Positions 1 to 64,000 of a stretch of 64,000 bases of DNA are shown piece by piece. Made by a program: the position numbers and the translations under genes. The notes below the pieces were generated by a model. That model was not told the origin of the DNA. It did no database searches and saw only the letters and a program-made list of their open reading frames with translations. The stretch's first letter is position 1. Each line of letters begins with the position of its first letter. This DNA is from an uncultured SAR116 cluster alpha proteobacterium (GTDB taxonomy: Bacteria > Pseudomonadota > Alphaproteobacteria > Puniceispirillales > Marisalimonadaceae): positions 1-64,000 of the forward strand of contig CACJQK010000003.1 in the NCBI GenBank assembly GCA_902595515.1, in the 5' to 3' direction.

Positions 1-117
1 CTTACTTTTTTGTTTGATATGTACTTATAACATCGATATATCAATATATAGTTTTTATTAGAAATATTACAGATTAATCTAATTTTAAAGATTTTATAAC
101 TTATAAATTTTGATAAC

Positions 118-1194
118 ATGGTAAAAAATAAAAAAAATACAATTAAATCAATTATCACTTACAAGGACACAGGTGTTGACATTGATGCAGGTAATGAGCT
201 TATATCAGATATTGCAAAAATTACAGAAACCACTTCAAATGAAGGTTCATTAGGTAAATTAGGTGGCTTTGGGGGATTATTTGATTTAAAAAAATGTGGT
301 TTTAAAGACCCTATTCTTGTATCAAGCACTGATGGTGTTGGGACTAAACTAAAATTGGCTGTTCAAACTAAATCTTATTATAATATAGGGATAGATCTAG
401 TCGCTATGTGTGCCAATGATGTATTAGCACAAGGAGCAAAACCTTTATTTTTTATGGATTATTTTGCTACTAGTAAATTACATAAATCAGTAGTCGTTGA
501 AGTTATAAAGGGTATTGCAGAAGGTTGCAAACAATCAGGCTGTGCTCTCATAGGAGGAGAAACTGCTGAAATGCCAGGACATTATAGTAAAAATGATTTT
601 GATCTTGCTGGATTTTGTGTAGGAGCAGTTGAAAGAAATAAGATTTTAAAAAAAACCTCCGTCAAAAAAGGTGATTATGTAATAGGGTTGTCTAGTAATG
701 GGATACATTCTAATGGATATTCTCTTGTAAGAAAGATAATTGAAATAAATTCTATAGATATATTTAAGAATCCTGAATTTGATAAAAACAAGACTCTTGC
801 AGATATTCTTATGATGCCAACTTTGTTGTATACCAAGGCATTTCTAACAGCAAATAAAAACCATAAAGTTAAATCTATATGCCATATTACTGGTGGTGGT
901 CTAATAGACAATCCTCCTAGAGTATATAATAAAAATCTCACCCTTAAATTTGATATGAAAAACTTTATACTTCCACCTCTTTTTCAATGGCTAAAAAATA
1001 AAGCCAATATATCTATGTTTGAGTTAGCAAAAACTTTTAATTGTGGAATTGGCTTATTGATTTTTGTAGAAAAAAAAGACGCTCAAACAATAATTAATGA
1101 TGTAAAAAAAATTGGTTATAACGCTTTTTTAGTTGGATCTATGATTGAAAATAATTCAAATACTAATGTGATTTTTGATGGGTGGAACATTTAA
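118..1194 (+). CDS. purM: Phosphoribosylformylglycinamidine cyclo-ligase (AIR synthase)
   Basis: Catalyses the ATP-dependent ring closure of FGAM to aminoimidazole ribonucleotide, the fifth step of cytosolic purine synthesis. At 358 aa it has the usual length. The N-terminal region has the family's 'YKDTGVDIDAGN' opening and the 'STDGVGTKLKLA' nucleotide/phosphate segment, followed by 'CANDVLAQGAKPLFFMDY' and 'GGETAEMPGHY', all typical of PurM. The C-terminal half has the 'HITGGGL' motif of the AIRS C domain. The ATG at 118 puts the conserved start at the expected distance, although no clear Shine-Dalgarno is visible. purN, often the next gene, is not downstream here. The call is certain from sequence. 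Confidence 0.96.
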   Translation: MVKNKKNTIKSIITYKDTGVDIDAGNELISDIAKITETTSNEGSLGKLGGFGGLFDLKKCGFKDPILVSSTDGVGTKLKLAVQTKSYYNIGIDLVAMCANDVLAQGAKPLFFMDYFATSKLHKSVVVEVIKGIAEGCKQSGCALIGGETAEMPGHYSKNDFDLAGFCVGAVERNKILKKTSVKKGDYVIGLSSNGIHSNGYSLVRKIIEINSIDIFKNPEFDKNKTLADILMMPTLLYTKAFLTANKNHKVKSICHITGGGLIDNPPRVYNKNLTLKFDMKNFILPPLFQWLKNKANISMFELAKTFNCGIGLLIFVEKKDAQTIINDVKKIGYNAFLVGSMIENNSNTNVIFDGWNI

Positions 1195-1204
1195 AGTCTA
1201 ATAT

Positions 1205-1232
1205 TTTTAAATATAAATTATTATATTTAAAA
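1205..1232. terminator. AT-only perfect hairpin downstream of purM
   Basis: Perfect 11-bp inverted repeat (TTTTAAATATA / TATATTTAAAA) with a 6-nt loop, 10 nt after the purM stop. It has no G or C and no distinct U-tract, so it would be a weak terminator. It may be chance in such AT-rich DNA. Confidence 0.25.
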
Positions 1233-1268
1233 TCTTAAAGTAATTATTTAAATAAAAAGGGAAAGTAA

Positions 1269-1397
1269 ATGGCAAACAAAATTGATAAAGAGACAAAAGA
1301 ACACAAGTTATTTTATGAAAATTTTTTAAAATTCACAACTTACAGTACTATAATCATAATAGTTATAGTTGCACTAATGGCAATTTTTCTAGTTTGA
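1269..1397 (+). CDS. aa3-type cytochrome c oxidase subunit IV (small, alphaproteobacterial)
   Basis: A 42-codon gene too short for the supplied ORF track. The ATG at 1269 follows an AAGGG Shine-Dalgarno with 6-7 nt spacing. The peptide has a charged, His-containing N-terminus ('KETKEHKLFYENFLKF') followed by one hydrophobic helix ('STIIIIVIVALMAIFLV'). This is the layout of the bacterial aa3-type cytochrome oxidase subunit IV family (COX4_pro_2), a single-pass accessory subunit of the terminal oxidase in alphaproteobacteria. It converges on ndk with only 7 nt between the stops. The family match is from memory of the pattern; a Pfam search would settle it. Confidence 0.72.
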   Translation: MANKIDKETKEHKLFYENFLKFTTYSTIIIIVIVALMAIFLV

Positions 1398-1404
1398 AAT
1401 TCGA

Positions 1405-1827
1405 TTAGGCAACTAACTCTATATCAGCAAAAAAGAAAGATATTTCTTTCTTGGCATTCTCCAAACTGTCAGATCCATGAATTGAGTTAGCCTCAATACT
1501 TTCAGCAAATTCTTTTCTAATAGTACCTTGTTCAGCTTCATCTGGATTAGTGGCTCCCATAATACTTCTGTTTAATTTTACTGCATTCTCACCTTCCAAT
1601 ACTTGAACAACAACGGGGCCTGAAATCATAAAGTCAACCAAGTCATTGTAAAAAGAACGATCTTTATGGATCTCGTAGAATTTTTCAGCAATAGATTTTG
1701 TCAATTGCAATCTTTTTTGTCCAATTATTTTTAATCCAGCATTTTCAAACTTTGCATTAATTAAGCCAGTTAAATTTCTTTTTGTAGCATCGGGTTTAAT
1801 TATAGACAATGTTTTCTCAATAGGCAT
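1405..1827 (-). CDS. ndk: Nucleoside diphosphate kinase
   Basis: Transfers the gamma phosphate from ATP to (d)NDPs through a phosphohistidine, balancing the nucleotide pools. At 140 aa it has the standard bacterial length. The active-site segment 'NSIHGSDS' places the catalytic His at residue 117, as in the E. coli enzyme. The N-terminal '[11 protein letters not shown]' is the family's opening strand. The ATG is preceded by a GGAG Shine-Dalgarno. It is minus strand, transcribed away from pepA's downstream end and converging on the small oxidase subunit gene. Confidence 0.97.
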
Positions 1828-1910
1828 GATTAATACTCCAGATAAAAGGTTTTGATATATTCATTAATAAAAATAATCAAGATAATTTTAAAATGTGAAG
1901 ATATTAAAAT

Positions 1911-3338
1911 TTAGTATTGCTGAATTAAATGGTATAACATCTTGACACCCCATCCGACACCACCAGAAGGTGTAGATGGTGTTGATTTATTTTGCCAGGT
2001 AACTCCAGCTATATCTAAATGAGCCCATGGAGTTTTTTCTACATGTCTTTTTAAAAAACATCCTGCGGTAATTGATCCAGCTCCAGGTCCTCCAATATTT
2101 TTCATGTCTGCAATCTCTGTTTTAATTAATTGATCATAATCATCATCTAATGGCATCGCCCAAACTTTTTCACCAGTAATTTCACCTGAATTAAAAATAG
2201 CTTCAGAAACTTCTTTATTATTTGAAAATAGACCTGCCCTAATATTTCCTAAAGCTACAATCATAGCACCAGTTAATGTTGCAAAATTAATCATGAATTT
2301 AGGTTTATATTTTTTTTCTGTCCACGAAAGTATGTCAGCTAGCACAAGTCTACCTTCTGCATCTGTGTTTAAAACTTCTATAGTTTGACCAGAAAATGAT
2401 TTTACTACATCTCCGGGTCTTTGAGCGTCCCCATCTGGCATGTTTTCAACAAGACCTATTACACCTATTAAATTATACTTTAACTTAGAAAGTGCTGCAG
2501 CTTCAATAATACCTGTAACTGTAGCGGCTCCACCCATGTCCCATTTCATATCTTCCATTGACTTTGACGGTTTTAGAGAAAGTCCACCAGAATCGAAGCA
2601 TACTCCCTTTCCTATAAATGCCATTGGCTTATTTTCTTTTTTGCCACCTAACCATTCCATAACAACTACTTGACTATCTTTTCTTGATCCACGACCAACT
2701 GCAAGTAATGCTTCCATTCCAATTTTCTGAAGTTGTTTTTCGTTATAGATTGTTACCTTGACTCCTATTTTTTTTAATTTTTGGCATTCTTTAGCAAATG
2801 AAGATGGATATAATATATTTGGTGGCTGCCATACTAAATCTCTGGCAGTGAATATACCCTTCGCTAGATTTTGAATTTCAGAAATGTTCTTTAAATTTTT
2901 TTTTAGATCATTACAAACAAAGACTACATTTTTTAAATTTGTTATTTGTTTTAACTTATTCTTTTTATAATTTGAGAATTTATATGAACTTAAAATAATT
3001 CCTAAAGCTAGCCGTTCGTTAATTAAAACATTATTTTCATAAATTTTTGCATGAGTTGAACCTAAAGTTTTTATTTTGTTATAAATTCTACCACCTAATT
3101 CTTCTAAATATTTATGTGTTAGATCTTTTTGTAAATTTTTTCTTTTAACTATAAGAAAGTTTCCCTTTTCTGATCTAACTAAAATTATGTTGGATTGTTC
3201 ATCTGTAATGATTTTTTTAAATAAGTTTAATAAATCTTTTTGAAAGTTAAATAAAATGTTTATTTCATTATCTTTAAACTTTAAATCAGTTTTTGGTTTT
3301 TCAAAATTGAATTTCATAAACCTTTTATCAATTAACAT
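1911..3338 (-). CDS. pepA: Leucyl aminopeptidase (M17)
   Basis: Cytosolic dinuclear-metal aminopeptidase that removes N-terminal residues from peptides. The C-terminal catalytic half has the M17 signature 'NTDAEGRLVLADIL' and the metal/Lys segment 'GKGVCFDSGG'. The ORF track opens at 3491, but the first 51 residues read into the lptF start and look non-coding. I place the start at the ATG at 3338 because AAGGA lies 7-8 nt upstream, giving 475 aa, close to the family norm of about 480-500. The second candidate is the ATG at 3317. It is divergent from lptF, an arrangement common in proteobacteria. Confidence 0.94.
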   Translation of the reverse strand: MLIDKRFMKFNFEKPKTDLKFKDNEINILFNFQKDLLNLFKKIITDEQSNIILVRSEKGNFLIVKRKNLQKDLTHKYLEELGGRIYNKIKTLGSTHAKIYENNVLINERLALGIILSSYKFSNYKKNKLKQITNLKNVVFVCNDLKKNLKNISEIQNLAKGIFTARDLVWQPPNILYPSSFAKECQKLKKIGVKVTIYNEKQLQKIGMEALLAVGRGSRKDSQVVVMEWLGGKKENKPMAFIGKGVCFDSGGLSLKPSKSMEDMKWDMGGAATVTGIIEAAALSKLKYNLIGVIGLVENMPDGDAQRPGDVVKSFSGQTIEVLNTDAEGRLVLADILSWTEKKYKPKFMINFATLTGAMIVALGNIRAGLFSNNKEVSEAIFNSGEITGEKVWAMPLDDDYDQLIKTEIADMKNIGGPGAGSITAGCFLKRHVEKTPWAHLDIAGVTWQNKSTPSTPSGGVGWGVKMLYHLIQQY

Positions 3339-3441
3339 TGTCTTTTCCTTGATACAATTTGTATTATAATATTTATATCGATTGATTATGTTACTATAAA
3401 CATTTAAAAAAAATTTAATATAGTTTTGAGAAAAAATATTT

Positions 3442-4554
3442 ATGATACTAAATTGGTATGTTTTTAGACAAACATTAAACAACGTATTCATTTCAACATG
3501 TGTTTTTGTTGGAATAATATGGTTAAGTCAATCGTTTAAGACCATAAAATTAATTATAAATAAAGGAGCAGGTATTTCTGATTTTTTTATCTTATCTGCT
3601 TATAGCTTTCCAAGTTGGCTTTTAATAGCTCTACCATTTGGTACTCTTGCAGGATGTATGATTTCGTATTTAAAACTTGAAAATGATAAAGAAATTTTGG
3701 TAATGAAATCAGTAGGTTTAAGTCCTTTAAGGTTGAGCTATCCCGCTTTTTTTGTGTCTACTCTAGCTTCTTTAATTTTATTTACAATATCTCATTTTAT
3801 TTTGCCAAAAACTTATAAAAATTTTAAAATTTTACAAAATGAAATAAGAAATAGTTCTCAGAATTTGATCTTGAAAGATAATACTTTTATTGACATAAAC
3901 AAAAACCAAACAATTTTTATAGGTAAATTCAAAAAAAATAACATACTGGAAGAAATTTTTATTCAAGATAGAACTGACCCTTTATATATGGTGGAGTTTT
4001 TTGCAAAAAGTGGTTTTTTAACCTTAAAAGAAAACATAACTTTAAGTATGAAAGATGGAACAAGAGTTTCTACAGATATAAAAGGAAAATCTACTATATT
4101 AAATTTTCAAAAATATAATATTAAAATAAAAAATACAGAACGTTCAAAGTCAGATGCGTATAATAGAGTTGTAGAATATAATGAATACAGTTTTTTTGAA
4201 TTAATCAATAAATCAAAGAATTTTAAGAAAAATGAAGGAAAGTTTTTAGCTGAAGCTCACAGCAGAAATACTATAGTGTTTATGCCATTCGTATTTTCAT
4301 GTATTGTAATGCTAACTATTTTAAAAGCTGGCTTTTCAAGAATATTTTCAGTTTATAGGAAAACAAGTGCAATTGGTCTTATCTTCATTGTCCAGAGTAT
4401 AGTTTTAATAATTAAAAACTTAGTTCACTCCAATACATTACTCTTACCTATTATGTATTTATTTCCGTTAATGATAATAATCATGTGCATTTTATTACTT
4501 AGTAAAAATGGACAATCTTTTAAATTGCAATCTAGCTATAAAGAGACTACATAG
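3442..4554 (+). CDS. lptF: LPS export ABC transporter permease LptF
   Basis: Inner-membrane permease of the LptB2FG complex that extracts lipopolysaccharide from the inner membrane for transport to the outer membrane. The 370-aa protein has the YjgP/YjgQ layout: N-terminal helices (about residues 15-35, 55-75 and 100-125), a roughly 150-residue periplasmic beta-jellyroll region, then three C-terminal helices. The opening 'NWYVFRQTLNNVFISTCVFVG' corresponds to the family's 'RYIFRQ...' start. It lies 2 nt upstream of lptG, so the two are translationally coupled. Its presence implies a lipopolysaccharide-bearing outer membrane. Confidence 0.92.
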   Translation: MILNWYVFRQTLNNVFISTCVFVGIIWLSQSFKTIKLIINKGAGISDFFILSAYSFPSWLLIALPFGTLAGCMISYLKLENDKEILVMKSVGLSPLRLSYPAFFVSTLASLILFTISHFILPKTYKNFKILQNEIRNSSQNLILKDNTFIDINKNQTIFIGKFKKNNILEEIFIQDRTDPLYMVEFFAKSGFLTLKENITLSMKDGTRVSTDIKGKSTILNFQKYNIKIKNTERSKSDAYNRVVEYNEYSFFELINKSKNFKKNEGKFLAEAHSRNTIVFMPFVFSCIVMLTILKAGFSRIFSVYRKTSAIGLIFIVQSIVLIIKNLVHSNTLLLPIMYLFPLMIIIMCILLLSKNGQSFKLQSSYKETT

Positions 4555-4556
4555 TT

Positions 4557-5702
4557 ATGCCGTTCATAAATAACCATCCTACAATCATATATATATATTT
4601 TACTAAAGATTTATTTAAATTTTTTATTTTAACATTAATCTCAATAATTATATTTGTATTTTTTATTGATTTAATTGAACTTTTTAGAAGATCTTCAAAT
4701 AAAGTTGGCATAGCACATGTATATCAAGCTAATTTTGTTGATTTAATAGGAATGGCTTCATTAAAAATTGTAGGAAATATCCAAAAAATTTTACCGTTTG
4801 CAGCTTTGATTGGTTCTATTGCTTGCTTTAACCATTGGAGAAAAAAAAATTATTACGTAATATCTAAAACTTCCGGCATTTCTTTGTGGAAAATTCTTTC
4901 ACCAATATTAGTTTGTTTTTTTTGTGTAGGACTTTTTTCAATTATTGCTTTAAATCCTTTTTCAACCCTTTTAAACAAGAAATATGAAACATTAGAAACT
5001 TTATTTTTTGGAAAAGCTAATTTTAAACAGTTATCATTTGATACAAAAGGGTTTTGGATAAAGCAATCATCTGGGCAAAAGTATTTGATTATTAATGCCA
5101 ATAAAATAGATGAAAAATTAAATACATTATTCAACTTAAATATATTTGTTTACGATCAAGATAAAACTTTTTTAAAAAGGATAGGAGCCCAAATAGGGAA
5201 ATTCACGCCAGAAAAATTAATTTTAAACGACGTAAAATTAATAGATAAGAACTCAAAAATTTCAAATTTTAAAAATTACACTTTTTTAATTGATTTTGAC
5301 ACAAGCAGGTTAAATGTAGCAACTAAGAAACCAGATAAAATATTTCTATTAGATTATCCTAATTACTTAATAAAAATGAACACCTATGGTCTTAACATAT
5401 CAAAACATTTAATTCATTTTTTTAAATTAATATGTCAGCCATTTTTAATTATATCAATGATTTTACTTTCTGCTTCCTTAATGCTAAGGAGTAGTGAAAG
5501 GAAGGTTGAGTTCGGAATTGTCTCACTATCTCTTGTAGTTGGTTTTAGCTTATATTTTATTGGAGATTTTATTTTTGCATTAGGTTTTTCTGAAAAAATT
5601 CCCCCTCTACTTGCAGGCTTTGGACCTACATTAATCGGACTTTTTTCAGGATGTTATTTAATAAGTGACATCGATGAAATTAAATACTTTAAAAAAAAAT
5701 AG
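4557..5702 (+). CDS. lptG: LPS export ABC transporter permease LptG
   Basis: Partner permease of LptF in the LptB2FG lipopolysaccharide exporter. The 381 residues have the same plan as LptF: helices at about 20-42, 60-80 and 105-130, a large periplasmic segment, and three C-terminal helices ('HFFKLICQPFLIISMILL', 'FGIVSLSLVVGFSLYF', 'LLAGFGPTLIGLFSGCYL'). The 'FIDLIELFRRSSNK' stretch after helix 1 is typical of LptG. The start ATG lies 2 nt after the lptF stop. It is the second gene of an lptF-lptG-surA-pdxA-rsmA run. Confidence 0.92.
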   Translation: MPFINNHPTIIYIYFTKDLFKFFILTLISIIIFVFFIDLIELFRRSSNKVGIAHVYQANFVDLIGMASLKIVGNIQKILPFAALIGSIACFNHWRKKNYYVISKTSGISLWKILSPILVCFFCVGLFSIIALNPFSTLLNKKYETLETLFFGKANFKQLSFDTKGFWIKQSSGQKYLIINANKIDEKLNTLFNLNIFVYDQDKTFLKRIGAQIGKFTPEKLILNDVKLIDKNSKISNFKNYTFLIDFDTSRLNVATKKPDKIFLLDYPNYLIKMNTYGLNISKHLIHFFKLICQPFLIISMILLSASLMLRSSERKVEFGIVSLSLVVGFSLYFIGDFIFALGFSEKIPPLLAGFGPTLIGLFSGCYLISDIDEIKYFKKK

Positions 5703-5716
5703 GCGATAATTGAAAG

Positions 5717-6976
5717 ATGAGTATAAATTCTTTAAATTTTAAATTAGTTTTTTTTATTTTTTTACTTTTCATTATTTTATTTAAAAGCGCTGTTGGTAAA
5801 GAAAACTATGTTGTTACTACAGTAAACCAATTACCAATAACAAAATACGAGATTTTAAACAGATCAAAATTAATAGCATCCACCATTGATAATAATTTTA
5901 CTCTAAAAAATTTAGAAAATTACTATAATCAAGCTCTTAAAACTCTAATTAATGAAAAGATTATTTTTTCAGCTGGCAAAAAAATTAATAAAAATTTGGA
6001 TTCTATCGTTTCAGAAAAAGCAAATAGATTACTTTTAATTGAGTTTGAAAATTCCAAAGCTAAATTAAACAGTTTTATCACAAAAACTACTGTTCCAAAA
6101 TCAACTTTAATTGAAAAATATAAAGCACAACTGATATGGGGGATAGTCTTAAAAAATAAGTATAAATCTCAATTCGATAAAATTGAAAAAAATATTGATC
6201 TAACAATCGCATTGAGTAAAGAAAAGAAAAATGAAGATTTATATGATTTAGCCGAAATAGTTATAGATAGGAAAAATAATTCTAAACTTTTGGAAAAAAT
6301 TAATTCTGCTCTTAAGGATGGAATAGCATTTATTGACATCGCTAAACAAGTCTCAATAAGTAGCTCTTCTAAATTTAATGGAAAAATTGGATGGAAAAAC
6401 TTTCAGAATTTACCTAGTTTTATCAAAAGAAAACAAACTACTATAAATGAAAAAGAAATTTTTACATCTATTGAAAAGGACAAAATTAAATTGGTAAAAG
6501 TTTTAGCAAAACGAATAAACGGAGAATTAAGTTACACTGAAGACCAAGTTCTATTAGCTCAAGTAAAGTTCCCAATTAATTTTCAAAAGCAAAGTATTGC
6601 ATACATAAAAATTAAGAAAATTTTAGATAATTTATTACTTAACAAAAAAAATTGTCAATCATTAAATAATTTGAAAAAACAAGATCATGAATTTTTAAAT
6701 TTAAGATTAATAAAATCAAGAATTGCTGATTTGAATCCAAAGTTACAAGATATTGTAAATAAGACTAATTTTTTTAAAACTTCTCAACCAATTTTTTACA
6801 GGAACCATGGATATGTATATGTTAAATGTGATATTGAAAAAGCAAAACTAAATGAAATTAATTACATAAGTCTAAAAAAATCAATCATGAATAAATACTT
6901 TATAATTTATAGTGAAAAGCTTTTAAAACGTCTGAATAATGAAGCTAATGTAAAACTAATTGAAAATTTAAAATGA
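5717..6976 (+). CDS. surA: Periplasmic peptidyl-prolyl isomerase / chaperone SurA
   Basis: Chaperone for outer-membrane proteins in the periplasm. The 419-aa product starts with a hydrophobic signal sequence (about residues 10-26, 'LVFFIFLLFIILFKSAVG'). An alpha-helical SurA_N-type region ('VNQLPITKYEILNRSKL') follows. A parvulin-like segment spans about residues 175-240, where 'ALKDGIAFIDIAKQVS' and 'GKIGW' recall the rotamase fold. Sequence divergence is high, so the name also rests on position: surA sits between lptD/lptG and pdxA in many alphaproteobacteria. lptD itself is absent from the run. It overlaps pdxA by 4 nt. Confidence 0.8.
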   Translation: MSINSLNFKLVFFIFLLFIILFKSAVGKENYVVTTVNQLPITKYEILNRSKLIASTIDNNFTLKNLENYYNQALKTLINEKIIFSAGKKINKNLDSIVSEKANRLLLIEFENSKAKLNSFITKTTVPKSTLIEKYKAQLIWGIVLKNKYKSQFDKIEKNIDLTIALSKEKKNEDLYDLAEIVIDRKNNSKLLEKINSALKDGIAFIDIAKQVSISSSSKFNGKIGWKNFQNLPSFIKRKQTTINEKEIFTSIEKDKIKLVKVLAKRINGELSYTEDQVLLAQVKFPINFQKQSIAYIKIKKILDNLLLNKKNCQSLNNLKKQDHEFLNLRLIKSRIADLNPKLQDIVNKTNFFKTSQPIFYRNHGYVYVKCDIEKAKLNEINYISLKKSIMNKYFIIYSEKLLKRLNNEANVKLIENLK

Positions 6977-7992
6977 TTTCATCAAAAAATTTTATATTAA
7001 TAACTGCTGGAGATCCAGCAAGCATATCAACAGAGATAACGATAAAAGCAATTGAGTCAAAAAAGAAAAATAATAACATCAAATGTATCGTAATAACTGA
7101 TCCAAACTTAGTAGAAGTAAATAAAGCCTTATTAAAAAGTAACATAAGGATTCATCAAATTAATGATATTGTAAATTTTACTGACTATAAAGATGGGTGC
7201 TTAAATATTATTGCATTGAAGCTTAAAAACAAATTTAATTTTGGGAAACCAGACATTAAAAACTTTTCTTTTATAAAATCATCAATAACTACAGCCACAG
7301 ATGTATATTTTAAAAGTGTAGCTTCTGCTATTGTAACTAACCCTATTAATAAGTTTATGATGCACGAAGCTGGATTTAATTTTGAAGGCCATACCGATTT
7401 CTTAGCAACGTTATCGTCAAAAAAAATTAAACCTGTAATGATGTTAGTAACTAAGGAACTAAAAACTTTACCTTTAACAATTCATGTACCCTTAATAAAG
7501 GTACCTAAATTAATTACTAAGGATCTGATTTGCTCAAATATAAAAATCGCAGCTGAATCTCTGAAAACTTTTTTTAATATTAAACGTCCTTCCATAATAG
7601 TTACTGGCCTAAATCCTCATGCTGGAGAAAATGGTGATTTTGGCAATGAAGAAATAAATGTTATCAAACCAGCAATAGATGAATTAAAAAAAAAGCTTAA
7701 AAACATATGCTTGTCTGGACCAATTTCAGCAGACACTGCTTTTTCTACAACTATAAGATCCAAATATGATTTAGCTGTGTGTATGTATCATGACCAAGCA
7801 TTAATTCCAATTAAAACTCTAGATTTTAATAATGGGGTTAATGTAACGTTAGGTTTAGATTTTATAAGAACATCACCTGATCATGGAACGGGGTTTGATA
7901 TAGCTGGTAAAAATTTAGCTAACCCCGAAAGTTTAATTGCAGCAGTAAATCTTGCTTATGATATGTGTGTTAACAAAAAAAATGCAAAATAA
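6973..7992 (+). CDS. pdxA: 4-hydroxythreonine-4-phosphate dehydrogenase
   Basis: NAD-dependent oxidation of 4-phosphohydroxy-L-threonine in the DXP-dependent pyridoxal phosphate pathway. The 339-aa length fits. Three metal-binding His motifs are visible: 'GHTDFLA', 'GLNPHAGENGDFGNEE' and 'MYHDQALIP'. The 'GPISADTAF' and 'SPDHGTGFDIAG' motifs are also present. One oddity is the N-terminal loop, which reads 'GDPASISTEI' where most family members have GDPAGIGPEI. The ATG overlaps the surA stop, implying translational coupling. It overlaps rsmA by 11 nt. Confidence 0.93.
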   Translation: MISSKNFILITAGDPASISTEITIKAIESKKKNNNIKCIVITDPNLVEVNKALLKSNIRIHQINDIVNFTDYKDGCLNIIALKLKNKFNFGKPDIKNFSFIKSSITTATDVYFKSVASAIVTNPINKFMMHEAGFNFEGHTDFLATLSSKKIKPVMMLVTKELKTLPLTIHVPLIKVPKLITKDLICSNIKIAAESLKTFFNIKRPSIIVTGLNPHAGENGDFGNEEINVIKPAIDELKKKLKNICLSGPISADTAFSTTIRSKYDLAVCMYHDQALIPIKTLDFNNGVNVTLGLDFIRTSPDHGTGFDIAGKNLANPESLIAAVNLAYDMCVNKKNAK

Positions 7993-8815
7993 AATTGAAA
8001 ATCTTCCAAATATTCAAGAAATTTTAAAAAAAAATAATATCAAAATCTATAAGGCTTTGGGCCAAAATTTTTTATTTGATTTAAACATAACAGATAAAAT
8101 TGTAAAAAAATCAAACCCAATTGCTTCAACTATTATAGAAGTTGGATCTGGTCCAGGAAGTTTAACAAGATCTATTTTAAAAAATAAATCTGCTACTGTT
8201 TATGCAATTGATAAAGATATTCAATCTAATGCAATGTTAGCAGAGCTTAAAATGATTTATAAAGATCGTCTAAACATAATCATTGATGATGCTTTACATT
8301 ACCCTATATGGGAGTTGGGTGATGCACCAAGACAAATAATAGCTAATTTACCGTACAACATAAGTACAAAATTATTAGTAATGTGGTTAAAAAATATTGA
8401 TAAATTTGACCTGCTCACACTAATGTTTCAAAAAGAAGTCGCCGATAGAATAATTGCAAAACCTGGTTCAAAAAATTATGGAAGATTATCAATTTTAACT
8501 AATTGGTTAACTAAAAGCACAAAATTATTTGATATTCCTAGTGAAGCATTCATACCTAAACCAAAAGTTAATTCAACAGTCATTCAATTGAAGCCTTATT
8601 CTAAACCAATTTTTGACGTATCATTTGAATCTTTAGAAAAAATAACACATCTTGCGTTTAGTCAAAAAAGAAAAATACTTAGAAATAGCTTAAAAGAAAT
8701 TAATAGTGAAAAAGTACTTGGGGAATTAAACATTTCGTCAAACTTAAGACCAGAAAATTTAACAGTTTTAGATTTTTGCAAAATAGCTAAAAAATCATTT
8801 GATTTTAATTGTTAA
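7982..8815 (+). CDS. rsmA: 16S rRNA (adenine1518/1519-N6)-dimethyltransferase
   Basis: Dimethylates two adjacent adenines in helix 45 of 16S rRNA (KsgA), a late step in 30S assembly. It has the N-terminal 'KALGQNFLFDLNIT' signature and SAM motif I 'VIEVGSGPGSLT' (written here as IIEVGSGPGSLT). The catalytic motif IV is 'IANLPYNIST', and the C-terminal RNA-binding part has 'FSQKRKILRNSLK'. I use the ATG at 7982 (277 aa) rather than the track's 7952, because the extra 10 residues are only the overlapping pdxA frame. The Shine-Dalgarno is poor. It converges on gmk and the stop codons overlap. Confidence 0.94.
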   Translation: MQNKIENLPNIQEILKKNNIKIYKALGQNFLFDLNITDKIVKKSNPIASTIIEVGSGPGSLTRSILKNKSATVYAIDKDIQSNAMLAELKMIYKDRLNIIIDDALHYPIWELGDAPRQIIANLPYNISTKLLVMWLKNIDKFDLLTLMFQKEVADRIIAKPGSKNYGRLSILTNWLTKSTKLFDIPSEAFIPKPKVNSTVIQLKPYSKPIFDVSFESLEKITHLAFSQKRKILRNSLKEINSEKVLGELNISSNLRPENLTVLDFCKIAKKSFDFNC

Positions 8816-9435
8816 AGAAGTTTGTCTAAAGTTTTTTTTAATGAAATTTGTCTTAGTCTTCGAAGTCTTTCAGAAAATATAATTGATTTGATTTGTTCAA
8901 CTGCGAGTTCAATTCTTGTATTGACTATTACAAAATCATATTCTTTGTAATGACTTATTTCCTTTTTTGCTTCAGACATTCTTTTTATAAAATTTTCTTT
9001 ATTCTCGCTTGCCCTTTTACCCAACCTACATTCTAACTCTTCCATTGACGGTGGTAAAATAAAAACTTTTATAACATCCAGAGGTAAGTGTTTTTCAATC
9101 TGTCTTGTTCCTTGCCAATCAATATCAACAATAACGTCAGTACCATTATTAATTTTTGAAACCACTTCATCTTTCAATGTTCCATATAAGTAACCAAAAA
9201 CGTTTGCATGTTCTAAAAATTTATTTTGTTTTATAAGATTGTTAAATTCACTTTCATTTTTAAAAAAGTAATGTTTTCCCTCTATTTCTTCTTTTCTTTT
9301 TTTACGAGTAGTTACAGATACAGACAAATCAATTCCATCAACTTGCTCAATTAACTTTTTACATATTGTAGTTTTACCAGCTCCTGAAGGAGAAGAAATA
9401 ACAAGCACCAAACCTTTGTTATTAATATTATACAT
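8812..9435 (-). CDS. gmk: Guanylate kinase
   Basis: Phosphorylates GMP to GDP. The 207-aa protein has the P-loop 'SSPSGAGKTTICKKL' (residues ~14-28) and the GMP-binding 'SVTTRKKRKEEIEGKHYFF' segment. 'DVIVDIDWQGTRQI' corresponds to the conserved D-x-D-x-QG motif. The start ATG overlaps the last base of mltG, with GGAAA upstream, so it is the last gene of the fabD-fabG-acpP-fabF-mltG-gmk run. Length and motifs are standard. Confidence 0.96.
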   Translation of the reverse strand: MYNINNKGLVLVISSPSGAGKTTICKKLIEQVDGIDLSVSVTTRKKRKEEIEGKHYFFKNESEFNNLIKQNKFLEHANVFGYLYGTLKDEVVSKINNGTDVIVDIDWQGTRQIEKHLPLDVIKVFILPPSMEELECRLGKRASENKENFIKRMSEAKKEISHYKEYDFVIVNTRIELAVEQIKSIIFSERLRRLRQISLKKTLDKLL

Positions 9436-10391
9436 TATTTTTCCTTAGATCTTTTCTTTTTCCATAACTCAATATTTTTCTTATGTAAACTATATGTTTC
9501 TGCAAATCTATGTCTACCATTTCCATCACTTACAAAATACAAATAATTAGTTGTTTTTAGATCTATAAGAGAGATTAAAGCATTTTTTCCAGGGTAAGAA
9601 ATTGGTGTTGGGGGTAAGCCTTGAAAATAATATGTGTTAAATAAGTTATTTGATTTCAACATTTTTTTTGTTATTTTTTTCCCATTTACTCCAAATCCAT
9701 ACGCAAGTGTTACATCAGACTGAAGTCTCATTTTGTTTTTAAGCCTATTAATAAAAACACTTGCTACTAACATGCTATCATCAAAATTTTTTGACTCCTT
9801 TTGAATTATCGAAGCAAGTATTAATAATTCATTTTTATTTTTTAATATAAAATCCTTAGGTTTTTTTTTCCAAATAATGTCTAATAAATTGTCTTGCGCT
9901 ATTTTCATTTGTGCTAACAGTTTTTTTCTAGGATACCCGTATTTAAAAAAATATGTATCAGGTTTGTAAACACCCTCTTTTAAATTTTTAACTTCCCCAG
10001 TTAAATAAGGATTTTTAATCAAATTGATTTCTAACTCTTTTGCAGTAGAACCTTCGATTAGGGTGAAACTCCTAGTTAAAGTTTTACCTAGTTGGAAAAT
10101 TTTCTGTACATCATAGAGTGTAAAATTTTTAGGAATCAAGTACTCACCAGCTTTTGGCATAAAAGATTTTTCATGAAAAAATGAAATTAGTTCCCATTTC
10201 AAACGTGAGATTTCTATTTTTTTTGTTTTAAGTTCAGATAGAATTTTTTTCTGGTTGGTATTTTTTTTTAATAAATAATAAGTATCTTCAAAAACGATGA
10301 TTTTATTTTTCAAATCATTAAGAAAAAGATAAGGTAAAATTAAAAGAAAAAATAATATTAATAGAAGAACAGACTTTTTTTTTAAAATCAA
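9435..10391 (-). CDS. mltG: Endolytic murein transglycosylase
   Basis: YceG/MltG family enzyme that cleaves nascent peptidoglycan and helps terminate glycan strands. One N-terminal membrane anchor (residues ~7-24, 'SVLLLILFFLLILPYLFL') is followed by a LysM-like region and the lytic domain. The catalytic Glu is in 'LASIIQKES' (about residue 199), and later motifs include 'RLQSDVTLAYG' and 'GLPPTPISYPG'. The start is a TTG overlapping the fabF stop by 4 nt. No ATG exists before residue 78, which would delete the anchor, so the TTG is accepted. fabF-mltG linkage is typical of alphaproteobacteria. Confidence 0.9.
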   Translation of the reverse strand: MILKKKSVLLLILFFLLILPYLFLNDLKNKIIVFEDTYYLLKKNTNQKKILSELKTKKIEISRLKWELISFFHEKSFMPKAGEYLIPKNFTLYDVQKIFQLGKTLTRSFTLIEGSTAKELEINLIKNPYLTGEVKNLKEGVYKPDTYFFKYGYPRKKLLAQMKIAQDNLLDIIWKKKPKDFILKNKNELLILASIIQKESKNFDDSMLVASVFINRLKNKMRLQSDVTLAYGFGVNGKKITKKMLKSNNLFNTYYFQGLPPTPISYPGKNALISLIDLKTTNYLYFVSDGNGRHRFAETYSLHKKNIELWKKKRSKEK

Positions 10392-11656
10392 TCTAAACTA
10401 CCAATCAATAAACTTGCATTTGTTCCTCCAAATCCAAAAGAATTTGAAAGAACATTTTTAACAATTCTTTTTTTTGATTTTAGTGGCACCAAATCAAATC
10501 CTTCAGTTTCATTATCAGGATTTATTAAATTATTTGTTGGCGGGACAATATTATTGACAATTGATAATATTGAGTAAATAGCTTCTATAGCTCCAGCTGC
10601 ACCTAATAAATGACCAGTTGCAGATTTAGTAGAGCTTATACTAGTATTATGTAATCTTTCATTAAGAAGTCTTCCTATTGCCTTTAATTCAATCATATCC
10701 CCAAGAGGAGTGGAAGTACCATGAGCATTAATGTAGTGCAGATCTGAATTATTTATACCTGCATCATTAATTGCAGATAACATGGCTCTAAAACCACCAT
10801 CACCATTATCTGCTGGCGCTGTTATATGATGTGCATCTCCAGATAACCCGTAACCCTTAATTTCGGCATAAATTTTTGCACCTCTTGCAACTGCATGTTC
10901 TCTTTCTTCTAAAACAACTACTCCAGCACCCTCACCCATTACGAAGCCATCTCTATTTTGATCCCATGGTCTTGAACTAGATTTAGGATCGTCGTTAAAA
11001 TTAGTGCTTAATGCTCTAGCAGCAGAAAAACCTGCCATACCTATTCTGCAACAGGCTGCTTCAGCTCCACCTGCAATCATTACGTCTGCATCACCATAAC
11101 GAATTATTCTTGAAGCGTCTCCGATAGCATGCGCACCTGTTGAACAAGCTGTTACCACAGAGTGATTGGGACCTTTAAAACCATATTTAATACTTACTTG
11201 TCCAGACAATAAGTTAATTAGTGCAGATGGAATAAAGAAAGGACTGACTTTTCTGGGGCCTTTTGAGTTTAGCAATTCTGTCGTATTAGAAATAGTTTCC
11301 AGACCTCCAATTCCGGATCCAAGAATTACTCCTGTTCTATTTCTTTGATGTTCATTTTGTGGTTTCCAACCAGAATCTTTAACCGCTTCAGATGATGAAA
11401 TAAGACCATAAGCTATAAATCTATCAATTCTTTTATATTCTCTTGGCTCTATCCAGTCATCAATGTTCAATCCACCCTCAGGATCATCATTTTTGGTAGG
11501 AATCTGTCCCGCTATTTTGCATGGTAGGTCTGATACATCAAAATTTTTGATTTTGTTTATACCAACAAAACCTGAAATAAGTCTTTTCCAATTGATATCT
11601 ACACCCAACCCTAAAGGTGTTAAAATACCTAATCCCGTTACAACAACTCGACGCAT
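10388..11656 (-). CDS. fabF: 3-oxoacyl-ACP synthase II
   Basis: Condensing enzyme that elongates acyl-ACP with malonyl-ACP. It has the catalytic Cys in 'VVTACSTGAHA', and the two active-site His residues in 'NAHGTSTPLGD' and 'TGHLLGAAGAIEA', as in all KAS II enzymes. I start at the ATG at 11656 (422 aa, 'MRRVVVTGLG') because a GGGAG Shine-Dalgarno lies 5 nt upstream. The track's 11668 start is a TTG within that ribosome-binding region. It is the fourth gene in the fatty-acid operon, directly after acpP. Confidence 0.96.
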   Translation of the reverse strand: MRRVVVTGLGILTPLGLGVDINWKRLISGFVGINKIKNFDVSDLPCKIAGQIPTKNDDPEGGLNIDDWIEPREYKRIDRFIAYGLISSSEAVKDSGWKPQNEHQRNRTGVILGSGIGGLETISNTTELLNSKGPRKVSPFFIPSALINLLSGQVSIKYGFKGPNHSVVTACSTGAHAIGDASRIIRYGDADVMIAGGAEAACCRIGMAGFSAARALSTNFNDDPKSSSRPWDQNRDGFVMGEGAGVVVLEEREHAVARGAKIYAEIKGYGLSGDAHHITAPADNGDGGFRAMLSAINDAGINNSDLHYINAHGTSTPLGDMIELKAIGRLLNERLHNTSISSTKSATGHLLGAAGAIEAIYSILSIVNNIVPPTNNLINPDNETEGFDLVPLKSKKRIVKNVLSNSFGFGGTNASLLIGSLD

Positions 11657-11697
11657 AAAAACTCCCAATTACAACTCGAGCAACTAATATGGGTATG

Positions 11698-11931
11698 TTA
11701 ACTATTTGATGATATAAAGTCTATTGCATCTTTTACAGTTTGTATTTTTTCAGCTGCATCATCGGGTATCTCACATTCAAATTCTTCTTCAAATGCCATT
11801 ACTAATTCTACAGTATCTAAGCTGTCAGCGCCTAGATCATCTATAAAACTAGCACTATCTACAACTTTTGATTCTTCTACACCAAGATGCTCAACAACAA
11901 TTTTCGTAACTCTGCCAGCTATATCACTCAT
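11698..11931 (-). CDS. acpP: Acyl carrier protein
   Basis: Small acidic carrier of fatty acyl intermediates, 77 aa. The phosphopantetheine attachment Ser is residue 37 in '[21 protein letters not shown]'. The ORF track's extra 24 N-terminal residues are rejected because the ATG at 11931 has an AAGGGG Shine-Dalgarno at the right distance and starts the canonical 'MSDIAGRV...' sequence. It sits between fabG and fabF, the classical order. The roughly 100-nt gap upstream of acpP may carry its own promoter, as expected for a highly expressed gene, but I could not identify one confidently. Confidence 0.96.
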
Positions 11932-12030
11932 TAAAATACCCCTTAATTCAATATGGAAAACTAAATTTTGTCTCCGAGTAACATAAATATTTACACATGC
12001 CAAGCATATAATTAACTCTTAACAAAAAAA

Positions 12031-12768
12031 CTATATCATACTCATTCCACCATTGATGTGCAAACTAGTACCAGTTATAAAACTTGCTTCATCACTTGAT
12101 AAAAATACACAGCCATTTGCAATATCTTCTACTCTACCTAATCTATTGATTGGAATATTAACAATTATCTTACTTTTTTGTTCGTTAGTAAGTTTCTCTG
12201 TCATTGGTGTAGATATAAATCCTGGAGCAATTAGGTTACACGTAATTCCTCGAGCTGCTACTTCCAAAGCTATAGATTTTGTTAAACCTACCAAGGCTGA
12301 TTTGGAGGCTGAATAGTTAGTTTGACCAGGATTACCAGTATAACCTACTATAGAACTTATAAATATAATTCTTCCATATTTTCTCTTTAACATTCCTTTG
12401 ATAACTTGCCTCGTCAATCTCATACTTGCAGATAAATTTATATTGATAACATTATCCCAATCCTCATCTTTCATTCTTAAAAAGAGATTGTCTGCTGTAA
12501 TACCTGCATTATTTATAAGAATGTCAATTTTACCAAAGCAAGTCTCTGCTTCTTGTGCTAAATTAGCTATACTTTCCTTAGAACTTAAGTCAGTTACGAT
12601 TGTTTTAGTATCATTTCCTAATTCTGATGACAGCTTATCAAGAATATTTTGTCTTGTACCTGAAAGAATTAGCTTTGCACCTTGTTTTATCATTTTTTTA
12701 GCTATAGAATTCCCAATTCCACCCGTCGCTCCAGTCAATAAAACAACCTTCCCAGTTAAATCAAACAT
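12031..12768 (-). CDS. fabG: 3-oxoacyl-ACP reductase
   Basis: NADPH-dependent SDR enzyme that performs the first reduction of the fatty-acid elongation cycle. Its features are the Rossmann motif 'TGATGGIGNSIA' at the N-terminus, 'NNAGITADNL', the catalytic Ser in 'ISSIVGYTG', and Tyr/Lys in 'NYSASKSALVG'. It ends with the FabG-like 'SFITGTSLHINGGMSMI'. At 245 aa it has the standard length. The ATG is preceded by GGAG. It lies between fabD and acpP in the operon. Confidence 0.96.
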   Translation of the reverse strand: MFDLTGKVVLLTGATGGIGNSIAKKMIKQGAKLILSGTRQNILDKLSSELGNDTKTIVTDLSSKESIANLAQEAETCFGKIDILINNAGITADNLFLRMKDEDWDNVININLSASMRLTRQVIKGMLKRKYGRIIFISSIVGYTGNPGQTNYSASKSALVGLTKSIALEVAARGITCNLIAPGFISTPMTEKLTNEQKSKIIVNIPINRLGRVEDIANGCVFLSSDEASFITGTSLHINGGMSMI

Positions 12769-12787
12769 TTCACTTCTCCATTAATGA

Positions 12788-13717
12788 TTAGATTAAATTC
12801 TCAAAATCTTCTGGATTTTCATAACATTCCGTTGAAACATTTTTCAGCATTCTTTTTGCAATACCAGTAAGAATTTTTCCACTTCCAAGTTCAACAATTT
12901 TTTTAATTCCCATATCATTAGCTAACTGCATAGTTTCCCTCCACCTTACAGTACCGATAACTTGATCAATTAAATTTTTTTTTAATTTAATAGGATCAGT
13001 GTGGGCTAACGCAGAAACATTAGAAATTATTGGAATTTTAGGTGGCTTGAAGTCTAAATTATTTATGGCCTTTTCCATAATAACAGCTGCTGGCTCCATT
13101 AAGCGACAATGAAAAGGTGCACTTACTGGAAGTAAAACGGCTCTTTTAACACCACTATTTTTTGAAAATTCGATCGCTTTTTCTACTGCTTTTATTTCAC
13201 CACTTATTACGACTTGTCCATCTGTATTGTCATTACCAATGTCACAAACACCGTGTATCTGAACTTTTTGAATAATTTCTTTTGTTTTATTAATGTTAAT
13301 ACCAATTAATGCTGCCATAGCTCCTTTTCCAACAGGAACAGCTTTTTGCATGGCCTCTCCTCTCAATCTTAGTAAAATAGCACACTCTCTAAGGGAAAAA
13401 ACTTCAGCAACTGTCATGGCTGTATATTCACCTAGAGAGTGTCCACAAGTAATATCAGCTAATTCTGCTATAGGTTTATTTTTAATTTTACTTAACACTC
13501 TATAAGCAGCAACTCCACATGCCATAAGCGCAGGTTGTGCATTTGATGTTAATGAAATTTCACTATCAGACCCTTCCCACATAATTTTTGTAAGATTAAA
13601 ATTTAGAGCATCATCAACCTCTTCAAAAACTTCTTTTGCTTCTGCAAAATTATCTGCTAGTTTCTTACCCATTCCTATTTTTTGAGACCCTTGTCCAGGA
13701 AAAACAATAAAATTCAT
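12788..13717 (-). CDS. fabD: Malonyl-CoA:ACP transacylase
   Basis: Loads malonyl groups onto ACP. The 309-aa sequence has the opening 'FPGQGSQKIGMGKKLA', the nucleophile motif 'GHSLGEYTAM', the oxyanion region, and the active-site His segment 'PVSAPFHCRLM'. The ATG has a GAGGAA Shine-Dalgarno. It is the first gene of the minus-strand fatty-acid operon and is divergent from rpsF. The roughly 180-nt spacer between them probably contains both promoters. Confidence 0.96.
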   Translation of the reverse strand: MNFIVFPGQGSQKIGMGKKLADNFAEAKEVFEEVDDALNFNLTKIMWEGSDSEISLTSNAQPALMACGVAAYRVLSKIKNKPIAELADITCGHSLGEYTAMTVAEVFSLRECAILLRLRGEAMQKAVPVGKGAMAALIGININKTKEIIQKVQIHGVCDIGNDNTDGQVVISGEIKAVEKAIEFSKNSGVKRAVLLPVSAPFHCRLMEPAAVIMEKAINNLDFKPPKIPIISNVSALAHTDPIKLKKNLIDQVIGTVRWRETMQLANDMGIKKIVELGSGKILTGIAKRMLKNVSTECYENPEDFENLI

Positions 13718-13896
13718 TTTAATTCCTCATTAATTTTAAAAAAATATAATTAATTATTGCATAATTTTAATAAACATTTATGTTCCACAAATAAATAAAT
13801 TACTAGTTTAATTTAAATTATTTAATGTACTCCTTTCCAGCTAATCAATATCTGGATAATTTGGGTAAGTACTCATTAAACCACAAGGAGATAAAA

Positions 13897-14286
13897 ATGG
13901 CATTATACGAAAGTGTAATAATTGGTAGACAGGACCTAACTCCTAGTCAATTTGAAACAATAATTAACAAATTTATTTCTGTAATTACTTCATTTAAAGG
14001 TGAAATTAAAAAAAAAGAAAATTGGGGTCTAAGAAATCTTACTTATAAGATCAAAAAAAATAGGAAAGGTCACTATATCCTTTTAAACATTGATGCTAGC
14101 TCTGAAGCAGTTTTTGAATATGAGCGATTAATGAGATTAGACGAAGATATTATTAGATTTTTAACCATCAAAATTAAATCAATTGATAATAATCCTTCAC
14201 CTTTAATGACTAACAAGTCCGACAAGAAAAAAGACGAAGCTATCATTGATGATAGTGGTACAACTTTTGACAAAGAAAAACAATAG
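13897..14286 (+). CDS. rpsF: Small ribosomal subunit protein bS6
   Basis: Binds 16S rRNA together with bS18 in the platform of the 30S subunit. I start at the ATG at 13897 ('[14 protein letters not shown]', 129 aa). AAGGAG lies 6 nt upstream there, whereas the 24 extra residues of the track ORF are not S6-like. The conserved '[24 protein letters not shown]' region is present. A charged C-terminal tail of about 25 residues follows the core, common in alphaproteobacteria. It is the first gene of rpsF-rpsR-rplI. Confidence 0.95.
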
Positions 14287-14296
14287 GAAGATTAAT

Positions 14297-14551
14297 ATGA
14301 CGCAATTAAATATTAAAAGAGAAGCTCTAAGAAAGCCAAATCAAAAAAGAAAAAAATCTTGCCCTTTTGCTGCACCTAACACACCTGAAATTGATTATAA
14401 AGATTTAAAAGTTTTAACTCGGTATGTATCTGAAAGGGGAAAGATTATACCATCGAGAATTTCTGCAGTTTCCGCCAAAAAGCAAAGAGAATTAACTAAA
14501 GCAGTAAAAAGAGCAAGATTTTTAGCTTTAATGCCTTATGTTGTTGGTTAA
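14297..14551 (+). CDS. rpsR: Small ribosomal subunit protein bS18
   Basis: Partner of bS6 on the 30S platform. The 84-aa protein has the conserved '[19 protein letters not shown]' and '[19 protein letters not shown]' motifs and the C-terminal '[13 protein letters not shown]'. The ATG at 14297 has AGGAAG upstream. The longer track ORF (14246) overlaps the rpsF tail and is rejected. The gap to rpsF is 10 nt. Confidence 0.96.
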
Positions 14552-14565
14552 GTGTGGAGAATTAA

Positions 14566-15252
14566 ATGAATATTATCTTATTAGAGCGCATTGAAAAATT
14601 AGGTCAAATAGGTGATTTAGTTACAGTTAAATCTGGATATGCTAGAAATTTTCTTTTGCCAAAAGGTAAAGCTGTTTTTGCCTCTAAAGAAAATATACAA
14701 ATCTTTGAAGATAAAAAAGCACAGTTAGAAGGCGAAAATATAACAAGAAAACAAGAAGCACAAGATCTAGCAAACAACCTGCAATTTCAAGAAATTGTAA
14801 TTATTAGAGCCGCTAGTGAATCAGGTCAATTATATGGATCGGTATCAGCAAAAGATATTGCTCAAGAAGTTACAAATGCTGGTTTAACAATAGATAAATC
14901 ACAAGTTATTTTAAATAAAACATTAAAAACCTTATCTTTTGAAGATGTGTCACTAAGGCTTCATCCTGAGGTTCATATTAAAATAAAATTAAATATTGCA
15001 AGATCAATAGAGGAAGCAAAAGAGCAATCCAAGTCTGGTAAGGCTATTATTACCACAGAGATTACTGGTGGCGATATTAGATCAGATAGAGCACAAAAAG
15101 ATGCAAAACGTTTTGAGAAGAAAAATAATACTAAAGATGTTGAAAAGAAAAATGAAAAGCTAGTTGAAACTGATGAAAACAACATCCAAAAAAATAAAAA
15201 AGAAAATATAATTGAAAGTAAAAAAACTATAAAGGTGGATAAAGAAGATTAA
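14566..15252 (+). CDS. rplI: Large ribosomal subunit protein bL9 with a long charged tail
   Basis: Binds 23S rRNA at the base of the L1 stalk. The N-terminal domain 'MNIILLERIEKLGQIGDLV' and 'VKSGYARNFLLPKGKA' are diagnostic. A central helix and C-terminal domain follow to about residue 150. The protein is 228 aa, while most bL9 are about 150. The extra C-terminal part of roughly 75 residues is rich in Lys, Glu, Asp and Asn ('KNNTKDVEKKNEKLVE') and looks disordered. Alphaproteobacterial bL9 proteins often carry shorter extensions, so this is an exaggerated case rather than a fusion to a known domain. Confidence 0.93.
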   Translation: MNIILLERIEKLGQIGDLVTVKSGYARNFLLPKGKAVFASKENIQIFEDKKAQLEGENITRKQEAQDLANNLQFQEIVIIRAASESGQLYGSVSAKDIAQEVTNAGLTIDKSQVILNKTLKTLSFEDVSLRLHPEVHIKIKLNIARSIEEAKEQSKSGKAIITTEITGGDIRSDRAQKDAKRFEKKNNTKDVEKKNEKLVETDENNIQKNKKENIIESKKTIKVDKED

Positions 15253-15323
15253 GTAACTTATAGACTTGTTTTTTTTAAATAGATTATTAAGAATTAATCT
15301 CCGTTTTCTACAGGAGACTTTTC

Positions 15324-16817
15324 ATGGACGATAGTTTAATCAATAGCTATATTAATTCTGATGAAATAAATAAAAATCCAAATTTAATGCCTCAGAACTT
15401 AGAGGCCGAACAAAGCCTGATAGGGTCAATCCTGTTTGATAATAAAGTTTTGGAGGAACTTTCACTAAGCTTTAATTCGAATTATTTTTTCGATCCTATA
15501 CATTCAAGTATTTATGAAGCAATTGTTTCTTTGATTGAGAAAGGCCGTTTAGCTGACCCACTAACTCTAAAAAATTATCTTAATGACAATAAACATAATA
15601 TAGATATTGACATTGAAAAATACCTAATAGATTTAAGAGACGGTGTATTATCATTAAGTAAAGCAAAGTTTTATGCTGAAGAGATTCGTAACTGTTTCAT
15701 TAGAAGATCTTTAATAATTATAGCCGATGACCTAATTTATAAGGCAAAAAATCCAACAATTGATATTTCTCCTGACGATGAGATATCTGCTACAGAAGAA
15801 AAACTATATAATCTTGCTGAAAAAGATCAAATCAATTCAGGCCCTTATGAGTTTAATACTGTTCTTGTTAATACTACGAAACTTATCAATGAGGCCTTTA
15901 ATAGAAAAGGAAAATTGTCAGGTGTTGATACAGGATTTTCTGGAATTAATCGTCAGTTAGGTGGATTAAACAAATCAGATTTAATTGTTCTTGCTGGTAG
16001 GCCTTCAATGGGAAAGACGGCGCTAGCAACAAATATTGGTTTTAACGCAGCAAAAAGTAGTAAAGTAGAAACAAATGAATCTATATTAATTTTTTCACTT
16101 GAAATGTCAGCAGAACAATTAGCTCAAAGAATACTTGCTGAACAATCAGGGATAGATTCTCATAGATTAAGAAGTGGTGATATTGATGATGAAGAATTTT
16201 CAAAATTAGTTGTCACTCAAAATAATATTCATAATTTACCTTTTTACATCGACGATACCCCAGCAGTATCTGTGGGACAAATTGCATCTAGAGCAAGAAG
16301 GTTAAAAAGAACTAATGGATTAGCATTAATTATTATCGACTACATTCAATTAATTAAAGGATCAAAGGCTAGCGAATTCCAAGGCAGAGTCCAAGAAGTG
16401 TCTGAAATCACAAGAGGATTAAAATCATTAGCAAAAGAATTAAATGTTCCTATTTTGGCATTGTCTCAATTAAGTAGGGCAGTTGAACAAAGAGAAGACA
16501 AAAGACCTATTTTAGCTGACCTAAGAGAGTCAGGTTCTATTGAACAAGACGCAGATGTAGTGATGTTCGTATATAGGGAAGAATATTATCTTGATAAAAG
16601 CGAGCCAAGTCAAAGAGATAACGAAAATCAAGAAAGTTTTAATGAACGATTTACAAGATGGCAAGAAAGAAGAAATACTGCAGAAGGTAAAGCTGAAATC
16701 ATTGTTTCTAAACAAAGACACGGACCAACGGGTATAATCCAAGTTCAGTTTGAAGCTAGACTGACAAGATTTATGGATCTAGCAAAAAGCGAAGTGTTAC
16801 CAGATCAAATTTATTAG
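15324..16817 (+). CDS. dnaB: Replicative DNA helicase
   Basis: Hexameric 5'-3' helicase of the replication fork. The N-terminal primase-interaction domain begins 'PQNLEAEQSLIGSILFDN'. The RecA-like motor has Walker A 'AGRPSMGKTAL' near residue 228, Walker B 'LIIIDYIQLI', and 'LADLRESGSIEQDADVVMFVYR'. At 497 aa it has the normal length and no intein interrupts the motor. A CAGGAGA Shine-Dalgarno precedes the ATG. It follows the ribosomal genes, a common alphaproteobacterial order, and precedes alr. Confidence 0.97.
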   Translation: MDDSLINSYINSDEINKNPNLMPQNLEAEQSLIGSILFDNKVLEELSLSFNSNYFFDPIHSSIYEAIVSLIEKGRLADPLTLKNYLNDNKHNIDIDIEKYLIDLRDGVLSLSKAKFYAEEIRNCFIRRSLIIIADDLIYKAKNPTIDISPDDEISATEEKLYNLAEKDQINSGPYEFNTVLVNTTKLINEAFNRKGKLSGVDTGFSGINRQLGGLNKSDLIVLAGRPSMGKTALATNIGFNAAKSSKVETNESILIFSLEMSAEQLAQRILAEQSGIDSHRLRSGDIDDEEFSKLVVTQNNIHNLPFYIDDTPAVSVGQIASRARRLKRTNGLALIIIDYIQLIKGSKASEFQGRVQEVSEITRGLKSLAKELNVPILALSQLSRAVEQREDKRPILADLRESGSIEQDADVVMFVYREEYYLDKSEPSQRDNENQESFNERFTRWQERRNTAEGKAEIIVSKQRHGPTGIIQVQFEARLTRFMDLAKSEVLPDQIY

Positions 16818-16848
16818 TAAATTATTGTAATTTGTATATTATTATTCT

Positions 16849-17931
16849 ATGAAATCTTTCCTAAAAATATCTCTAAAAGATATTAAATCTAATTGGAAAT
16901 TAATAAACAAAGCTTCTAATGGAAAGGCAGCAGCTGTAATAAAAGCTAATGCATATGGCCTAGGAATGTTTGAAATATACAAAGCATTATTAGAGGTTGG
17001 TTGTAATTACTTTTATGTTGCTAATATAGATGAGGCAATAAAGCTTAGAAAAAGAGATAATTCCACGGAAATCTCTATTGCAATTTTTGAAGGATATTTA
17101 GAAGGAAACCAAAAATTATATAATGAATTTAATCTAATTCCTATAATTAATAGTCTTGACCAATTGGTAAGATTAAATAGTTTTGCAGCGGAGGATCCTT
17201 TTCCTAGGGCAATTTTAAATATTGACACTGGTATGAACAGATTAGGCTTAAATCAAGAAGAAAAAAGTTTTTTACTAAAAAATAAAGATATATTAAAAAA
17301 TGTAACATTAGATTTTATTATGTCTCATCTCGCAAATGCACAAGAATATGAGGACAAAAAAAACTTAATGCAACTGGATAAAATCAAAAATTTTTCTACT
17401 AACTTACCAGGTATTAAATTAAGCCTTGCAAACAGTGGCGGCATAAAACTAGGGTCAAAATTTTGCCTTGACCAAACTAGGCCTGGTATCGCTTTATATG
17501 GAATAGATAATTATGGTAAAAGCTTTAATTTAAATTCCAAAAAATTAAAATTCCCTATAAGATTATATGCCACGATAATTCAAATAAAAAATGTTAACTC
17601 AGGGGAACCAGTTTCTTATGGTGGAATTGATATTTTGAAAAGAAATTCCACATTAGCTACAGTTGGAATTGGCTATGCAGATGGTTGGTTAAGATTATTA
17701 AAACCAAATAGTATTTTTTTGATTGGAAATGAAAAGTGTAAAATTGTTGGTAATATTACTATGGATAGTTTTGTTATGGATATTACTGATATAAAAAAAA
17801 ACAAGCTAAAAGAAGGAGATCACATTTGTTTATTAGATAATTCAAATATTGAACATATACTTAAAAATAATAACATTATAAGCTATGAATTATTAACGCT
17901 TATGGGTGATCGTTTATATAGAAATTATTAG
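16849..17931 (+). CDS. alr: Alanine racemase
   Basis: PLP enzyme that makes D-alanine for peptidoglycan. The PLP-binding Lys32 lies in 'AVIKANAYGLG'. The catalytic Tyr of the second domain is in 'PVSYGGIDIL', and 'ATVGIGYADGW' and 'GNITMDSFVMDI' are conserved racemase motifs. At 360 aa it has the usual length. It follows dnaB by 31 nt, consistent with the frequent dnaB-alr pairing. Confidence 0.95.
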   Translation: MKSFLKISLKDIKSNWKLINKASNGKAAAVIKANAYGLGMFEIYKALLEVGCNYFYVANIDEAIKLRKRDNSTEISIAIFEGYLEGNQKLYNEFNLIPIINSLDQLVRLNSFAAEDPFPRAILNIDTGMNRLGLNQEEKSFLLKNKDILKNVTLDFIMSHLANAQEYEDKKNLMQLDKIKNFSTNLPGIKLSLANSGGIKLGSKFCLDQTRPGIALYGIDNYGKSFNLNSKKLKFPIRLYATIIQIKNVNSGEPVSYGGIDILKRNSTLATVGIGYADGWLRLLKPNSIFLIGNEKCKIVGNITMDSFVMDITDIKKNKLKEGDHICLLDNSNIEHILKNNNIISYELLTLMGDRLYRNY

Positions 17932-17961
17932 CACTTATCAATTTTTAATAAGGTGGTTAAC

Positions 17962-18747
17962 TTGATCGATCTTTTTTTAGATATTCTTGGCACTACAGGA
18001 AAAAAATTTATTAATTTTGTTGTAAATATTGGACATTTTTTTATTTTTTTTGGAAACGCTATCTATTGGGTATTTAAACCACCCTGGTATTTTAAAAAGA
18101 TTTTTCAACAAATACTAGATATTGGATACTTCTCATTACCTGTAGTGGGCCTAACTACTTTTTTTTCTGGTATGGTTTTAGCTTTACAGACTTATAACGG
18201 CTTTACTGACTTCAACTCAGAGTCTACTGTTGCAAGAATTGTTCTAACGTCAATCACTAGAGAATTAGGCCCTGTATTGACAGGTTTGATGGTGGCAGGT
18301 CGCATAGGTGCAAAAATGGCTGCAGAAATAGCAACAATGAGAGTTACTGAACAGATAGATGCATTAGGAACATTAGGTACTAGACCTATGCAATATTTAA
18401 TAGCACCTAAGATAATTGCATCATTAGTTTGTATACCTCTTTTAGTTTTAATTGGAAATACTATTGGTATTTTAGGAGGTTATGTAATAGCTATTTACAA
18501 GATCGGTTTTAATGCAAGTCTATATCTCAATGCAACAATGGAATATTTACAGTTAATTGACATTATACAAGGTACTGTAAAGGCAGGTGTTTTTGGCTTA
18601 ATAATCTCAATGGTTAGTTGTTATTTTGGATATAATGCGAGCAAAGGAGCTGAAGGAGTTGGATTTGCGACAACATCATCAGTAGTTGTTTCTTCGGTAA
18701 TGATTTTAACAAGTACATATATAATAACAGCATTATTTTTTGGTTAA
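17962..18747 (+). CDS. mlaE: Phospholipid-transport ABC permease (MlaE family)
   Basis: Inner-membrane permease of the MlaFEDB-type system that moves phospholipids between the membranes to keep the outer membrane asymmetric. 'ILDIGYFSLPVVGLTTFFSGMVLALQTY' and 'RELGPVLTGLMVAGRIGAKMAAEIATMRVTEQIDAL' are diagnostic of MlaE. Five or so hydrophobic segments are seen. The ORF track starts at a GTG (17953), but the AGGTGG there is better read as the Shine-Dalgarno for the TTG at 17962, 5 nt downstream. The GTG has no ribosome site. mlaF follows 3 nt later. mlaD/mlaC are not in this window. Confidence 0.9.
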   Translation: MIDLFLDILGTTGKKFINFVVNIGHFFIFFGNAIYWVFKPPWYFKKIFQQILDIGYFSLPVVGLTTFFSGMVLALQTYNGFTDFNSESTVARIVLTSITRELGPVLTGLMVAGRIGAKMAAEIATMRVTEQIDALGTLGTRPMQYLIAPKIIASLVCIPLLVLIGNTIGILGGYVIAIYKIGFNASLYLNATMEYLQLIDIIQGTVKAGVFGLIISMVSCYFGYNASKGAEGVGFATTSSVVVSSVMILTSTYIITALFFG

Positions 18748-18750
18748 AAT

Positions 18751-19524
18751 ATGGAAAAAAAAAATAACAAAAAAGTCATAATAAAAGTAAGTAATTTATC
18801 AAAAAGCTTTAATAACAATATTGTTCTCAAGAATATAAATTTTCAATTGCTCGAAGGAGAGTCTTTAGCAATTATTGGAGCATCTGGTTCAGGAAAATCT
18901 GTACTTTTAAAAAATATAATAGGCATATTACAACCTGACAAAGGGTCAATTATAATTAATGACAAGGAAATGGTGAATTTACCTAGAAGTTTAAAAGAAA
19001 AACTTTTGCTTGATCTTGGAATTACTTTTCAACATGGGGCTTTATTTGATTCTCTTAAAAATTGGGAAAATATAATTTTTAAAACAGCCAATAAAGATAA
19101 AACAAATAATAGACAAGGTAAACAACTAGCATTTTCAATAATTAAACAACTAGGACTTCAACCTGAAATTTTAGATCTGTATCCTTCTGAAATTTCAGGC
19201 GGGATGCAAAAAAGAGTTGCAATAGCAAGAGCAATCTGTGGAAATCCAAAGATTTTATTATTTGACGAGCCTACCTCTGGATTAGACCCAGTAACAGGAA
19301 GTTTAATAGATCAATTAATAAAAAAAGCTGTAAGAACAGTTGGAGGAAGCGCTATAACAATTACTCATGATATGGCATCAGTATGTAGAATTGCTGACAA
19401 GGTTATCTTAATTGATAAACAAACAATTTCATGGACTGGCACGCCAAAAGAAATGTTTGTGTCATCAAACACAAAGATACAAGAGTTTATCAAACCAATT
19501 AATTCTGAAATATTTTTTAAATGA
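18751..19524 (+). CDS. mlaF: Phospholipid-transport ABC ATPase (MlaF family)
   Basis: Cytosolic ATPase partner of the adjacent MlaE permease. The 257-aa protein has Walker A 'GASGSGKSVLL', the ABC signature 'EISGGMQKRVAIARA', Walker B 'ILLFDEPTSGLDPV' and the switch His in 'TITHDMASV'. The 'SGGMQKR' form of the signature is characteristic of MlaF. It overlaps radA by 4 nt (ATGA). Confidence 0.92.
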   Translation: MEKKNNKKVIIKVSNLSKSFNNNIVLKNINFQLLEGESLAIIGASGSGKSVLLKNIIGILQPDKGSIIINDKEMVNLPRSLKEKLLLDLGITFQHGALFDSLKNWENIIFKTANKDKTNNRQGKQLAFSIIKQLGLQPEILDLYPSEISGGMQKRVAIARAICGNPKILLFDEPTSGLDPVTGSLIDQLIKKAVRTVGGSAITITHDMASVCRIADKVILIDKQTISWTGTPKEMFVSSNTKIQEFIKPINSEIFFK

Positions 19525-20888
19525 TTAAATCCAAAAAACTATTTATTTGTCAATCTTGTGGAAGTGTTTATTCAAGATGGATAGGTAAATGTGAACAATG
19601 TAATCAATGGAATACAATAGTCGAAGAAAATATTTCCAAACCATCTGGTATTTTATCAAAATCAAAAGGTAAAGAGATCAACTTTGAAAAACTGAATGAT
19701 GTAAATTACGATTACATAAGAGTTAAGACAAAGAACAATGAGTTAGATAGAGTAATTGGAGGAGGATTTGTACCAGGCTCAGTTACTCTTATTGGAGGAG
19801 AACCTGGCATTGGAAAATCTACCCTGCTATTACAACTTGTAGGAAATCTTTCTAATCAAAAAGAAAAATGTATTTATGTTTCAGGAGAGGAAAGTTTATC
19901 TCAAATTAAAATGAGAGCTGATCGAATTGGCGTTAAAAATGTTGAAATAGAATTTGCTTCAATTACAAACGCTTCAGATATTGCCATAACAATAAATTCA
20001 AAAAAAAAAAGATGTGTATTAGTCATTGATTCTATACAAACTATGTATTTAACTCAACTAGACAGTTCACCGGGAACTGTGTCTCAAGTTAGAGCTTGTG
20101 CGCATGAGTTAATTTTAGCTGCAAAAAAAACAAGCACTATATTAATCCTAGTTGGTCATCTTACAAAAGATGGAGCAATAGCTGGCCCAAAAGTTTTGGA
20201 ACATATGGTTGATACCGTTTTATACTTTGAGGGCGATAATAATTTTCAATATAGGATTTTAAGAAGTGTTAAAAATAGATTTGGTGCCAATAATGAAATC
20301 GGTGTATTTGAAATGCATGAAAATGGCTTAAAAGAAATAGTAAATCCTTCTGCGATGTTTTTGGCTGACAGACAAAAAAACATATCAGGAAGTGCAATTT
20401 TCGCTGGTTTGGAAGGTACAAGACCTATTTTAGTTGAAATTCAAGCGTTAGTTACTCAATCTACATTATCTACCCCTAGAAGAGTAATAGTAGGGTGGGA
20501 TATATCAAGGCTTGCAATGTTATGTGCAGTTTTAGAAGCGAGATGTAAAATTCATCTTTCCAATATGGACATATTTTTGAATATTGCAGGTGGTATAAGA
20601 TTATCTGAACCAGCAGCGGATTTAGCAGTAGCTGCAGCTTTAATTTCCTCTGTTAGGGATATTCCTTTATCTTTTACTAGTATATTTTTTGGAGAAATTG
20701 GACTTTCAGGAGAAATCAGGAAAGTTAACCAGCCAGAGTTAAGAATTAAAGAAGCATCTAAATTAGGTTTTAATAAGATTAATCTTCCTACTAAACAAAA
20801 AATTATAATTAACGAAAATATGAGTTATAACAACTTGAGTATTTTGAGTGACCTAGTAGAATTAATCGATAAAGATAATACAGATTGA
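19521..20888 (+). CDS. radA: DNA repair protein RadA (Sms)
   Basis: Branch-migration helicase/ATPase acting in homologous recombination. In order, it has an N-terminal zinc finger 'CQSCGSVYSRWIGKCEQC', a RecA-like core with Walker A 'GGEPGIGKSTLLLQL', the RadA-specific 'KNRFG' motif, and a Lon-protease-like C-terminal domain ('NIAGGIRLSEPAADLAVAAAL', 'GEIGLSGEIRKV'). At 455 aa it is normal. The start overlaps the mlaF stop. Confidence 0.96.
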   Translation: MIKSKKLFICQSCGSVYSRWIGKCEQCNQWNTIVEENISKPSGILSKSKGKEINFEKLNDVNYDYIRVKTKNNELDRVIGGGFVPGSVTLIGGEPGIGKSTLLLQLVGNLSNQKEKCIYVSGEESLSQIKMRADRIGVKNVEIEFASITNASDIAITINSKKKRCVLVIDSIQTMYLTQLDSSPGTVSQVRACAHELILAAKKTSTILILVGHLTKDGAIAGPKVLEHMVDTVLYFEGDNNFQYRILRSVKNRFGANNEIGVFEMHENGLKEIVNPSAMFLADRQKNISGSAIFAGLEGTRPILVEIQALVTQSTLSTPRRVIVGWDISRLAMLCAVLEARCKIHLSNMDIFLNIAGGIRLSEPAADLAVAAALISSVRDIPLSFTSIFFGEIGLSGEIRKVNQPELRIKEASKLGFNKINLPTKQKIIINENMSYNNLSILSDLVELIDKDNTD

Positions 20889-21424
20889 TGGAATTTTTAA
20901 ATAATTTATATTTTAATATTATTGATATAATAATCTTCGCAGTTATTCTCACATCATGCTTGGTAGCTACTTCAAGAGGTTTTGTTAGAGAATTCTTTAG
21001 TATTGTTTCTTGGATTTTATCTTTATTAGTAGCTTTTAATTTTTTTGATAAATTTAAAACAAAATTGTTAGAACACATATCGCAGGAAATAGTTGTAGAT
21101 TTTATTGCTTTTAGTTTTCCTTTTTTTACAACTTTAATCATTGCTAGCATTATATCTAATTGGTTATCTCCTAAGTTCAATATGAATGGAGTATTGGTTT
21201 TTGACAAAATTTGCGGTTTTGTTTTTGGTATTTTTAGAAGTTTTTTACTTATCATTTTATTTTATCTTGGTTTCCTATACTTAATTGGGAATAACAAAAA
21301 ATTACCAAACATACTTCTTGAATCATACTCATTTAAATATGTAAATTTTTCAGCTAAATATTTAGTGAAAATTTTTAATGATAATCAATTAAAATTAAAT
21401 AAAGAGAAAATTAAAGAATTTTGA
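20888..21424 (+). CDS. cvpA: CvpA family membrane protein
   Basis: Small integral membrane protein named after colicin V production in E. coli; its biochemical role is unsettled. The 178-aa sequence has four hydrophobic helices and the family motif 'SRGFVREFFSIVSWILSLLVAF' in the first loop/helix 2. I start at the ATG at 20888, which overlaps the radA stop (TGATG); the track's 20885 is a TTG. As in many proteobacteria it directly precedes purF, here by 24 nt. Confidence 0.88.
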   Translation: MEFLNNLYFNIIDIIIFAVILTSCLVATSRGFVREFFSIVSWILSLLVAFNFFDKFKTKLLEHISQEIVVDFIAFSFPFFTTLIIASIISNWLSPKFNMNGVLVFDKICGFVFGIFRSFLLIILFYLGFLYLIGNNKKLPNILLESYSFKYVNFSAKYLVKIFNDNQLKLNKEKIKEF

Positions 21425-21448
21425 AACATATAACTTTAGGAAAAAAAA

Positions 21449-22861
21449 ATGTACTGTAAAAATACTGATAAGTATAAAGAAGAATGTGGTGTATTTGGTA
21501 TATTTGGAACCAATGAAGCTTCCGTTTTAACAACATTAGGCCTTCATTCTCTTCAACACAGGGGTCAAGAAGGTGCAGGAATCGTTAGCTTTGACGGAAA
21601 CTCTTTTCATTCAATACGTAAACAAGGTTTAGTAGGAGATAATTTTAACAACAATAATATTTTATCTCAGCTTCCTGGAAAAACGGCGATTGGACATGTA
21701 AGATACTCTACTACAGGAGAGTCTAAGCCCGAAAATCTTCAACCGCTTTTTGCAAATTTAGCTTTGGGTGGTTTTGCATGTGCACATAATGGTAATTTAA
21801 CAAATACTTATTCCATAAAAAAAAAATTAGTTGAAAGTGGTTCTATTTTTCAAACTTCATCTGATACCGAAATTATTCTACAACTTGTAGCCCGATCACA
21901 AAAGAAAAAAATCACCCATAAGTTAGTTGATGCACTAAAACAAATAAAAGGAGCTTATTCACTTGTAATTTTAACAAATAAAAAACTTATTGGGGTAAGA
22001 GATCCTTTTGGAATTCGACCATTAGTGTTAGGAGATAAAGATGGCTCTCCTGTTTTAGCATCAGAAACATGCGCTTTAGATATGATCGGAGCAAAATATA
22101 TTCGTGATATAGAAAATGGTGAGATTGTTGTAATAACCGATAATGGAATAGAGTCTATTAAACCATTTAAAAAAATTCCAGAAAGACCTTGTATATTTGA
22201 AAGAATCTATTTTGCAAGCCCTGATAGTTTAGTAGGCAATAAAACAGTTTATACATACAGAAAAGCATTAGGTGAACAATTAGCTATTGAAAATGATCTA
22301 TTTGCAGATGTAGTTGTGCCAATACCGGATTCCGGTGTTTCAGCAGCCATCGGATTTGCACAGAAATCAAATATTCCATTCGAACTTGGTATTATAAGAA
22401 GCCACTATGTCGGTCGTACATTTATTGAACCTTCTCAAACCATTAGACAATTTGGTGTCAAACTTAAACATAGTGTCAATAAATCATGTATTGAGAATAA
22501 AAAAGTAATATTAATTGATGATTCAATAGTAAGAGGAACTACCGCTAGCAAAATTGTAAAGATGGTTTATGAAGCTGGAGCAAAAGAAGTACATTTAGGA
22601 ATTTCATGTCCTCCGATTTTGCATCCAGATTTTTATGGAATTGACACACCAAATTATAATCAGTTAATTGCATCTAAATCTAATTTAAAAAAAATGACAA
22701 AGTTAGTAGGAGCTAAGTCATTGTTTTTTTTAAGTTTAGCTGGAACCTACAAAGCAATGGGATGTAAAGAAAGAAATACTCATACTCCTCAATTTACTGA
22801 TCACTGTTTTACAGGTGAATACCCAATAGATATCTCTGAAATTTTAGAACTTAATAGATAA
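21449..22861 (+). CDS. purF: Amidophosphoribosyltransferase
   Basis: First committed enzyme of purine synthesis, converting PRPP and glutamine to phosphoribosylamine. The Ntn-hydrolase glutaminase domain begins at the Cys in 'EECGVFGIFG', preceded by a 12-residue propeptide-like leader. The PRPP site is 'VILIDDSIVRGTTASKIVKMV'. Cys residues in 'RPCIFERIYFASPDS' and near the C-terminus ('GCKERNTHTPQFTDHCF') resemble the iron-sulfur form known from B. subtilis, but this is inference. The start has TTAGGA upstream. Confidence 0.96.
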   Translation: MYCKNTDKYKEECGVFGIFGTNEASVLTTLGLHSLQHRGQEGAGIVSFDGNSFHSIRKQGLVGDNFNNNNILSQLPGKTAIGHVRYSTTGESKPENLQPLFANLALGGFACAHNGNLTNTYSIKKKLVESGSIFQTSSDTEIILQLVARSQKKKITHKLVDALKQIKGAYSLVILTNKKLIGVRDPFGIRPLVLGDKDGSPVLASETCALDMIGAKYIRDIENGEIVVITDNGIESIKPFKKIPERPCIFERIYFASPDSLVGNKTVYTYRKALGEQLAIENDLFADVVVPIPDSGVSAAIGFAQKSNIPFELGIIRSHYVGRTFIEPSQTIRQFGVKLKHSVNKSCIENKKVILIDDSIVRGTTASKIVKMVYEAGAKEVHLGISCPPILHPDFYGIDTPNYNQLIASKSNLKKMTKLVGAKSLFFLSLAGTYKAMGCKERNTHTPQFTDHCFTGEYPIDISEILELNR

Positions 22862-22866
22862 AACTT

Positions 22867-23580
22867 ATGAATAATAAACAAATTGTTCTCATTACAGGCG
22901 CTGGAAGTGGCATTGGAGCTGAGACAGCAATAGTACTAGCAAAACAAAATTACCATACAATTATTACTGGAAAATCTATTTCAAGTTTAGAAAAAACTGA
23001 AAAAAAAATTGTTAAAAATGGTGGTACATGTACTGTAGTCAAGCTCGATATGAACGATTTTATTGGTATTGACAAATTAGGGTTGGAAATATTTAAAAGG
23101 TGGAAAAAATTAGATATATTAATTTCAAATGCTGCGATCCTTGGCACTTTAGGTCCTATACACCATCAAAATCATGATGAATTCATTAAAGTACTAAACG
23201 TCAATTTAATTAGCAATCATAGACTAATTAGATCTGTAGAACCACTTTTAAAGAATAGTCCCCAACCAAAAGCTTCTTTCCTGTCATCAACAGTGGCTAA
23301 TGAGGCAAGACCTTTTTGGGGTGCTTATGCTATATCTAAAGCATCACTTCAACATATGGTTAAAATTTGGTCAATGGAAAACCAAAATAATAATTTGTCT
23401 ATTTCAATAATAAACCCTGGAAAAACGAACACAAAAATGAGGAAACAAGCCATGCCTGGTGAGAATGTTGACAATCTGCAAACTCCAAGAGAAGTTGCAG
23501 AAAAAATAAAAAAAATTATTTCTTCTAACAAGATTTACAAAGGCGAAGTAATTGATTTGAATTTAGTTGATTTCGATTAA
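22867..23580 (+). CDS. SDR-family NAD(P)-dependent oxidoreductase
   Basis: Classical short-chain dehydrogenase of 237 aa: cofactor motif 'TGAGSGIGAETA', 'SNAAILG' in place of the usual NNAG, Ser in 'FLSSTVANEARPFWG' and Tyr/Lys in 'AYAISKASLQ'. It resembles the YciK-like SDRs that follow purF in many alphaproteobacteria. The substrate is unknown. It starts 5 nt after the purF stop, so it is probably co-transcribed. Its 3' end overlaps the stop of the converging flagellar-operon tail gene by 4 nt. Confidence 0.85.
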   Translation: MNNKQIVLITGAGSGIGAETAIVLAKQNYHTIITGKSISSLEKTEKKIVKNGGTCTVVKLDMNDFIGIDKLGLEIFKRWKKLDILISNAAILGTLGPIHHQNHDEFIKVLNVNLISNHRLIRSVEPLLKNSPQPKASFLSSTVANEARPFWGAYAISKASLQHMVKIWSMENQNNNLSISIINPGKTNTKMRKQAMPGENVDNLQTPREVAEKIKKIISSNKIYKGEVIDLNLVDFD

Positions 23581-24284
23581 TCTTCTATTATCGCTGGCTC
23601 TAAATAAGAGAAATCAAAATCAATTTTTTCGTCAAATTTTCTAGCAATTTCTTGAGCCTCTTTATCATTTCTAGCACAAAAACTCAAAATTAATCTATAA
23701 TTATTTAGCCTGTAAAAAAATCGTAATGAATCTATTTGACTACTTCCAACATACCAAGATTTTAATATCCAACCTATAAAAAATAACCATGGTGAAATCA
23801 TAAAAAGCATAAAATAAAATACCATGGTAATACCAAAGAAAGTCCATAACCTATTTTGTAACATCCATAGGGGTGGTGCAATACTTGCAAGAATTGAATG
23901 ACTTGTATTAAGTAATGCAGCATTATTTCCGGGTTTTTTGAAAACTTCAAATAAAAAATACAAGTCGTCCCTTTGGAAATAATCTTTTAAATTAATATTT
24001 TTAAGTTCAGGTATTTTTTCAGCAGTAATATCTTCACATATCACACCTAAAGATCCATGAACAAAAGTGTTAAAAAAAACACCTTCTCTGAATAAAGTAA
24101 TTACTTTTTTTTCTTTTATTTCAGATAACTCCTTAGATAGTTCTTCATAACTTTTGTTTACCATTTCTCCATTAAGGGCTATAATAACATCTCCTTCTTT
24201 AAGTTTCATTATGTATGCATTTGAAGATGTTCTTATTGATTTAATCTGGAGGAATGATTTTTCAGTTACAATTTCTTCACTCAT
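23577..24284 (-). CDS. Uncharacterised protein: PDZ-like N-terminus plus membrane hairpin
   Basis: Not recognised as a named family. The first ~70 residues have a PDZ-like pattern ('MKLKEGDVIIALNGEMVNKSYEELSKEL', ending in a strand 'KKVITLFREG'). A linker follows, then two closely spaced hydrophobic segments (about residues 130-170, 'RLWTFFGITMVFYFMLFMISPWLFFIGWILKSWY'). A polar tail has 'RFFYRLNNYRLILSFCARNDKEAQEIARKFD'. The C-terminal half is vaguely reminiscent of the DUF2628 membrane family; this is a weak impression. It is the last gene of the minus-strand flagellar run, 28 nt after the coiled-coil gene, so a flagellar or membrane-associated role is inferred from context only. Confidence 0.7.
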   Translation of the reverse strand: MSEEIVTEKSFLQIKSIRTSSNAYIMKLKEGDVIIALNGEMVNKSYEELSKELSEIKEKKVITLFREGVFFNTFVHGSLGVICEDITAEKIPELKNINLKDYFQRDDLYFLFEVFKKPGNNAALLNTSHSILASIAPPLWMLQNRLWTFFGITMVFYFMLFMISPWLFFIGWILKSWYVGSSQIDSLRFFYRLNNYRLILSFCARNDKEAQEIARKFDEKIDFDFSYLEPAIIED

Positions 24285-24312
24285 TTGATCAAACTCATTA
24301 TATATGTTTTAG

Positions 24313-25026
24313 TTATGGGTATTTAATCCTACTTGTTTTATCAGCAATTTTATTCAAAACATTATTATTTTGTTTTAACAGCTTTGAAATTTGCTGTGCT
24401 TGTATTGCTTGATTTGCCACAATTTTTTTATATATGGCTTTATTACTTATTTGTTGAATAGCTTTTGATATGGATTTGTTATTTGATTTATTAAGTCTTT
24501 GTATATCTGAACTAATTTTTTTATTATTATCTATGCTTGCTTGAGTATTTTTGTTCAACTGATTTACAAGAGTATTTGTGATTAACTGTAATTCGGCAAC
24601 TGTATTTTCGTTAGATGTTTGCATTCTCTTTTCTATCTTATTGAGAGTAACAACCAATTTTTTATTAACTTCTAGTAAATCTCCCTGTTTTTTAATAGCA
24701 CTATCTAAATTTTTTAATGAAGCATTAACTCCATCAACATTTTCTGCAAAAACTACTAAGGCTTCCCTGCTAGTTTCTGTCATGTTAGTCAATTTATCAG
24801 AGGATTGCATGAATAAATATGCACTAACAGTTATAACTACTAAACCTGATATAATTGATGATAAAAATACGATTGTAGTGTATTTATGAATTTGTTTCAC
24901 CTTTGCCTCCAATTTTTCATGCGCTTTTTTAACTTTATTATATTCTGAAGTTACATCAGTTGCTGCATCTGCTGCGTCTAAAGCTAATTTTATGCTTTCT
25001 TGAACAGCTTCCATTTTAGTATCCAT
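24313..25026 (-). CDS. Uncharacterised single-pass coiled-coil protein
   Basis: The 237-aa protein has a short cytosolic helical N-terminus with heptad character ('VKKAHEKLEAKVKQI') and one membrane helix at about residues 52-73 ('IVFLSSIISGLVVITVSAYLFM'). Its long, probably periplasmic tail is rich in Asn, Lys, Gln and Ile and predicted by eye to be a continuous coiled coil. The overall shape recalls a chemoreceptor without signalling domains, or a tether, but no HAMP or known domain is visible. AGGA precedes the ATG. It lies at the tail of the flhB-containing transcript, so a flagellar accessory role is possible but unproven. Confidence 0.72.
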   Translation of the reverse strand: MDTKMEAVQESIKLALDAADAATDVTSEYNKVKKAHEKLEAKVKQIHKYTTIVFLSSIISGLVVITVSAYLFMQSSDKLTNMTETSREALVVFAENVDGVNASLKNLDSAIKKQGDLLEVNKKLVVTLNKIEKRMQTSNENTVAELQLITNTLVNQLNKNTQASIDNNKKISSDIQRLNKSNNKSISKAIQQISNKAIYKKIVANQAIQAQQISKLLKQNNNVLNKIADKTSRIKYP

Positions 25027-25068
25027 TTTATTTATCCTGTAATTTTCAGCTAAAAAAATATAAAATTA

Positions 25069-25257
25069 TCAATCTTTCTCTTTACGATATGCACATTCCA
25101 TACCAGTTGTACTAAATACTTCTAATGATGGTATAAATTTAGATATAAAACCAAATCTTTTGCATCCCCAAGGCCTTTGTTTTCTATGAGTAATGAAAAA
25201 ATAGTCACATCCACGACAAGTGATTCTTTTATTATCATTTTTAATATTCTTTATCAT
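25069..25257 (-). CDS. Small four-cysteine protein of the flagellar cluster
   Basis: The 62-aa protein has the pattern C-x2-C ('ITCRGCDYFFITH'), then 'RPWGCKRFGFISKFIPSLEVFSTTGMECAYR', giving four Cys that could hold a zinc ion. The pattern resembles short proteins often found near flagellar genes in other proteobacteria and commonly mislabelled 'uracil-DNA glycosylase'; that recollection is unverified. Its ATG lies 3 nt after the stop of the preceding 77-aa gene, so it is translated from the same transcript as flhB. Function unknown. Confidence 0.68.
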   Translation of the reverse strand: MIKNIKNDNKRITCRGCDYFFITHRKQRPWGCKRFGFISKFIPSLEVFSTTGMECAYRKEKD

Positions 25258-25260
25258 AAC

Positions 25261-25494
25261 TCAAACTTTATTTTTTTTATTATTATTTTTAAATTCTATT
25301 AATCTATATATTAATTGAGCAATCTTAAATCTAAAAGCACCTAAAACTGCTGTAAAACCAAAAAACCAATATAACGAAGCATTAAAAAAATCACCTTCTT
25401 CACGAAGGGAACTTGCCTCAAAATGACATAACAGTGCAGACCAAATAAACATTGCAGTAATAATAATTTGCCCAAATGTTTTTCTTTTTTTCAC
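25261..25494 (-). CDS. Small hydrophobic protein downstream of flhB
   Basis: A 77-aa product with two likely membrane helices (about residues 8-26 'GQIIITAMFIWSALLCHF' and 38-60 'NASLYWFFGFTAVLGAFRFKIAQ') and a basic tail ('KNNNKKNKV'). No family recognised. It lies 14 nt after flhB and 3 nt before the four-Cys gene, on the same strand, so it is read as part of the flagellar transcript. Good spacing and a tight fit argue it is real. Confidence 0.6.
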   Translation of the reverse strand: MKKRKTFGQIIITAMFIWSALLCHFEASSLREEGDFFNASLYWFFGFTAVLGAFRFKIAQLIYRLIEFKNNNKKNKV

Positions 25495-25508
25495 ATTACC
25501 ACCATTAA

Positions 25509-26654
25509 TTATTTAATTGTTTTTCCGTATTCATCAAAGCTCATATTTTTAGGTATTTCAAACTCAGGATAATCAGTTTCCTCTCCTCTTTCAATTTTAA
25601 AAATATAAGCTAATACGGAAGCAATAGCTGGATAGAGATTTTCAGAAATTTCCTTTCCTATTTCTCCTGTAAAATAAAGAGCTCTAGAAAGTAAAGGACT
25701 TTGAAAAACTGTAACTTTATTTTCATCAGCTAATTTTATGATTTTTTCTGCTATCATTCCTCTTCCCATAGCTAAGATTATTGGAGCACCTTCTGATCCA
25801 ACTTCATACTTAATTGCAACTGCAAAATGTGTTGGGTTAGTGATTACGGCTGACGCATCTTTTACATTATCAAGCGCAGCAGATTGACTAGCAGCTCTAT
25901 TGGCAATTTCATTTTGTAATCTTCTAATTTTTTGTTTAACTTCAGGTGATCCATCCGTATCTTTATGCTCATCTTTTACTTCTTTGATTGTCATTTTTAA
26001 TTTTTCTAAATGTTGGTATTTCTGCCAAATAAAATCAAAAATTGCTATAAAACCTAAAACTATTAATAGCGCAATTGTAAGTTGAGGAAAATTGTAAAGT
26101 AGATTTGATAGAGCAGAATATAAATTACGTTCGGATAAATTAATTATATCTTTCATATTAATATATATTACAAAAAATGTGATTCCCCCTAATAAGCCAA
26201 CTTTAAATAAAGACTTAATTAGTTCGAATAGACCTTTAGAAGAAAAAATTCTTTTTAAACCTGATAATAAATTAATTCTGTTTGATTTAAATTGAAAAGC
26301 TTTTGGAGCAAAATTTATACCTCCAACAGCCATTTGTGTAATTAAAATAATTAATATTAAGGGAATACCAACAATTAAAGTTATGTTAATTACATATTTT
26401 AACAATTTATTGATGCCATAGGCAGGTGATATATTCGTTATGTAATCGAGATCAAATAAGAACAAAGTTTTCCAAATTGCTAAAAAATCTCTAGCAAAAA
26501 AAGGTATTGAAGACAGAACCATTAAACCCATTATTAATGATGTAAAAACAAACATTTCTTTAGATGATAAAACCTGACCATCCTCGGCCGCTTTATCTAA
26601 TTTTCTTTGAGATGGTTCTTCGGTTTTATCTTGTGAATTGTCTTCTTCTGCCAT
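25509..26654 (-). CDS. flhB: Flagellar export apparatus protein FlhB
   Basis: Export-gate component and substrate-specificity switch of the flagellar type III secretion system. It has the N-terminal motif 'DKTEEPSQRKLDKAAEDGQV', four membrane helices, and the cytoplasmic domain with the autocleavage site 'NPTH' (about residue 271, in 'AVITNPTHFAVAI'). I start at the ATG at 26654 (381 aa), which has GAAGGAAG upstream; the track's 14 extra residues overlap the end of fliR. It follows fliR immediately in the transcript. Confidence 0.95.
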   Translation of the reverse strand: MAEEDNSQDKTEEPSQRKLDKAAEDGQVLSSKEMFVFTSLIMGLMVLSSIPFFARDFLAIWKTLFLFDLDYITNISPAYGINKLLKYVINITLIVGIPLILIILITQMAVGGINFAPKAFQFKSNRINLLSGLKRIFSSKGLFELIKSLFKVGLLGGITFFVIYINMKDIINLSERNLYSALSNLLYNFPQLTIALLIVLGFIAIFDFIWQKYQHLEKLKMTIKEVKDEHKDTDGSPEVKQKIRRLQNEIANRAASQSAALDNVKDASAVITNPTHFAVAIKYEVGSEGAPIILAMGRGMIAEKIIKLADENKVTVFQSPLLSRALYFTGEIGKEISENLYPAIASVLAYIFKIERGEETDYPEFEIPKNMSFDEYGKTIK

Positions 26655-26655
26655 T

Positions 26656-27471
26656 TTATGGTCTTCCTTCTTTATAAGAATGAAGAACTTCGTCAATCAA
26701 ATTAATTGCCGTAGCCGTCAAATCAGAAAATGCATTTGAAATTGGCCCAACCCCTAAATACAAAAAAATAAAAACACTAATTAAGGCAATTGGAAAGCCA
26801 AAAGAAAAAAGATTTAGTGATGGGGCAGACCTGGTAATTATACCTATCGAACACTGTATTAATAATAAACCACCTACAATTGGTAAACTTATCAAAGCTG
26901 CAAGGTAAAACATATCTCCAACGGTATTTACAGCAACATTACTTACTTCAGAAAAATTAAAAATTAAGCCAATTGGCAAGTATACATAACTTTCTATAAG
27001 TAATTTTAGTAAAAACAAATGACCGTCTAATGATAAGAAACAAGATATAAGAAATAATGTTAAAACTGTACTTAAAACAAGTGTTTGCCCTCCTGATTGG
27101 GGGTCAATCATGCTTGACATTGATAGACCTGCTGTAGATGCTATTTTCTCACCTGCAACTGCCGCTGCTGAAAAAAGTATATTTAAAATTAATCCTACTG
27201 AAAGTCCGACACCTATTTCAGATAGTATAAGTATAAATAAATTGAAACCTTGCATGTTTTGAATCTCTGGTACTTTAATAACAGGAAATAGAAATGCAGT
27301 TAAACTTATGCTTGCAATAATTCTTACCTGTAAAGGTATTCCTCCTAATGAAAAAAAAGGCGCACTAATTAAAAATGAAGAAATACGTAAAGATGCCACA
27401 AAAAATATTACCATATATTGGTATAAATTAAATAAATTAACTCCCGGTAAAGCAAACTCTATCCCATTCAT
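26656..27471 (-). CDS. fliR: Flagellar export apparatus protein FliR
   Basis: Integral membrane subunit of the FliPQR export-gate core. The 271-aa protein is almost wholly hydrophobic, with about six helices and the family features 'RISSFLISAPFFSLGGIPLQVRI' and 'GEKIASTAGLSMSSMIDPQSGGQ'. Position in fliO-fliP-fliQ-fliR-flhB confirms the name. Its stop is 1 nt before the flhB ATG, so translation is coupled. Confidence 0.94.
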   Translation of the reverse strand: MNGIEFALPGVNLFNLYQYMVIFFVASLRISSFLISAPFFSLGGIPLQVRIIASISLTAFLFPVIKVPEIQNMQGFNLFILILSEIGVGLSVGLILNILFSAAAVAGEKIASTAGLSMSSMIDPQSGGQTLVLSTVLTLFLISCFLSLDGHLFLLKLLIESYVYLPIGLIFNFSEVSNVAVNTVGDMFYLAALISLPIVGGLLLIQCSIGIITRSAPSLNLFSFGFPIALISVFIFLYLGVGPISNAFSDLTATAINLIDEVLHSYKEGRP

Positions 27472-27489
27472 AGTAAATTTCTTTCGTGT

Positions 27490-27762
27490 TTAATTTTGTC
27501 CTACACCAGCAACCTGGTCAAAAATAAAATTAAAGTAATCAACAAGTCCCGTCATAAAAAAATTACCTAATAACCCTATACCTAACATTACTACAATTAC
27601 TTTTGGTACAAAACTAAGTGTCATTTCGTTGATTGATGTTGCGGCTTGAATAATGCCTATCAAAAGACCTATACCGAGTGCTAGAGCTAAGATAGGACCT
27701 GAAACAAGTAAAACCTGATAAAAGGCCATACTCAACATACTAATATTTTCATCAAAGTTCAT
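27490..27762 (-). CDS. fliQ: Flagellar export apparatus protein FliQ
   Basis: The 90-aa, two-helix membrane subunit of the export gate. The family pattern is clear ('FYQVLLVSGPILALALGIGLLIGIIQAATSINEMTLSFVPKV'). AGGAT lies upstream of the ATG. It sits between fliP and fliR with gaps of 3 and 18 nt. Confidence 0.95.
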   Translation of the reverse strand: MNFDENISMLSMAFYQVLLVSGPILALALGIGLLIGIIQAATSINEMTLSFVPKVIVVMLGIGLLGNFFMTGLVDYFNFIFDQVAGVGQN

Positions 27763-27765
27763 TTT

Positions 27766-28608
27766 TTATCCTGCTGAGAAGGTACTTACTAAAGATCCTA
27801 CTGTCATACTCCATCCATCAACTAGAACAAATAATAATAATTTAAATGGAAGTGCAACTAACATTGGAGACAACATCATCATTCCAAGTGACATCAAAAT
27901 AGACGAAATAACCATATCAATTACTAAAAAAGGTAAAAATAAAAGAAATCCTATTTGAAATGCAGTTTTCAGTTCACTAGTCATAAATGCAGGAAGAGCT
28001 ATTCTAAAGGGAATATCAGAAACTTTATCAAATTTTTCTAAGCCAGCTAATTCAGTAAACATAATTAAGTCTGTTTTTCTTGTGTTTTTAACCATAAATT
28101 GTTTCATTTCAGAGCTGGCTGTTTCAATAGCCTGTTCTGCGGGTAAGTTTTTTTCCATATAAGGCACTGCAGCGTTTTCATAAACCTTATTAAATGTTGG
28201 AGCCATTATAAAAAAAGTTAAAAATAAAGATATTGCAATTAAAACTTGATTTGGAGGAGTTTGTTGCGTGCCCAGAGCTTGACGAAGAATAGACATCACA
28301 ATAATTATTCTTGTAAAACTAGTCATTCCAAGCACTAAAGAAGGTAATACTGTCAAAGCTGTCATTAGTAATAGAATTTGTAATGGAAATGAGTATTCAG
28401 TTGTATCACCATTAGTTGATACATTTAATGCAGGAAACCCAGAAGTAATGGGTTCTCCAAATGCTTGTACAGGAAATCCAGTTATTAAAATTAAAAGTAT
28501 AAAAAAAGATAATCTCTTTACTAAGTTTATTGTTATCTCAAAAATTTTATTTTTTTGATTTGAAAAATAAAATCTTTTTATAGGTTGTGGGCAAATTGCT
28601 TTACGCAT
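27766..28608 (-). CDS. fliP: Flagellar export apparatus protein FliP
   Basis: Pore-forming export-gate subunit made as a precursor. A basic stretch and signal-like helix at about residues 34-52 ('LSFFILLILITGFPVQAFG') precede the mature part. Family motifs are 'MTSFTRIIIVMSILRQALGTQQTPPNQVLI' and the C-terminal 'LGMMMLSPMLVALPFKLLLFVLVDGW'. The start overlaps the fliO end by 8 nt. No other Met occurs before the conserved core, so the 280-aa reading is kept, though the long basic leader is unusual. Confidence 0.94.
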   Translation of the reverse strand: MRKAICPQPIKRFYFSNQKNKIFEITINLVKRLSFFILLILITGFPVQAFGEPITSGFPALNVSTNGDTTEYSFPLQILLLMTALTVLPSLVLGMTSFTRIIIVMSILRQALGTQQTPPNQVLIAISLFLTFFIMAPTFNKVYENAAVPYMEKNLPAEQAIETASSEMKQFMVKNTRKTDLIMFTELAGLEKFDKVSDIPFRIALPAFMTSELKTAFQIGFLLFLPFLVIDMVISSILMSLGMMMLSPMLVALPFKLLLFVLVDGWSMTVGSLVSTFSAG

Positions 28609-29017
28609 TTTTATTACCTTTTTTATGAGCTGTTAATAAATCTGATATATTTACATGTTGAAGAGGTTTAGAGTTTTTAGGATTCTCTTGTAAAGTAATT
28701 TTCTTTGTTGATAAATGTTCTGACGCTTTATAATTTAAATTGCTTATTTCAGATTTATGTTGATCAATTTGTATAAGCGACCCCCTGCCAGACTTATGTC
28801 CTACAAAGAAAAATTTTTCATCTTCAACTTTAAAAACATAAGCTTGGAAACTGTTGTTAAGAGGCATTTGATTTATAACCTCAAAACTATTTTCTTTCTT
28901 AATGATTTTTTTTAGGTGCCCACTTTTTTTCTTAACAATAAAAGCAACAACACCTAATATTAATAAAAATGAAATTACTACAATAACTGTGGTGAAATCT
29001 GGAACGGATTGTGACAT
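28601..29017 (-). CDS. fliO: Flagellar biosynthesis protein FliO
   Basis: Accessory membrane protein that assists FliP assembly. The 138-aa product has one N-terminal helix (about residues 10-28, 'VIVVISFLLILGVVAFIVKK') and a small cytosolic domain ('SFEVINQMPLNNSFQAYVFKVEDEKFFFVGH') typical of the FliO/YscJ-like fold. It is weakly conserved in sequence, so position before fliP is part of the evidence. GAGGAA precedes the ATG. A sigma54 promoter lies 30-45 nt upstream, making fliO the first gene of a separately promoted fliOPQR-flhB segment. Confidence 0.85.
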   Translation of the reverse strand: MSQSVPDFTTVIVVISFLLILGVVAFIVKKKSGHLKKIIKKENSFEVINQMPLNNSFQAYVFKVEDEKFFFVGHKSGRGSLIQIDQHKSEISNLNYKASEHLSTKKITLQENPKNSKPLQHVNISDLLTAHKKGNKNA

Positions 29018-29046
29018 TTAGGCTTTCCTCAATTTTTATATAAGGA

Positions 29047-29062
29047 AGCAAGAAGTATGCCA
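29047..29062 (-). promoter_or_regulatory. Sigma54 promoter upstream of fliO
   Basis: On the minus strand the sequence is TGGCAT-ACTTC-TTGCT, a full match to the -24/-12 core (TGGCAN-N5-TTGCN). Predicted transcription start is near 29036, 19 nt before the fliO ATG, leaving room for the GAGGAA Shine-Dalgarno. Confidence 0.85.
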
Positions 29063-29125
29063 TTAGAAAATTTTAGTTTAAGTTATTGTTTTTAATAGAT
29101 TATTTTTGTGTCAATTTTTTGTATA

Positions 29126-29440
29126 TTATAGTTTTTGTACTCGGTTTTCAGGATTTGTAACCTCTGTAAATCTGATGCCAAATCTTTCCCCAACCATAAC
29201 CACTTCTCCTTTAGCAATTTTAACTCCATTCGCTAAAATGTCTAATGGATCACCAGCTAATCTTTCTAATTCCACCACTGATCCTTCATTAAGTCTTAGA
29301 AGATCTCTTATTTTGAGTTCGGTTGAACCAACCTCAACAGTAAGTTTTACCTCAATATTTTCAAGGACCTTGAGATTATCCAGACCAGCTTTATCTGTAA
29401 CTGTTTCTTCAACTTGTGCTTCAGCTTCATTTTCTGCCAT
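29126..29440 (-). CDS. fliN: Flagellar motor switch protein FliN
   Basis: C-ring protein that forms the switch complex with FliM and FliG. The 104-aa product has an acidic N-terminus and a SpoA/FliN domain ('VEVGSTELKIRDLLRLNEGSVVELERLAGDPLDILANG', 'KGEVVMVGERFGIRFTEV'). I start at the ATG at 29440 because GAGGAG lies 7 nt upstream; the track start is a TTG inside that ribosome site. It follows fliM with 18 nt between. A 108-nt spacer with a sigma54 promoter follows. Confidence 0.95.
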   Translation of the reverse strand: MAENEAEAQVEETVTDKAGLDNLKVLENIEVKLTVEVGSTELKIRDLLRLNEGSVVELERLAGDPLDILANGVKIAKGEVVMVGERFGIRFTEVTNPENRVQKL

Positions 29441-29458
29441 TAAATTACTCCTCAATAT

Positions 29459-30427
29459 TTATAATCTCTTATTTAAATTCACTGCAACCTGGCCATTTGT
29501 TTCACCAATTTCAGCTTTAAATAATATTTTGTCATTTACATAAAAATCAACACCGTCGACAGGAGGTAAGTTCATTACATCCCCCTCTTTGAATTGAACA
29601 AGATTGGATAATGAAACATGTGGTTCACTCAAAATTGCCGATACGGGAAGTGGAACATTTAATACTGATTTTTCTAAACGTTCTCTCCAGCTTGTATCAT
29701 CATTGATTATATCACTTTGTACTCTGGAACGTAATAACGAAGCAATAGGTTTTAAAGTTTGTAAAGGATAAATTATATCAAATGAAGCTGAGTCAACGTT
29801 TGGAAGCTGAACAACAAAAGAACAAATTATTACTGAATCTGATGATTCAACTAAAGTTGCAAATTGCGGATTAATTTCCCTACTTTGGTGCTTAATTGTT
29901 ATTGGCATAAGATCTTTCCAAGCCGTTTCAAGACATTGAGAAATTCCATCTGATACTATTTCAATTATTCTATCTTCAGTAGCCGTAAACTCAGCCTTCG
30001 CAGAAGGAAAATTTGCTAATTTACCACCATAATAACAATTTGTTAAAACACTAATAAAGGATGGTTCTAGCACAAGTAACATTGATCCTCTAAGCTCGTC
30101 AATTCTACTTGTGCTTAAACTCATGAAACTGTTTAGACCAGCACTATATTCATCATATGTTTTTACTTCTGGAGGAAATGGGTTGATTTTTGGCTGCAAT
30201 CTTATCATGGGTAAAAATATACTTCTTACTAATCGTGCAAACCTTTCATTAATTAACCTTAAAGCGTAGTAATCACCAAGAAGTTCTAAGTTGTCTGAAC
30301 CAAATGTAAAGTCTGTTACTTCAACATCATTATTTAATCCAGAGTTTGCAGTAATTTCTCCAGATTGCAGACCTTCCATTAAAGCTGACACTTCGTCAGA
30401 AGATAATTTTCTAGATGTATTGGACAT
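29459..30427 (-). CDS. fliM: Flagellar motor switch protein FliM
   Basis: C-ring protein that binds CheY-P and sets rotation direction. The N-terminus has a 'KLSSDEVSALMEGLQSGEI' motif of the FliM type. A CheC-like middle domain follows ('YALRLINERFARLVRSIFLPMIRL'), then a C-terminal SpoA domain ('LSEPHVSLSNLVQFKEGDVMNLPPVDGVDFYVNDKILFKAEIG'). At 322 aa it is normal. The canonical N-terminal CheY-binding peptide (LSQ-E-I-D type) is replaced by 'KLSSDEVSALM', so CheY binding is not obvious. Confidence 0.94.
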   Translation of the reverse strand: MSNTSRKLSSDEVSALMEGLQSGEITANSGLNNDVEVTDFTFGSDNLELLGDYYALRLINERFARLVRSIFLPMIRLQPKINPFPPEVKTYDEYSAGLNSFMSLSTSRIDELRGSMLLVLEPSFISVLTNCYYGGKLANFPSAKAEFTATEDRIIEIVSDGISQCLETAWKDLMPITIKHQSREINPQFATLVESSDSVIICSFVVQLPNVDSASFDIIYPLQTLKPIASLLRSRVQSDIINDDTSWRERLEKSVLNVPLPVSAILSEPHVSLSNLVQFKEGDVMNLPPVDGVDFYVNDKILFKAEIGETNGQVAVNLNKRL

Positions 30428-30445
30428 TAATTCATAAATCCTACT

Positions 30446-31045
30446 CTATTGTAAAATAAACGCAGTAAAATATACATCTTCTATACCTGGAAATTCATCA
30501 AGTGACTCTAATTTTTTATTTAGAACAACCATTAACCTCTCAGACAATTTTTTCTTACCATCACTACCAGAAATATCTTCTTCAGTAAAATCACTTATAG
30601 TTGATAGTATTTCAGAACGTAATGCTAGTTGATGGGAATCAACTACCTCCATGACTTTTTCATCATACTGTGTGGATACACCTACACTAACTTGTAGAAA
30701 TTTTCTGCTTCCTTTTAAATTAGTTGTAAAGTCTCCTGGAAATTCAAAATAAGTAGTTTCATAACTATCAACTTCTGGGATAGCTTTAACATTCTTTTTT
30801 ATTATGCCATCTTCACCTTCTTCTTGACCTTCTTTATCTTCAACATCCTCTGTTTTTTTCTTTTCAGCTTCTTTCCCTTCTATTATTTGATTAACTTCGG
30901 CTGAAGGGTCAGGTTCAGGTTCACCACCAAACATAAAATAACCAATACCTAGACCAACAGCAATTAATAAAAAGCCGACTACTACAAAAATAATTATTTT
31001 TAACAAGTTACTTTTTTTTGGTTCTTCTTCAACTTCTTCTGCCAT
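30446..31045 (-). CDS. fliL: Flagellar basal body-associated protein FliL
   Basis: Single-pass inner-membrane protein associated with the stators. A short acidic N-terminus with 'EEPKKSNLLK' leads into a helix at about residues 14-35 ('IIIFVVVGFLLIAVGLGIGYFMF'). A long acidic linker (residues ~40-80, Glu/Asp/Lys-rich) precedes a periplasmic domain with 'GSRKFLQVSVGVSTQYDEKVMEVVDSHQLALRSEILSTIS'. At 199 aa it is longer than the gammaproteobacterial form because of the linker. It lies directly upstream of fliM. Confidence 0.92.
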   Translation of the reverse strand: MAEEVEEEPKKSNLLKIIIFVVVGFLLIAVGLGIGYFMFGGEPEPDPSAEVNQIIEGKEAEKKKTEDVEDKEGQEEGEDGIIKKNVKAIPEVDSYETTYFEFPGDFTTNLKGSRKFLQVSVGVSTQYDEKVMEVVDSHQLALRSEILSTISDFTEEDISGSDGKKKLSERLMVVLNKKLESLDEFPGIEDVYFTAFILQ

Positions 31046-31070
31046 TTTTTTCTCACTATTTAGTTATTGA

Positions 31071-32432
31071 TTATGCTATTACGTTTACAATATGTCTAGA
31101 TGAAACATCATCATCCAACCCTGTTAAATTATTTATTTGTTCTTGTTTATCATCAGAATTTTGAAAATTATTTTGATTATTTTTATTTTGATTTGTATTA
31201 GAATTATTTTTGGAACCAAAATTTTTTGATTCATCATAAGCTGCAAATTCTAAGTTTATTCCTTGATCATTAAAAAGTTTCTGGAGATGGTTTTCATTTT
31301 GGTTCAATGCATTAGTAACAAAAGTGTTTTCTGTAATTATCTTTACGCTGCCTGTTCCATTTTTTAAGCTTATGGAGACTTTAAGTTTTCCTAAATTTTT
31401 TGGTTTGAGATTAAAATCAATTTCTTCACCACCATTTTCTAAAGCATTTTCTATTCTAGAAACAAGTTTTGTTGTCCAACCTTTCTGACCTAGATCAAGA
31501 GTATCTAACAACCCTTCTAAGATAGAATTTACTCTACTATTTGTAAATGAAGCATTGTTTTGCTGAGAAAATTGATTTCCTTTAGTGCCAGAATCATTAG
31601 AGTTTTGATTATTGTGTAATTTATCATTCACTTTAATTTCGTTCATCATATTCTTTTTTAATTCATCGCTAATTTGATTATTACTATATTTTAAATTTGT
31701 ATTGTTAGACAAACTAGCATCTATTAATGAAATAGAATCTATTTTTTCTCTAAATGTAAACGAATTAGATTTTGATACCTGATATAATTTATTAGGATGG
31801 TCATTTTTTTTGATTTTTTTTACAAAATTTAGTTTTCTATTTTTTGAATCAAATCTCGTTTCATTATCTAACTGATGTTCAGACTTTGTTGTCTCGTTTG
31901 TAATTTTGTTGACATTATTTGATTTAAAAGATTTTTCACTATTTTGGTTGATATATTGTTCTTTATTTTTTAATAAAGATTCTAAAGATTTTGAACTTTT
32001 GTTTATAATTTTAACATTACCTTTGTGATCAATGATATTCTTAATGTTTGATGATTTAAATTTCTGATATTCAGGTAATCTAATGAAAAAATTTTTATTA
32101 AAATCCTTTGTTGATTCTAATAAAATTAAAATTTTGTCTTTTATTTCGGTTTTAATACTTTCATCTGATAAGATATCACTTTTTATCTTTTTGAAATCTG
32201 GAGAATCTAAATTAGGAATGTTTAAATTAGGCAAATAATTTGATAAATTATCAATAATTGCTATATCTTCTTCATTAAAAATAAATTCAAAATCTTGTGA
32301 AATATCATTTGACTTTTCTTCATTATTAAAATTGGTAGAAAACAATGAACTTAATAAAGATGCGTTATTATCTTCTTTATTTGAAACAGACAAAAAGTCA
32401 GAATTATTATTTACATCATTTGTAATTTTCAT
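31071..32432 (-). CDS. fliK: Flagellar hook-length control protein FliK
   Basis: Secreted ruler that triggers the export switch once the hook is complete. The N-terminal ~320 residues are low-complexity (Asn, Ser, Lys, Asp-rich), as expected for an unfolded ruler. The C-terminal Flg_hook domain is recognisable ('IDFNLKPKNLGKLKVSISLKNGTGSVKIITENTFVTNALNQNENHLQKLFNDQGI'). The ATG at 32432 (453 aa) is preferred: the sigma54 promoter just upstream starts transcription near 32448, leaving only 4 nt before the track's ATG at 32444 but 16 nt with a GGAA site before 32432. Confidence 0.86.
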   Translation of the reverse strand: MKITNDVNNNSDFLSVSNKEDNNASLLSSLFSTNFNNEEKSNDISQDFEFIFNEEDIAIIDNLSNYLPNLNIPNLDSPDFKKIKSDILSDESIKTEIKDKILILLESTKDFNKNFFIRLPEYQKFKSSNIKNIIDHKGNVKIINKSSKSLESLLKNKEQYINQNSEKSFKSNNVNKITNETTKSEHQLDNETRFDSKNRKLNFVKKIKKNDHPNKLYQVSKSNSFTFREKIDSISLIDASLSNNTNLKYSNNQISDELKKNMMNEIKVNDKLHNNQNSNDSGTKGNQFSQQNNASFTNSRVNSILEGLLDTLDLGQKGWTTKLVSRIENALENGGEEIDFNLKPKNLGKLKVSISLKNGTGSVKIITENTFVTNALNQNENHLQKLFNDQGINLEFAAYDESKNFGSKNNSNTNQNKNNQNNFQNSDDKQEQINNLTGLDDDVSSRHIVNVIA

Positions 32433-32458
32433 TTTAAATTCCATATTTTAAAATTTAC

Positions 32459-32474
32459 TGCAAATACAATGCCA
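32459..32474 (-). promoter_or_regulatory. Sigma54 promoter upstream of fliK
   Basis: Minus-strand TGGCAT-TGTAT-TTGCA, a full match to the -24/-12 core, in the 60-nt gap between fliJ and fliK. Predicted start near 32448. It implies that fliK-fliL-fliM-fliN can be transcribed independently of the upstream part of the cluster. Confidence 0.85.
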
Positions 32475-32503
32475 TTCTAAAATATGTAATTGAAAATACT
32501 TTA

Positions 32504-32893
32504 TTAGTAGTTTTTGTTTTCAAATTCACTAATATAATTTCTTTTATAATCTCTAGCTTTTTCTTCAGCTTTAATTTTTTTGAAATTGTTTTGAATAATT
32601 TTTTTTCTTATTGTTTCTTTTTCTGTACGCAAATATTGATTTCGATTTGATGCAATATTTTTTTGACTTTGAAGGGTAGCAAATAGTTGAGCATTATTTT
32701 TAAAGTATCCTGAATTGATTATTTTATTTGAAGCATTATTTTCAGTACTTTCCATAATAGTGTTTATCTGGTCGATAAGACCTTCATTTTTAGTAATTTC
32801 ATTTTGTACTAAATTAGAGTTATTAATTTCTTTTGAAACGTCTTTTTTTCTAATTGTAGCAAGTCTCTCAAATCTTTTAATTTTTTTTTTCAA
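32504..32893 (-). CDS. fliJ: Flagellar export protein FliJ-like
   Basis: A 129-aa, highly charged, all-helical coiled-coil protein ('KRFERLATIRKKDVSKEINNSNLV', 'YLRTEKETIRKKIIQNNFKKIKAEEKARDYKRNY'). FliJ is the ATPase-stalk-like component of the export apparatus and has little conserved sequence. The assignment rests on size, coiled-coil character and the position directly after fliI. An alternative is any generic coiled-coil protein, but the synteny is strong. Confidence 0.78.
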   Translation of the reverse strand: MKKKIKRFERLATIRKKDVSKEINNSNLVQNEITKNEGLIDQINTIMESTENNASNKIINSGYFKNNAQLFATLQSQKNIASNRNQYLRTEKETIRKKIIQNNFKKIKAEEKARDYKRNYISEFENKNY

Positions 32894-32902
32894 CTATCCT
32901 AC

Positions 32903-34222
32903 CTATTCATACAATTTTAATAATGCTTTTCTTGAATTCTCAAAACTTGCCTTTTCGGGACTGCTTTGTGAAATAAAATCAATTAATTTTGGCCACATAG
33001 CTATGGCATCATCGAGATCTTTATCTTGACCAGGAGTATACCCCCCCATTAATATTAAATCCTTATTTTCTACGTAAGCACTTACATGCTTTCTGAAAAG
33101 CTTTGAAGCATTCGCGTGATCATCTGAAATTAGATCATCCATTACTCTACTAATCGAATTAGGAATATCAACTGCTGGATACACACCCATTTGAGCGTTT
33201 AATCTACTTAGTACAATATGACCATCGAGTATAGCTCTAGCTGTATCAACTACTGGATCATTATTGTCATCTCCATCAGCTAAAATTGTATAAAATGACG
33301 TAATACTGCCATCTCCTTGATCACTGGTCCCTGTCCTTTCTATCAAATTAGGGATCATAGAAATTACGGATGGAGGATAACCTTTTGAAGTTGCGGCTTC
33401 TCCTAATGACAATCCAATTTCTCTTTTAGCATGTGCAATTCTAGTTAAACTGTCCATTATAAGTAATACATTTTTACCTTGATCTCTAAAATATTCTGCT
33501 ATAGCCGTGGCCCTATTCGCACCCCTGATCCTCGTTAATGGTGATCTATCTGCAGGCACAGCAACTACAGTAATTTTGTGAGATGAGTCGGCTTTAAATA
33601 ATTCATTGACCATTGTTCCGACTTCCCTTGCTCTTTCACCAATTAAGGCAATTACAACCACATCTGCCTCGGTAAATTTACTCATCATTCCCAATAAGAC
33701 TGATTTACCAACTCCTGATCCAGCAATGATCCCAAGCCTCTGACCTTGACCAACAGTTAATAAGGCATTTATAATCCTTACCCCTACATCTAATGGCTTT
33801 TTTACTAAACTTCTTTTTAGAGGATTCATAACTTTACCCATAAGGGGCCATTTATTTTTTATCTTATATAAAGGTTTTTCATCTAATGGTTTTCCAAAGG
33901 CGTCCGTTACTCTTCCTAGTAAAGTATTATCTACTTCTATATATCTTCCATCATCATTCAATGAAACTTCACATCCAGAAACTATATGTGAAGAGTGTTC
34001 TAAAATAGCAAGCATGTTATGCTTTTCATTAAAGCGAATAACTTCAGCAAAAATTTCTTTGCCCATTTGATCTTTTACAATACAAAGACTTCCAATAGGT
34101 GCTGGAAACGGATCGCAATAAATAATATTACCATCAAAATGATTAACTCTTCCTGAACTAAAAATTAATTTAGGTCTTTTTATTTGGGAAATATTATCAA
34201 TTAGTTTATTCTCAAAGTTCAT
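32903..34222 (-). CDS. fliI: Flagellum-specific ATPase FliI
   Basis: Hexameric ATPase of the flagellar export apparatus, related to F1-beta. Walker A is 'GIIAGSGVGKSVLLGM' (about residue 165), and Walker B is 'NVLLIMDSLTRIAHAKREIGLSLGE'. 'GYPPSVISMIPNLIERTG' and the type III ATPase motif 'DGHIVLSRLNAQMGVYPAVDI' are also present. I start at the ATG at 34222 (439 aa) with GGAAG upstream; the track's first codon at 34225 is a TTG. Confidence 0.96.
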   Translation of the reverse strand: MNFENKLIDNISQIKRPKLIFSSGRVNHFDGNIIYCDPFPAPIGSLCIVKDQMGKEIFAEVIRFNEKHNMLAILEHSSHIVSGCEVSLNDDGRYIEVDNTLLGRVTDAFGKPLDEKPLYKIKNKWPLMGKVMNPLKRSLVKKPLDVGVRIINALLTVGQGQRLGIIAGSGVGKSVLLGMMSKFTEADVVVIALIGERAREVGTMVNELFKADSSHKITVVAVPADRSPLTRIRGANRATAIAEYFRDQGKNVLLIMDSLTRIAHAKREIGLSLGEAATSKGYPPSVISMIPNLIERTGTSDQGDGSITSFYTILADGDDNNDPVVDTARAILDGHIVLSRLNAQMGVYPAVDIPNSISRVMDDLISDDHANASKLFRKHVSAYVENKDLILMGGYTPGQDKDLDDAIAMWPKLIDFISQSSPEKASFENSRKALLKLYE

Positions 34223-34240
34223 CAATTACTTCCAATAGTA

Positions 34241-35257
34241 TTAAGCTCTATAATTGCTTTTTTCTGAATAACGCATTCCATCACAATTTAAAATTATGTC
34301 ACCTCTTGAAAGTTCTTTATTTGAGATAAAAAGTTTTTTATCTCCATTTTTATTAAAATTTTTTATTTTCGAAAGCGCATCAAAATCTCTATCGTTAACC
34401 TCAATTGTGATTTTATCTTTATAACAATTTATATTTTTTAGAAATGACTTAATTTTCTTTTCATATTTTTCTGGCATTTTATCTATTTGGTAACCTGCAA
34501 GTTCATAAGAAATTTCAAGAATTTTATTTTGAAAAACTTCATAGATTGCTTCTTCAGCTAAGGTTGGTAGTGATGATAAAATCTTTTTAAAATCTTCCAA
34601 ATCATTGTTAATTATCTCTGATACATTATCAGTTAATTCGTTGTTTTCTTCTGAAGTTTGGATAGTTTCATCATCACTTTTATTCATTGACTGAGAAACA
34701 GCATCTCTAACAGAATCTAGAGCTTGTTGCGTTTCATCATCAGTCTTTATAATTTTATCTGATTTTGTGTCAGTTATAGCTTCTTCTTGATATTTATTAT
34801 TGTCACTTTCTATATCTATATTATTTACATCTTTTACTAATTTTTCTGATTGTATATCATCAGCTTTATCTAAGTTTAACTCAGTAGAGCTATTATTCTC
34901 TGGTTCATTTTTAGATTGATTAGTCTCAGCTTGAACATCTGTTTTATTATCATTCTCTTGATTTTCTTCGTGCATTACCTCTTCAGTTTTTTGTTCTTCG
35001 CAAGCAATATCTTCTTTTTCCAGTAAATTATTATTGTTTTCTGGTTTATGATCGGTAACTTCATTATCCATAATATTTTGATTAGCTTCGAAATCAAGGG
35101 CAATATCAATTAATGATTTTTTTACAAAGTTAGAATTATTTGAAATATTTTTATCCTCAAAAACAGACTCAGATTGAGATTTTAGAATAGATCTAATTTC
35201 ATCGCTACCTAATGGAACAATGTTTTGATTTTCATGATTTTCCTGATCTTGTTTCAT
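34241..35257 (-). CDS. fliH: FliH-like flagellar assembly protein with a long acidic insert
   Basis: Likely the regulator/stator of the FliI ATPase, from its position between fliG and fliI. The N-terminus ('IVPLGSDEIRSIL') is followed by about 150 residues rich in Glu, Asp, Asn and Ser without visible fold. The C-terminal ~120 residues fit the FliH/SctL end ('LAEEAIYEVFQNKILEISYELAG', 'GDKKLFISNKELSRGDIILNCDGMRY', the latter like the family's 'GD..l....g.id' strand). At 338 aa it is longer than most FliH proteins (about 200-250), the difference being the acidic insert. Sequence identity is low. Confidence 0.72.
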   Translation of the reverse strand: MKQDQENHENQNIVPLGSDEIRSILKSQSESVFEDKNISNNSNFVKKSLIDIALDFEANQNIMDNEVTDHKPENNNNLLEKEDIACEEQKTEEVMHEENQENDNKTDVQAETNQSKNEPENNSSTELNLDKADDIQSEKLVKDVNNIDIESDNNKYQEEAITDTKSDKIIKTDDETQQALDSVRDAVSQSMNKSDDETIQTSEENNELTDNVSEIINNDLEDFKKILSSLPTLAEEAIYEVFQNKILEISYELAGYQIDKMPEKYEKKIKSFLKNINCYKDKITIEVNDRDFDALSKIKNFNKNGDKKLFISNKELSRGDIILNCDGMRYSEKSNYRA

Positions 35258-35283
35258 AGCTCAATTAATAATATTAAAATTAA

Positions 35284-36321
35284 TTATACGTAATCATCGC
35301 CACCACGACCTGCCAATACAATAGATCCTTCATCAGACATTCTTCTTGCTACAGCTATTATCTGCTTTTGTGCTTCTTGAACTTCTGTCAATCTGACTGG
35401 ACCAAGCGCTTCCATTTCATCTTGTATGTTTGCTGCCGCACGTTGTGACATACATCCAAATAACTTTGTTTTCAACTCTTCATCTGCTCCTTTAAGCGCT
35501 AGTATAATTAAGTCGTCTTCTACAGCACGAAGAAGTGTCTGCAGCGATTTATCATCAGATAATAATAATGTTTCAAAAACAAACATACTGTCTTGAATAT
35601 CTTGCATTAACTGCTTATCGTCCTTTAAAATTTCTTTCATTATTTTCGCTTCGCCGTCTTGACTCAGGAAATTCATGATTTTAGCTGCTGCAGGAACACC
35701 ACCAACTTTACTGGCTCTAAGACTTGCATTTGAAGAAAAAACTTTTTGCATTACTCTATCTAGTTCTTTTAATGCTTCAGGCTGAACTGTTTCCAATGTA
35801 GCTATCCTTTTTATTATATCGGATTGGCTTTTTTCAGGCATAAACGTTAAAACATCTGATGCTGTTGAGGGTTCTAAGTATGAAATAATTAATGCTATAA
35901 TTTGTGGGTGTTCGTCAATTATTAGGTCAGCAATTGATCTTGCATCAAGCCAGTCAAGTATTTCAATTGCCTTATTACTATCAGAAGGAGTAATTTTACC
36001 TAAAACAGTTTGTGCTTTATCTTCGCCTAGTGATTTGGTTAAAACATTTTTTATGTATCCACCTCCAGATATACCAAGACTTGTTTGTGCTTTTATAATT
36101 GCTAAAAACTCATCTAAAACTAAATTAACTGTATCTTGTCCTAAACCTTGAACAGAATACATAGCTGATCCAAGGACTTGAACTTCCTTTGGAGAAAGGT
36201 TTCCCATTATTTCTGCAGCTTCATCTTCACCAATTAACATCATTAAAATTGCACATTTTTGGGTGCCTGTTAAACCTTGATAAACTTCGTCTGGATTTGG
36301 TTTTTTTACTGCTTCTGCCAT
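35284..36321 (-). CDS. fliG: Flagellar motor switch protein FliG
   Basis: C-ring protein joining the MS ring to the torque-generating surface. Motifs are 'GTQKCAILMMLIGEDEAAEIM', the EHPQ motif 'IDEHPQIIALIISYLEPSTA', and the C-terminal motor domain ('FVFETLLLSDDKSLQTLLRAVEDDLIILALKGADEELKTKLFGCMSQRAA') with the expected charged residues. At 345 aa it is normal. It lies between fliF and fliH. Confidence 0.96.
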   Translation of the reverse strand: MAEAVKKPNPDEVYQGLTGTQKCAILMMLIGEDEAAEIMGNLSPKEVQVLGSAMYSVQGLGQDTVNLVLDEFLAIIKAQTSLGISGGGYIKNVLTKSLGEDKAQTVLGKITPSDSNKAIEILDWLDARSIADLIIDEHPQIIALIISYLEPSTASDVLTFMPEKSQSDIIKRIATLETVQPEALKELDRVMQKVFSSNASLRASKVGGVPAAAKIMNFLSQDGEAKIMKEILKDDKQLMQDIQDSMFVFETLLLSDDKSLQTLLRAVEDDLIILALKGADEELKTKLFGCMSQRAAANIQDEMEALGPVRLTEVQEAQKQIIAVARRMSDEGSIVLAGRGGDDYV

Positions 36322-36342
36322 CTTATTACCCTACTCTGTACT

Positions 36343-38055
36343 TTATTCTTTTTCCATCATATTTTTAAAGACACTCGAAACCCTACCTGCCTCGTCTCCT
36401 ACTATCATTCTAATTACAGCAACTTTGTCATCATAAGTATTTGCTGTATCCAACATTTCAGCTGATATAGCGGCCTTCTTAGGTTTTAATTTTGCTTTTA
36501 TATCCTCTAGTGATTCACCTTCTTGAACTTCAATTTTGTCATCTACATCGTCTTCTTCGTCAGAAGACATTACACCAGGACCAGATGTATATCCAGCTGG
36601 AACAAGAACTCTTTTTAATAAAGGATGCAATGCACCAAATATAACAATGGCCAATATTAATACTGTTGCTAATTGTTGAGCAAGTTCCTTAATAGACTCA
36701 TTTTCATACCAAGGAACTTCGTCGGCCTCTAAAATATCTACAAAGGGACTACTAGTTACAGTCACGCTATCACCTCTTGCTTCATCGTATCCAAGAGCTT
36801 CTTGAACAAGAGATTTTATTTCTGAAAGTCTTTGATCACTAAATTTTTCAAATGTTACAATACCTTCGGGAGTAATTACTTTCTTTTCACGAATGATTAC
36901 TGCAGCTTTTATCTTTTTAATTTCACCGTACTGTGCCTTTGTGGTTTCAACTTTTCTACTAACTTCATAATTTTTAACAGAAGTTTGACTTCTTTGTTTT
37001 AGAGAACCACCAGCTTCCTTACCTTCAGGTACTTCTGTTTTTAAATCAGGAGCTAAAGGAGGAGCATTTGATAAAGCTCCAGGAATACCTCTGGCTTCAG
37101 GATTTGCACTTTCATCTAATGAATTTTGTTCACTTCTCAGGGCATTACCTTTAGGGTCAACAGATTCTTCCGTAATTTCTCTTTGAGTAAAATTCATATC
37201 AACATTTATTTCAGTTTTTAAATTACCCGCTCCAACAATTGGTGTCAGTAATGAGATAATTCTAGATTTATAAATTTCACCTAACCTCATAGTCTGGGAC
37301 ATTTGTTCACTAGAAATTGACGCAGATAGATCATTTGACGGTTTAGATAGAAGTTCACCAAATTGGTCTACAACTGTTATATTTTCTGATGGTAAATTTG
37401 GGACCGATGATGCCACAAGATGAACAATTGATTGAACTTGCTGTCTTCCTAAAGACCTGCCATTAGCTAATTTTACAAATATGGAAGCCGAGGGAAGAGC
37501 AATTTCTCTTGCAAACACTGTTTTTTCAGGAATAGCTAAATGCACTCTTGCAGAACTTACTCCAGAAATGTGATTGATTGAACGTGCTAATTCTGTTTCT
37601 AATGATTGTTTAATTTTAACAGCCTCAACAGATCTACTTGTTCCCATTGGCATATCACCTAAACTATCATAACCGTCAGGAACTGATGATGGCAGGCCTT
37701 CACCTGCTAGCAACATTCTAGATTCATGATAATCTTTAACTGGCACAACAACTTCTCCAGTCGATGGATTTAAGGATGCATTAACACCATTTTGTTTCAA
37801 TGTTTGAACCACTAAAGCCTTTTCACTTTCTGGAAGTGAAGCAAAAAGAGTTGTCATATCTGACTTTTGCATTGTAAAAAATACTATTAAACCTGCAAAA
37901 GCAACAATAACTCCAAATATTAAAGGAATTGATTTTTGCACAGCTGGATCAGAAGTCATTCTCCTAACATTTGAAATTGATGTAGAAATTCTATTAATAA
38001 TACTAGTGTTTTGGTTTACACCTGTTATATCATTTCCTGTTGTTGCTTCTGCCAT
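36343..38055 (-). CDS. fliF: Flagellar MS-ring protein FliF
   Basis: Forms the membrane MS ring of the basal body. It has two membrane helices: N-terminal at about residues 45-62 ('SIPLIFGVIVAFAGLIVFF') and C-terminal at about 468-488 ('ELAQQLATVLILAIVIFGAL'). Between them are the YscJ/FliF ring-building domains ('EGLPSSVPDGYDSLGDMPMGTSRSVEAVKIKQSLETELARSI', 'SARVHLAIPE'). The C-terminal cytosolic tail, which should bind FliG, ends 'EAGRVSSVFKNMMEKE'. At 570 aa it is normal. Confidence 0.96.
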   Translation of the reverse strand: MAEATTGNDITGVNQNTSIINRISTSISNVRRMTSDPAVQKSIPLIFGVIVAFAGLIVFFTMQKSDMTTLFASLPESEKALVVQTLKQNGVNASLNPSTGEVVVPVKDYHESRMLLAGEGLPSSVPDGYDSLGDMPMGTSRSVEAVKIKQSLETELARSINHISGVSSARVHLAIPEKTVFAREIALPSASIFVKLANGRSLGRQQVQSIVHLVASSVPNLPSENITVVDQFGELLSKPSNDLSASISSEQMSQTMRLGEIYKSRIISLLTPIVGAGNLKTEINVDMNFTQREITEESVDPKGNALRSEQNSLDESANPEARGIPGALSNAPPLAPDLKTEVPEGKEAGGSLKQRSQTSVKNYEVSRKVETTKAQYGEIKKIKAAVIIREKKVITPEGIVTFEKFSDQRLSEIKSLVQEALGYDEARGDSVTVTSSPFVDILEADEVPWYENESIKELAQQLATVLILAIVIFGALHPLLKRVLVPAGYTSGPGVMSSDEEDDVDDKIEVQEGESLEDIKAKLKPKKAAISAEMLDTANTYDDKVAVIRMIVGDEAGRVSSVFKNMMEKE

Positions 38056-38077
38056 AATCTTTTCCTAACAATATAAA

Positions 38078-38389
38078 TTAAACGGGCATGTTCATTATGT
38101 CTTTGTAAGAACTTAAAACTTTGTTTCTCACATTTAAGGTCATTTGAAATGCAATATTTGAAATTTGCTGTTGCATAATTACTTTTGTAAGATCAGTTTC
38201 TTTTCCAAGTTCATAATCTTTTGTAATTTTTGATGCTTTATTTTGACTTTCAGCTACAGAATTAATCGCATCATTAATTTTTTTTGAAAATTCTTCAGTT
38301 TTTTTATTTCCTGAAAAAACTTCATTTGCTTTTTCTAAAATATTTTGTCTTAGAATATCAGTGCTTAAATTTTGACCTGAAATTTTCAT
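38078..38389 (-). CDS. fliE: Flagellar hook-basal body protein FliE
   Basis: Small protein at the junction of the MS ring and rod. The 103-aa product has the C-terminal family pattern 'TDLTKVIMQQQISNIAFQMTLNVRNKVLSSYKDIMNMPV'. I start at the ATG at 38389 (AAGGA upstream). The track's extra 24 residues overlap the regulator's 3' end and are rejected. It lies between the FlbD-like regulator and fliF. Confidence 0.93.
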   Translation of the reverse strand: MKISGQNLSTDILRQNILEKANEVFSGNKKTEEFSKKINDAINSVAESQNKASKITKDYELGKETDLTKVIMQQQISNIAFQMTLNVRNKVLSSYKDIMNMPV

Positions 38390-38402
38390 TTTTATTTTCC
38401 TT

Positions 38403-39599
38403 TTATGTAACTTTTGCAAATGCCAGTTGATCTGCAAATGAATCAACTGATGAACATTCATTAATCATCGATAATGATTTATCTATCATTATTGATTTTT
38501 CATCAATTGTATTAGCATCAGATAAAACAAGAGCTCTCTGAAGAGTATTTTCTAGTTCTCTGACATTCCCAGGCCAATTGTGGGTGAGTAATAATTCTCT
38601 TGCTTCACTTGTAAGATAAGGAACTGGTTTACCTTCTTGAATATGTTTATCTAAAATTTTTATAGCAATAGGTAAAATATCATCTTTTCTAGTTGACAAA
38701 TTACGTGTTTGGAGAGGAAAAACATTAAGTCTGTAATATAAATCCTCTCTAAATCTAGACTGATTAACCTCATAAGCCATATCTCTATTAGAAGTTGCTA
38801 AAACTCTAACATCAACATCAATATCTCTTTGACCACCTACCGGTGTTACTTTTCTTTCCTGTAAAACCCTCAATAATTTTGCTTGTAAAGATAAAGGCAT
38901 TTCAGAGATTTCATCTAAAAGTAATGTACCTTTATCAGCTGCTCTGAAAATACCTTTATTAGCATTTGAAGCACCTGTAAAAGCTCCCTTTTCATGACCA
39001 AAAAGAATTGCTTCTAGCATATTTTCAGGTATTGCTGCACAATTCACTGCCACGAATGGTTCATCTTTCCTGTTAGAATTTTCGTGTAGGTAATTGGCTA
39101 ATACCTCTTTTCCTGAACCTGTTGGACCATTTATGAAAACAGTTACATCTGTACCAGCAACTCTTCTGGCTAATGACAATAATTCATATGTTTGGACGTC
39201 TCCTGCAGAAAAGGATATGTTTGGACAACAAGAATTGAATATTAATTCTAAAGAATATTGGTCTGTAAAATCTGAAATTTTAATTCTCTTAACTGCACCA
39301 CCCAGTTCATCTTTAATTTCTACACCATCACAATTAGTATCATCCGCTATAATGATTATTTTTGTAAGTTTTGCTTGTCTGGCAATCGAAACTAATTTTG
39401 ATGAGCCTCCAATTTCTTTCTCAAAAACATCTGAACAAACTAGTGTATCTGCTTCGTAACCAACAAGGTCAATACCAAAAAAATCAGGTTTGGAACTGCC
39501 AATACCTGCTTTTATAACAGTAATGTCTCTTTTTTCTAAAATATCACAGAGATTATTTGCTATGTTTAAACTATTATTAACAACAATAACTTGGCTCAT
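38403..39599 (-). CDS. FlbD-like sigma54 activator lacking a DNA-binding domain
   Basis: A 398-aa bacterial enhancer-binding protein. The first ~125 residues are receiver-like but degenerate, with no clear phospho-acceptor. The AAA+ domain has Walker A 'GPTGSGKEVLANYLHE', the sigma54 contact loop 'GHEKGAFTGASN', Walker B 'GTLLLDEISEMP' and 'HNWPGNVRELENTLQRAL'. The usual C-terminal Fis-type helix-turn-helix is absent: the protein stops about 45 residues after the AAA+ domain ('FADQLAFAKVT'), 14 nt before fliE. FlbD of Caulobacter sits near the same genes and does have an HTH. It is the first gene of the cluster, behind a perfect sigma54 site, so it may be autoregulated or driven by the divergent activator. 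Confidence 0.85.
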   Translation of the reverse strand: MSQVIVVNNSLNIANNLCDILEKRDITVIKAGIGSSKPDFFGIDLVGYEADTLVCSDVFEKEIGGSSKLVSIARQAKLTKIIIIADDTNCDGVEIKDELGGAVKRIKISDFTDQYSLELIFNSCCPNISFSAGDVQTYELLSLARRVAGTDVTVFINGPTGSGKEVLANYLHENSNRKDEPFVAVNCAAIPENMLEAILFGHEKGAFTGASNANKGIFRAADKGTLLLDEISEMPLSLQAKLLRVLQERKVTPVGGQRDIDVDVRVLATSNRDMAYEVNQSRFREDLYYRLNVFPLQTRNLSTRKDDILPIAIKILDKHIQEGKPVPYLTSEARELLLTHNWPGNVRELENTLQRALVLSDANTIDEKSIMIDKSLSMINECSSVDSFADQLAFAKVT

Positions 39600-39631
39600 A
39601 AAACACTCCTAAAATTATCAGAAATCTTAGA

Positions 39632-39647
39632 AGCAAGAAGCTTGCCA
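39632..39647 (-). promoter_or_regulatory. Sigma54 promoter upstream of the FlbD-like/fliE-fliF run
   Basis: Minus-strand TGGCAA-GCTTC-TTGCT, matching the -24/-12 core. Predicted start near 39621, with a 22-nt leader carrying AGGAG before the ATG at 39599. This is the likely main promoter of the long flagellar cluster. Confidence 0.87.
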
Positions 39648-39731
39648 AACTCTAATTAAAAGAGATTATTGGTTTCTTATAATTAAAATAAAACTATTTT
39701 TTTATTTATAATATTGATTTATTTGTTGAAA

Positions 39732-39747
39732 TGTCATTATTATGACA
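39732..39747. promoter_or_regulatory. TGTCAT-N4-ATGACA palindrome upstream of the second activator
   Basis: Perfect 6-bp arms around a 4-nt centre, 41 nt upstream of the FleQ-like start and 130 nt upstream of the divergent gene. It has the look of a dimeric operator in the shared control region. No regulator is assigned. It could be a chance repeat. Confidence 0.4.
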
Positions 39748-39787
39748 AAAGTTGCTTAAATTTTTCAATTATTTGACGGATTTTTAA

Positions 39788-40930
39788 ATGAATGTTGTAG
39801 ATAAATTAACAAGCCCATTTGACCAAAATAAATCTACATTAGACAATCTTAATAAAATGATTGATGGTGAAAGTCCTGAAACTAAGTCAATGAAAAATTT
39901 AATTGCAATGGTTTCTCAAACAGACAGCACCGCATTAATCTTAGGTGAAACTGGTACTGGCAAGGACATTGTGGCTCAAGCTATTCACAAATGTTCAAAT
40001 AAAAAAGGACCCTTTATAACTGTTAATTGTGCTGCAATTCCGTCTGAATTACTAGAGTCAGAACTATTTGGACATGAAAAAGGTTCATTTACAGGTGCAG
40101 ATAAACAGAGAAAAGGAAGATTCGAACAATCTAGTGGCGGGTCTCTTTTTCTTGACGAAATTGGGGATATGCCATTACCTCTTCAGGCTAAACTTTTAAG
40201 AGCTATTGAAAGTAAAACTATACAAAGAGTTGGTGGTGCACAAGATATTAAAATAGATTTAAGATTAATTTGTGCAACACATAGAAATCTTGAAAAAAAA
40301 GTTGAAAGTGGTGAATTTAGAGCAGATTTATTCTTCAGAATAAATGTCCTACCTATAAATGTTCCCTCTTTAGCTGAAAGAAGAACAGATATACCTAGTC
40401 TCCAAAAAACACTATTAAATAATCTAAAAGTTGATGAGACACAAAAACCAATTTTTACACCAGGTGCTATAACAGCACTTTGTAAACATAATTGGCCAGG
40501 CAATGTACGTGAGTTAAAAAATGTTATTGAAAGAGCTTGTATAATTTTTCCAGGTAAAGAGATTACAAGCACTAACGTTTTCGAAAATTTATTAAGATTG
40601 AAGGTTCCAACAATTGCCGAAGAACAAGAAGCACTTTGGGAAATGACTTCTGATCTAAGTGGAATAAGCAACCTTGAAGAAAATGAAGCTACAACAAACC
40701 TAGAAGATTACTTACCACACCCAAAGAATTATAAAAACTGGTTTTCTTTTTATGACGAAATAGATTTAAGGAGACATCTTCAAGATGTAGAAATTGTACT
40801 TATAGAAGAAGCTCTCGAAAAAACTAATAATAAGGTAGCACTTGCAGCAGATAAATTAAAACTTCGAAGAACTACCTTAATAGAAAAAATGAAAAAATAT
40901 TCAATAAATGTAAATCAAAATATTAATTAA
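39788..40930 (+). CDS. Sigma54-dependent flagellar activator (FleQ/FlrA-like, no receiver)
   Basis: A 380-aa enhancer-binding protein with a short 30-residue N-terminus instead of a receiver domain. The AAA+ domain has Walker A 'GETGTGKDIVAQAIHK' (about residue 54), the loop 'GHEKGSFTGADKQRKG' (Ser in place of the first Ala of GAFTGA), Walker B 'GSLFLDEIGDMP' and 'HNWPGNVRELKNVIERA'. A C-terminal Fis-type HTH ends it ('NKVALAADKLKLRRTTLIEKMKKY'). It is divergent from the FlbD-like gene and probably supplies the DNA-binding function that protein lacks. Its 3' end overlaps the converging flagellin gene by 8 nt. Confidence 0.87.
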   Translation: MNVVDKLTSPFDQNKSTLDNLNKMIDGESPETKSMKNLIAMVSQTDSTALILGETGTGKDIVAQAIHKCSNKKGPFITVNCAAIPSELLESELFGHEKGSFTGADKQRKGRFEQSSGGSLFLDEIGDMPLPLQAKLLRAIESKTIQRVGGAQDIKIDLRLICATHRNLEKKVESGEFRADLFFRINVLPINVPSLAERRTDIPSLQKTLLNNLKVDETQKPIFTPGAITALCKHNWPGNVRELKNVIERACIIFPGKEITSTNVFENLLRLKVPTIAEEQEALWEMTSDLSGISNLEENEATTNLEDYLPHPKNYKNWFSFYDEIDLRRHLQDVEIVLIEEALEKTNNKVALAADKLKLRRTTLIEKMKKYSINVNQNIN

Positions 40931-42917
40931 TTAACCTCAAAAAAACTTCACCACTCGCGTTAGCTTGAGCAAGCATGGAAGAAGCAGCTTTAGACATAAT
41001 TTGAGCTTTTGTTAGCCTAGCTGTTTCTAGAGCAAAATCAGCATCTTCTATTTTAGATAATCTTAAGGAAGAATTATTCTTAGCGTCAATTAAATAACTT
41101 AATCTATGATCGATTGCATTTTCACTTGCCCCAAATTTTGCTCTTGTATTAGCTATTGTATCAATTGCAGTATCAATCTTAGTCAAAGCTGACGTGGCAT
41201 TTGAAGAATTTGATACTGAAACTATAGATCCCGGAGTTGATGCGCTGCTGGATGCTTGAGCTTGAAACCCAAGTTCGCCAACATCATCACCTGATATTTT
41301 TATAACATCTCCAGCAGTATGAGTAAGAAGTATTTGTCCCTTAAATGTCACTGAGCTACCTACAGAAATTGTCGCTCCGGTTGCGTCAGTATGACCATCA
41401 ATAAAAACACCAGCTGTTCCTGCATGTGCTATTACAATATCAGCTCCACTCGCGCTTGCAAGTTGAACTTCTCCACTTGAGTTAACAGAAGCAACAATAT
41501 CTCCAATAGAAGCATTATTAATAGCTGCAATAGTCTGAGTTCCGTTAGTTACACTAGAGAAATTTATTGCATTTCCATTTATACTTATATTAGAAGACGC
41601 CGATGAAGCTTCTGAATAATTCAAGGTTAACGTTACTAAATTATCTCCTGTAGCAGCAACATTTGTTGATGATGAGACAGCATTAATTGCAATAGCTTTT
41701 GACGCAGCTGATGCGCTATCTGATGCTCCAATTGCAACATCATTTATTTTAATATCATGAGATGCTGTAAGAGCATTCGTTGATACTAAATCTGATCTAA
41801 TAATGGTACTTGAGTCAACTTCATTAAAACCAAATCTTGCTAGATCATCAATGTTTCCACTGTTGGATGCGTATCCATTGGCTTTTGTCATGGCTTCAAT
41901 TTTAACAAATGTACCATCAACATTTTCTAACTTAATGTACCCCAAATAAGTGCCTGCCGTGAAACCCGCATCAGTTGGTGCATTGCCACCAATAACAATG
42001 TCATTCCCAGTAGTATTTGATAATGTAATTGTATTATCAGAATTTAATGTGGCTGTAACACCGCCAGCTTCTTGATTAATTTCAGTTACTAAGTTTTCTA
42101 AACTTGTTTGAATTGATATTACATTAGTATTAATTGTAAAACTATTGCTCATAGAAAGAGAGTTTTTTGCAGCTGATGTAAGTTTATTAAAACCAGTTGC
42201 AGTAGCACCGTGGGTATTCGAATTAGCATTAATAGCAGTAACCAGTGCGGCTGCTGTATTGTTTCCTGATGATAAATTATCAGTTAAGTTTGCTGCTAAA
42301 GCGTTTTGTGAATTAATTTTGATATCACTTGCTGCAAGATTACTACTATTGTAAGTAAATCCTGTTACTCGTCCACTGGTAAACTCTTTTACTCCAGATG
42401 ATCCAGACAAACCTAAAGCTGTACTATCAGATTTAACTAAACTAATAGAAATATTATCATCCTTATTCTCTCCGAGTAAAAAATTTACCTTGTCAACAGA
42501 TCCATCCAATAATTTAATGGTATTAAAGTTAATCAATTTTGTAAGTGCGTCTATTTCTGTCAAGTAGGAATCTATTTCAACCTGTAGTGTGTTTCTATCA
42601 GCTGTTGTTAAAGTTGAACTGCCACCTTGAACAGCTAATTCTCTTATTCGAGCGAGTAAATTATTTATTGAACTTAGACCACTATCAGCTGTTTGAGTAA
42701 GTATTTTTCCTTCAGCACCATTCGAAATTGCTTCACCTAAGGATAAAACTTGAGCATTTAACCTTGAAATAGGGCCTAAAGATGCCGGATCATCAGATGC
42801 ACGATTAATTCTTTTTCCAGAAGACAACCTCTCAGTAGTCTCTGTAATCTCTTTAATTTGATTAGTCATATTTCTTTGAATAAATTGAGAAGTAGTCAAA
42901 TTACCAATGTTAAGCAT
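40923..42917 (-). CDS. Flagellin with Flagellin_IN-type inserts (664 aa)
   Basis: Filament protein. The conserved N-terminal D0/D1 region (residues ~1-150, 'ERLSSGKRINRASDDPASLG', 'INNLLARIRELAVQGGSSTLT') and C-terminal D1/D0 ('SKIEDADFALETARLTKAQIMSKAASSMLAQANASGEV') frame a variable middle of about 400 residues. That middle contains at least three Flagellin_IN-like units ('DIKINSQNALAANL...AINANS', 'DIKINDVAIGAS...AINAVS', 'NISINGNAINFSS...AINNASIGDI'). Unlike the other two flagellins it lacks the 'GTDxxGN' modules. It ends in 'EVFLRLIN' rather than 'LLQ'. GGAGG precedes the ATG, and a sigma28-like promoter lies upstream. Confidence 0.93.
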   Translation of the reverse strand: MLNIGNLTTSQFIQRNMTNQIKEITETTERLSSGKRINRASDDPASLGPISRLNAQVLSLGEAISNGAEGKILTQTADSGLSSINNLLARIRELAVQGGSSTLTTADRNTLQVEIDSYLTEIDALTKLINFNTIKLLDGSVDKVNFLLGENKDDNISISLVKSDSTALGLSGSSGVKEFTSGRVTGFTYNSSNLAASDIKINSQNALAANLTDNLSSGNNTAAALVTAINANSNTHGATATGFNKLTSAAKNSLSMSNSFTINTNVISIQTSLENLVTEINQEAGGVTATLNSDNTITLSNTTGNDIVIGGNAPTDAGFTAGTYLGYIKLENVDGTFVKIEAMTKANGYASNSGNIDDLARFGFNEVDSSTIIRSDLVSTNALTASHDIKINDVAIGASDSASAASKAIAINAVSSSTNVAATGDNLVTLTLNYSEASSASSNISINGNAINFSSVTNGTQTIAAINNASIGDIVASVNSSGEVQLASASGADIVIAHAGTAGVFIDGHTDATGATISVGSSVTFKGQILLTHTAGDVIKISGDDVGELGFQAQASSSASTPGSIVSVSNSSNATSALTKIDTAIDTIANTRAKFGASENAIDHRLSYLIDAKNNSSLRLSKIEDADFALETARLTKAQIMSKAASSMLAQANASGEVFLRLIN

Positions 42918-42958
42918 AAATAAATTCCTCCACGAATTTTATTAAAATTACGACAGTA

Positions 42959-42985
42959 ATTACGACTGAAATTAAAATTTGTTTA
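42959..42985 (-). promoter_or_regulatory. Sigma28-like promoter upstream of the 664-aa flagellin
   Basis: Minus-strand TAAA-N15-GTCGTAAT, close to the FliA consensus TAAA-N15-GCCGATAA. Predicted start near 42952, about 35 nt before the ATG. The -10 octamer is repeated exactly 12 bp downstream (42947-42954), which could mark a second start or an operator. Confidence 0.6.
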
Positions 42986-43010
42986 ATTTTTTTTATAATT
43001 AAAATAGATC

Positions 43011-43307
43011 TTATTTTTTGCTCATGGAATATGCTTTAAGTCTTTTACTAAATTGTATGTGATTTTTGGATGAGTTTTCTAATTTTTTTTCTGTGGCTTT
43101 TATATTTTCAAGATTATTTTCAATAAGCTTCTCTATTCTTTTTTTAATATTAACTCTTCTAATTTCACTATTTTTAATTTTTTCTATCAATAACCTTCTT
43201 TGAGAATCAAGATATGAAATATTAGCGAATTCGTTATCGTGTATTAAATCAGAAATTTTTTTCGACAGATTTTCTAGTGTTTCTAAGTCAGAGTTTAGAG
43301 TATCCAT
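43011..43307 (-). CDS. FliT-like flagellar chaperone
   Basis: A 98-aa, fully helical, charged protein ('LETLENLSKKISDLIHDNEFANISYLDSQRRLLIEKI', then a coiled coil 'KKRIEKLIENNLENIKATEKKLENSS'). Its size, helical make-up and position immediately after fliS match FliT, the chaperone of the filament cap protein FliD, which is also encoded in this window. Sequence conservation is too low for certainty. I start at the ATG at 43307, 3 nt after the fliS stop with GAGAAA upstream; the track's 11 extra residues overlap fliS. Confidence 0.6.
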   Translation of the reverse strand: MDTLNSDLETLENLSKKISDLIHDNEFANISYLDSQRRLLIEKIKNSEIRRVNIKKRIEKLIENNLENIKATEKKLENSSKNHIQFSKRLKAYSMSKK

Positions 43308-43309
43308 CT

Positions 43310-43747
43310 TTATTTCTCTAAAGATGGTATTTCTTCCCATCCTTCCATGATTTGTTTAACAACATCAATGGCTTTTAAAATTCCATCTTCAATTTTTTGA
43401 CTAAAGCCTCTAATTATTTCGTAACGGCAATATTCGTATAACTGAAAAAGATTATTAGCAATTTCTATAGCTTTATCAAAATCTAAGCTAGTTTGAAGAC
43501 CATAAATTATGGATAGTGATTTACTAAGATTTTTAGCTTTATGGCGAGCATTTTTTTCTTCAAAAGCTTTATCGACGAAATACTGATCTTGTTTTCTTTT
43601 TCTTTCTTCTTGAATGTCCAAAACAATTTTTTGCATTGAATTTAGTAATTCTTTCATCAAAGTTCTTACTATTTCATGTGAAGATGTCACTGCATTTGAC
43701 GATTGCTGTGTTTTTTTATATGCATCAATGTATTGGTTGTTGTTCAT
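43310..43747 (-). CDS. fliS: Flagellin export chaperone FliS
   Basis: Cytosolic chaperone that binds the flagellin C-terminus before export. The 145-aa product has the family's opening 'YIDAYKKTQQSSNAVTSSHEIVRTLMKELLNSMQKIV' and the second half 'LSKSLSIIYGLQTSLDFDKAIEIANNLFQLYEYCRYEII', ending in 'IMEGWEEIP'. These match FliS helices closely. A consensus TTGACA hexamer about 30-40 nt upstream suggests a sigma70 promoter, but the -10 is poor. It is divergent from the 118-aa orphan gene. Confidence 0.87.
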   Translation of the reverse strand: MNNNQYIDAYKKTQQSSNAVTSSHEIVRTLMKELLNSMQKIVLDIQEERKRKQDQYFVDKAFEEKNARHKAKNLSKSLSIIYGLQTSLDFDKAIEIANNLFQLYEYCRYEIIRGFSQKIEDGILKAIDVVKQIMEGWEEIPSLEK

Positions 43748-43821
43748 AATAAAGAATTCAACTATTTAAAATAAAGTGTCAAAAATTTGATTTTTCATGA
43801 ATTTTATGTTTAATTTGAAAA

Positions 43822-44178
43822 ATGATTGTTAATAATACTCAAAACCCATATGCTATTAATGAAATTTATGCTTCTAGACCATTGAGGAATGAAAGCTCTA
43901 GTCTTTCTGCAAACAGCATGCCAACTAATGACAGAATAGTTTCTGAAACTAGTGTTACTAAAAGACCTTTAAATAATACACCCCCCAATTTTATTAGACA
44001 TGTATATGTAAACAATCAAACTGCAAGCAACGGATCACTGACAGAGAGCTTTATAAGATCAAGAGCTTCATTATCTCCGTCCTATTTTCATAATGAGATT
44101 GTAACACGTTATAATATGATAAGCGCAATTCCAAAAGATCTTACGCAATTAAAAAAATCAGTTGAAAAATATGCATAG
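43822..44178 (+). CDS. Uncharacterised 118-aa protein between fliS and a flagellin
   Basis: Not recognised. The sequence is Asn/Ser/Thr/Arg-rich ('NNTQNPYAINEIYASRPLRNESSSLSANSMP'), without membrane segments or signal peptide, and probably disordered for the first ~85 residues. A more ordered C-terminal end follows ('FHNEIVTRYNMISAIPKDLTQLKKSVEKY'). It starts 74 nt from divergent fliS and ends just before the sigma54 promoter of the 743-aa flagellin. Its location suggests a flagellar role (a regulator, FlgM/FlaG-like factor or export substrate), which is inference. Codon use matches its neighbours. Confidence 0.6.
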   Translation: MIVNNTQNPYAINEIYASRPLRNESSSLSANSMPTNDRIVSETSVTKRPLNNTPPNFIRHVYVNNQTASNGSLTESFIRSRASLSPSYFHNEIVTRYNMISAIPKDLTQLKKSVEKYA

Positions 44179-44196
44179 ATAAAAATATCTAGATTT

Positions 44197-44212
44197 TGGC
44201 ATAACAATTGCA
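44197..44212 (+). promoter_or_regulatory. Sigma54 promoter of the 743-aa flagellin
   Basis: TGGCAT-AACAA-TTGCA, a full -24/-12 match. Predicted start near 44223, 23 nt before the ATG at 44246. It excludes the track's GTG start at 44213, which would precede transcription. Confidence 0.88.
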
Positions 44213-44245
44213 GTGTTTCCCTACGAAATTAATTTGGAGATTGAT

Positions 44246-46477
44246 ATGCCAACAGTTAATTCTAATACTGCTTCACAGTTTGCGCTTAATAAAATGGCTG
44301 CAACAGAGCGTGATATGACTACGGCGATGGAAAGATTATCGTCAGGCAAACGTATTAATCACGCAGGTGATGACGCAGCGGGTGCAGCTATTGCTGACAG
44401 AATGACTGCTCAGATTAAGGGATTAGAACAATCAGTAAGAAATGCAGCTGACGTTATTTCAATGGCACAAGTTACTGAAGGTGCCTTAGACGAATCTTCT
44501 TCAATAATTCAAAGAATAAGAGAATTAGCAATTCAATCAGCATCAGATGTTATGAACGCAGAAGAACGTTCTTATTTGGATGCAGAAGTTGTTCAAATGT
44601 TAGCAGAATTAGATCGCGTAACTAGAGATACTACTTTTAATGAAATAGCAGTTTTAGATGGATCATTTGCAGATAGACGTTTTCAGATTGGAACACATGA
44701 ACGTGAATTTGCTCAGTTATCAATATCATCAATGAGATTGGACAGCTTAGGAGCGTACAAGGCTAAATCCCAAGGAACAGAGACAACTGATGACGCTGGT
44801 GGCCCAGTTGATAATGATAATTTAGCATTGAATGCTTATGCAGTTGCTGATACCTCAGAAACCAATTTGGTACAGGCAGAATCATTTACTATTCATGGTA
44901 TTTTGGGAAGTTCATCAGTAACTGCTGCAGAAGGATCGAATGTTAGAGATATAGCAACGTCTGTTAACGCCGTCTTTGACTCTACTGGAGTTACAGCTAT
45001 AGCGTCTACACAACTTAAAATTCAGGCAAAGACTTTAGATGCTTTATTTAATGGTCAAACAAGTGTTTCTTTTAGCATTCAAGGAAAAAATACTACAGCA
45101 GTTACTATTGCTGCAAATGTTACTTTAAATAACAGTGAGGGAAGTTCTGTATTATCTGAACTTAGAGATTCTATTAATAATTACACAACTACTACAGGTG
45201 TAACAGCAACTTTATCCACAGATAAATCATCTATAATAATGGTTCAAAACGAAGGTTATGATATTAAACTAGGTGATGTAAATTTTGCTGGTGATACTGT
45301 TACTGACGGAGCTCAAAGAACTTTATTAGTAACAAGCTTAGATAATGATGAGGTTGTAGCTGGAGACGCAGTATCTTTAGGTGACACAAATGTTACTACA
45401 ACTGATCAAAATGGTATCGTTACAATTGATACCAGTGGTCAAACAACTATTGGAAGTCTGGCTGGTACAGCTTTCGAAGCAACAGGTCCTCGCAAACATG
45501 GAACAAGCACAACATCAGTTGTTGCGACCCAAAGAATTAGAACAACTGAGGAAGGTATCAATGGTACTGGGTCCATGGTTATTTTAAATTCTGCTAATGT
45601 TCTTAATTCTTTCATAACAATGACATCAAGTGCAGCTACTGCTGGTATCACTTATAAAATAGTGGGAACTGATGTACATGGTAATGCTCAAGAAGAAACA
45701 ATTCCTGCATTTACTGGGGCCGTAACTTTAGAATCTACTAAAGTTTTTGGAACAGTTACATCAGTAGTGCCATCTGGTCAACATGCAACGGCCGAAGTTA
45801 GTGTGGGTACTCGAAACACAATTGCAAAGCAATCAGCACTTGTCACTGTCACAAGTTCTACTGGTGATGAAAGTGCTTTAACATTTACAGTTACTGGTAA
45901 AGGAATGGATGGTACAGATCTAACAGAAATAATAACCGGCCCTGCTGTAGGTAAAACAGTAACAGGCAGAAGAATTTTTACAGAAATACACACAGTTGTT
46001 GTATCTGGTGATACAGCTCAATCAGTTGATATTGGATTAAAAGCAGCGGATTCTGTCATTATTACTGGACAACTTGAAATGTCCTCTAGCAACAGTTTTA
46101 CAGTTGTTGGCGAAGATGGAAAAGGATTATTTGAAGCATCACCTGGTGCAGCATCATTAGATAAATTATCTGGTGTGAATGTAAAGACAAGACAGTCATC
46201 AATTGACGCATTACGAGTATTAGACAGGTCGCTTGATAGAATTCATAAAGAAAGAGCAAAACTTGGAGCTCTTATGAGCAGAATGGAAAAAGCGATAGAT
46301 AATTTATCAAATGTAGCTCTAAACACTAATGCTTCTAGAGGTAGAATTGAAGATGCTGATTTTGCAAAAGAGTCTGCACGATTAACTAAGGCACAAATTT
46401 TACAACAATCTGCTATGGCCATGATAGCACAAGCAGGAAAAGCACAACAAAATGTGCTTCAATTATTACAAAATTAA
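44246..46477 (+). CDS. Flagellin with 'GTDxxGN' surface modules (743 aa)
   Basis: Filament protein. The N-terminal D0/D1 region (residues ~1-165, 'ERLSSGKRINHAGDDAAGAAIADRM', 'IIQRIRELAIQSASD') and C-terminal D1/D0 (from ~650, 'GRIEDADFAKESARLTKAQILQQSAMAMIAQAGKAQQNVLQLLQN') are strongly conserved. The ~480-residue insert contains Flagellin_IN-like parts and two tandem modules at about residues 455-610 ('YKIVGTDVHGNAQEETIPAF', 'FTVTGKGMDGTDLTEIITGP'). Related modules occur in the 1010-aa flagellin and FliD. The ATG at 44246 has GGAG upstream and lies downstream of the predicted sigma54 start. It converges on the 1010-aa flagellin gene. Confidence 0.93.
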   Translation: MPTVNSNTASQFALNKMAATERDMTTAMERLSSGKRINHAGDDAAGAAIADRMTAQIKGLEQSVRNAADVISMAQVTEGALDESSSIIQRIRELAIQSASDVMNAEERSYLDAEVVQMLAELDRVTRDTTFNEIAVLDGSFADRRFQIGTHEREFAQLSISSMRLDSLGAYKAKSQGTETTDDAGGPVDNDNLALNAYAVADTSETNLVQAESFTIHGILGSSSVTAAEGSNVRDIATSVNAVFDSTGVTAIASTQLKIQAKTLDALFNGQTSVSFSIQGKNTTAVTIAANVTLNNSEGSSVLSELRDSINNYTTTTGVTATLSTDKSSIIMVQNEGYDIKLGDVNFAGDTVTDGAQRTLLVTSLDNDEVVAGDAVSLGDTNVTTTDQNGIVTIDTSGQTTIGSLAGTAFEATGPRKHGTSTTSVVATQRIRTTEEGINGTGSMVILNSANVLNSFITMTSSAATAGITYKIVGTDVHGNAQEETIPAFTGAVTLESTKVFGTVTSVVPSGQHATAEVSVGTRNTIAKQSALVTVTSSTGDESALTFTVTGKGMDGTDLTEIITGPAVGKTVTGRRIFTEIHTVVVSGDTAQSVDIGLKAADSVIITGQLEMSSSNSFTVVGEDGKGLFEASPGAASLDKLSGVNVKTRQSSIDALRVLDRSLDRIHKERAKLGALMSRMEKAIDNLSNVALNTNASRGRIEDADFAKESARLTKAQILQQSAMAMIAQAGKAQQNVLQLLQN

Positions 46478-46502
46478 ATCCTCCAATTAATAAATAAAAA
46501 AA

Positions 46503-46524
46503 AAGGCCACCCTAGGGTGGCCTT
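46503..46524. terminator. Intrinsic terminator between converging flagellin genes
   Basis: Perfect 10-bp GC-rich stem AAGGCCACCC / GGGTGGCCTT with a TA centre. On the minus strand it is followed by a long T run (the A run at 46494-46504), a textbook terminator for the 1010-aa flagellin gene. On the plus strand the tail is CCTTCCTTT, so it acts more weakly for the 743-aa flagellin gene. Confidence 0.92.
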
Positions 46525-46544
46525 CCTTCCTTTATCTCTCCAAA

Positions 46545-49500
46545 TTATCCTTGAAGAAGAGCTAGTAAGTTTTGCTTAGATGCATTTGCCTGAGCTAACA
46601 TTGATGTTGCAGCTTGTGACAAAATCTGAGCTTTCGTTAGATTAGATGTCTCCTGAGCAAAATCAGCATCCTGAATTCTAGATTGAGCGGCTTCTGTATT
46701 AACTTTCAAAGTTGTTAAGTTACTTATAGAAGCATCAATTCTATTTTCAATGGCACCAAAAGATGATCTAAACTTAGAAACTTGTTCTATTGCTTTATCG
46801 ATCAATTCTAGGGAAGCATTTGCTCCAGCCATAGTCTCAACTGACACTTTTGTACCAGAAACTTCAAACTCTGCACTTTGACCCTGAATACCTAACTTTT
46901 GAAGAATGGTTTCAGTTGAGCCAAATGTACCGTCAACACCAGTCCTCATATTTGTATTAGAGTCTGCAGCAACAGTTTCAACTTTTATTGGGGTACCTGT
47001 TGAGTTAGAAAGTTCTAATTTACCACGAGAAGTAAAATCATCTCCTATACTTGCAGTATATCCAATTTTAACAGCGTTTGATGTAAAATCAACATCAAGG
47101 TCAATTCTTGATACGGTTGCAAAAGCTTTAGTACCAGTAGAAGTACCACTCTGAGCAGGACCAACTATTACTTCGGTTAAACTATTACCAAGCATGTCAG
47201 TACCATGAACAGTGATTGTACCGTTGGCTGCTGTAGCATTGTTTCCTTCAGTTATTGTAATCAATGCACCACCAAGATTTAAACTTGTAGCACCGGAAAC
47301 TAATGTCAATGCAGTAGCAGCACCATGGTCACCAGAAGCGACTAATCCATCATCATCTGCTACCTTATTACCATGATTGGCTGCGTTAGTTCCACCAGCA
47401 TTAGTGTTACCAATTGTACTTGCATTGGTATCAGCTTGTGAGGCAGTTATAGAAGTAACAGACTCGTACACATTTTTACTTAAAGCTTCAAGTGTACCAC
47501 CAGCTCCTCTTACAACCTCAGTAACTGTATTACCAAAAACATCTGTACCTGTTATAGTATAGTTTTGGTCAGCTTGACCAGTTATTGAACCAATGTCAAA
47601 AGTAAGTGTAGAAGTTTGATCAGCTACGATTTCAGTGACAGTATTAAAAGTTTTAATACCATCAACAGTACCATTTTGTGTTGCACCAGCAATAACCTCA
47701 GTTTGGACGTTTCCATCCATATCTGTACCAGTAATAGTAAAGTTTATACCAGATGCATCACCGTTATTTAGTTCTGTAATCCTAACCATTCTACCTTTTG
47801 GTGTTGCGCTTGTAGCTGTTGAAGTTAATGTCATTGCAGATGTAGAAGCTGTCTGACCATCAGACAATTCATCAGTATCTGTTACCGCACCAGCAGAAGT
47901 AAAAACAACTTGGCTATTAAAGTTTGATGGGCTCAACAATGTCAAGCTTGTATCTGTGATTGCAGCACTTGCACGTAGTGAATCAACGTCTTCATCACTA
48001 CCTCCAATAATACCACTAACACTTACTGTTCCATTAACATCTTTAAATGCCCTTATGAAATCAGTATCACCCTGATGAGTTACTCTAATGTCCACACCAG
48101 ATGCACTTGATAATGTAACAGCACCATCAGAATTAGCTTTAGCTCTTATGTCACCTACTGATGCATTATTGATTGCAGTAACAACACCTTCAATGCCATT
48201 AGCAGATGTTACATTAATTGAAGTACTATTAACAAAAAATTCAGTTGTACCACCAGGCATTGCACCAAAATTTAAAGCTAGCTGAACTTCGTTACTTGCT
48301 TTAGCAGTTACGCCTGACTCAGTAGATACTGCATTAATAGCTTCAGCTATAGAAGAAGCTTGACCTGTAGCTGAGGCTCCAATTAATACATCGTTAATTT
48401 TGATCTCATTAGCAGATAGAGCTGTACCACTTACAGTATCAGTTTCTAATATTGAACCAGATGAGGTTTCATTAAAACCTAGAGCATTAACATCACCAAT
48501 AGTACCTAGACCATCAGTATATCCGTTGACTTCACTTCCTGCTTCAATTCTAACAGCGGAACCATCTAAGTTTTTAAGACTTACAAAACCTGTATATGTT
48601 CCTGCTGTGAAACCAACATCTGAGGCAGCTGAACCTGCAATAACAATAGCTTCACCAGTTTTATTTGACAATGTTATTGTATTATCAGCATTTAATGCAG
48701 CGTTTATACCAGACACAGCTTCGTTAATGTTGGCTGTCAATTTTGAATATGATGTGGCAAGAGCGACAGTGTCACCATTAATTGTAAAAGTAGCAGATTG
48801 TGAAAAAGTACCTTTAGCAGTTGATTGAACAGAATTAAAAGCGTCTGCTTCTGCACCATGTATACCAGTATTAGCGTTTATTGCATCTGCTAATAACTTA
48901 GCTTCATTAGCTCCAGAAGCTGAAGTGTCCTGATTAAAGTCAGTTGCAAAAGCATTAAACCCATTTATCTTTACATCGGCAGCTGCAATAGTATTAGCAG
49001 TGTTACTAAAATCTTTTTCATCAATTCTTTCACTTGTTAATGTAGTAACACCAATAGCACCACTTAACCCTAATGAAATTGAATCAGAACTTTCTAAATC
49101 TACTTTCAATGTATCAGAGGCATTAATACCGATTTGGAATTTAACATCTACATTACTACCATCTAGTAATTTAACATTATTAAAATGAGTGTTTGCAGAT
49201 ATTTTATCAATTTCTTCAATGAGTTGATCAACTTCAGATTGTATCATGCTTCTGTCAGAGTCACTTAAAGTGCTGTTTCCAGCTTGAACTGAAAGTTCTC
49301 TTACTCTCTGCAACATATTTTCAACTTCACCCAAAGCGCCTTCAGCTGTTTGTGTCATTGAAATTGCATCATATGAGTTTCTGATTGCGACACCAAGACT
49401 TTTAACTTGGGATTCCATTTTAGAAGCGATGGCTGAACCAGCAGCATCGTCAGCGGCAGAATTGATTCTGAAACCAGATGATAGTCTATTCATTGCATCA

Positions 49501-49577
49501 TCTAAATCTGCATTCAATTTAACCATATTTTTTTGGGCTGTTAAAGCACCAATGTTTGTATTTATACTATTAGCCAT
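46545..49577 (-). CDS. Giant flagellin with Flagellin_IN and 'GTDxxGN' modules (1010 aa)
   Basis: Filament protein twice the usual size. N-terminal D0/D1 ('MANSINTNIGALTAQKNMVKLNADL', 'AMNRLSSGFRINSAADDAAGSAI', 'VENMLQRVRELSVQAGNSTLS') and C-terminal D1/D0 ('SRIQDADFAQETSNLTKAQILSQAATSMLAQANASKQNLLALLQG') are canonical. The ~730-residue middle has Flagellin_IN-like repeats in its first half. Three modules lie at about residues 590-860 ('FTITGTDMDGNVQTEVIAG', 'YTITGTDVFGNTVTEVVRG', 'VHGTDMLGNSLTEVIVGP'). It is very rich in Thr, Ser and Ala, with higher GC than its neighbours. GGAG precedes the ATG. The antisense ORFs in the track are shadows. Confidence 0.94.
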   Translation of the reverse strand: MANSINTNIGALTAQKNMVKLNADLDDAMNRLSSGFRINSAADDAAGSAIASKMESQVKSLGVAIRNSYDAISMTQTAEGALGEVENMLQRVRELSVQAGNSTLSDSDRSMIQSEVDQLIEEIDKISANTHFNNVKLLDGSNVDVKFQIGINASDTLKVDLESSDSISLGLSGAIGVTTLTSERIDEKDFSNTANTIAAADVKINGFNAFATDFNQDTSASGANEAKLLADAINANTGIHGAEADAFNSVQSTAKGTFSQSATFTINGDTVALATSYSKLTANINEAVSGINAALNADNTITLSNKTGEAIVIAGSAASDVGFTAGTYTGFVSLKNLDGSAVRIEAGSEVNGYTDGLGTIGDVNALGFNETSSGSILETDTVSGTALSANEIKINDVLIGASATGQASSIAEAINAVSTESGVTAKASNEVQLALNFGAMPGGTTEFFVNSTSINVTSANGIEGVVTAINNASVGDIRAKANSDGAVTLSSASGVDIRVTHQGDTDFIRAFKDVNGTVSVSGIIGGSDEDVDSLRASAAITDTSLTLLSPSNFNSQVVFTSAGAVTDTDELSDGQTASTSAMTLTSTATSATPKGRMVRITELNNGDASGINFTITGTDMDGNVQTEVIAGATQNGTVDGIKTFNTVTEIVADQTSTLTFDIGSITGQADQNYTITGTDVFGNTVTEVVRGAGGTLEALSKNVYESVTSITASQADTNASTIGNTNAGGTNAANHGNKVADDDGLVASGDHGAATALTLVSGATSLNLGGALITITEGNNATAANGTITVHGTDMLGNSLTEVIVGPAQSGTSTGTKAFATVSRIDLDVDFTSNAVKIGYTASIGDDFTSRGKLELSNSTGTPIKVETVAADSNTNMRTGVDGTFGSTETILQKLGIQGQSAEFEVSGTKVSVETMAGANASLELIDKAIEQVSKFRSSFGAIENRIDASISNLTTLKVNTEAAQSRIQDADFAQETSNLTKAQILSQAATSMLAQANASKQNLLALLQG

Positions 49578-49594
49578 ATTATCGTCTCCAAGGT

Positions 49595-49614
49595 TTGTTA
49601 GTATTTTCTAACAA
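49595..49614. repeat. TTGTTAG-N6-CTAACAA inverted repeat in the flagellin leader
   Basis: Perfect 7-bp arms with a 6-nt loop, 18-37 nt upstream of the 1010-aa flagellin ATG and just upstream of its Shine-Dalgarno. It may be an mRNA hairpin controlling translation or stability, or a DNA operator at the transcription start. Confidence 0.4.
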
Positions 49615-49616
49615 TA

Positions 49617-49643
49617 GAAACGACAAGATAAAGAAATGTTTAG
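49617..49643 (-). promoter_or_regulatory. Weak sigma28-like promoter of the 1010-aa flagellin
   Basis: Minus-strand CTAA-N15-GTCGTTTC. It shares the 15-nt spacing and the GTCGT core with the better site upstream of the 664-aa flagellin but deviates at both ends. No sigma54 site is present in this 84-nt gap. Confidence 0.4.
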
Positions 49644-49661
49644 TTTTTTATATAAGTAAAA

Positions 49662-51920
49662 TTATTTTATATAAATATCATTTTTTGGTAAAGATGTTCT
49701 AAAATTTTGTGAGACTTTAATAAGTCCCTTTTCAAATTTTTTAATATAGTGCTGAGTATTTAATAACTGATTATTATCTTTTTTATTTTTTAGTATATTT
49801 TTTAATTTATCAATTTCCTTTTTATTTTTTCCCAATAATATACCTTTTTTTATATATTCTTCTTCTGATAAAGTTATCAAAGTTTCAAGATGTAATGATG
49901 TTAATACACTTCCAGCAACTCTTGAAGGGAAACTGTTTCCTAACAAAGTTAAGATTGGCAAACAACCATTAACTGCATCTATTGCTGTTGTATGGGCATT
50001 ATAATTAGACGTGTCTAAAAACAAATCTGCTAACTTGTGTCTTGCTAAATGTTGAGAAATTGAAACTCTTTTTGCAAAGATTATTCTCTCACTATCAACA
50101 CCGTTTATTTTAAATTTTTTCAAAAGTTTTGCTTTTAGAAGATCAGATTGGTGGGCTAACCATAAAATACTCTCTTTTACTTCTAATAAAATTCTACTCC
50201 AATGATCTAAATCCTGATCTGAAATCTTATAACCATTGTTAAAACAACAAAATATAAATTTATCTTCAGGGAGTTCTTCAATAGTTTTGTTTGTTTGAAA
50301 ATCGTAATTTTTACTATCGTCTGATATCAAATATGTGTCTGGCATATAAATTATTTTTTCTGAAAAAAATTGTTTTTTATTTTCAGGTATTACAATTTTA
50401 TCACCTACAATGTAGTCCATACAATCAGAGCCAAAAGTTCCTGGATAACCGAGATAATTAACTTGAATTGGAGCTAAGCGATTAACGAATAATGAGGGTC
50501 TTGAATATTGTGTATAACCCATCAAATCCACAGCAATCTCTATTTTGTAATCTCTCGATAATTTAATTATGTCTTTATCACTAAAATTTTTAACATTAAA
50601 AAATTGTTTTACATTTTCTTTTAAAAAATTTATTTCATCATTTTCTTGTTCATTTCCAAAAGAAAATATAAAAACTTCAAAATTATCTTTATCATATAAA
50701 CTGAATGCTTTTTTTAAAAGATGCATGACAGGGTGATTTTTAAAATCAGCAGAGAAGTACCCTATTTTAATTTTTCCATTGAAGCTATTTTGCTTAAAAC
50801 AATAACTGTTTTTAGCAGTTAAAATTTTATTACTGTAGTGTTTTGACGTTAGATATTGAACTTCATAATCATTTACTAGAGGCATCATAGTTAGTGGGGG
50901 TATAAATTCTCCTGGTTTTAAAGACGAAATTAACTTGATAGACTCTTTCTTAATATCTAAATTTTTAGATATTATATTTTCATTATTAATTCCTAAAATT
51001 GTTGATGATGCTTTTTTGAATTCGCCAGAATATATGTAAGCTTTCACTAAATTGAAATAAATATTCACAAAAGAATTATCTATACTTATTCCAAGCTTGT
51101 AAGTATCAATTGCTTTGTCGTATTTTTGCAAATTTAAATAACAATTTCCTAAATTATTATAAAATTCTGGGAATGACCCATCTATATGAATTGACTTTTT
51201 AGAAAAATCTATTGCATTTTCATATTGGCCTTGATTTGATAAAATGAGTGAAATATTATTATAGGCTCTTGAATTTTTTGGATCTAATTCAATAACTTTT
51301 TTAAACAATGAAATTGCTTTAATGTCATCACCCATTTTAGACAAACATAAACCTTTATTTAAGTAGGCAGGAACATAAGAAGGACTAATGTTTATGGATT
51401 TATCTAAGATATCTAATGCTTGGTCAAATTCACCACAACTTAAATACAAAAAACCTAAAGCATTCATAGCCCTAAAATTATTTGGTTTTGATTGAATGGC
51501 TGCCATATATAATATTTTTGATTTTTCAAAATCAAATAACTCTCTATAACTATTTCCAAGATTACATAGAGCTTCTTCATAAACAGGGTTAATTGTTATT
51601 GCTTTTTTTAATGGATCAAGAGCAGATTTAAATTCAGATATCTCATTTAACGAAGCACCTAAGTTATTATAATATTCTGCAACTTGAGGATTTAACTTAA
51701 TAGCTGTTTTAAAATAAGCCTGACCTTTTTCGTGTTTTTTTGTTTTTATATAAGAAACACCAAGTAAATTTAGTAAAAAAGTATTTTTTTTATTTTTTGT
51801 TAGTAATATTTCTCCATATTTAATAACTTTAGAAAATTCTCCCAAATTAAAATTATTCAGAATATCGTTAATAGTTTTTAAAAATAGATCCTTATCAATA
51901 TCACTGGACACAGCTTGCAT
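49662..51920 (-). CDS. TPR protein with GT41 (O-GlcNAc-transferase-like) domain
   Basis: The 752-aa protein has about eight tetratricopeptide repeats (residues ~20-300, e.g. 'AEYYNNLGASLNEISEFKSAL', 'PEFYNNLGNCYLNLQKYDKAI'). A GT41/SPINDLY-type glycosyltransferase follows ('KIKIGYFSADFKNHPVMHLLKKAFSLYD', 'EIAVDLMGYTQYSRPSLFVNRLAPIQVNYLGYPGT', 'DLFLDTSNYNAHTTAIDAVNGCLPILTLLG'). GT41 enzymes transfer sugars to Ser/Thr. Lying between a flagellin gene and fliD and behind a sigma54 site, it probably glycosylates filament proteins in the cytoplasm. The donor sugar is unknown. Confidence 0.88.
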   Translation of the reverse strand: MQAVSSDIDKDLFLKTINDILNNFNLGEFSKVIKYGEILLTKNKKNTFLLNLLGVSYIKTKKHEKGQAYFKTAIKLNPQVAEYYNNLGASLNEISEFKSALDPLKKAITINPVYEEALCNLGNSYRELFDFEKSKILYMAAIQSKPNNFRAMNALGFLYLSCGEFDQALDILDKSINISPSYVPAYLNKGLCLSKMGDDIKAISLFKKVIELDPKNSRAYNNISLILSNQGQYENAIDFSKKSIHIDGSFPEFYNNLGNCYLNLQKYDKAIDTYKLGISIDNSFVNIYFNLVKAYIYSGEFKKASSTILGINNENIISKNLDIKKESIKLISSLKPGEFIPPLTMMPLVNDYEVQYLTSKHYSNKILTAKNSYCFKQNSFNGKIKIGYFSADFKNHPVMHLLKKAFSLYDKDNFEVFIFSFGNEQENDEINFLKENVKQFFNVKNFSDKDIIKLSRDYKIEIAVDLMGYTQYSRPSLFVNRLAPIQVNYLGYPGTFGSDCMDYIVGDKIVIPENKKQFFSEKIIYMPDTYLISDDSKNYDFQTNKTIEELPEDKFIFCCFNNGYKISDQDLDHWSRILLEVKESILWLAHQSDLLKAKLLKKFKINGVDSERIIFAKRVSISQHLARHKLADLFLDTSNYNAHTTAIDAVNGCLPILTLLGNSFPSRVAGSVLTSLHLETLITLSEEEYIKKGILLGKNKKEIDKLKNILKNKKDNNQLLNTQHYIKKFEKGLIKVSQNFRTSLPKNDIYIK

Positions 51921-51950
51921 TTTTTCCTCATCGATATTTGTGAGATATTA

Positions 51951-51966
51951 TGCAAATCTAGTACCA
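51951..51966 (-). promoter_or_regulatory. Sigma54 promoter of the first TPR-GT41 gene
   Basis: Minus-strand TGGTAC-TAGAT-TTGCA, one mismatch (T for C) in the -24 element. Predicted start near 51940, 20 nt before the ATG at 51920, with GAGGAA between. It ties this glycosyltransferase to the flagellar regulon. Confidence 0.72.
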
Positions 51967-52013
51967 TTTAAAATAGCTATAATAACTAAAATTATAAAAT
52001 AACATATCGGTTA

Positions 52014-52029
52014 TGGAATAAAATTTGCA
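52014..52029 (+). promoter_or_regulatory. Probable sigma54 promoter of the FkbM gene
   Basis: TGGAAT-AAAAT-TTGCA. The GG of -24 and the TTGC of -12 are intact with exact spacing; the -24 element lacks its C. Predicted start near 52040, 25 nt before the ATG at 52065, the same leader length as the better sites. Confidence 0.55.
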
Positions 52030-52064
52030 TGTCAAAAACACATCATAAAATTAGAGAAAAAAAT

Positions 52065-52883
52065 ATGTTAAATATAAAATTTAAAAATAAAGAATTAAGT
52101 TTTTGGCAGATAGAAAGGTTATCACAAGAGCATAAATTGAATAAGTACGAGTTACTTGCTAGTGCTTTTAACCAAGACATCTTATATTCTGAAGAAACTG
52201 AGTTGTTAAAAAATTTTATATTATCTCTAAGAAATATTTCTCATATTGTAAAATCTCAAATTTTTCAGGATGCATTTGCACATTTTATTATTAGCCAAAA
52301 ATATGAGAAATCATTTTTAGAATTCGGAGCAACGAATGGTTTAGATTTATCTAATACTTTTTTACTTGAAAATAATATGAATTGGTCAGGTGTTGTAGCA
52401 GAGCCAAGCCCTCAATGGCATATGTCATTAGAAGACAATCGTCCAAAAGCAAAAATATTAAAAAAATGTATATGGAAATCATCTGGTGACAAATTAAAAT
52501 TTTTTATGTCGGATCTTGGTGAATTGTCAACTTTGAATGATTTTACCCATTCTGATGAAACAACATTACCCCAAAATACTGCATTAAGAATTAAAAGTGG
52601 AAGAATTATAGAAGTAAACACAATTTCATTAAATGATGTTATGAAAGAATATTTTAATGATAAAGCCCCTTCTTATATTTCTGTTGATACAGAAGGAAGT
52701 GAATTTGAAATATTATCTAGCTTTGACTTTAAAAAATATAAACCTATATTTTTTTCAGTAGAACATAATTTTACAAACCTAGAATCAAAGATAGATGATT
52801 TAATGATTAGTAACGGATATTTTAGGGTTTTCAAAAAGTTGACTTCATTTGATGCTTGGTATTTAAGAAATGATATTATTTAA
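52065..52883 (+). CDS. FkbM-family methyltransferase
   Basis: SAM-dependent methyltransferase of the FkbM type. 'KSFLEFGATNGLDLSNTFLLENNMNWSGVVAEPSPQW' is the SAM-binding region, and 'APSYISVDTEGSEFEILSSFDF' is the hallmark FkbM motif ('D.EG.E...L'). FkbM enzymes methylate hydroxyls of sugars or polyketides, so methylation of a flagellar glycan is a sensible guess here. The track begins at 52029, but that ATG overlaps the -12 element of the probable sigma54 promoter. I use the ATG at 52065 (272 aa) with AGAGAAA upstream. It is divergent from the first TPR-GT41 gene. Confidence 0.85.
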   Translation: MLNIKFKNKELSFWQIERLSQEHKLNKYELLASAFNQDILYSEETELLKNFILSLRNISHIVKSQIFQDAFAHFIISQKYEKSFLEFGATNGLDLSNTFLLENNMNWSGVVAEPSPQWHMSLEDNRPKAKILKKCIWKSSGDKLKFFMSDLGELSTLNDFTHSDETTLPQNTALRIKSGRIIEVNTISLNDVMKEYFNDKAPSYISVDTEGSEFEILSSFDFKKYKPIFFSVEHNFTNLESKIDDLMISNGYFRVFKKLTSFDAWYLRNDII

Positions 52884-52999
52884 ATAAAATTCTAAATTTT
52901 TAAATAATTGTCCAATTACATAAATAATTGTAGTTAAAGGTTTAATAACATTTAAGTTGCTTAAGATTTACATCAAATTAAAAATAAATTTGTCAACTG

Positions 53000-53015
53000 T
53001 GGTATAGATATTGCA
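53000..53015 (+). promoter_or_regulatory. Possible sigma54 promoter of the TPR-oxygenase-like gene
   Basis: TGGTAT-AGATA-TTGCA, one -24 mismatch. The predicted start (near 53026) coincides with the A of the ATG, so the mRNA would be leaderless or the match is accidental. Confidence 0.45.
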
Positions 53016-53025
53016 TTTCTTGTTT

Positions 53026-54480
53026 ATGGAAAATGAACAAGTATTAGAATTTATTCAAAATCTATCTCCTGGTAAAAAAAAATACGAGGAAAAAAGAGCA
53101 AAAAAATTAAATTATAACTCTTTATATGATTATATTTTGTCTAAGTTTGAAAAGCCAAAACAAAATATTAGAACAGAAAATGATAGATGTGCAAAACATC
53201 AATCATTTTCATCTAGCGTTAAAAAAATTCCACCTAAGTATCAGATTGATAATCTTTACCAGCACTATCAAAACGGACAATTTAAAGACGCTGAAAATCT
53301 TGCACTAATTATTACTAAAAAATATCCAAAACATCAATTCGCGTGGAAAGTGTTAGGTGTTATTCTAAAAGAAAGTGGGCGTGTGGTTGAATCTTTATTA
53401 CCCAATCAAGAATCTGTAAAATTAGCACCAGAAGATGCTATAGCGCAAATGAACTTGGGATCCACACTCCAGGAATTAGGAAAATTAGAGGAAGCTGAAG
53501 TATGCTTTAGGAAAGCTATTATTTTAAAACCTGACAATGCTTATGCTTACTATAATATGGGTGTAACACTGAAAGAGCTAGGTAGATTTGAAGAAGCCGC
53601 AGAAAACTATGAACAAGCTTTGATTTTTAATCCTAATTATTTTGAAGCCTATTGTAATTTAGGCGCTTTGATGCAAGAACTCGGTAGTTTAGAAAAAGCT
53701 GAAATTAATTGTAGAAAAGCGATATCTTTAAAACCCAATTATGCTGAAGCCCATCATAACTTGGGTGTCGTCTTATACAGTAAGGGGAATATTGACAAAG
53801 GAATTGATAGTTTAGTAAAGGCAAACACTATTGATCCTAATTCAAGAGAAAGTGATTTAGTTTTATCAGTTTTACAAGGTAGAAAAACTAGAATGCAAAC
53901 AGAAATTAAAACTAATAATTCTAATGATATACATTATAAATTAGGCTTAAAATCAAACCCATTTTTTCTAAAAAGAAAAGTTGAACCAGAATTAATAATG
54001 TCATTATCCCAACTGCAATCAAGAAAAATGGATGAAGCTAAAAATACACCTGTTTTTGGAAATGGTAGATGTTCACTTGATTACAATATGTTCGATCAAG
54101 CATGTCCATCAATTAAAAATTTGGAAACTGATTTAACTGAGCTTATGAAGTCTGCTGTAAATTCAGATATATATATATATGATTCTTTTTTTAATATTTA
54201 TGGTGCTGGAGCTGGAATTCCTCCACATACACATTTAAGTGCAATTGATAAAGATAAATATCTTAATTTAGCTAAACAAAAGTATAGCCTTGTTTATTAC
54301 GTATCGGTTGGTGACCAAAATTGTAGTGAACCAGGATTTTTTAAGCTTTATGATCCTGAAGAACAGATACTTCCAAGTAACGGTATGGTTATAATAATAC
54401 CAGCAGATAGAGTGCATTCAGCAGTTTATAATGGTACAAAAGACAGAATCATAATTGGTATTAATTTTTATAGTTTATAA
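53026..54480 (+). CDS. TPR protein with a 2OG-Fe(II)-oxygenase-like C-terminus
   Basis: The 484-aa protein has a Lys-rich N-terminus and four to five TPRs at about residues 85-290 ('AIAQMNLGSTLQELGKLEEAEVCFRKAI', 'YAYYNMGVTLKELGRFEEAAENYEQAL'). The C-terminal ~130 residues have the 'PPHTHLSAIDK...YSLVYYVSVGD...PGFFKLYDPEEQILP...GMVIIIPADRVHSA..DRIIIGINFY' pattern of the putative 2OG-Fe(II) oxygenase family (TIGR02466-like). His residues in 'HTH' and 'RVHSA' and the Arg in 'DRIIIG' are possible metal/2OG ligands; the usual HxD is not intact. The track's TTG at 53011 is replaced by the ATG at 53026. The next gene follows after 6 nt. Confidence 0.8.
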   Translation: MENEQVLEFIQNLSPGKKKYEEKRAKKLNYNSLYDYILSKFEKPKQNIRTENDRCAKHQSFSSSVKKIPPKYQIDNLYQHYQNGQFKDAENLALIITKKYPKHQFAWKVLGVILKESGRVVESLLPNQESVKLAPEDAIAQMNLGSTLQELGKLEEAEVCFRKAIILKPDNAYAYYNMGVTLKELGRFEEAAENYEQALIFNPNYFEAYCNLGALMQELGSLEKAEINCRKAISLKPNYAEAHHNLGVVLYSKGNIDKGIDSLVKANTIDPNSRESDLVLSVLQGRKTRMQTEIKTNNSNDIHYKLGLKSNPFFLKRKVEPELIMSLSQLQSRKMDEAKNTPVFGNGRCSLDYNMFDQACPSIKNLETDLTELMKSAVNSDIYIYDSFFNIYGAGAGIPPHTHLSAIDKDKYLNLAKQKYSLVYYVSVGDQNCSEPGFFKLYDPEEQILPSNGMVIIIPADRVHSAVYNGTKDRIIIGINFYSL

Positions 54481-54486
54481 TTTATA

Positions 54487-56598
54487 ATGATAACCAAGCA
54501 TCAAAAAAAAACACTTAAACAATCCAAACATAATTTCTCTATTACTTTAGACACTCTTCAACAAATGCAAAATAATAGAGACTACAAAAACATTGTGAAT
54601 TTACAAAGTATAATTTTTAAGAAATTTAACAATGATTTTAGAGTTCTTAACCTTCTTGGAATAGCCAACAAAGAAAATGGAAATTTAGACAAAGCTATTC
54701 ACTTCTTTAATTTATCATTAAGAATTAATCCAAATTATATAATTGCATTGAATAATTTAGGAAATATTTATAATTATATCGGGAAATTTGACGAAGCAAT
54801 TTGTTTGTTTTTAAGGGCTATAAATAATTCACCAAATAATACTGTTTTGTACTCAAATTTAGGTAACTCCTATTTGGGCAAAGAAAACTTCAAATATGCT
54901 GTTGAATATTACAATAAAGCCTTAAATCTTGATCATACTAACTTTGACGCGCACTTTAACATAGCAAATAGTTATTTTAAAATTAATAACAATATCATGG
55001 CTATGAAACATATAATCATAGCATTGAATTTAAATCCAAATCTCAAAGATATATGGAAACTATTTGGATACATTTGTTCTCATACTGTTTTTGAAAAATT
55101 CGATCAAAATATTGCCGATAAAATTAATTTACTTTTAGATCAAAATACAAATTATAATTTAACTATTAGCAAAAGTTTGTTTGAAAAATTAAAAAAACAC
55201 ATACAAGTTAATGAATTTCTTTCTCTCAAGAAAGAAAATTATAATGTTAAAAATGTCATTGATATTTGCTTTTGTCTTAATAAAACATACTTGCCTAAAT
55301 TATTGTCTAACTTGATTATAACTGACATTGATTTTTTTAATTTATGTCAAAATTTAAGAGAATTTATTTTATTAAATTGCAATAAATTTAAAGGAAATAA
55401 AAATGTATTAAATATAACACAATCAATTGCAAAACAATGCCATATGAATGAATATATATTCAATATTACTAATAAAGAAAAGGTAATTTTAAATAAACTC
55501 AAAAATTTTAGTAAAGCTGAAATTAACAGTGGAAGATTTGTTAGTGAGTTAGAATTATATATTTTAAGTTCTTATGAATATTTAGATTATTTGCATAATT
55601 ATGTAGAAGATTTAGATAAAATATACTCTTCAAAAATAATATCACAAATTATTAAAAATTTTTTGAAAGAAAAAGAAATTCAATCTCAATTTCTTTCTAA
55701 CAAAATATTAGACAATACAGTGTCACAAGCAGTTTCGTCTATGTATGAGGAAAACCCCTATCCTCGATGGGAAGTAGCAAGTATTCATCAATATAATTTT
55801 ACGATGAGACAATTCGCTTATTACAAAAAACTTATTTCTAATGATTTTGATGGTACTGGTAAAATTGTTAAAATATTAGTAGCTGGTTGTGGTACCGGAC
55901 AACAAATAGTTTCATTAAGTGGCATATTTAAAAATAGTTTAATTGATGCAATTGATATTAGTGCTGCAAGTTTGGCTTATGCAAAAAGAAAAATAGAAGA
56001 ATTAAAATTAAACAATATTAATTTTTCCAAGACAGACATTTTAGATCTTCAAAATTTTAATACAAAGTATGATTATATTGAATGTTCAGGCGTCCTTCAT
56101 CATATGGGAAACCCGGAAAAAGGTTTTGAAATATTAGTTAATTCACTTAATCCAAATGGTATTATAAAAGTAGGCCTATACAGTTCTATCGCAAGATCTA
56201 CAATTAACAAAGCAAGAGAATTTATTAAAAATAAAAATATTAAATTTTCAATCGAAAACTTAAGAGATTTTAGAACTAATGTAATTGAAAAAAAACCTAC
56301 CTATGAAGAATTTGATGAATTATTAAATTATACAGATTTTTACAGTACAAGTAACTGCAGGGATTTACTTTTTCATATTCAAGAAAAACAATATAATCTT
56401 GAAGATATTAAAAATTTGATAGATAAATTTAATATGAAATTTGCTGGATTTGATTTTATTAACCAATATACTCAACAATATTTTAAAAACAGCTTTCCCC
56501 AACAAGATTCAGAGTATAATTTGAATAACTGGGAAAAATATGAACAAGAGAACATCAATACTTTTTTGGGTATGTATAATTTCTTTTTAATTAAATAA
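54487..56598 (+). CDS. TPR protein with a SAM-dependent methyltransferase domain
   Basis: The 703-aa protein has TPRs at about residues 50-195 ('YIIALNNLGNIYNYIGKFDEAICLFLRAI', 'TVLYSNLGNSYLGKENFKYAVEYYNKAL') and a helical middle region of about 200 residues with no recognised domain. The 'MYEENPYPRWEVASI' motif leads into a class I methyltransferase ('KILVAGCGTGQQIVSLSG', 'IDAIDISAASLAYAKRKIEEL', 'YDYIECSGVLHHMGNPEKGF'). The 'YEENPYPRW' leader is typical of TPR-methyltransferases in aquatic alphaproteobacteria, from memory. It is co-oriented with the TPR-oxygenase-like gene, 6 nt downstream, and converges on the second TPR-GT41 gene. Confidence 0.86.
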   Translation: MITKHQKKTLKQSKHNFSITLDTLQQMQNNRDYKNIVNLQSIIFKKFNNDFRVLNLLGIANKENGNLDKAIHFFNLSLRINPNYIIALNNLGNIYNYIGKFDEAICLFLRAINNSPNNTVLYSNLGNSYLGKENFKYAVEYYNKALNLDHTNFDAHFNIANSYFKINNNIMAMKHIIIALNLNPNLKDIWKLFGYICSHTVFEKFDQNIADKINLLLDQNTNYNLTISKSLFEKLKKHIQVNEFLSLKKENYNVKNVIDICFCLNKTYLPKLLSNLIITDIDFFNLCQNLREFILLNCNKFKGNKNVLNITQSIAKQCHMNEYIFNITNKEKVILNKLKNFSKAEINSGRFVSELELYILSSYEYLDYLHNYVEDLDKIYSSKIISQIIKNFLKEKEIQSQFLSNKILDNTVSQAVSSMYEENPYPRWEVASIHQYNFTMRQFAYYKKLISNDFDGTGKIVKILVAGCGTGQQIVSLSGIFKNSLIDAIDISAASLAYAKRKIEELKLNNINFSKTDILDLQNFNTKYDYIECSGVLHHMGNPEKGFEILVNSLNPNGIIKVGLYSSIARSTINKAREFIKNKNIKFSIENLRDFRTNVIEKKPTYEEFDELLNYTDFYSTSNCRDLLFHIQEKQYNLEDIKNLIDKFNMKFAGFDFINQYTQQYFKNSFPQQDSEYNLNNWEKYEQENINTFLGMYNFFLIK

Positions 56599-56603
56599 AT
56601 AAA

Positions 56604-58736
56604 TTATGAAGAAATAATATCTTTAAAACATTTTTCCATGTTTCTTGCGTGTAGATCTTTATCGCATAGATCTGATTTAATAAGATTTAGTCTTAAACTT
56701 TTCTTAAATTCTTTTAAATCATTAATTTTCTTTGAAAAATCTACAGCACAGTTAACATATTCGTCCTCAGTAAAAGTAATTAATTTGTCTAGATTTAAAT
56801 TTTTTAAAATTGTGAAGCCTACCCTATTAGAATGTCTTTCTCCAATAAGAGTAATTACCGGAACACCCATCCATAACGCTTCAAAAGTTGTTGTTGTTCC
56901 ATGATATGGATATGTATCAAGAGCTATATCAATATCATTGTAAACTTCAAGATGTGATTTTTTTCCTTTTACCCAGCCTAATAATATTACTCTATCTTTA
57001 GAAATACCATACATGGAGAATTTTTTAGAATAAAAGTTTTTCATAAATTCTGAATTCAACTGCTTATTTTTTAAAATTAATTTTGAATCTGGAACCTTAA
57101 GTAAAATCTTTGACCACAAAGCTATTAATTCATCTGACAATTTTGATAAATTATTGAAACTTCCAAAAGTTATAAATTTATTTTTTAAGAAAGGAATATT
57201 TTTTTCAAGCTCAATATTTTGGTCACCTTCATAACATAAAAAAGGGGTATCTAATTTATATAATTTTTCTATATTAAAAATGTCATTTTTTTCTAAATCC
57301 GTAAATTTATCCACAATTCTATAATTGATTGTGTTAATTCCAGTAGTATTTGGGTAACCTAACCATGTAGCTTGTTTTTTTGTTGGTCTCATAGCAAAAA
57401 CTGACAATCTATTCTTGTCAGTATGACCTGATATATCAATTAATAAATCCAAATCATCATTTCTTATTATTTCAAATATTTGATCATCATGAAGGTGAGG
57501 AATATCTCTCCAGTAATTAGAGAGTTTTTTTATTCTTTCAGTTCTTTCATCATTTATCAGTGCATTATAATAACAAAAAATTTCAAATTCTTCTTTATTA
57601 ATTGATTTTAGGAGTGGTTCAAAAAAACAACTTACAGAATGATTGTGCAAGTCTCCTGATACAAAACCTATTTTCAACTTTTTGTTCGTTGCAATATTTA
57701 AATTAATTATTTCATTAAAGTTTTTTACTTTGTCTTTATACAGATTACTCAGATATTCACCATACTTTTTATGAAAGTAAAATATTTGATTATTAGAATA
57801 TGAATAACTATAGTTTGTAATCAACATTAAATTTGAAATTGCAACATTATCTTTTGGATTAATATTTAAAGATTTTTCAATCCATGATATTGCTTTATCA
57901 TGTTCTCCAACCTCTGATAAAATAGTTCCATAATTTAGAAATATATCTGAACTGTCTTGACCAATTGCTATTGCCTTTTCGAAAGTTAAAATAGCATTTT
58001 CATAGTCGCCTATATTTCTATATAAAATGCCGAAGTTATTATATGCATCAAGATTATTTTGATCTAACTCAATAGATTTTAAGAAATTTTCTTTTGCTTC
58101 TTCTATTAAAAATTTATCCCTATAGGTCACACCAATATTTTGATAAAAAATACTGTTTTTAGGAGATAATTCTATTGCCTTTGATAAGTATTTGATTGAT
58201 AGGTCAAAATTACCAATATTATTATATATAATACCTAAATTATTCAGTACAGCGGTAGATTTAGGGTTGACAATAATACTTTTAGTATAAAATTTTATAG
58301 CATTTTTTATGTCACCAATATTAGCATATGATAAACCAATACAACTTAAGGACTCAAAATCGTTTGGGTTAATGTTAATTGACTTAGTATAAAGTTGAAT
58401 AGCTTCTAAAATATTTCCCTTTTCGAAATTCGCCATTGCATTTACTTTTAAAACTATTGCGTCATTTGGGATTTCAGCTAAAAGTTTTTGTGCATCTTTT
58501 AAAGCTAAATCTATTTTTTTCTCTTGTAAGAAAACCTTTATTCTGTTTGTTTCTTCCAAAATATTTTTATTTAACTGTTTTTGAGTGTTTGATCCTTCTA
58601 ATAGATTTTTTAATTTTTCTCTAATTCTTATATTTTGAGGAAACTCCAATAATATATCTTCTAATAACTTTTTAGCTAATTTTGTTTCACCATTTTTAAC
58701 GTAGTTATCGACTTTTTTTAATTTAAAATCTATCAT
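56604..58736 (-). CDS. Second TPR protein with GT41 domain
   Basis: A 710-aa relative of the 752-aa protein in the same island. A helical N-terminus and about seven TPRs occupy residues ~65-310 ('FESLSCIGLSYANIGDIKNAIKFYTKSI', 'LDAYNNFGILYRNIGDYENAILTFEKAI'). The GT41 domain has 'KLKIGFVSGDLHNHSVSCFFEPLL', 'DLLIDISGHTDKNRLSVFAMRPTKKQATWLGYPNTTG' and 'IALDTYPYHGTTTTFEALWMGVPVITLIG'. The last motif is closer to the classical OGT donor-site sequence than the first protein's. The ATG at 58736 is used; the track's first codon is a TTG. It lies 20 nt after the small methyltransferase and appears to belong to the fliD transcript. Confidence 0.88.
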   Translation of the reverse strand: MIDFKLKKVDNYVKNGETKLAKKLLEDILLEFPQNIRIREKLKNLLEGSNTQKQLNKNILEETNRIKVFLQEKKIDLALKDAQKLLAEIPNDAIVLKVNAMANFEKGNILEAIQLYTKSININPNDFESLSCIGLSYANIGDIKNAIKFYTKSIIVNPKSTAVLNNLGIIYNNIGNFDLSIKYLSKAIELSPKNSIFYQNIGVTYRDKFLIEEAKENFLKSIELDQNNLDAYNNFGILYRNIGDYENAILTFEKAIAIGQDSSDIFLNYGTILSEVGEHDKAISWIEKSLNINPKDNVAISNLMLITNYSYSYSNNQIFYFHKKYGEYLSNLYKDKVKNFNEIINLNIATNKKLKIGFVSGDLHNHSVSCFFEPLLKSINKEEFEIFCYYNALINDERTERIKKLSNYWRDIPHLHDDQIFEIIRNDDLDLLIDISGHTDKNRLSVFAMRPTKKQATWLGYPNTTGINTINYRIVDKFTDLEKNDIFNIEKLYKLDTPFLCYEGDQNIELEKNIPFLKNKFITFGSFNNLSKLSDELIALWSKILLKVPDSKLILKNKQLNSEFMKNFYSKKFSMYGISKDRVILLGWVKGKKSHLEVYNDIDIALDTYPYHGTTTTFEALWMGVPVITLIGERHSNRVGFTILKNLNLDKLITFTEDEYVNCAVDFSKKINDLKEFKKSLRLNLIKSDLCDKDLHARNMEKCFKDIISS

Positions 58737-58755
58737 CAAAAAAATCTCATTTTTA

Positions 58756-59265
58756 TTATTTTTTAGCTATAATATTTAAACTTACAGGAAAACCATAAGG
58801 TTTATAATTACTTGTATCGTCAAACAAACCAAAACTTTCCACTTTTTTTAGGTCTAAAAAACCCACTTGTGTTAAAAATGTACTCATTAAATCAACATTC
58901 CATCCAAAATAATGGAAATCATATTGATCCGTCTGACCACCGTAAATTATTCTCATTATGTGGAACTTTACTTCTTTAGAATAATAAGGACTTATCATTG
59001 TATGACAAAGAATATCTAAATCTGGAACTGATATGTAAAAACTACCATTTTTCTTCAATACTCTATAAACCCCTGCAAGTGTGTGTTCTATATCTTTTTG
59101 TCTTACATGTTCTAAGACATGACTTGCGTATATTTCTTCAACACTGTCACTTTCAAACTGAGATAAATCACTTAAATCACCAATAAGATTGTTTTTTGTT
59201 TTTTGTTGGGTATTTAATATTGTCCACCCCTCTTTTTCTTCTTCACCACCAATATGTAATTTCAT
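58756..59265 (-). CDS. Small SAM-dependent methyltransferase
   Basis: A 169-aa methyltransferase-fold protein beginning 'MKLHIGGEEEKEGWTILNT', which resembles the predicted methyltransferases of COG4627 that start with the glycine-rich SAM strand. 'VEEIYASHVLEHVRQKDIEHTLAGVYRVLKKNGSFYISVPDL' is the post-motif region. It lies between fliD (18 nt upstream) and the second GT41 gene (20 nt downstream) on the same strand, so it probably modifies a sugar or protein substrate linked to the filament. Function inferred from context. Confidence 0.8.
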   Translation of the reverse strand: MKLHIGGEEEKEGWTILNTQQKTKNNLIGDLSDLSQFESDSVEEIYASHVLEHVRQKDIEHTLAGVYRVLKKNGSFYISVPDLDILCHTMISPYYSKEVKFHIMRIIYGGQTDQYDFHYFGWNVDLMSTFLTQVGFLDLKKVESFGLFDDTSNYKPYGFPVSLNIIAKK

Positions 59266-59283
59266 AATTGTTACCTTATTTTT

Positions 59284-61911
59284 TTAATCATCTTTGTTCA
59301 TGGCTTCAAAGAGGTTTGTTAAATATTCACCTGTCGATTTAAGGCTTGTTACAGCCTGTTCCATGCTTGTAAACTGTTTTACATATCTATCTCTTAAAGA
59401 TGTCATTTGGGCATTTAAATCAATCAGTAAAGCTGATTGGTCTGTTACTTCTTGATTAATAGTTGTTTCTCGTGTGGACAATTGTCCGTTTGAAGTATTA
59501 AGTGTTTCTGTCAAAAATGAAGTTAATTTTTCAATGAGACTCTGTCCGTAATAGATAGTTGCATCAGATCCTAACCCTGAGTATTTAACTTTTAATCCAG
59601 CTGCATTTCCTGAGGTAATAGTAAAAATTTTATTCGATATATCTGCTACCATTGCAACATTATCCAATGTAGCAGAACCGGTTACACCAGTAGTCGTAAT
59701 GCCGGCGCCCGTAAAACCCAGAGTTACGGAACCTGAAGTGTTGGCTGAAGGAGTAATTGACGAAATTGTTTGAAATGTTTTGGACCCTAGGACTGTTGCA
59801 TTAGCGGCGGGACCAGTAATAACTTCTGTTTGAGCATTACCTGACATATCTGTTCCAACAACAGTAAAAGTTTTGCTACTTTCATCTCCGCCTGCACTTA
59901 CAATTGACGGTCTTTTTCCAGTTAGGTCAACAAAAGCTGATTTTGTTCCAATATTTACTCCTGAAGCTGCTGAGTTTGATGAAATTTGTGTAATATCTCT
60001 AAATATTTTTGTTCCTGTAACACTATTTCCAGCAGTTGGACCTGTAATTGTCTCAGTTTGGGAAGTCCCATTAATATCTGTTCCAGTTATAGTAAAAGTA
60101 ACAGATGACAAATTATTAGAACTTGCTACTGTCACAAATGAGTTAAGATTTGTTGCCGATCTAGGACTAGTTGCAGTTGTTTGTGCTCCATCAAGTGTAA
60201 AATTACCAGTACTACCAAGTGTTTCATTATCGACAAGTCCGTCTGGATCAGTTGTAGTAACAGACGTGCCATTTAGTAATAAAGCAGTATCAGCTGTACC
60301 TGATTGTGAGGTTCCAATATTATCAGCATCAGTTGTTCCTTCAAATTTTAAAAACCCATCTAAATTACTTCCTATTGCGTTAACCACAATTGACGAAGAC
60401 GATCCAGTTGATCCAGAGGTAATAGAATAACTTCCATTAGAATGAGTAACAACTACAGACTTTCCAGCAGCAGTTAATGTACTATCTGCATTAATTGCCG
60501 TTTGAATAGCTGTTGCAAGTGCAGCTTCAGATGTATAGTGAGCAGCTGGTACACTTACTGAACCCGATTGAGTACCATCAACTGTTACCTGGATAGTGTT
60601 ATTTGAGCTGGTAACCTCTGGGGATGTATCACTACTAACTAGTCCTGTGAAAGCACCTGATACATAAGCTGTCATTGCAAAAGCATATGAACCAGCGACC
60701 GGTTTAGAACTGCTACCTCCACTTACAGAAAGCAGACTGGATGATGATGAATACATTGAATTAAAAATAGCATCTAAAGATGTAGGATTATTTTTTAATT
60801 CGTTCTCTAGTACTGTTGTGTTTAGACTTAGTAAACCATCTTTTTCTGTCCTTACTCCTAAATTGGAAAGATAAACTCCATTTGCTCCAAAACCTGTTAG
60901 TTGGTTAGTTGTTAATGCATTTAGTTGTTTTTGGATACTTTTAATAACGGGGTCATCTGACAAATCACCAGCTTCTTTTGAAGCAGATCCTCTAAATGTT
61001 TTTTCATTTAATAAAGTTCTAGCTTCATTTACTGCTGTTACAAAAGATTGTAGACTTGTAGTAGCTGAACTGGTGTCTACTGAACCTGTTAAATTTGCTG
61101 GCGTATCGGTTCCATTTACTGTTGTTGATGCTAGTAAGTTAACATTATATCCAGTAAATAAGTCTGAAATACTATTTGATGATCTAGTCAAGGAAATGCC
61201 GTCAACAGAAAAAGATGCATCAGTTCCTGCAAGTTTTTGTTTAGAACCATTAGTTGTTGTGTTGTCGATAGCTGAGAGGCCTGAGCCTGATGGGCTCTCA
61301 GTAGCTGTTATTCTTAATGCATTCTCTTTTCCATTTTGTGACTTTAATACAAGAGTAAATGTACCATCACCTGCACCTATTACGCTTGCAGTAGTTCCAT
61401 AATCTAATGCGTTGATTTTATCTTTTAAGGACTCAAGCGTGTCGGTTTCAGTTACTGATAAAGTTTTTGATGAAACTGTTGCACTAGCAACAAAACTGCC
61501 TGAAGACCAGTCACCTCTTTCAAGAACTAAACTTCCTGCGCCAACAAGATAAGTATTTGATGTATAATCTTCAAATGCTAAAGTTTGTCCTTTAGCTAGG
61601 GTAGAAACGCTAATTGATGAATTTATAGCTACTGCAGTAGATGGATCAGAAATAGTTGCACTAACTGCTGAACTAGTTGAATTTACCTTTAATGATGTGT
61701 TTCCTGTTAAAGTGCTTAATGAAGTAGAGAGTTTAGATAGTGCACTTTTTATTTCACCAATAGCAGAAATTGCTGTATTTCTTGCATCTATTTTTGATTG
61801 AATTTGATTTTCTTGTGGTGCTTGTTCTGCTTCAACTAAGCTATCAACAATTTGAGTTATATTAAGACCACTGCCTCTTTGATTAATTGCACTTAAATAA
61901 TCTACAGCCAT
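59284..61911 (-). CDS. fliD: Flagellar filament cap protein FliD, enlarged
   Basis: Cap protein (HAP2) that folds exported flagellin at the filament tip. The N-terminus has 'GSGLNITQIVDSLVEAEQAPQENQIQSKIDARNTAISAIGEIKSALSKL', typical of FliD. The C-terminus has 'YYGQSLIEKLTSFLTETL', 'LNAQMTSLRDRYVKQFTSMEQAVTSLKSTGEYLTNLF', also typical. The protein is 875 aa, against a usual 450-650. Much of the excess is at about residues 590-735, where two modules ('FTITGTDINGTSQTETITGP', 'FTVVGTDMSGNAQTEVITGP') match those in two flagellins. It heads a fliD-methyltransferase-GT41 run behind a sigma54 promoter. Confidence 0.94.
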   Translation of the reverse strand: MAVDYLSAINQRGSGLNITQIVDSLVEAEQAPQENQIQSKIDARNTAISAIGEIKSALSKLSTSLSTLTGNTSLKVNSTSSAVSATISDPSTAVAINSSISVSTLAKGQTLAFEDYTSNTYLVGAGSLVLERGDWSSGSFVASATVSSKTLSVTETDTLESLKDKINALDYGTTASVIGAGDGTFTLVLKSQNGKENALRITATESPSGSGLSAIDNTTTNGSKQKLAGTDASFSVDGISLTRSSNSISDLFTGYNVNLLASTTVNGTDTPANLTGSVDTSSATTSLQSFVTAVNEARTLLNEKTFRGSASKEAGDLSDDPVIKSIQKQLNALTTNQLTGFGANGVYLSNLGVRTEKDGLLSLNTTVLENELKNNPTSLDAIFNSMYSSSSSLLSVSGGSSSKPVAGSYAFAMTAYVSGAFTGLVSSDTSPEVTSSNNTIQVTVDGTQSGSVSVPAAHYTSEAALATAIQTAINADSTLTAAGKSVVVTHSNGSYSITSGSTGSSSSIVVNAIGSNLDGFLKFEGTTDADNIGTSQSGTADTALLLNGTSVTTTDPDGLVDNETLGSTGNFTLDGAQTTATSPRSATNLNSFVTVASSNNLSSVTFTITGTDINGTSQTETITGPTAGNSVTGTKIFRDITQISSNSAASGVNIGTKSAFVDLTGKRPSIVSAGGDESSKTFTVVGTDMSGNAQTEVITGPAANATVLGSKTFQTISSITPSANTSGSVTLGFTGAGITTTGVTGSATLDNVAMVADISNKIFTITSGNAAGLKVKYSGLGSDATIYYGQSLIEKLTSFLTETLNTSNGQLSTRETTINQEVTDQSALLIDLNAQMTSLRDRYVKQFTSMEQAVTSLKSTGEYLTNLFEAMNKDD

Positions 61912-61958
61912 TTAAAAAAAACCTAATTAATTTATTTTTTAATAATACGACCCTAGAA

Positions 61959-61974
61959 TGCAATCTTTATGCCT
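61959..61974 (-). promoter_or_regulatory. Sigma54 promoter of fliD
   Basis: Minus-strand AGGCAT-AAAGA-TTGCA, one mismatch at the first -24 base. Predicted start near 61948, 37 nt before the ATG. The downstream methyltransferase and GT41 genes would be co-transcribed. Confidence 0.78.
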
Positions 61975-62064
61975 TATTAAAAATTAGATAAAATTATTCT
62001 TAAAAAGTTCTCAATAATAATGACAACTGATAAAAATTATGTAGTAATTTGTGTGGAGCTCAAA

Positions 62065-63777
62065 ATGTTTAAAAAAATAAACATAAAAGCATTAACAGAT
62101 AGTCTCGCATTATTATTTATTGCAGCTGTAGTTGGAACTATTGTTTCGTTTGTTGCCCAAATATTTATTATAAGCGCAAAAAATATCTATGATTTTATAT
62201 TTAATAACCCAGATTTCCATCTAAGTATTGATATTGGCAGTGTGTCACTTAACTTAGTACCATTACTAATTTGTGTTCCTAGTTCTATTTTAGTTGCTTT
62301 ACTAATGTATAGCCTGAAATTAACAAGATGGTTTGGTCCAGCAGATACAATTTACGCAGCACACCATCGTGCAGGAATTTTAGATTTAAAAGGAGGATTT
62401 GGATCAACATTAGCTTCTTTTATATCAATAAGTGGTGGAGCTTCAGTAGGAATTTATGGACCACTAGTCCATTTTGGTGCAACAGTATCATCATTTATAA
62501 GACGTCAAAAATATATTCCTAAAATTCCTCATGATATAATAATCGGCAGTGGTGTTGCTGCAGCAATATCAGCGGGGTTTGGAGCTCCTTTAGCAGGTAT
62601 TATATTTGCTCATGAAACAGTCTTAAGACATTTTTCTATGAAGGCGGTAGCTGCTCTAGCTATTTCATCAATGGCTGCTAATTTTTCCGCCACAGAAATA
62701 GGAATTGTTAGTCCACCTTTATTACTTTCTGCAATACCATTTGAAATGAGTGATATTTTACTAAGTCTTTCAATTATTGGTCCCCTAGCTGCTGTTACTG
62801 CAATATCTTTTATGAAACTAATCCTTATTCTAGGGACAATTCCGGCTAAATTAAACATTAAAAGCTGGCAAGCCCCAATAATTGCTGGATTTGCATGTGG
62901 GTTATGTGGAATGATTTTTAGTGAAATTTTGGGATTAGGCACTGAAGTTTTGATGTCTGTTATAACCTCGCAACAAATTCTTAGCTATCTTATAGTACTT
63001 TTAATAGGAAAATTAATTCTCACTTCTATTTGTATAGGTTTTGGATTTTTTGGTGGAACATTTTCTCCTGCTCTCTTTTTAGGCGGTGTTCTTGGTGCTA
63101 TTGTATTTCAATTGCCAATTACATCAACTAACCCTGAATTAATGTCTGTACTTGCTGTCTCAGCTATGGCAGCTGTATCTAGTTCAGTAATTGGAGCACC
63201 CATAACTGCTATTATTTTAGTTTTAGAACTAACAAGCTCCTACGAATACGCTATAGCTGCTACCTTTCCTATTGTTGTGTGTTCATTTATTACAAGTAGA
63301 ACTTTTGGAAATAGTTTATTTGACAAACAACTTATAACACGAGGAGTTGCTATTACGAAAGGTCGAGAACAGATAAGATTGAACGAAGCAATAATAAAAA
63401 ACTATGTTGATTATAATTATACAAGACTAAATTCAAAAAATTCAGTCAAAAGCGCTATCAAATTATTAATTAAGTCTAAAACGACTGAAGGCTACATTGT
63501 TTCAAATGATAACAACTATATTGGTAAAATTAGCCTAATGAGTTTAATAGGGAAAAAAGAAACTAATTTAGTAGATCTCGTGGAAATAAAGCCTTTAATA
63601 ATTGATCCAAATTCGAACCTTATATATGTGATAAAAAAATTGTCTAAATTTGTAGGTGAAAGTATCCCAATTGTTGATAAAAAGACCAATCAAATGATAG
63701 GTATAATATCTGAAAATGATGTTCTACAAGCATATTTAGACATTTCTGAAGAAATAAATCTAATTGAAAAACATTAA
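62065..63777 (+). CDS. ClC-family chloride channel/transporter with CBS domains
   Basis: The 570-aa membrane protein has about ten or more hydrophobic helices and the ClC selectivity-filter regions: 'SISGGASVGIYGPLVHFGA', 'GSGVAAAISAGFGAPLAGIIFAHE' and 'GFFGGTFSPALFLGG'. The position of the gating glutamate (GREGP in E. coli ClcA) is Tyr here ('GIYGP'). A C-terminal CBS pair (about residues 440-560, 'GESIPIVDKKTNQMIGIISENDVLQAYL') would bind nucleotides. I start at the ATG at 62065, with GGAG 7 nt upstream, rather than the track's 62020, which lacks a ribosome site. It is apparently unrelated to the flagellar genes around it. Confidence 0.87.
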   Translation: MFKKINIKALTDSLALLFIAAVVGTIVSFVAQIFIISAKNIYDFIFNNPDFHLSIDIGSVSLNLVPLLICVPSSILVALLMYSLKLTRWFGPADTIYAAHHRAGILDLKGGFGSTLASFISISGGASVGIYGPLVHFGATVSSFIRRQKYIPKIPHDIIIGSGVAAAISAGFGAPLAGIIFAHETVLRHFSMKAVAALAISSMAANFSATEIGIVSPPLLLSAIPFEMSDILLSLSIIGPLAAVTAISFMKLILILGTIPAKLNIKSWQAPIIAGFACGLCGMIFSEILGLGTEVLMSVITSQQILSYLIVLLIGKLILTSICIGFGFFGGTFSPALFLGGVLGAIVFQLPITSTNPELMSVLAVSAMAAVSSSVIGAPITAIILVLELTSSYEYAIAATFPIVVCSFITSRTFGNSLFDKQLITRGVAITKGREQIRLNEAIIKNYVDYNYTRLNSKNSVKSAIKLLIKSKTTEGYIVSNDNNYIGKISLMSLIGKKETNLVDLVEIKPLIIDPNSNLIYVIKKLSKFVGESIPIVDKKTNQMIGIISENDVLQAYLDISEEINLIEKH

Positions 63778-63790
63778 TTAATAATTTTAT

Positions 63791-63817
63791 TAAACATTAA
63801 AATTAATGATCCGTAAT
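63791..63817 (+). promoter_or_regulatory. Sigma28-like promoter upstream of the terminal partial gene
   Basis: TAAA-N15-TCCGTAAT, with the same -35, spacing and CGTAAT core as the site before the 664-aa flagellin. Predicted start near 63824, about 29 nt before the ATG at 63853. Confidence 0.5.
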
Positions 63818-63852
63818 TAATAACAGTCCAATAATTATTCTTGGGGATTATT

Positions 63853-64000
63853 ATGAATTACAATGCGTCTATGAAACAATATTTAGCTGAAGAAATTACA
63901 GCTAAAACAAGTAATCTTGATCCCCACAAAATAATTGAAGAAGTACTCAAAGATCTTAAGAAGAATATGGAAACGTTAGCATATTCAATAGATAATGAGC
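63853..64000 (+). CDS. Partial gene, possible second FliS-like protein
   Basis: Truncated by the window end; 49 codons are visible. The ATG has a GGGGA-type Shine-Dalgarno about 6 nt upstream. The peptide 'YLAEEITAKTSNLDPHKIIEEVLKDLKKNMETLAYSIDN' follows the FliS N-terminal pattern ('Y....v.TaSPhkLI.mL.dga...l..A'), where Pro-His-Lys-hydrophobic is typical. It could equally be another small helical flagellar chaperone. A sigma28-like promoter upstream supports a late flagellar role. The identity is tentative. Confidence 0.5.
   Translation, partial: MNYNASMKQYLAEEITAKTSNLDPHKIIEEVLKDLKKNMETLAYSIDNE

Follow-up and report, generated by a model that had tools for sequence, protein, structure and literature searches.

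Four genes behind flhB in a SAR116 flagellar cluster: a probable MotF relative and three candidate motor components

The four same-strand genes located 3' of flhB in an uncultured SAR116 (Puniceispirillales) bacterium probably form the tail of a fla3-type flagellar gene cluster and encode accessory motor parts of the inner membrane, with a relative of the stator protein MotF among them. The analyzed stretch of DNA, hereafter the window, comprises the first 64,000 nucleotides of contig C3 and carries the following features, listed with their predicted transmembrane (TM) helices:

25509..26696, minus strand: flhB, the anchor of the module (Pfam Bac_export_2, 9.6e-101; TIGR00328)
25261..25494, minus strand: TM2, 77 aa, GTG start, 14 nt gap after flhB; two predicted TM helices
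25069..25257, minus strand: Cys4, 62 aa, Cys at 14, 17, 32, and 55; 3 nt gap after TM2
24313..25026, minus strand: CC, 237 aa, one TM helix at about 51-69; 42 nt gap after Cys4
23577..24284, minus strand: PDZ, 235 aa; 28 nt gap after CC
30446..31045, minus strand: fliL, in the same flagellar gene cluster as the flhB module

The true start of flhB is likely the ATG at 26654, and relatives align from residue 13-15 on. The fliL gene was named without a family search of its own, from its position before fliM, the congruent gene order in relatives, and an annotated FliL in locus L236. At its stop codon, PDZ overlaps by 4 nt with a convergent gene for a short-chain dehydrogenase. In a comparison of congeners, the four genes showed dN values of 0.05-0.22 and dS values of 0.6-1.4, indicating purifying selection. 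These values, together with the same gene order in distant families, confirm that the four ORFs described in the first-pass annotation, with gaps of 3-42 nt, are real genes. Searches of the four proteins against Pfam and NCBIfam gave a weak PDZ match and nothing convincing for TM2, Cys4, and CC.

When loci were retrieved with CC as the query, all 77 uncut ones had the genes on one strand in the order flhB-TM2-Cys4-CC-PDZ; partial loci were cut by contig or locus ends, save one spurious weak match. The median intergenic distances from flhB through PDZ were -4, -4, -1, and +24 nt, and such short overlaps and gaps suggest co-translation. Of 61 relatives, 44 possessed FlhB, Cys4, and PDZ, and 15 lacked all three (two chance-level Cys4 scores being set aside in this count); the PDZ match alone was missing in G034, and PDZ sits on a 4.6-kb contig in G039. 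The module genes were thus mostly present or absent together with FlhB across these relatives. FlhB was detected in 183 genomes of a class sample of 289, and Cys4 combined with a good CC match occurred only in the nine whose FlhB was at least 44% identical to that of the window; the next best FlhB of the sample (37% identical) was not accompanied by the module. In 18 further flagellated alphaproteobacterial loci, the region after flhB carried cckA-like, fliD-like, or unrelated genes (named by eye) and yielded no distant relative of any of the four proteins. The co-occurrence with FlhB and the fixed synteny bear out the flagellar tie proposed earlier. The weak CC matches of G301 and G340 were dismissed as coiled coils that match by chance; weak PDZ matches across the class, where inspected, proved to be ordinary proteases, RseP among them.

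Among 298 Rhodobacteraceae genomes searched (family membership assigned by protein similarity), 22 had CC matches, of which a small number were weak and not accompanied by the module; the full module was present in many Rhodobacteraceae loci. Cys4 was missing in L310-L313 and L317, and both TM2 and Cys4 were missing in L318. In L310, L312, and L313, the site between TM2 and CC from which Cys4 is missing harbors a gene on the opposite strand, related among these loci and encoding about 190-205 aa, which splits the module transcript. In one SAR116 genome (G031:C23, 10891-13970), FlhB and PDZ are both broken by frame changes, which reflect decay or an assembly error.

The FlhB tree comprised 65 rows, among them 29 FlhB proteins with a module, which without exception fell on one side of a 100/99 branch. 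This side spans SAR116, other marine alphaproteobacteria, and the fla3-type cluster of Rhodobacterales, with Rhodobacteraceae and SAR116 intermingled. The module FlhB proteins group with FlhB of Fla1 of R. sphaeroides, which is the fla3-type flagellum of Rhodobacterales, apart from native Rhodobacterales FlhB (Salipiger, Alloyangia, and Marinovum), which fall elsewhere in the tree. Since the module rows were picked for having the module, the tree shows a common lineage, not the genes in every member; their presence throughout the lineage is supported by the unbiased class sample. The module was found with this one FlhB lineage only, including R. sphaeroides and a plasmid-borne cluster of Octadecabacter. 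On plasmid pOA238_118 of Octadecabacter arcticus (Roseobacter), a complete flagellar cluster has the module genes at its end; a hypothetical small gene and rpoN come next, and motBA is convergent. The fla3-type cluster, for which RSP_0032-0083 of R. sphaeroides serves as reference, constitutes 8% of Rhodobacterales flagellar clusters and is horizontally spread (PMC12363192); this share is near the proportion obtained here, where a CC match was present in 19 of 263 good genomes. Whereas that cluster type was described in Rhodobacterales, it was also found here in SAR116 and other marine alphaproteobacteria, with a fuller module.

The CC protein of the window is very probably a MotF relative, i.e., a bitopic stator-activating protein, because the gene immediately following flhB in R. 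sphaeroides matches the CC profile and fits the published MotF. Genome G678, harboring locus L318, is taken to be R. sphaeroides 2.4.1, almost certainly. The CC profile gave an E-value of 2.4e-6 in this genome and 3.2e-11 on the ORF itself, which overlaps the flhB stop and, read from an internal Met, encodes 239 aa (24.8 kDa) with a TM helix from residue 54 and the C-terminal end NPIRYP. We assume that RSP_0067 is motF, an assumption backed by the agreement in size, TM helix, and position. Published work gives RSP_0066 as flhB and lists RSP_0067 as hypothetical and co-regulated (PMC9779115). R. sphaeroides MotF is a 24 kDa protein with a TM helix at 54-74 and a periplasmic C-terminus (PMC7277832), compared with 26.4 kDa and about 51-69 for CC of the window. 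It acts on the MotB plug with FliL, its known partner in stator activation, and is recruited through FlgT; rotation is impaired in its mutants, and MotB plug mutations suppress this defect (PMC7277832). The likeness comprises a significant profile match, a single TM helix near 51-54, a coiled-coil C-terminal part with the [ILVF]x[YF]P end, an flhB-linked cluster, and the presence of FlgT and FliL in both, whereas SAR116 has the additional TM2 and Cys4 between flhB and the MotF gene. CC and R. sphaeroides MotF share little sequence identity, their match being carried by the N-terminal and TM part. By analogy, the SAR116 protein would act as MotF does.

CC consists of an N-terminal segment, one TM helix, a coiled coil, and a conserved C-terminus, [ILVF]-x-[YF]-P, found in 103 of 106 distinct CC sequences. 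A lysine-rich segment precedes the TM helix and suggests an N-in orientation, with the N-terminal segment cytosolic and the coiled coil periplasmic. The motif LDAADAATDV, predicted to be cytosolic, is invariant in most module CC proteins and divergent in R. sphaeroides. CC of the window is 96% identical to that of the SAR116 isolate AG-915-B22, and the CC profile matched only generic coiled coils among PDB sequences. The C-terminal tetrapeptide (24313-24327 in the window) is kept even in R. sphaeroides and looks like a docking peptide. In the literature, MotF has been called Cereibacter-specific or Rhodobacteraceae-restricted. The MotF of Sinorhizobium/Agrobacterium, which is alike in name and stator role, is reported as a FliL paralogue in work cited in PMC9812332 and was treated as a probable name clash.

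The PDZ protein can be confidently assigned a PDZ fold, based on a profile match to the DegQ PDZ domain (4e-7) and an AlphaFold2 model (pLDDT 89.1) for which Foldseek gave PDZ matches. It comprises a PDZ domain (about 10-75), a second beta segment (81-126), a TM hairpin (147-193), and a small C-terminal alpha/beta segment. Owing to the hairpin, both ends should lie on one side of the membrane, and positive residues after the hairpin suggest that this side is cytosolic. The fold is like that of DegQ, DegP, and RseP by profile and structure; unlike these, the module protein is predicted to have its PDZ domain in the cytosol, attached to a membrane hairpin. Compared with the PDZ proteases (DegP, RseP), only the PDZ part matched by sequence, and no protease domain was detected. 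The PDZ gene was always located directly after the MotF-type gene, including in R. sphaeroides (profile E-value of 2.2e-15 on the ORF), and this constant linkage makes a motor role likely. The earlier statement that the genes have no usual counterpart in flagellar operons does not hold, since the corresponding position in R. sphaeroides is occupied by motF and a PDZ homologue.

TM2, with two TM helices predicted by hydropathy, sits directly after flhB and is missing only from the most divergent loci. All four Cys of the Cys4 pattern (CxxC...C...C) are invariant in the alignments, and the protein is probably a metal-binding adaptor. Of 312 good genomes of the phylum, 54 have Cys4 relatives; in the loci examined, these were mostly away from flagellar genes, and some are near SUF and Rieske genes (by eye); therefore, the family is not flagellum-specific. 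The first-pass annotation had named homologues lying mostly in non-flagellated genomes or away from flhB as evidence against its reading; the wider Cys4 family does lie mostly away from flhB, but TM2, CC, and PDZ do not show such a distribution. The AlphaFold2 model of Cys4 (pLDDT 48) was set aside, and the Cys4 profile had no match among PDB sequences. The label of a Rossellomorea relative, uracil-DNA glycosylase, was rejected for this 62-aa protein with no Pfam/NCBIfam match. In another lineage, a Cys4 relative (L249, 6110-6385) lies between flagellin genes and fliE/fliF-like genes (by eye).

Of the 16 module genomes, 15 carry the FlgT_N domain (two with scores under the curated cut-off); the genome of the window has it as well (C3:87054-87302, E-value of 3.4e-11), and it was found in none of 20 flagellated module-less genomes. 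A motB homologue is convergent and lies 248-2820 nt beyond PDZ in 49 loci; in 48 loci whose flank was long enough, no motB was near PDZ. The plug domain is present in the MotB used as query. In the genome of the window, motAB was not located, and purF and a dehydrogenase gene occupy, in its genus, the place where motB sits in other loci. The CC-MotF relation, the FlgT co-occurrence, and the motB adjacency strengthen the stator option among those put forward earlier. FlgT_N was also found in one of six module-less controls, G057 (C3:836-1090 of that genome), which has no FlhB though rated 99% complete, pointing to an assembly gap or partial loss.

According to the proposed mechanism, the cytosolic segment and TM helix of CC would sit beside the stators, its periplasmic coiled coil would reach the H-ring (FlgT), and CC would, together with FliL, relieve the MotB plug, so that the stator units become active. 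The roles that we infer for the other proteins are that PDZ, whose cytosolic domain would be anchored by the membrane hairpin, probably serves to dock or position MotF or stator units and would act by gripping a cytosolic protein tail, and that TM2 and Cys4 probably help to place or fold the membrane parts of the module. With CC as a very probable MotF relative in a conserved unit, PDZ, TM2, and Cys4 are good candidates for undescribed motor parts. A more tentative and rather doubtful extension is that these three and MotF form a stator-docking collar at the inner membrane that is peculiar to this flagellum type, and that SAR116-related marine alphaproteobacteria were the source or a main reservoir of the horizontally spread fla3-type flagella.

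The permanent position of the module directly behind flhB, the frequent overlap of flhB and TM2 in module loci, and a C-terminal tail peculiar to this FlhB lineage, flhB of the window included, would all suit a service to the export apparatus, in which the module assists FlhB or gate assembly. This explanation is improbable in view of the rotation defect of R. sphaeroides MotF mutants with its MotB-plug suppression (PMC7277832) and the association with FlgT and motB, but may still hold for TM2 or Cys4. Placement of the flagellum at the pole, for which membrane-anchored PDZ and coiled-coil proteins would make a suitable scaffold, had also been suggested in the first-pass annotation. It became less likely because flhF-like and flhG-like genes are located elsewhere on the contig (C3:90313-92302); moreover, R. 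sphaeroides Fla1, with CC and PDZ, is subpolar (PMC7277832), and we consider polar placement highly improbable. Both explanations rank below a role in the motor.

Cys4, and perhaps TM2, might instead be generic small passengers in the operon with no motor function, as would fit the phylum-wide Cys4 relatives lying mostly away from flagellar genes and the loss of Cys4 or of both in the divergent loci L310-L313, L317, and L318. However, throughout SAR116 and in most of the remaining module loci, TM2 and Cys4 hold their position and are under purifying selection, which renders free-rider status unlikely, although less so than an export function. The probable MotF relatives are a constant part of a flagellum type in abundant ocean bacteria, beyond Cereibacter and Rhodobacteraceae; a PDZ membrane protein accompanies them every time, and two more nameless small proteins do so in most cases. 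PDZ, TM2, and Cys4 thus represent three testable candidates, and R. sphaeroides, with its PDZ homologue, is tractable.

Other flagellar genes were observed on the contig. Three flagellin-like ORFs of 664, 754, and 1010 aa (40923-42917, 44213-46477, and 46545-49577 in the window) are of unusual length and contain large inserts in their central part. Beside them are encoded long TPR proteins (49662-51920 and 56604-58739) whose C-terminal half resembles a glycosyltransferase, suggesting possible flagellin glycosylation (by eye). Two very large hook-type proteins were also recognized by eye on the same contig, namely an FlgK-like protein of 2242 aa (L326, 2097-8825; C3:66097-72825) and an FlgE-like protein of 1741 aa (L326, 12616-17841; C3:76616-81841).
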